Assembly (NCBI GenBank): GCA_021835265.1
Contig: JAKBQK010000582.1
Location: 1 to 8,932 of the forward strand
Length of the DNA stretch: 8,932 nt
From: Thermoplasmata archaeon
GTDB taxonomy: Archaea; Thermoplasmatota; Thermoplasmata; Thermoplasmatales; Thermoplasmataceae
Direction of reading: 5' to 3'
The position numbers were made by a program, and so were the translations under genes. A model generated the notes under the pieces. That model saw only the letters and a program-made list of their open reading frames with translations. It made no database searches and was not told the DNA's origin. This document shows, piece after piece, positions 1 through 8,932 of the stretch; positions within the stretch are counted from its first letter, which is position 1; every line of letters starts with the position of its first letter.

Positions 1-1
1 A

Positions 2-538
2 ATAACGAAGGACGGGCCAATTGTCCTCTTTGCCGACTATGAATTCAATACGTTCATATCAGACCTGAAATCACAGAGCAAAGGGTCATTTGAAAGGCTG
101 AAAGAATTTACTGACTATGAAAAGTACAGTGCAAGAATAGCGAGTTTGAGGCATAACCAACTGTTAGGGTCAAGATCGCATTGGAACAAAGTCGAGATGG
201 CTGACTCGCAAAATGCACTGTTTGAAGAAAAATTCCTATTCCAAAAGAACCCAAAGACAGCATTGGTCTATGGTAGACAGAGATTGTTTTACAAGGACCT
301 GAATCCCAAGGAAGACAAACCCGTCAATTCTAACAATTATGGTGCTCAAAGGTATTCGGACAGCAAAGAACCAGACATCTATTCAGCATACTTCAGGAGG
401 TTGTCTTATCTCTTGAAACACTATGGCATTGAAAGGGCATACATCACGGATCCACAGTTTATCTACGGGGCAAACAAATACAAGGACTTATGCGAAAAAG
501 AGTTTGATGTTGTGAAGAACCTAAGCGAGAGTGAATAA
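2..538 (+). CDS. 3' end of an unrecognised protein (5' partial)
   Basis: The reading frame is open from the left edge of the window to a TAA, so the gene begins outside and only the last 178 residues are visible. An internal TTG at 146 could be taken as a start, but the frame upstream of it is open and protein-like, beginning with residues ITKDGPIVLFADYEF, so a truncated call there would be wrong. The sequence is soluble and rich in Tyr, Lys and Asp. It has aromatic segments near the middle (KTALVYGRQRLFYKDLN) and a helical-looking stretch ending in the RRLSYLLKHYGIERAYITD region. There is no Cys cluster, membrane segment or nucleotide-binding motif. I do not recognise the family. Its G+C content looks slightly higher than that of the minus-strand genes further right. 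Coding status is well supported; function is unknown. Confidence 0.75.
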   Translation: MTKDGPIVLFADYEFNTFISDLKSQSKGSFERLKEFTDYEKYSARIASLRHNQLLGSRSHWNKVEMADSQNALFEEKFLFQKNPKTALVYGRQRLFYKDLNPKEDKPVNSNNYGAQRYSDSKEPDIYSAYFRRLSYLLKHYGIERAYITDPQFIYGANKYKDLCEKEFDVVKNLSESE

Positions 539-831
539 TATAATGGCATTGAAAACAACATTATGCCACAATGAAATTCGCTGAAAAGTCAATAGATTAT
601 ATGTAATAATATTATTAGTATCACCAAAAGAGATAGATTAAACAGAATAGCAATTGGTTTTTCTTTTGGATACAATAATCTACTTGACTGATATATTGGA
701 AAAGCTATCAGAGATTAACTGGAACAAGTGAATGTATATTATTATTGAAAACATTAACTCCCTAAAAACTAGAAGAATTGGGAAATTATTTTCCTTATTT
801 TACGGTTGATAGATAGATTATAAAAACACAA
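539..831. other. Non-coding gap, converging gene ends
   Basis: This AT-rich gap lies between the stop of the left-edge gene and the stop of the minus-strand PIN gene, so both flanking genes end here. It contains a 6-bp inverted repeat (TGGCAT 544-549 with ATGCCA 563-568, 13-nt loop) just after the first stop. It also has a perfect 14-bp A/T palindrome (604-617) and several T runs that could end transcription on either strand. The only small frames are 25 codons or shorter and were not called. Confidence 0.5.
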
Positions 832-1917
832 TCACAAACCTTCAGAAAGAACCTCTTCCATTTCTACTATTGTCATTAGTAACCCAATACCAACATTAAG
901 AAAATCTTGGCCGAATACATCTTTAAAAGCAACCGCCAGGTCAGTAGCCCCCTTGAAGAAATTCATCAGAACTTCTAATATCTTGCCGGCTGCATTAGTT
1001 CCCCAATCATAGACCTTTTCAACACCGTCTAATGTCTTGTTTCTGAAATCCTTTGACAATATCAATGAAATTGCAAATCCACCTAGAGCGATCAAAAGTA
1101 CATACCATACCAAGTTTGGTGCTTTTTCTATCAAACTTGAAATACCGGCTACCCCAGCAGATGCAAGTGCTACAATCACACCGAATAGCTCTACTATAGC
1201 TTTGTAGATAAGGTACAAAATCCAGTAAATCCCTTTACCGCCAACATAGGCTGCTCCTCCAATCAGCGTTATTGAAAATGCGCCAGACTCAGATGTCACG
1301 ATCATTTGGGCCGCTGCACCTAAGTCAAATCTTTTGATTAAGCCATCCCTTTCAAAGTCCTTATCGCGTGAAATGATACCTCTGACTCCTAATCCTAAGC
1401 CCACCTTTAGGAAGCTTACATCATTCTTGTACTCAGCTTGAAATTTCGCCAATCCTGCATACTCTATCTCAAATTCGGAATCGTCAACTAATTCTATTTT
1501 GGACAATAGTTTTGTCCCCTGTGCCAATGCAAGCTCTAGTGAGCAACCTTTAGGGAGATCTTTTTTGATTTTTGAAAAGACCTCGTCTTCGATTGATTTG
1601 GGAGCATACAACTTCACAAAAACTGATGAAAATATCCGCTCAGTTGAAGAGTATTTCCCGGCACCTACTCTGAAAGCATCCATCATGATAATGTTTGCAT
1701 CAACAACAAATTCTAGCACAGCTAAAGATGGATTGTCAACAGCCAATAACCTTGAGACTATTTGGTCTCTTACAACTTCATATAACTCAGCAGGCAGTTC
1801 CCTTGCAAAACGTTGTATCTTCTTCTTGCTTTCTTCAGGATCTAACACTAACTTTTTCCATTCCTCAGGCAAGTACTCTCTTAAATCTCGAAGCAAGTCA
1901 GAAGATTTTTTATTCAT
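832..1917 (-). CDS. PIN-domain nuclease-like protein with C-terminal membrane segments
   Basis: A 361-residue protein. Residues about 68-195 look like a PIN (VapC-type) RNase domain. The opening strand is FVVDANI with Asp73, followed by an acidic helix PKSIEDEV (Glu110/Glu112), then NDVSFLKVGLGLGV with Asp166, then GIISRDKDF with Asp185 and Asp187. This is the usual spacing of PIN metal-binding acids. An N-terminal helical segment of about 65 residues precedes it. After residue about 215 the protein becomes hydrophobic: about 228-262 holds one or two segments, about 268-288 is a clear one, and about 340-352 is shorter. A membrane-tethered or pore-like C-terminus is therefore likely. VapC toxins are normally about 130 residues and soluble, so this is an unusual architecture, and no antitoxin-like gene sits directly beside it. 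The ATG at 1917 is supported by a TATA-like box about 29 bp upstream. PIN assignment is fairly firm; substrate and role are unknown. Confidence 0.75.
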   Translation of the reverse strand: MNKKSSDLLRDLREYLPEEWKKLVLDPEESKKKIQRFARELPAELYEVVRDQIVSRLLAVDNPSLAVLEFVVDANIIMMDAFRVGAGKYSSTERIFSSVFVKLYAPKSIEDEVFSKIKKDLPKGCSLELALAQGTKLLSKIELVDDSEFEIEYAGLAKFQAEYKNDVSFLKVGLGLGVRGIISRDKDFERDGLIKRFDLGAAAQMIVTSESGAFSITLIGGAAYVGGKGIYWILYLIYKAIVELFGVIVALASAGVAGISSLIEKAPNLVWYVLLIALGGFAISLILSKDFRNKTLDGVEKVYDWGTNAAGKILEVLMNFFKGATDLAVAFKDVFGQDFLNVGIGLLMTIVEMEEVLSEGL

Positions 1918-1940
1918 TCAAAATTTGATATTGATTGGGA

Positions 1941-1950
1941 TATTAAATAT
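1941..1950 (-). promoter_or_regulatory. TATA-like box of the PIN gene
   Basis: On the minus strand this reads ATATTTAATA, centred about 29 bp before the ATG at 1917. This is the spacing expected for an archaeal promoter giving a leaderless or nearly leaderless mRNA. No ribosome-binding site lies between it and the ATG. Confidence 0.5.
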
Positions 1951-2186
1951 TGGTCTCATAAAAATAGAATATCATGCAGAAGAACCTCTTGCACTATTAT
2001 TTATGATATTTTTAGAATTAATCCCTTAACTTCCCTATTGTGAGTAATAATATCACTTAACAACACCCTCAAAAATTCAACCGGGAGTATCCTGTGTTAT
2101 CATTTTGGAGCATTCGCAAAGTCAATATCATGTTCTGTATTTTGCCCTCTATTTACAAACCTTTTTCGAATATAATATATGAAATC

Positions 2187-2192
2187 AAAAAA
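2187..2192 (-). terminator. T-run terminator of the small Cys-rich gene
   Basis: Six consecutive T residues on the minus strand lie about 13 bp past the TAA of the 53-residue gene. Archaeal transcription commonly ends at such T runs without a strong hairpin. None is obvious here, so this is a modest call. Confidence 0.35.
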
Positions 2193-2204
2193 TTGCGTCC
2201 CTAC

Positions 2205-2366
2205 TTAACGTAGCTTTCCAACCATACCGTCTTCTCGAATGCCTTTAATTGTCATTTTGTGATCTTTGCCTGGCGTGGTCATGCATACGATTTCATAGCC
2301 ATCTGTTAACTTATTTATATGGAAAGCCGTAGCTCCACATATTACGCATTTTAGAGAATTTGCCAT
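2205..2366 (-). CDS. Small 53-residue CxxC protein
   Basis: A short gene running from an ATG at 2366 to a TAA at 2205. The product begins MANSLKCVICGATAFH, giving a zinc-knuckle-like CxxC (Cys7, Cys10). A third Cys (Cys28, in YEIVCMT) follows, then a basic, Gly-containing C-terminal half. Three cysteines plus nearby His residues could bind one zinc ion. An A/T-only box 20-34 bp upstream places transcription close to the ATG, and a T run follows the stop, so the gene has a plausible transcription unit of its own. It is divergently paired with the HNH nuclease gene starting about 110 bp away, with both promoters lying in the same A/T block. Small treble-clef or zinc-ribbon proteins of this size are common in archaea; the function cannot be named. 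Its size makes it easy to miss. Confidence 0.6.
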   Translation of the reverse strand: MANSLKCVICGATAFHINKLTDGYEIVCMTTPGKDHKMTIKGIREDGMVGKLR

Positions 2367-2382
2367 GCATAGTTATTCATTT

Positions 2383-2400
2383 TGATATATATTATATTAT
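2383..2400 (-). promoter_or_regulatory. TATA-like box of the small Cys-rich gene
   Basis: An uninterrupted A/T block lies 17-34 bp upstream of the ATG at 2366 on the minus strand, matching archaeal TATA placement for a leaderless message. Because it is nearly symmetric in A/T, it could also serve the divergent plus-strand gene. Confidence 0.45.
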
Positions 2401-2440
2401 TCGAAACATGCCGGGATACATGTAAGCTTTATTTTCCAAT

Positions 2441-2450
2441 AATTATATAT
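2441..2450 (+). promoter_or_regulatory. TATA-like box of the HNH nuclease gene
   Basis: AATTATATAT is centred about 28 bp before the ATG at 2474. If it is the promoter, transcription begins at about 2471-2474, so the earlier candidate starts (TTG 2450, ATG 2456) would lie upstream of the mRNA. This decides in favour of ATG 2474. Confidence 0.45.
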
Positions 2451-2473
2451 TGGCAATGGCAAATAACTGCATA

Positions 2474-2653
2474 ATGGTAACCGAAACAAATTATATTCGT
2501 AAGGTAAATTCCTGGTTGAAAAAATATAACATAACGATTGAGAACTTAATTGATATGTGGAGACACCAATCTGGGAAATGTGGCATCTGTGGCAATTATA
2601 TGAAATGGTGCTACATGAATAAAAACTGTGGGGCCCAATTCAACGCAAAATGA
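2474..2653 (+). CDS. Endonuclease VII-like HNH nuclease, N-terminal half (frame broken)
   Basis: This frame encodes the front half of a recombination endonuclease VII-type protein. It has a helical lead (KKYNITIENLIDMWRHQSGK) followed by the first zinc pair CGIC, the typical 'W..Q.GKC.ICG' signature of that family. It then stops at TGA 2651-2653, before the catalytic part. The missing part (DHNH and the second CxxC) follows at once in the -1 frame, starting at an ATG that overlaps the TGA. The ATG at 2474 is preferred because of the TATA-like box at 2441-2450; ATG 2456 or TTG 2450 would add 6 or 8 residues. Alone, this 59-residue piece lacks the active site and should be inactive as a nuclease. 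Joined to the next frame it would give about 107 residues, close to the usual size of small endonuclease VII relatives. It may be a pseudogene, a programmed frameshift, a coupled split gene or a sequencing indel. Confidence 0.65.
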   Translation: MVTETNYIRKVNSWLKKYNITIENLIDMWRHQSGKCGICGNYMKWCYMNKNCGAQFNAK

Positions 2654-2796
2654 ATATAGACCACAACCATCAAAACAAGAAAGCTAGAGGCTTACTGTGT
2701 GATAGGTGCAACCTACATCTTGGAACTTTTGATTTGTATCCAATTCAAACTGGAAAATATCTTGGATATGACGTAAAATCGATTGCGAGTCAATAA
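2650..2796 (+). CDS. Endonuclease VII-like HNH nuclease, C-terminal half (frame broken)
   Basis: This 48-residue frame carries the catalytic half of an endonuclease VII-type HNH (beta-beta-alpha-metal) nuclease. The IDHNH motif supplies the metal and general-base Asp/His residues. KARGLLCDRCNLHLG follows, holding the second zinc CxxC and the conserved Asn after it. These match the family pattern 'vDHdH..gkvRGlLC..CN..lG'. The family cuts branched or mismatched DNA; phage T4 endonuclease VII resolves Holliday junctions, and archaeal and phage homologues are scattered. Its ATG overlaps the TGA of the preceding half as ATGA, so reinitiation could make it as a separate polypeptide. A -1 slip on the AAAA run at 2647-2650 would instead fuse the two halves. 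All expected catalytic residues are intact, which argues against long decay. It ends with TAA at 2794-2796. Confidence 0.6.
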   Translation: MNIDHNHQNKKARGLLCDRCNLHLGTFDLYPIQTGKYLGYDVKSIASQ

Positions 2797-2877
2797 GTGT
2801 TGGGATAAAATGTCCATTCAGTAACAGTTATGCGACTTTTTGCGAGCTAAGCATTCACACAATTATCTATTTTTGAT

Positions 2878-3003
2878 TTAAGATTTTGTTACCATTGATT
2901 TTTTAAAAGCACTTACAAGATATGCCCCATTGATTACATTTCTTAAACTATCTTTAGTTCTGAAATATCCATAATATGATTGGCACATTCTTTCTTCCAT
3001 CAT
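2878..3003 (-). CDS. Possible 41-residue small protein
   Basis: An ATG-ATG start at 3003 opens a 41-residue frame ending in TAA at 2878. The product begins MMEERMCQSYYGYFRTKDSL and ends in a basic FKKSMVTKS tail. The composition is plausible for a small soluble protein, and an A/T-rich stretch (about 3020-3045) lies upstream. There is no recognisable motif and no ribosome site. It could be chance in AT-rich DNA, so this is listed as a low-confidence candidate. Confidence 0.22.
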   Translation of the reverse strand: MMEERMCQSYYGYFRTKDSLRNVINGAYLVSAFKKSMVTKS

Positions 3004-3127
3004 TTATAGCAGTCCATTTTAGTTGTGTTTTAGTGTATTTTCAACGCTTATTCTAAGTAAATCCACAGTATTGTCACTTGATAAATGCGTATTCTCTAGG
3101 CTTAAAATTTAATTTAGTCAGTAAACG

Positions 3128-3136
3128 TTTAAATAT
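3128..3136 (+). promoter_or_regulatory. TATA-like box of the AbrB-like operon
   Basis: TTTAAATAT is centred about 24 bp before the ATG at 3156 with an AAACG element just upstream that could act as a BRE. This supports 3156 as the true, nearly leaderless start rather than the in-frame ATG at 3078, and makes this the promoter of the four-gene operon. Confidence 0.55.
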
Positions 3137-3155
3137 GTTGAGAATTTTTATAAAT

Positions 3156-3455
3156 ATGTCTGAAGAAATTGTGGGAAGAGAAATAGCAGGGTCTTACAGC
3201 AGGGGTGTCTTGCACATCAACAGATATTTTAGGCATCTTTACGGGCTGAGAGACGGTGATGATCTTGTTGTAAAGGTGATTTCAAGGAGCCACACAAAAC
3301 CATACAGGCCAAGGAAAAGGGAAGAGGAGGAGCCAGAAGTTAATAAGTCAAAAGACAAAGATGAATCCTCGCTGCCTGGGGGATATGGATTGCCATATAG
3401 CCAATCGAAAATGCTCGAAGATGATGACGATTCTCCATGGGATGACGATGAATGA
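3156..3455 (+). CDS. AbrB-like swapped-hairpin protein with very acidic C-terminal tail
   Basis: A 99-residue protein. Residues about 10-43 (GSYSRGVLHIN, then RYFRHLYGLRDGDDLVVKVI) follow the SpoVT/AbrB pattern. A beta strand holding a Gly-Val core leads into an 'R..LGl..Gd.l.v.v' segment, the dimeric swapped-hairpin fold used for DNA binding by regulators and antitoxins. A basic patch (about 44-55) is followed by a charged, probably disordered linker with EEEE. The last 13 residues, LEDDDDSPWDDDE, hold nine acids around one Trp. That resembles the acidic partner-recruiting tails of single-stranded-DNA-binding proteins, or a DNA-mimic tail. AbrB proteins do not normally carry such a tail. The start at 3156 rests on the TATA box; an in-frame ATG at 3078 would place the promoter inside the gene. 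It is the first gene of an operon, overlapping the next by ATGA. Likely a regulator or DNA-binding adaptor; partner unknown. Confidence 0.7.
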   Translation: MSEEIVGREIAGSYSRGVLHINRYFRHLYGLRDGDDLVVKVISRSHTKPYRPRKREEEEPEVNKSKDKDESSLPGGYGLPYSQSKMLEDDDDSPWDDDE

Positions 3456-3703
3456 GGGTGAAAAGAGCCGTTGGCCCATATAAAAATACGAGGTCAATTA
3501 GAATAAAAGCATTTTTCCCCTCAATTCACGAGGAATATGCAGGACAAACTCTGTCATACGAGAAGTTCAAAGCACTTTTTTCAAAGAATGGGCTAAGTGA
3601 GAATAACTTCTATGACCTGCTTCACAACCTCGAAATCAATGGGCTTATTGAGGTAATTATAAACAAAGAAGGGTGGCCCATTCAGGTAGTGGTGAAAAAA
3701 TGA
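3452..3703 (+). CDS. Winged-helix-like small protein
   Basis: An 83-residue basic protein. Residues about 34-75 alternate helix-turn-helix then hairpin: LSYEKFKALFSKNGLSENNFYDLLHNLEINGLIEVIINKEGWPIQVVVKK. This gives a helix, a recognition-like helix with 'LEINGLIEV' typical of winged-helix domains, and a final beta wing. The N-terminus is Arg/Lys-rich (MRVKRAVGPYKNTRSIRIK), suiting nucleic-acid binding. The ATG overlaps the stop of the AbrB-like gene as ATGA, and the TGA overlaps the start of the membrane gene in the same way, so the three are translationally coupled. A transcription regulator or DNA-binding partner of the AbrB-like protein is the natural guess. No specific family is recognised. 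Confidence 0.7.
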   Translation: MRVKRAVGPYKNTRSIRIKAFFPSIHEEYAGQTLSYEKFKALFSKNGLSENNFYDLLHNLEINGLIEVIINKEGWPIQVVVKK

Positions 3704-3978
3704 ACGCCCTCTCCAAATTTGGATTCTTATTGATCAGTGGGTCATCGATTGGCATAATCGTATTGAAAATATTAGTGAAATACCAACTGTTCATTGGAAC
3801 CTGGCTCTATACTGACCTTTCAGCTTTGGCTGTTCTATTTGGGTTCATATTTGCAATAGCTATAATCCTGCTTTTGAATCCTGTAATGAGGAATTTCATA
3901 ATATTAGGCTTAACTTTCCTCATTTCGCTGTTTTTGGTTTACATGTTCATTGTGCCTGTTTATCTAATGGGTGTTTGA
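3700..3978 (+). CDS. Small three-segment membrane protein
   Basis: A 92-residue, almost wholly hydrophobic protein with three likely membrane helices: about 6-27, 41-60 and 66-88. They are joined by short polar turns (LVKYQL and NPVMRN), and no enzymatic motif is seen. The ATG at 3700 overlaps the preceding stop as ATGA and is preceded by GGTGA four bases upstream, a good archaeal ribosome site. This is preferred over the in-frame GTG at 3673, which would lie inside the previous gene. It is the third gene of the operon. Function is unrecognised; its coupling to two DNA-binding-like genes is unusual. Confidence 0.75.
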   Translation: MNALSKFGFLLISGSSIGIIVLKILVKYQLFIGTWLYTDLSALAVLFGFIFAIAIILLLNPVMRNFIILGLTFLISLFLVYMFIVPVYLMGV

Positions 3979-3979
3979 A

Positions 3980-4132
3980 TTGGTGAAATGCAAGGTTTGT
4001 AAGCGACCAATGGCAGTCGTTAAGGCTATTGGGAAAGTGAGGAATTTTCAAGTGGGCCATTATTGCTTCAAGTGCAGAAGATTGGTTCCCGATAAAGAGA
4101 AGGTTCAAAATGTTTCGGAGGAGTTGATTTGA
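3980..4132 (+). CDS. Small zinc-ribbon protein
   Basis: A 50-residue protein. The first pair CKVC lies near the N-terminus and the second pair CFKC after about 22 residues (YCFKCRRL), giving a four-Cys zinc ribbon. Flanking residues are basic (KRPMAVVKAIGKVR). The frame begins directly after the stop of the membrane protein. GGGTG at 3969-3973 sits six bases before TTG 3980, which I chose as the start; GTG 3983 would shorten it by one residue. It ends with TGA at 4130-4132, completing a four-gene operon. Such ribbons bind nucleic acid or proteins; no specific role can be named. It is too short for many gene callers. Confidence 0.65.
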   Translation: MVKCKVCKRPMAVVKAIGKVRNFQVGHYCFKCRRLVPDKEKVQNVSEELI

Positions 4133-4186
4133 TTTATGTGCTTAACTAGGTTTGCACTTACATAATATTAGAAATTACAAGACAGT

Positions 4187-5461
4187 TCATTTATTTCTTA
4201 GTTCACTGTCTACATGCTTTACCCACTTTCCTAATAGTGGCTTCTCAACATTGACATAATCCTTTGCTTCATTCGACAACGCCCTAGAATAAGCGACTTC
4301 CATTTCTTCAGAACTTTCAAGATGCTCTAACACCTTTAAGGTACTAGATATTTCGTCATCATTCACTAGTTCCCCTTTCGTTTTATCAAATGAGAGCACT
4401 TCAAGAACAGCATCCCTCAATCTTCTCTCTTTTATCGAATTCAGGTGCGATATCAACTCCTCATATTTTTCATTATTAGACCTAATTTCTTGAAGTTTTA
4501 ATATCGAAAGCTCACTTTTGAAAAATAATTGGCTTTGTGTTCTAAAGTTGTATGCTTTTTTTTGTTTCATTCCATTTATGATTGGACCTTCGCTATTACC
4601 ACCGTGTGGATACTCGACTGCAATGGCATCATTCATCAGCATAGAATAACCATGAACACCACTCAATTTGACATATGAACTTCTTGGAACATTATGTGTT
4701 AAAAACATAGCGTTAAGGTCTTGGTATCTTTGAAGCTGTTTCAGTGAGTTGTATGATTCACGGGGCGACCTAAAATACAATCCTATAATTCTAACTTGTT
4801 CGGTTGGCACTTCATTTGCCAGTTGTGTAAGCAAATAGTTAAACTTGTTTTCATCACGTGGGTCCAAGAAAAAAACAGGTTCTAAGTCATTTATATCGGC
4901 TTTATTCAAGAACTCTTTGATAAGACTCAAGTGCTGGGCTTTGCCAATACCATAAATATATGGGAACCCTATTAAATCAAATTCACCCTTATTTTCTGGT
5001 GTTTTAGTCAAGTCGATTAGTACTTCATAAAATTTCTTTGCATTTGCAGTTTTCTTTAAGGCAGCAATTCCTGGAGGAATTTTGTTCCTTTGCCCGTCTT
5101 TTGTGGTTTTTTTATCAGATTCTGTTGGTCTTAACAGAAATCCACGCATAGTTGAATGCTGCGACATTCCTGAATATTGTTTGAGAAAATTTGTATTTTC
5201 AATAAACCCGGCATTTGAACCAAGGTTTTTTGTGTCGTTGAAGTCCAATTTTTTAGAAATAAATGCAAATGGTGAATCTAAATCAACTAAATCCCTAATA
5301 TTGGAGTTTGCTGAAAAATCTGATTGTGTGATAGTCCTAAATGGGGAATTAAAGTTGCTCTTTTGTGCAGAAATATTAAGTCCTCTGAATAGGTATGGCA
5401 GCTTTAAATTAGGGTCAATATCTTGTTGAGGAGATTTAACTACAATCTTAATGTGTCTCAT
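4187..5461 (-). CDS. Unknown 424-residue protein with alternating strand/helix core
   Basis: This is the largest product of the minus-strand cassette, and I do not recognise its family. The N-terminal ~130 residues are polar, Asn/Ser/Asp-rich and possibly partly disordered. Residues about 145-288 alternate buried strands and helices: YEVLIDLT, FDLIGFPYIYG, LEPVFFLDPRD, VRIIGLYFRSPRES, NAMFLTHNVPRSS and NDAIAVEYPHGG. Each strand ends in charged or polar residues, the pattern of a (beta/alpha) barrel or Rossmann-like enzyme; D200/R202, R231, H256/R260 and E283/H286 are candidate site residues. From about 315 to 400 it is helical and charged. The frame is open further upstream, but ATG 5461 is preferred. 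GGAG lies seven bases before it, and the upstream extension would overlap the preceding gene by about 98 bp instead of 14. It is the last gene of the operon. A deazaguanine-transferase-like barrel was considered but its motifs are absent. Confidence 0.75.
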   Translation of the reverse strand: MRHIKIVVKSPQQDIDPNLKLPYLFRGLNISAQKSNFNSPFRTITQSDFSANSNIRDLVDLDSPFAFISKKLDFNDTKNLGSNAGFIENTNFLKQYSGMSQHSTMRGFLLRPTESDKKTTKDGQRNKIPPGIAALKKTANAKKFYEVLIDLTKTPENKGEFDLIGFPYIYGIGKAQHLSLIKEFLNKADINDLEPVFFLDPRDENKFNYLLTQLANEVPTEQVRIIGLYFRSPRESYNSLKQLQRYQDLNAMFLTHNVPRSSYVKLSGVHGYSMLMNDAIAVEYPHGGNSEGPIINGMKQKKAYNFRTQSQLFFKSELSILKLQEIRSNNEKYEELISHLNSIKERRLRDAVLEVLSFDKTKGELVNDDEISSTLKVLEHLESSEEMEVAYSRALSNEAKDYVNVEKPLLGKWVKHVDSELRNK

Positions 5462-6011
5462 TACTATTCTCCAAATTCTCTGACCCCAATACTTTTTTCT
5501 TGACTTTTGACCTTTTAGTGTACTCAGGGTATTTTGAATATACAATTTTGAGAATGCCCCTTGTACCTTTTTGGTCTAATTTCTTGCGATATTTAACTAG
5601 TTCATCCTTTTGATATTGAGAGTAATCCTCGGATATCTCCCTGAAAAGCTTTTTTCCTTTATGAGTCAATTGTAGACCTTTTGCAGTTTTCTCAATTATG
5701 CCATCCATTTCTAGAGTTTTGATCTTTTCATTAATTTCTAGGCTGTATGGGCCATAGCTATGCGCAAAGAATAAAACATCTGGTTTACCCTTTATTAAGA
5801 CTGGTTCTTCATTCAGGAACATAAATGCCTGTTTGATAAGCATTATATTCCCTCTTACTGGTTTTTCAGTTAGACCCACTAAAGTGACTAGAAATCTAGC
5901 TAACTTGTCATTTTTCAGGTTATCATCTAACTTCTTTGCATATACATTATATAACTTCGGGTCTAAATGTAAGTGTCCATTTTCATCTTTCAAAACAGGT
6001 ATTCCAAGCAA
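5448..6011 (-). CDS. YwgA/Panacea-like winged-helix protein
   Basis: A 187-residue protein. The central part (about 48-125) resembles the YwgA-type winged-helix domain. 'G.I.LIKQAFMFLNE' is followed by FFAHSYGPYSLEINEKIKTLEMDGIIE, where the H-x-YGPYS motif leads into a helix and a 'DGII' turn. LTHKGKKLFREI follows, as in 'LT..Gk..l'. The end (about 152-171) reads ILKIVYSKYPEYTKRSKVK, matching the usual closing helix and 'YPeYt.kSk.k' tail of that family. A relationship to Panacea/SocA antitoxin domains, which share a GP(V/Y) motif in the same place, is possible. Such proteins are often antitoxin-like or regulatory. The start is TTG 6011, five bases after the preceding stop; the in-frame stop at 6027-6029 limits choice. 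Its stop overlaps the next gene by 14 bp, implying coupled expression. Family resemblance is good, role inferred. Confidence 0.65.
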   Translation of the reverse strand: MLGIPVLKDENGHLHLDPKLYNVYAKKLDDNLKNDKLARFLVTLVGLTEKPVRGNIMLIKQAFMFLNEEPVLIKGKPDVLFFAHSYGPYSLEINEKIKTLEMDGIIEKTAKGLQLTHKGKKLFREISEDYSQYQKDELVKYRKKLDQKGTRGILKIVYSKYPEYTKRSKVKKKVLGSENLENSNETH

Positions 6012-6016
6012 ATCAA

Positions 6017-6583
6017 TTATCTGCGTTCAAATCCCTCCAATCTAAGGTATGGGTGGCCATCATCATAAAAGGCGTGAATCGTTAGTGCATAAATATTCCT
6101 ATTTATTCTGATGTAACGAGAAATCTGGCAAGGCGTATCAACAATCTTTCCAAATTTCTTGCTGATATCGGCCGATATTTTTTCAATATTTCTTCGCAGT
6201 TCACTATACAAATCAACAAAATCTGCCTTGAATGTCCATTTGCGATACTCATATGAGAAGACTTCACTCATAATAATTCTGTAGCCTTTAATAACAATAG
6301 GAGTTTCCAAAGTGAAGATGTTGTTGCATTCATTACATATCCATGCATTGTTCACGTCAAAGGATACACTAGAACCACTTAAGCTGCTATTGGAATTTCC
6401 TATGTTTGCCTCTACTCCTTTCCCAATTTTTAAGTCTTGCTTTTTGAGTTGTTGAGTTTGCAATTCCTGATTTCTCTTGAATTTATTGTGGAATTCTGTG
6501 CGAATAGAACCACAGTTAGGACACAAGACTTCGTTAGCATCACTAAATAGGGAACCATGTGTTCGTCTAGTGTCTTTCTGCAT
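6017..6583 (-). CDS. Split zinc-ribbon protein, unknown function
   Basis: A 188-residue protein and first gene of the minus-strand cassette. Two Cys pairs, CPNC (21-24) and CNEC (83-86), form a zinc ribbon interrupted by about 58 residues. That insert begins with a Lys/Gln-rich helix (about 34-52) and ends in a Ser/Gly/Asn-rich loop. The C-terminal half has a helical section (about 118-145, SELRRNIEKISADISKKF) and a beta hairpin (about 155-186, RYIRINRNIYALTIHAFYDD). The ATG at 6583 is preceded by GAGG six bases upstream, a good ribosome site. Five bases separate its TAA from the start of the next gene. No homologue is recognised by eye. A DNA- or RNA-binding adaptor for the cassette is a reasonable guess. 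Confidence 0.7.
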   Translation of the reverse strand: MQKDTRRTHGSLFSDANEVLCPNCGSIRTEFHNKFKRNQELQTQQLKKQDLKIGKGVEANIGNSNSSLSGSSVSFDVNNAWICNECNNIFTLETPIVIKGYRIIMSEVFSYEYRKWTFKADFVDLYSELRRNIEKISADISKKFGKIVDTPCQISRYIRINRNIYALTIHAFYDDGHPYLRLEGFERR

Positions 6584-6988
6584 TTCTATCCTCTTACATA
6601 CCGAATTTCAAATTAGTTTGTTCTTGTCTGAGGCAGCGAATATTAACAAACCCAATAGATAATATCCTTACTTCCATATAAATTGTAGTCTGGTAAGATT
6701 TGGTTTTTTATATTTATTACATACAACATTAGAAATCCATTAAGAAGGGTAGCTACAAAAAATGAAGTCACACTGATTGAAATGAGTTGTGATAAACTAT
6801 ATTATCACGCCTCTAAAAGGTTATGGTGAGTTTCAGAATACATAGGGTGACGTTATGAAGTGTTGTAGAAGATAATTTCTTAAGCACATATTACGTGGCG
6901 AGGCGCATCAAATAGTAATAATCACGATGCAAACATTCATTTATTTCCGTCATTTAGTCAAATTCAGTACAATTAGGGATGGTATTAC
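6584..6988. other. Divergent control region between cassette and RM pair
   Basis: About 405 bp without a convincing gene. It must hold the promoters of the minus-strand cassette (to the left) and of the restriction gene (to the right). A/T-rich boxes are seen at 6703-6719 (plus strand) and about 6937-6945, the latter suitably placed for a start at 6989 or 7010. The best structural element is the hairpin at 6789-6808. Small frames here are 28 codons or fewer and were not called. No C-protein (controller) gene is present. Confidence 0.45.
6789..6808. repeat. Perfect 7-bp inverted repeat in the control region
   Basis: GTGATAA (6789-6795) and TTATCAC (6802-6808) are exact reverse complements with a 6-nt spacer. 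The symmetric 20-bp element lies between two divergently transcribed units, where an operator for a dimeric regulator would be expected. It could also be an RNA hairpin. Chance is possible in AT-rich DNA, although each arm contains two G/C pairs. Confidence 0.4.
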
Positions 6989-7528
6989 TTGGAAGATGAC
7001 GATGAAGTAATGGTTCAAGATAATGATAGAGAACAGTTAGTTTGTAAATTGTTAAATCTCACTCAAATGCCTGGAAGAGCAGGCCATGATGCCGAGGATG
7101 AAATGGGCAACAAATATGAGTTGAAGAGTACTACAAAAGGTGGATTTGGCACAGGTAGAGATGTTTCACCGGGAATGATTCAAAATTGGAGAGAAAGATA
7201 CTGGGTTTGTGCAAAGGGAAGAAATTTGAGGTCAGGATTCAATATAGAAGAGTTGTACTTCCTTTCACCAAATATGCTTGAAGGTTGGTTTAGCTCTATG
7301 GAGTCAAAATTCTCTAATGACTATGAATTGAGAGAAAAGGCGCTCCGTAATCAAAGGGGCGAATTGTCCCAAGAGGAAATTGAACGTCTCAATTACCTCA
7401 TATCTAGAGGGGCGACCTATAACAATCCCCACATTGGTCTCAGTTATGTTAGAGAGAATGGTATCTCTATCGACCTAGGTGAACCTGCTAAACATTTGAG
7501 AAAATTGGTCAGAGAAAACCCCATTTAA
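6989..7528 (+). CDS. Type II restriction endonuclease, PD-(D/E)xK
   Basis: A 179-residue protein. Near the N-terminus GRAGHDAEDEMGNKYELKS gives Asp34, a ten-residue hairpin, then Glu44-Leu-Lys46. This is the D...ExK active site of PD-(D/E)xK nucleases on two neighbouring strands. GGFGTGRDVSPGMIQNWRERYWVCAKG follows, as in small restriction enzymes where a strand after ExK leads into a helix. The rest is charged and soluble. It is the partner of the convergent methyltransferase gene, whose TAA overlaps its own in a shared TTAA. The enzyme should cut foreign DNA at a site protected in the host; the site cannot be deduced. The start is uncertain: TTG 6989 follows a weak GGATGG, and ATG 7010 would remove seven acidic residues without touching the active site. 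At 179 residues it is short for a restriction enzyme but complete. Confidence 0.75.
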   Translation: MEDDDEVMVQDNDREQLVCKLLNLTQMPGRAGHDAEDEMGNKYELKSTTKGGFGTGRDVSPGMIQNWRERYWVCAKGRNLRSGFNIEELYFLSPNMLEGWFSSMESKFSNDYELREKALRNQRGELSQEEIERLNYLISRGATYNNPHIGLSYVRENGISIDLGEPAKHLRKLVRENPI

Positions 7529-8910
7529 GCAATAAAATCGATAATACTTTCCCTCAATTTTGTTTTATGTCTTGAGCTACTTCTCCACCTAAAAGGAGTG
7601 GTACTTGCATCAGAAAAACCAACGTCTTTCCCAATTTCTGCTAACAAAACATCAGTAGGGACATGAACTCCGTCGATTGCTGAGTCTCCAACCATTACGA
7701 CATAATGTGCGCCATCTTTCAGTAATTTTCTCATTCCTTTCAGATGAAGAGCCATATCTGTGAAATACTCTGCAACTAAACGCGGATGGTCCCAACCCCA
7801 TTGTCTCTTCGACCATTCAATCTCAATCTTCTTGCAATAATCAAGAATGTTGTTAAATGAATTTATATCAGGCAAATTGGCGGGATAGTCCTTATTTGTC
7901 GAAAAGAGATATTTTGTATTAGCTCTGATTAGGTGTTCTTTCAGAGACCTCATTTCCTTCTCACTCTTAATTAAGTCCAGAAAGTATAGTTCAAGACGCG
8001 TGTTTTCAATGTAGTCGACTTCATTCAAGTAGGGTGGAGACGTAATAGCAAGGTCTGCCTTAACTTGGTAAGAGTCGCCTACCCTCCGTGAATCACCAAG
8101 TTTGACAATTTGTTTTGGCCACTCAGAATTATTAAAATGCCTTAAGTCAGAAACCATGGTAGTCAACTTAGTTATGAAGTTCTTATAAACTGGGGCATCA
8201 ACACATACTATTCTACTTTTATTTTTTCTTCTATACGCAATTTTAGGGCCAGCGAGTTGCATATTGCTTACAGGGATTAAAATTGAAGCAAATGCCACTT
8301 TTACGAAGTCTATTGTTTCTTTTGAATAAGAATTCGCTATGTGGTTTTCAATTACAGCTTTGATTCTAACTACTTTTTCAAGAACCCTTGGAGACATCCA
8401 TTTTGACAAATGAGGCATTTCAGGAGGCCCTATTCCTTCCGATTTTATCGAAGATAAGTGGTCATTAATGGCGATAGTGGGAACTTCTTCGTATACAAAA
8501 TTGCCCTCTCTTAATGCACTATCTTTTAATTCCATTCTTACTAGTTCTAATGCGCTCTTTACTTCATTCCTATCCACATTAAAATTTAATTTCACATTAG
8601 CAACCAAATGATGAAAAGGATTAGCTTCTACGCCATATACTCTGATTCCTCCTTGCCCAGCGTAAAGTGCAGTGGTTCCAGTACCAGAAAATGGGTCTAA
8701 TATCAAATCACCTTTTGTTAGGTGGTTCTCTTCGATAGTTTTGGAAACAAAGTCGCTTGAAAAACCAGCAACCGTGGTATACCAATTATGTATTGGAATA
8801 CTGCCTAAATTATGGGCATACAAGTTCCGACTTGTAAATGGAACTATATCATTCTTTTTCTCGTAATGTACAGGATTTCCATTAGGTTCGTCGTTGTCTA
8901 TATTAAACAC
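7525..8910 (-). CDS. DNA methyltransferase (SPPY type) of a type II RM system
   Basis: A 461-residue SAM-dependent DNA amino-methyltransferase. Motif I is LDPFSGTGTTALYAGQGG (Asp72, then FSGTG, the SAM-binding loop), followed by the strand VYGVEANP with acidic Glu95. The catalytic motif IV is TSPPYLNEVDY at about 290-300. SPPY favours N4-cytosine methylation, though some N6-adenine enzymes use it. About 215 residues lie between motif I and motif IV, an alpha-type order with the likely target-recognition region between them. A later GDS (408-410) sits before VHVPTD, and the C-terminal end reads RWRSSSRHKTKLRES. The N-terminus (HNWYTTVAGFSSDFV) matches the usual lead-in to motif I. The GTG at 8910 is the start; a stop at 8926-8928 closes the frame upstream, so the gene is complete. 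Convergent with the restriction gene. The specific site is unknown. Confidence 0.85.
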   Translation of the reverse strand: MFNIDNDEPNGNPVHYEKKNDIVPFTSRNLYAHNLGSIPIHNWYTTVAGFSSDFVSKTIEENHLTKGDLILDPFSGTGTTALYAGQGGIRVYGVEANPFHHLVANVKLNFNVDRNEVKSALELVRMELKDSALREGNFVYEEVPTIAINDHLSSIKSEGIGPPEMPHLSKWMSPRVLEKVVRIKAVIENHIANSYSKETIDFVKVAFASILIPVSNMQLAGPKIAYRRKNKSRIVCVDAPVYKNFITKLTTMVSDLRHFNNSEWPKQIVKLGDSRRVGDSYQVKADLAITSPPYLNEVDYIENTRLELYFLDLIKSEKEMRSLKEHLIRANTKYLFSTNKDYPANLPDINSFNNILDYCKKIEIEWSKRQWGWDHPRLVAEYFTDMALHLKGMRKLLKDGAHYVVMVGDSAIDGVHVPTDVLLAEIGKDVGFSDASTTPFRWRSSSRHKTKLRESIIDFIA

Positions 8911-8932
8911 AGTTTGTTTCCAAAACTATCGA

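What the first reader, a model, noticed from the sequence alone, without database searches (positions are those of the whole stretch)
4187..6583. Uncharacterised three-gene cassette beside a restriction-modification pair
A split zinc-ribbon protein, a YwgA/Panacea-like winged-helix protein and a 424-residue unknown protein are packed with a 5-bp gap and a 14-bp overlap, so they are almost certainly co-expressed. The gene order suggests an adaptor, a regulator or antitoxin, and an effector. They sit next to an RM system and near other nucleases. This is the best candidate for an undescribed defence or toxin-antitoxin system; the role is inferred from context only.
Basis: inference. Interest (0 to 1): 0.7.

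Follow-up and report, generated by a model that had tools for sequence, protein, structure and literature searches.

The report
Antitoxin-like operon with an orphan partner
Three tightly packed genes, probably from an archaeon, join a protein related to a widespread antitoxin family with two proteins that have almost no known relatives, so this may be a small toxin-antitoxin or antiviral cassette, but its function is unproven.

Summary
The three genes are real and packed as described. Each has database relatives (A 4, B 9, C 2 besides the window); none passes a Pfam or NCBIfam cut-off.

Only B (187 aa) can be placed. Its family matches, at hhalign probability 98.8, 12 mostly archaeal winged-helix proteins; two of these are plasmid Panacea homologues named in PMC8832971. 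None of 10 relatives scanned passes the SocA/Panacea cut-off, and two pass that of PadR regulators. In 14 places read, the B-type gene has changing neighbours.

C (424 aa) is an orphan; a low-confidence model suggests a TIM-like barrel. A (188 aa) has a split zinc ribbon and a C-terminal domain whose weak model resembles RelE/ParE toxins, without sequence support.

Best reading: a Panacea-like three-gene toxin-antitoxin or defence cassette, B restraining C. The whole trio was not found in unrelated archaea; close relatives give only indirect evidence of linkage. Haloarchaeal and Arthrobacter plasmids carry a look-alike cassette, but its ~420-aa protein is not detectably related to C. Defence function is inferred.

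The parts
6017..6583 (-). Gene A, 188 aa: split zinc ribbon (C21/C24 and C83/C86) plus a C-terminal beta-alpha-beta-beta-beta domain (about 99-188)
   Evidence: model ma82ea82688a5 of mean pLDDT 52.6
5448..6011 (-). Gene B, 187 aa: winged-helix protein related to SocA/Panacea and the DarG C-terminal part; start may instead be TTG 5993
4187..5461 (-). Gene C, 424 aa: orphan protein, possible TIM-like barrel (about 58-288) plus helical C-terminal part
5469..5472 (-). GGAG, likely ribosome-binding site of C, inside the end of B
   Evidence: read directly
6590..6593 (-). GAGG, likely ribosome-binding site of A
   Evidence: read directly
6677..6682 (-). TTTATA, possible archaeal TATA box for the operon (chance not tested)
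   Evidence: read directly
6989..7528 (+). Neighbour: PvuII-family type II restriction endonuclease, divergent from A
   Evidence: PF09225, 36.7 bits against a cut-off of 25; PADLOC REase_II 1.5e-13
7525..8910 (-). Neighbour: type II DNA methyltransferase, convergent with the endonuclease
   Evidence: PF01555, 51.8 bits against 26.7; PADLOC MTase_II 9.5e-42

Best explanation
A, B and C form one short operon of the Panacea toxin-antitoxin kind. B is a winged-helix protein homologous to archaeal SocA/Panacea proteins (shown by sequence). I infer that it binds a neighbouring protein and keeps it inactive, and may repress the operon. The likeliest partner is C, an orphan with a possible TIM-like barrel (weakly supported), because B lies directly before it with a 14-bp overlap, antitoxin first. 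A, with a split zinc ribbon, is inferred to bind nucleic acid or to sense infection. When B is lost or titrated, for example during virus infection, C would act on a cell target. All steps after the homology of B are inference.
For: B's family (8 sequences) against 12 archaeal and actinobacterial proteins: hhalign probability 98.8, E 6.5e-17, 135 columns. That set includes WP_049938427.1 and WP_050049451.1 (loci L017, L009), which PMC8832971 names as DUF4065/Panacea homologues. Other relatives are annotated as SocA-domain antitoxin or DUF4065 proteins. Relatives match PF13274 SocA_Panacea at up to 2.9e-5, 25.4 bits against a cut-off of 25.7. B matches PADLOC PDC-M19A at 1e-14 and DarG at 0.003; relatives match DarG at up to 5.2e-9. 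The operon meets that paper's distance and length criteria, and antitoxin-first is the commoner order there. The best-scoring relatives of A, B and C have diverged alike (85, 80, 84%), and those of A and C (P0004, P0002) both report a longest contig of 3,024 bases, as if linked. In the 14 places read, the B-type gene has at least four kinds of neighbour or fusion.
Against: The window's B gives no Panacea match in Pfam at E up to 1. None of 10 relatives scanned passes the PF13274 cut-off, while two (L001, L002) pass that of PadR transcription regulators. No toxicity, binding or defence data exist. C has no recognisable catalytic domain, its model has a mean pLDDT of 43.3, and no Foldseek hit in the PDB reaches E 0.001. 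C was not found in viral contigs, plasmids or phages. In 4 of the 14 places the B-type gene has a convergent DUF6338 neighbour and no listed same-strand gene within 100 nt, unlike a toxin-antitoxin pair (the plasmid gene table is incomplete).
Confidence: 0.37

Rival explanations
1. The operon is not toxin-antitoxin or defence: B is an ordinary transcription regulator of a lineage-specific or mobile-element operon encoding a barrel-like protein C and a zinc-ribbon protein A.
For: Two B relatives pass the PadR cut-off (29.7 and 27.4 bits against 27). B-type genes lie directly behind a TrmB-type or HTH gene in 3 of 14 places read. A and C match no defence model in PADLOC at E up to 10. A restriction-modification pair next door is a weak argument for defence.
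Against: Near-absence of A and C from 5.8 billion proteins is unlike housekeeping genes. Homologues of B are annotated or published as SocA/Panacea antitoxins.
Confidence: 0.33
2. A is the toxin: a zinc ribbon fused to a RelE/ParE/MqsR-fold domain that acts on mRNA or DNA topology, neutralised by B, with C as a third, accessory gene.
Confidence: 0.2
3. C is a base-exchange enzyme of the tRNA-guanine transglycosylase/DpdA type and the trio modifies DNA or tRNA.
For: Barrel-like model of C. A look-alike 418-427-aa protein in three haloarchaeal cassettes carries CxCxxC...KH, which resembles the transglycosylase zinc site (motif recalled, not tested).
Against: No PF01702 match of C at E up to 1. 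E. coli Tgt was not reported by hmmsearch with the ~420-aa family and got hhalign probability 0.2, and C is not detectably related to that family. C has no such cysteine cluster.
Confidence: 0.06

Closest known systems
Panacea (DUF4065/SocA) toxin-antitoxin systems (PMC8832971; passages read)
   Same: Homologous winged-helix protein, same-strand partner within 100 nt, three genes at most; 938 of 1,268 putative Panacea partners in that paper had no domain hit.
   Different: Window B does not hit the Pfam model; it has an orphan 424-aa partner and an upstream zinc-ribbon gene; toxicity is untested.
PADLOC candidate PDC-M19
   Same: B matches component A (E 1e-14, residues 40-184, 134 of 294 model positions).
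   Different: Neither A nor C matches component B or any other PADLOC model at E up to 10.
DarTG (DarG C-terminal part)
   Same: B and relatives match the C-terminal part of the DarG model.
   Different: No macrodomain match in B and no DarT-like gene among the three.
Haloarchaeal/Arthrobacter plasmid cassette: SocA-like gene, nuclease-like gene, ~420-aa gene (L016, L017, L019; L018 with one more gene)
   Same: B-type protein, a small second protein and a third protein of 409-427 aa in one run of genes.
   Different: Gene order differs, no zinc-ribbon A, and no detectable homology between C and the ~420-aa proteins.

Membership tests
Panacea (PanAT) toxin-antitoxin | Panacea/SocA domain by the Pfam model PF13274 in the window protein | tested here: not met
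   No match at E up to 1 for window B; best of 10 relatives 25.4 bits against a cut-off of 25.7
Panacea (PanAT) toxin-antitoxin | Homology to proteins published as Panacea homologues | tested here: met
   hhalign 98.8%, E 6.5e-17 to a set that includes WP_049938427.1 and WP_050049451.1
Panacea (PanAT) toxin-antitoxin | Partner gene within 100 nt and operon of at most three genes | tested here: met
   14-bp overlap B/C, 5 or 23 bp A/B; the flanking genes that I recognise are on the other strand
[quoted passage not shown]
   Relatives of A and C at 84-85% with equal longest-contig length; contigs themselves could not be read
Panacea (PanAT) toxin-antitoxin | Partner toxic, neutralised by direct binding | not testable with these tools
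   Needs expression experiments
PDC-M19 (PADLOC) | Both M19A and M19B present (my reading of the model names; PADLOC's rule for the system was not seen) | tested here: not met
   M19A matched by B; A and C match no PADLOC model at E up to 10
DarTG | Macrodomain antitoxin and DarT toxin | tested here: not met
   No such Pfam or NCBIfam match at E up to 1, nor PADLOC match, in A, B or C apart from the C-terminal part of DarG
RelE/ParE superfamily (A) | Sequence match to a family model | tested here: not met
   (five members, E up to 10)
RelE/ParE superfamily (A) | RelE fold | tested here: inconclusive
tRNA-guanine transglycosylase/DpdA (C) | PF01702 match | tested here: not met
   No match at E up to 1
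TIM-barrel fold (C) | Eight-fold beta/alpha barrel | tested here: inconclusive

The most novel reading that the evidence does not exclude
A new archaeal defence or toxin-antitoxin type in which a Panacea-like winged-helix protein holds a TIM-barrel enzyme in check, with a zinc-ribbon/RelE-like sensor as third part; barrel enzymes are, to my recollection, not among the usual toxins of such systems.
Probability: 0.15. Interest if true: 0.65.

Novelty: new variant of a known kind. Interest (0 to 1): 0.42.

Why it matters
If B restrains C, this adds an orphan effector class and a zinc-ribbon third component to the Panacea network, in archaea, whose antiviral systems 'remain poorly characterized' by the abstract of PMC12988326 (abstract start and passages seen). 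It is directly testable with three small genes. Even if it is not defence, it ties two almost unknown protein families to a known winged-helix superfamily.

Tried and rejected
C as a homologue of the ~420-aa haloarchaeal and Arthrobacter proteins: I suspected it from equal length, gene neighbourhood and a similar C-terminal W motif. It failed. hhalign gave probability 0.1. With a profile of four such proteins, hmmsearch reported 55 of 83 sequences given (23 E. coli, their 23 reversals, 30 shuffles of C, the three C and the four themselves); C3, C1 and C2 rank 29, 33 and 34. With the C profile, 42 were reported and Hsin, Hmar and Arth were not among them (the fourth was not looked up beyond the first 16 rows). 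In hhalign the unrelated control thiL scored higher (probability 8.9) than C (0.1). The MAFFT alignment is therefore not used as evidence.

Transglycosylase (Tgt/DpdA) for C: no Pfam match, no Tgt signal. No transglycosylase appeared in the 50 rows shown for C, which excludes nothing.

Weak matches set aside: C with DUF7041 (E 4.3e-4, 21.1 bits against a cut-off of 28) and RsgI_M (0.27); A with the PaaD zinc ribbon (1.2e-4, 22.1 against 27) and other ribbons; B with CggR_N (1.2e-4, 22.1 against 30); B with PHROGs of unknown function (1.1e-7 and 5e-5) and, by profile in the PDB, Sso10a (0.0084) and DarG (0.19).

Viral-fold library for C: one hit under E 0.001, a phage lysozyme with TM 0.22, uninformative. 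PF05016 (ParE_toxin) in three plasmid records: 0 of 3. PDC-M19A and M19B ring in 3 and 2 of 14 control genomes.

Relatives sought without result: phages for B; viral contigs for C, B, A, the PIN gene, methyltransferase, endonuclease, the first ORF and the ~420-aa family; genome contigs for B and the methyltransferase. The contig scans need exact short peptides, so absence is weak. The source organism is not identified. 'Archaeal' rests on the TATA-like site, the archaeal B relatives and a PIN match to a Methanocaldococcus plasmid; against it, the listed plasmid relatives of the methyltransferase and endonuclease are bacterial, though the two phage-record matches of the methyltransferase are the same Haloarcula virus.

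Print searches; none of the titles and abstracts listed describes this trio. PMC10440598 held none of six terms asked. PMC11980606 on RelE/ParE toxins: passages seen, the word 'zinc' does not occur.

Full report
Observation. Three minus-strand genes lie at 6583-6017 (A), 6011-5448 (B) and 5461-4187 (C). B and C overlap by 14 bp; the start of C is shared with both close relatives. The 5-bp gap between A and B depends on a TTG at 6011; the closest homologue suggests TTG 5993, hence 23 bp. GAGG and GGAG sites precede A and C, and TTTATA lies 99 nt before A. The flanking genes that I recognise are on the other strand, so the operon is three genes long. The restriction-modification pair beside it is a PvuII-type endonuclease and a methyltransferase.

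Are the genes real? A search of about 5.77 billion proteins returned, at E up to 0.001, 3 proteins for C (one the window's own), 4 for A and 10 for B (one the window's own). Lengths are kept (C 424, 424, 422; A 188 against 189, 188, 187 and one 148-aa form). Identities are 81-84% for C, 74-91% for A, and for B 80% (P0009) and then 36-45% for the other eight. So A and C are conserved but very narrowly spread, as far as this word-based search reaches. The best relatives of A and C have equal longest-contig lengths of 3,024 bases, which fits one contig holding the trio. I could not open that contig, so this is indirect.

B. In Pfam, B has only winged-helix matches under their cut-offs. In PADLOC it matches PDC-M19A at 1e-14 over residues 40-184, WH_III-A at 1.7e-7 and, weakly, MkoB, Specificity_I, DarG and LmuC. 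tblastn finds it in 4 plasmid records, all archaeal, and pairwise identity to the Sulfolobus and Salinirubellus proteins is 32% and 26%. Searching again from the Salinirubellus and Sulfolobus proteins gives 15 and 5 records, some annotated 'type II toxin-antitoxin system antitoxin SocA domain-containing' or DUF4065. A profile of 8 B-family members against a profile of 12 of these proteins gives hhalign probability 98.8 and E 6.5e-17. Two of the 12 are the plasmid-borne DUF4065/Panacea homologues named in PMC8832971 (passages). Against a simple filing, none of 10 relatives scanned passes the Pfam Panacea cut-off (best 25.4 against 25.7) and two pass that of PadR regulators. B is thus homologous to Panacea/SocA proteins, but whether it is an antitoxin or a regulator is open.

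What B-type genes sit with. I read 14 places in 13 plasmid records. Of the 15 records, three (H40, H46, H52) were not opened, nor were the second places in H38 and H39, nor H2. Neighbours: a TrmB-type or HTH gene directly upstream in 3; a convergent DUF6338 gene and no listed same-strand gene within 100 nt in 4; a 162-164-aa gene and a 418-427-aa gene downstream in 3 haloarchaeal places, and a longer Arthrobacter version in 1; a 180-aa unknown in 1; a 75-aa unknown (and a transposase behind) in 1; fusion to a type I specificity subunit in 1. Changing partners are what a promiscuous antitoxin domain shows, but the 4 DUF6338 places do not look like toxin-antitoxin pairs. One haloarchaeal cassette lies beside a SIR2 gene and one beside a large DNA methylase.

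The look-alike cassette. Because the ~420-aa haloarchaeal and Arthrobacter proteins match C in length and in neighbourhood, I tested homology. hhalign gave probability 0.1, and hmmsearch put C at background (rank 29-34 of 55 reported, 83 given); in the other direction three of the four were not reported. I therefore claim only an analogous architecture. The small proteins of that cassette look like PD-(D/E)XK nucleases to my eye (motif recalled; weak NucS_C match at 0.033 for one, and a 7.1e-4 PADLOC 'cll' match for the Arthrobacter one).

Reading. The best-supported account is a Panacea-like three-gene operon in which B restrains a partner, most likely C; an ordinary regulator operon is a close rival. 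Homology of B is well supported; everything about toxicity, target, the role of A and antiviral function is inference. It should not be filed as a PanAT, PDC-M19 or DarTG system, since a defining feature of each was tested and not met.

Verdict. Its 'undescribed defence system' is plausible but unproven, and the recurrence test was not passed outside close kin. As 938 of 1,268 putative Panacea partners in PMC8832971 had no domain hit, an orphan partner is a new variant, not a new kind.

Noticed in passing
window 2450-2796, + strand: Remains of an HNH gene of the recombination endonuclease VII type, split over two frames: the second fragment (2650-2793) matches PF02945 at 1e-7, 32.2 bits against 23.6.
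   Followed up: partly
window 832-1917, - strand: PIN-domain protein (PF10130, 22.6 bits against 22.4) whose only plasmid match is a PIN protein of a Methanocaldococcus jannaschii plasmid; its C-terminal half reads by eye as membrane-spanning.
   Followed up: partly
window 6989-7528 and 7525-8910: PvuII-type endonuclease and methyltransferase genes converge and overlap by 4 bp; the first-listed plasmid match of the endonuclease is PvuII itself at 31.6%.
   Followed up: partly
L016:2498-4675, L017:2465-4701, L019:2629-4875, L018:2420-5248: Recurrent plasmid cassette: SocA-like gene, nuclease-like gene and a ~420-aa protein (no Pfam match over cut-off in the three scanned); the three haloarchaeal copies carry CxCxxC followed by KH. 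It lies beside SIR2 in one case and a DNA methylase in another.
   Followed up: partly
L001, L010, L011, L013: In four haloarchaeal plasmids the SocA-like gene faces a DUF6338 gene, a recurring convergent pairing.
   Followed up: no
Protein P0010: A 315-aa relative of B that seems to hold two copies of the B domain in tandem.
   Followed up: no
Salinirubellus plasmid NZ_CP104004.1 (L004, L007): Two equally scoring copies of a B-like gene in one plasmid; the one read overlaps a TrmB-type gene by one base.
   Followed up: no
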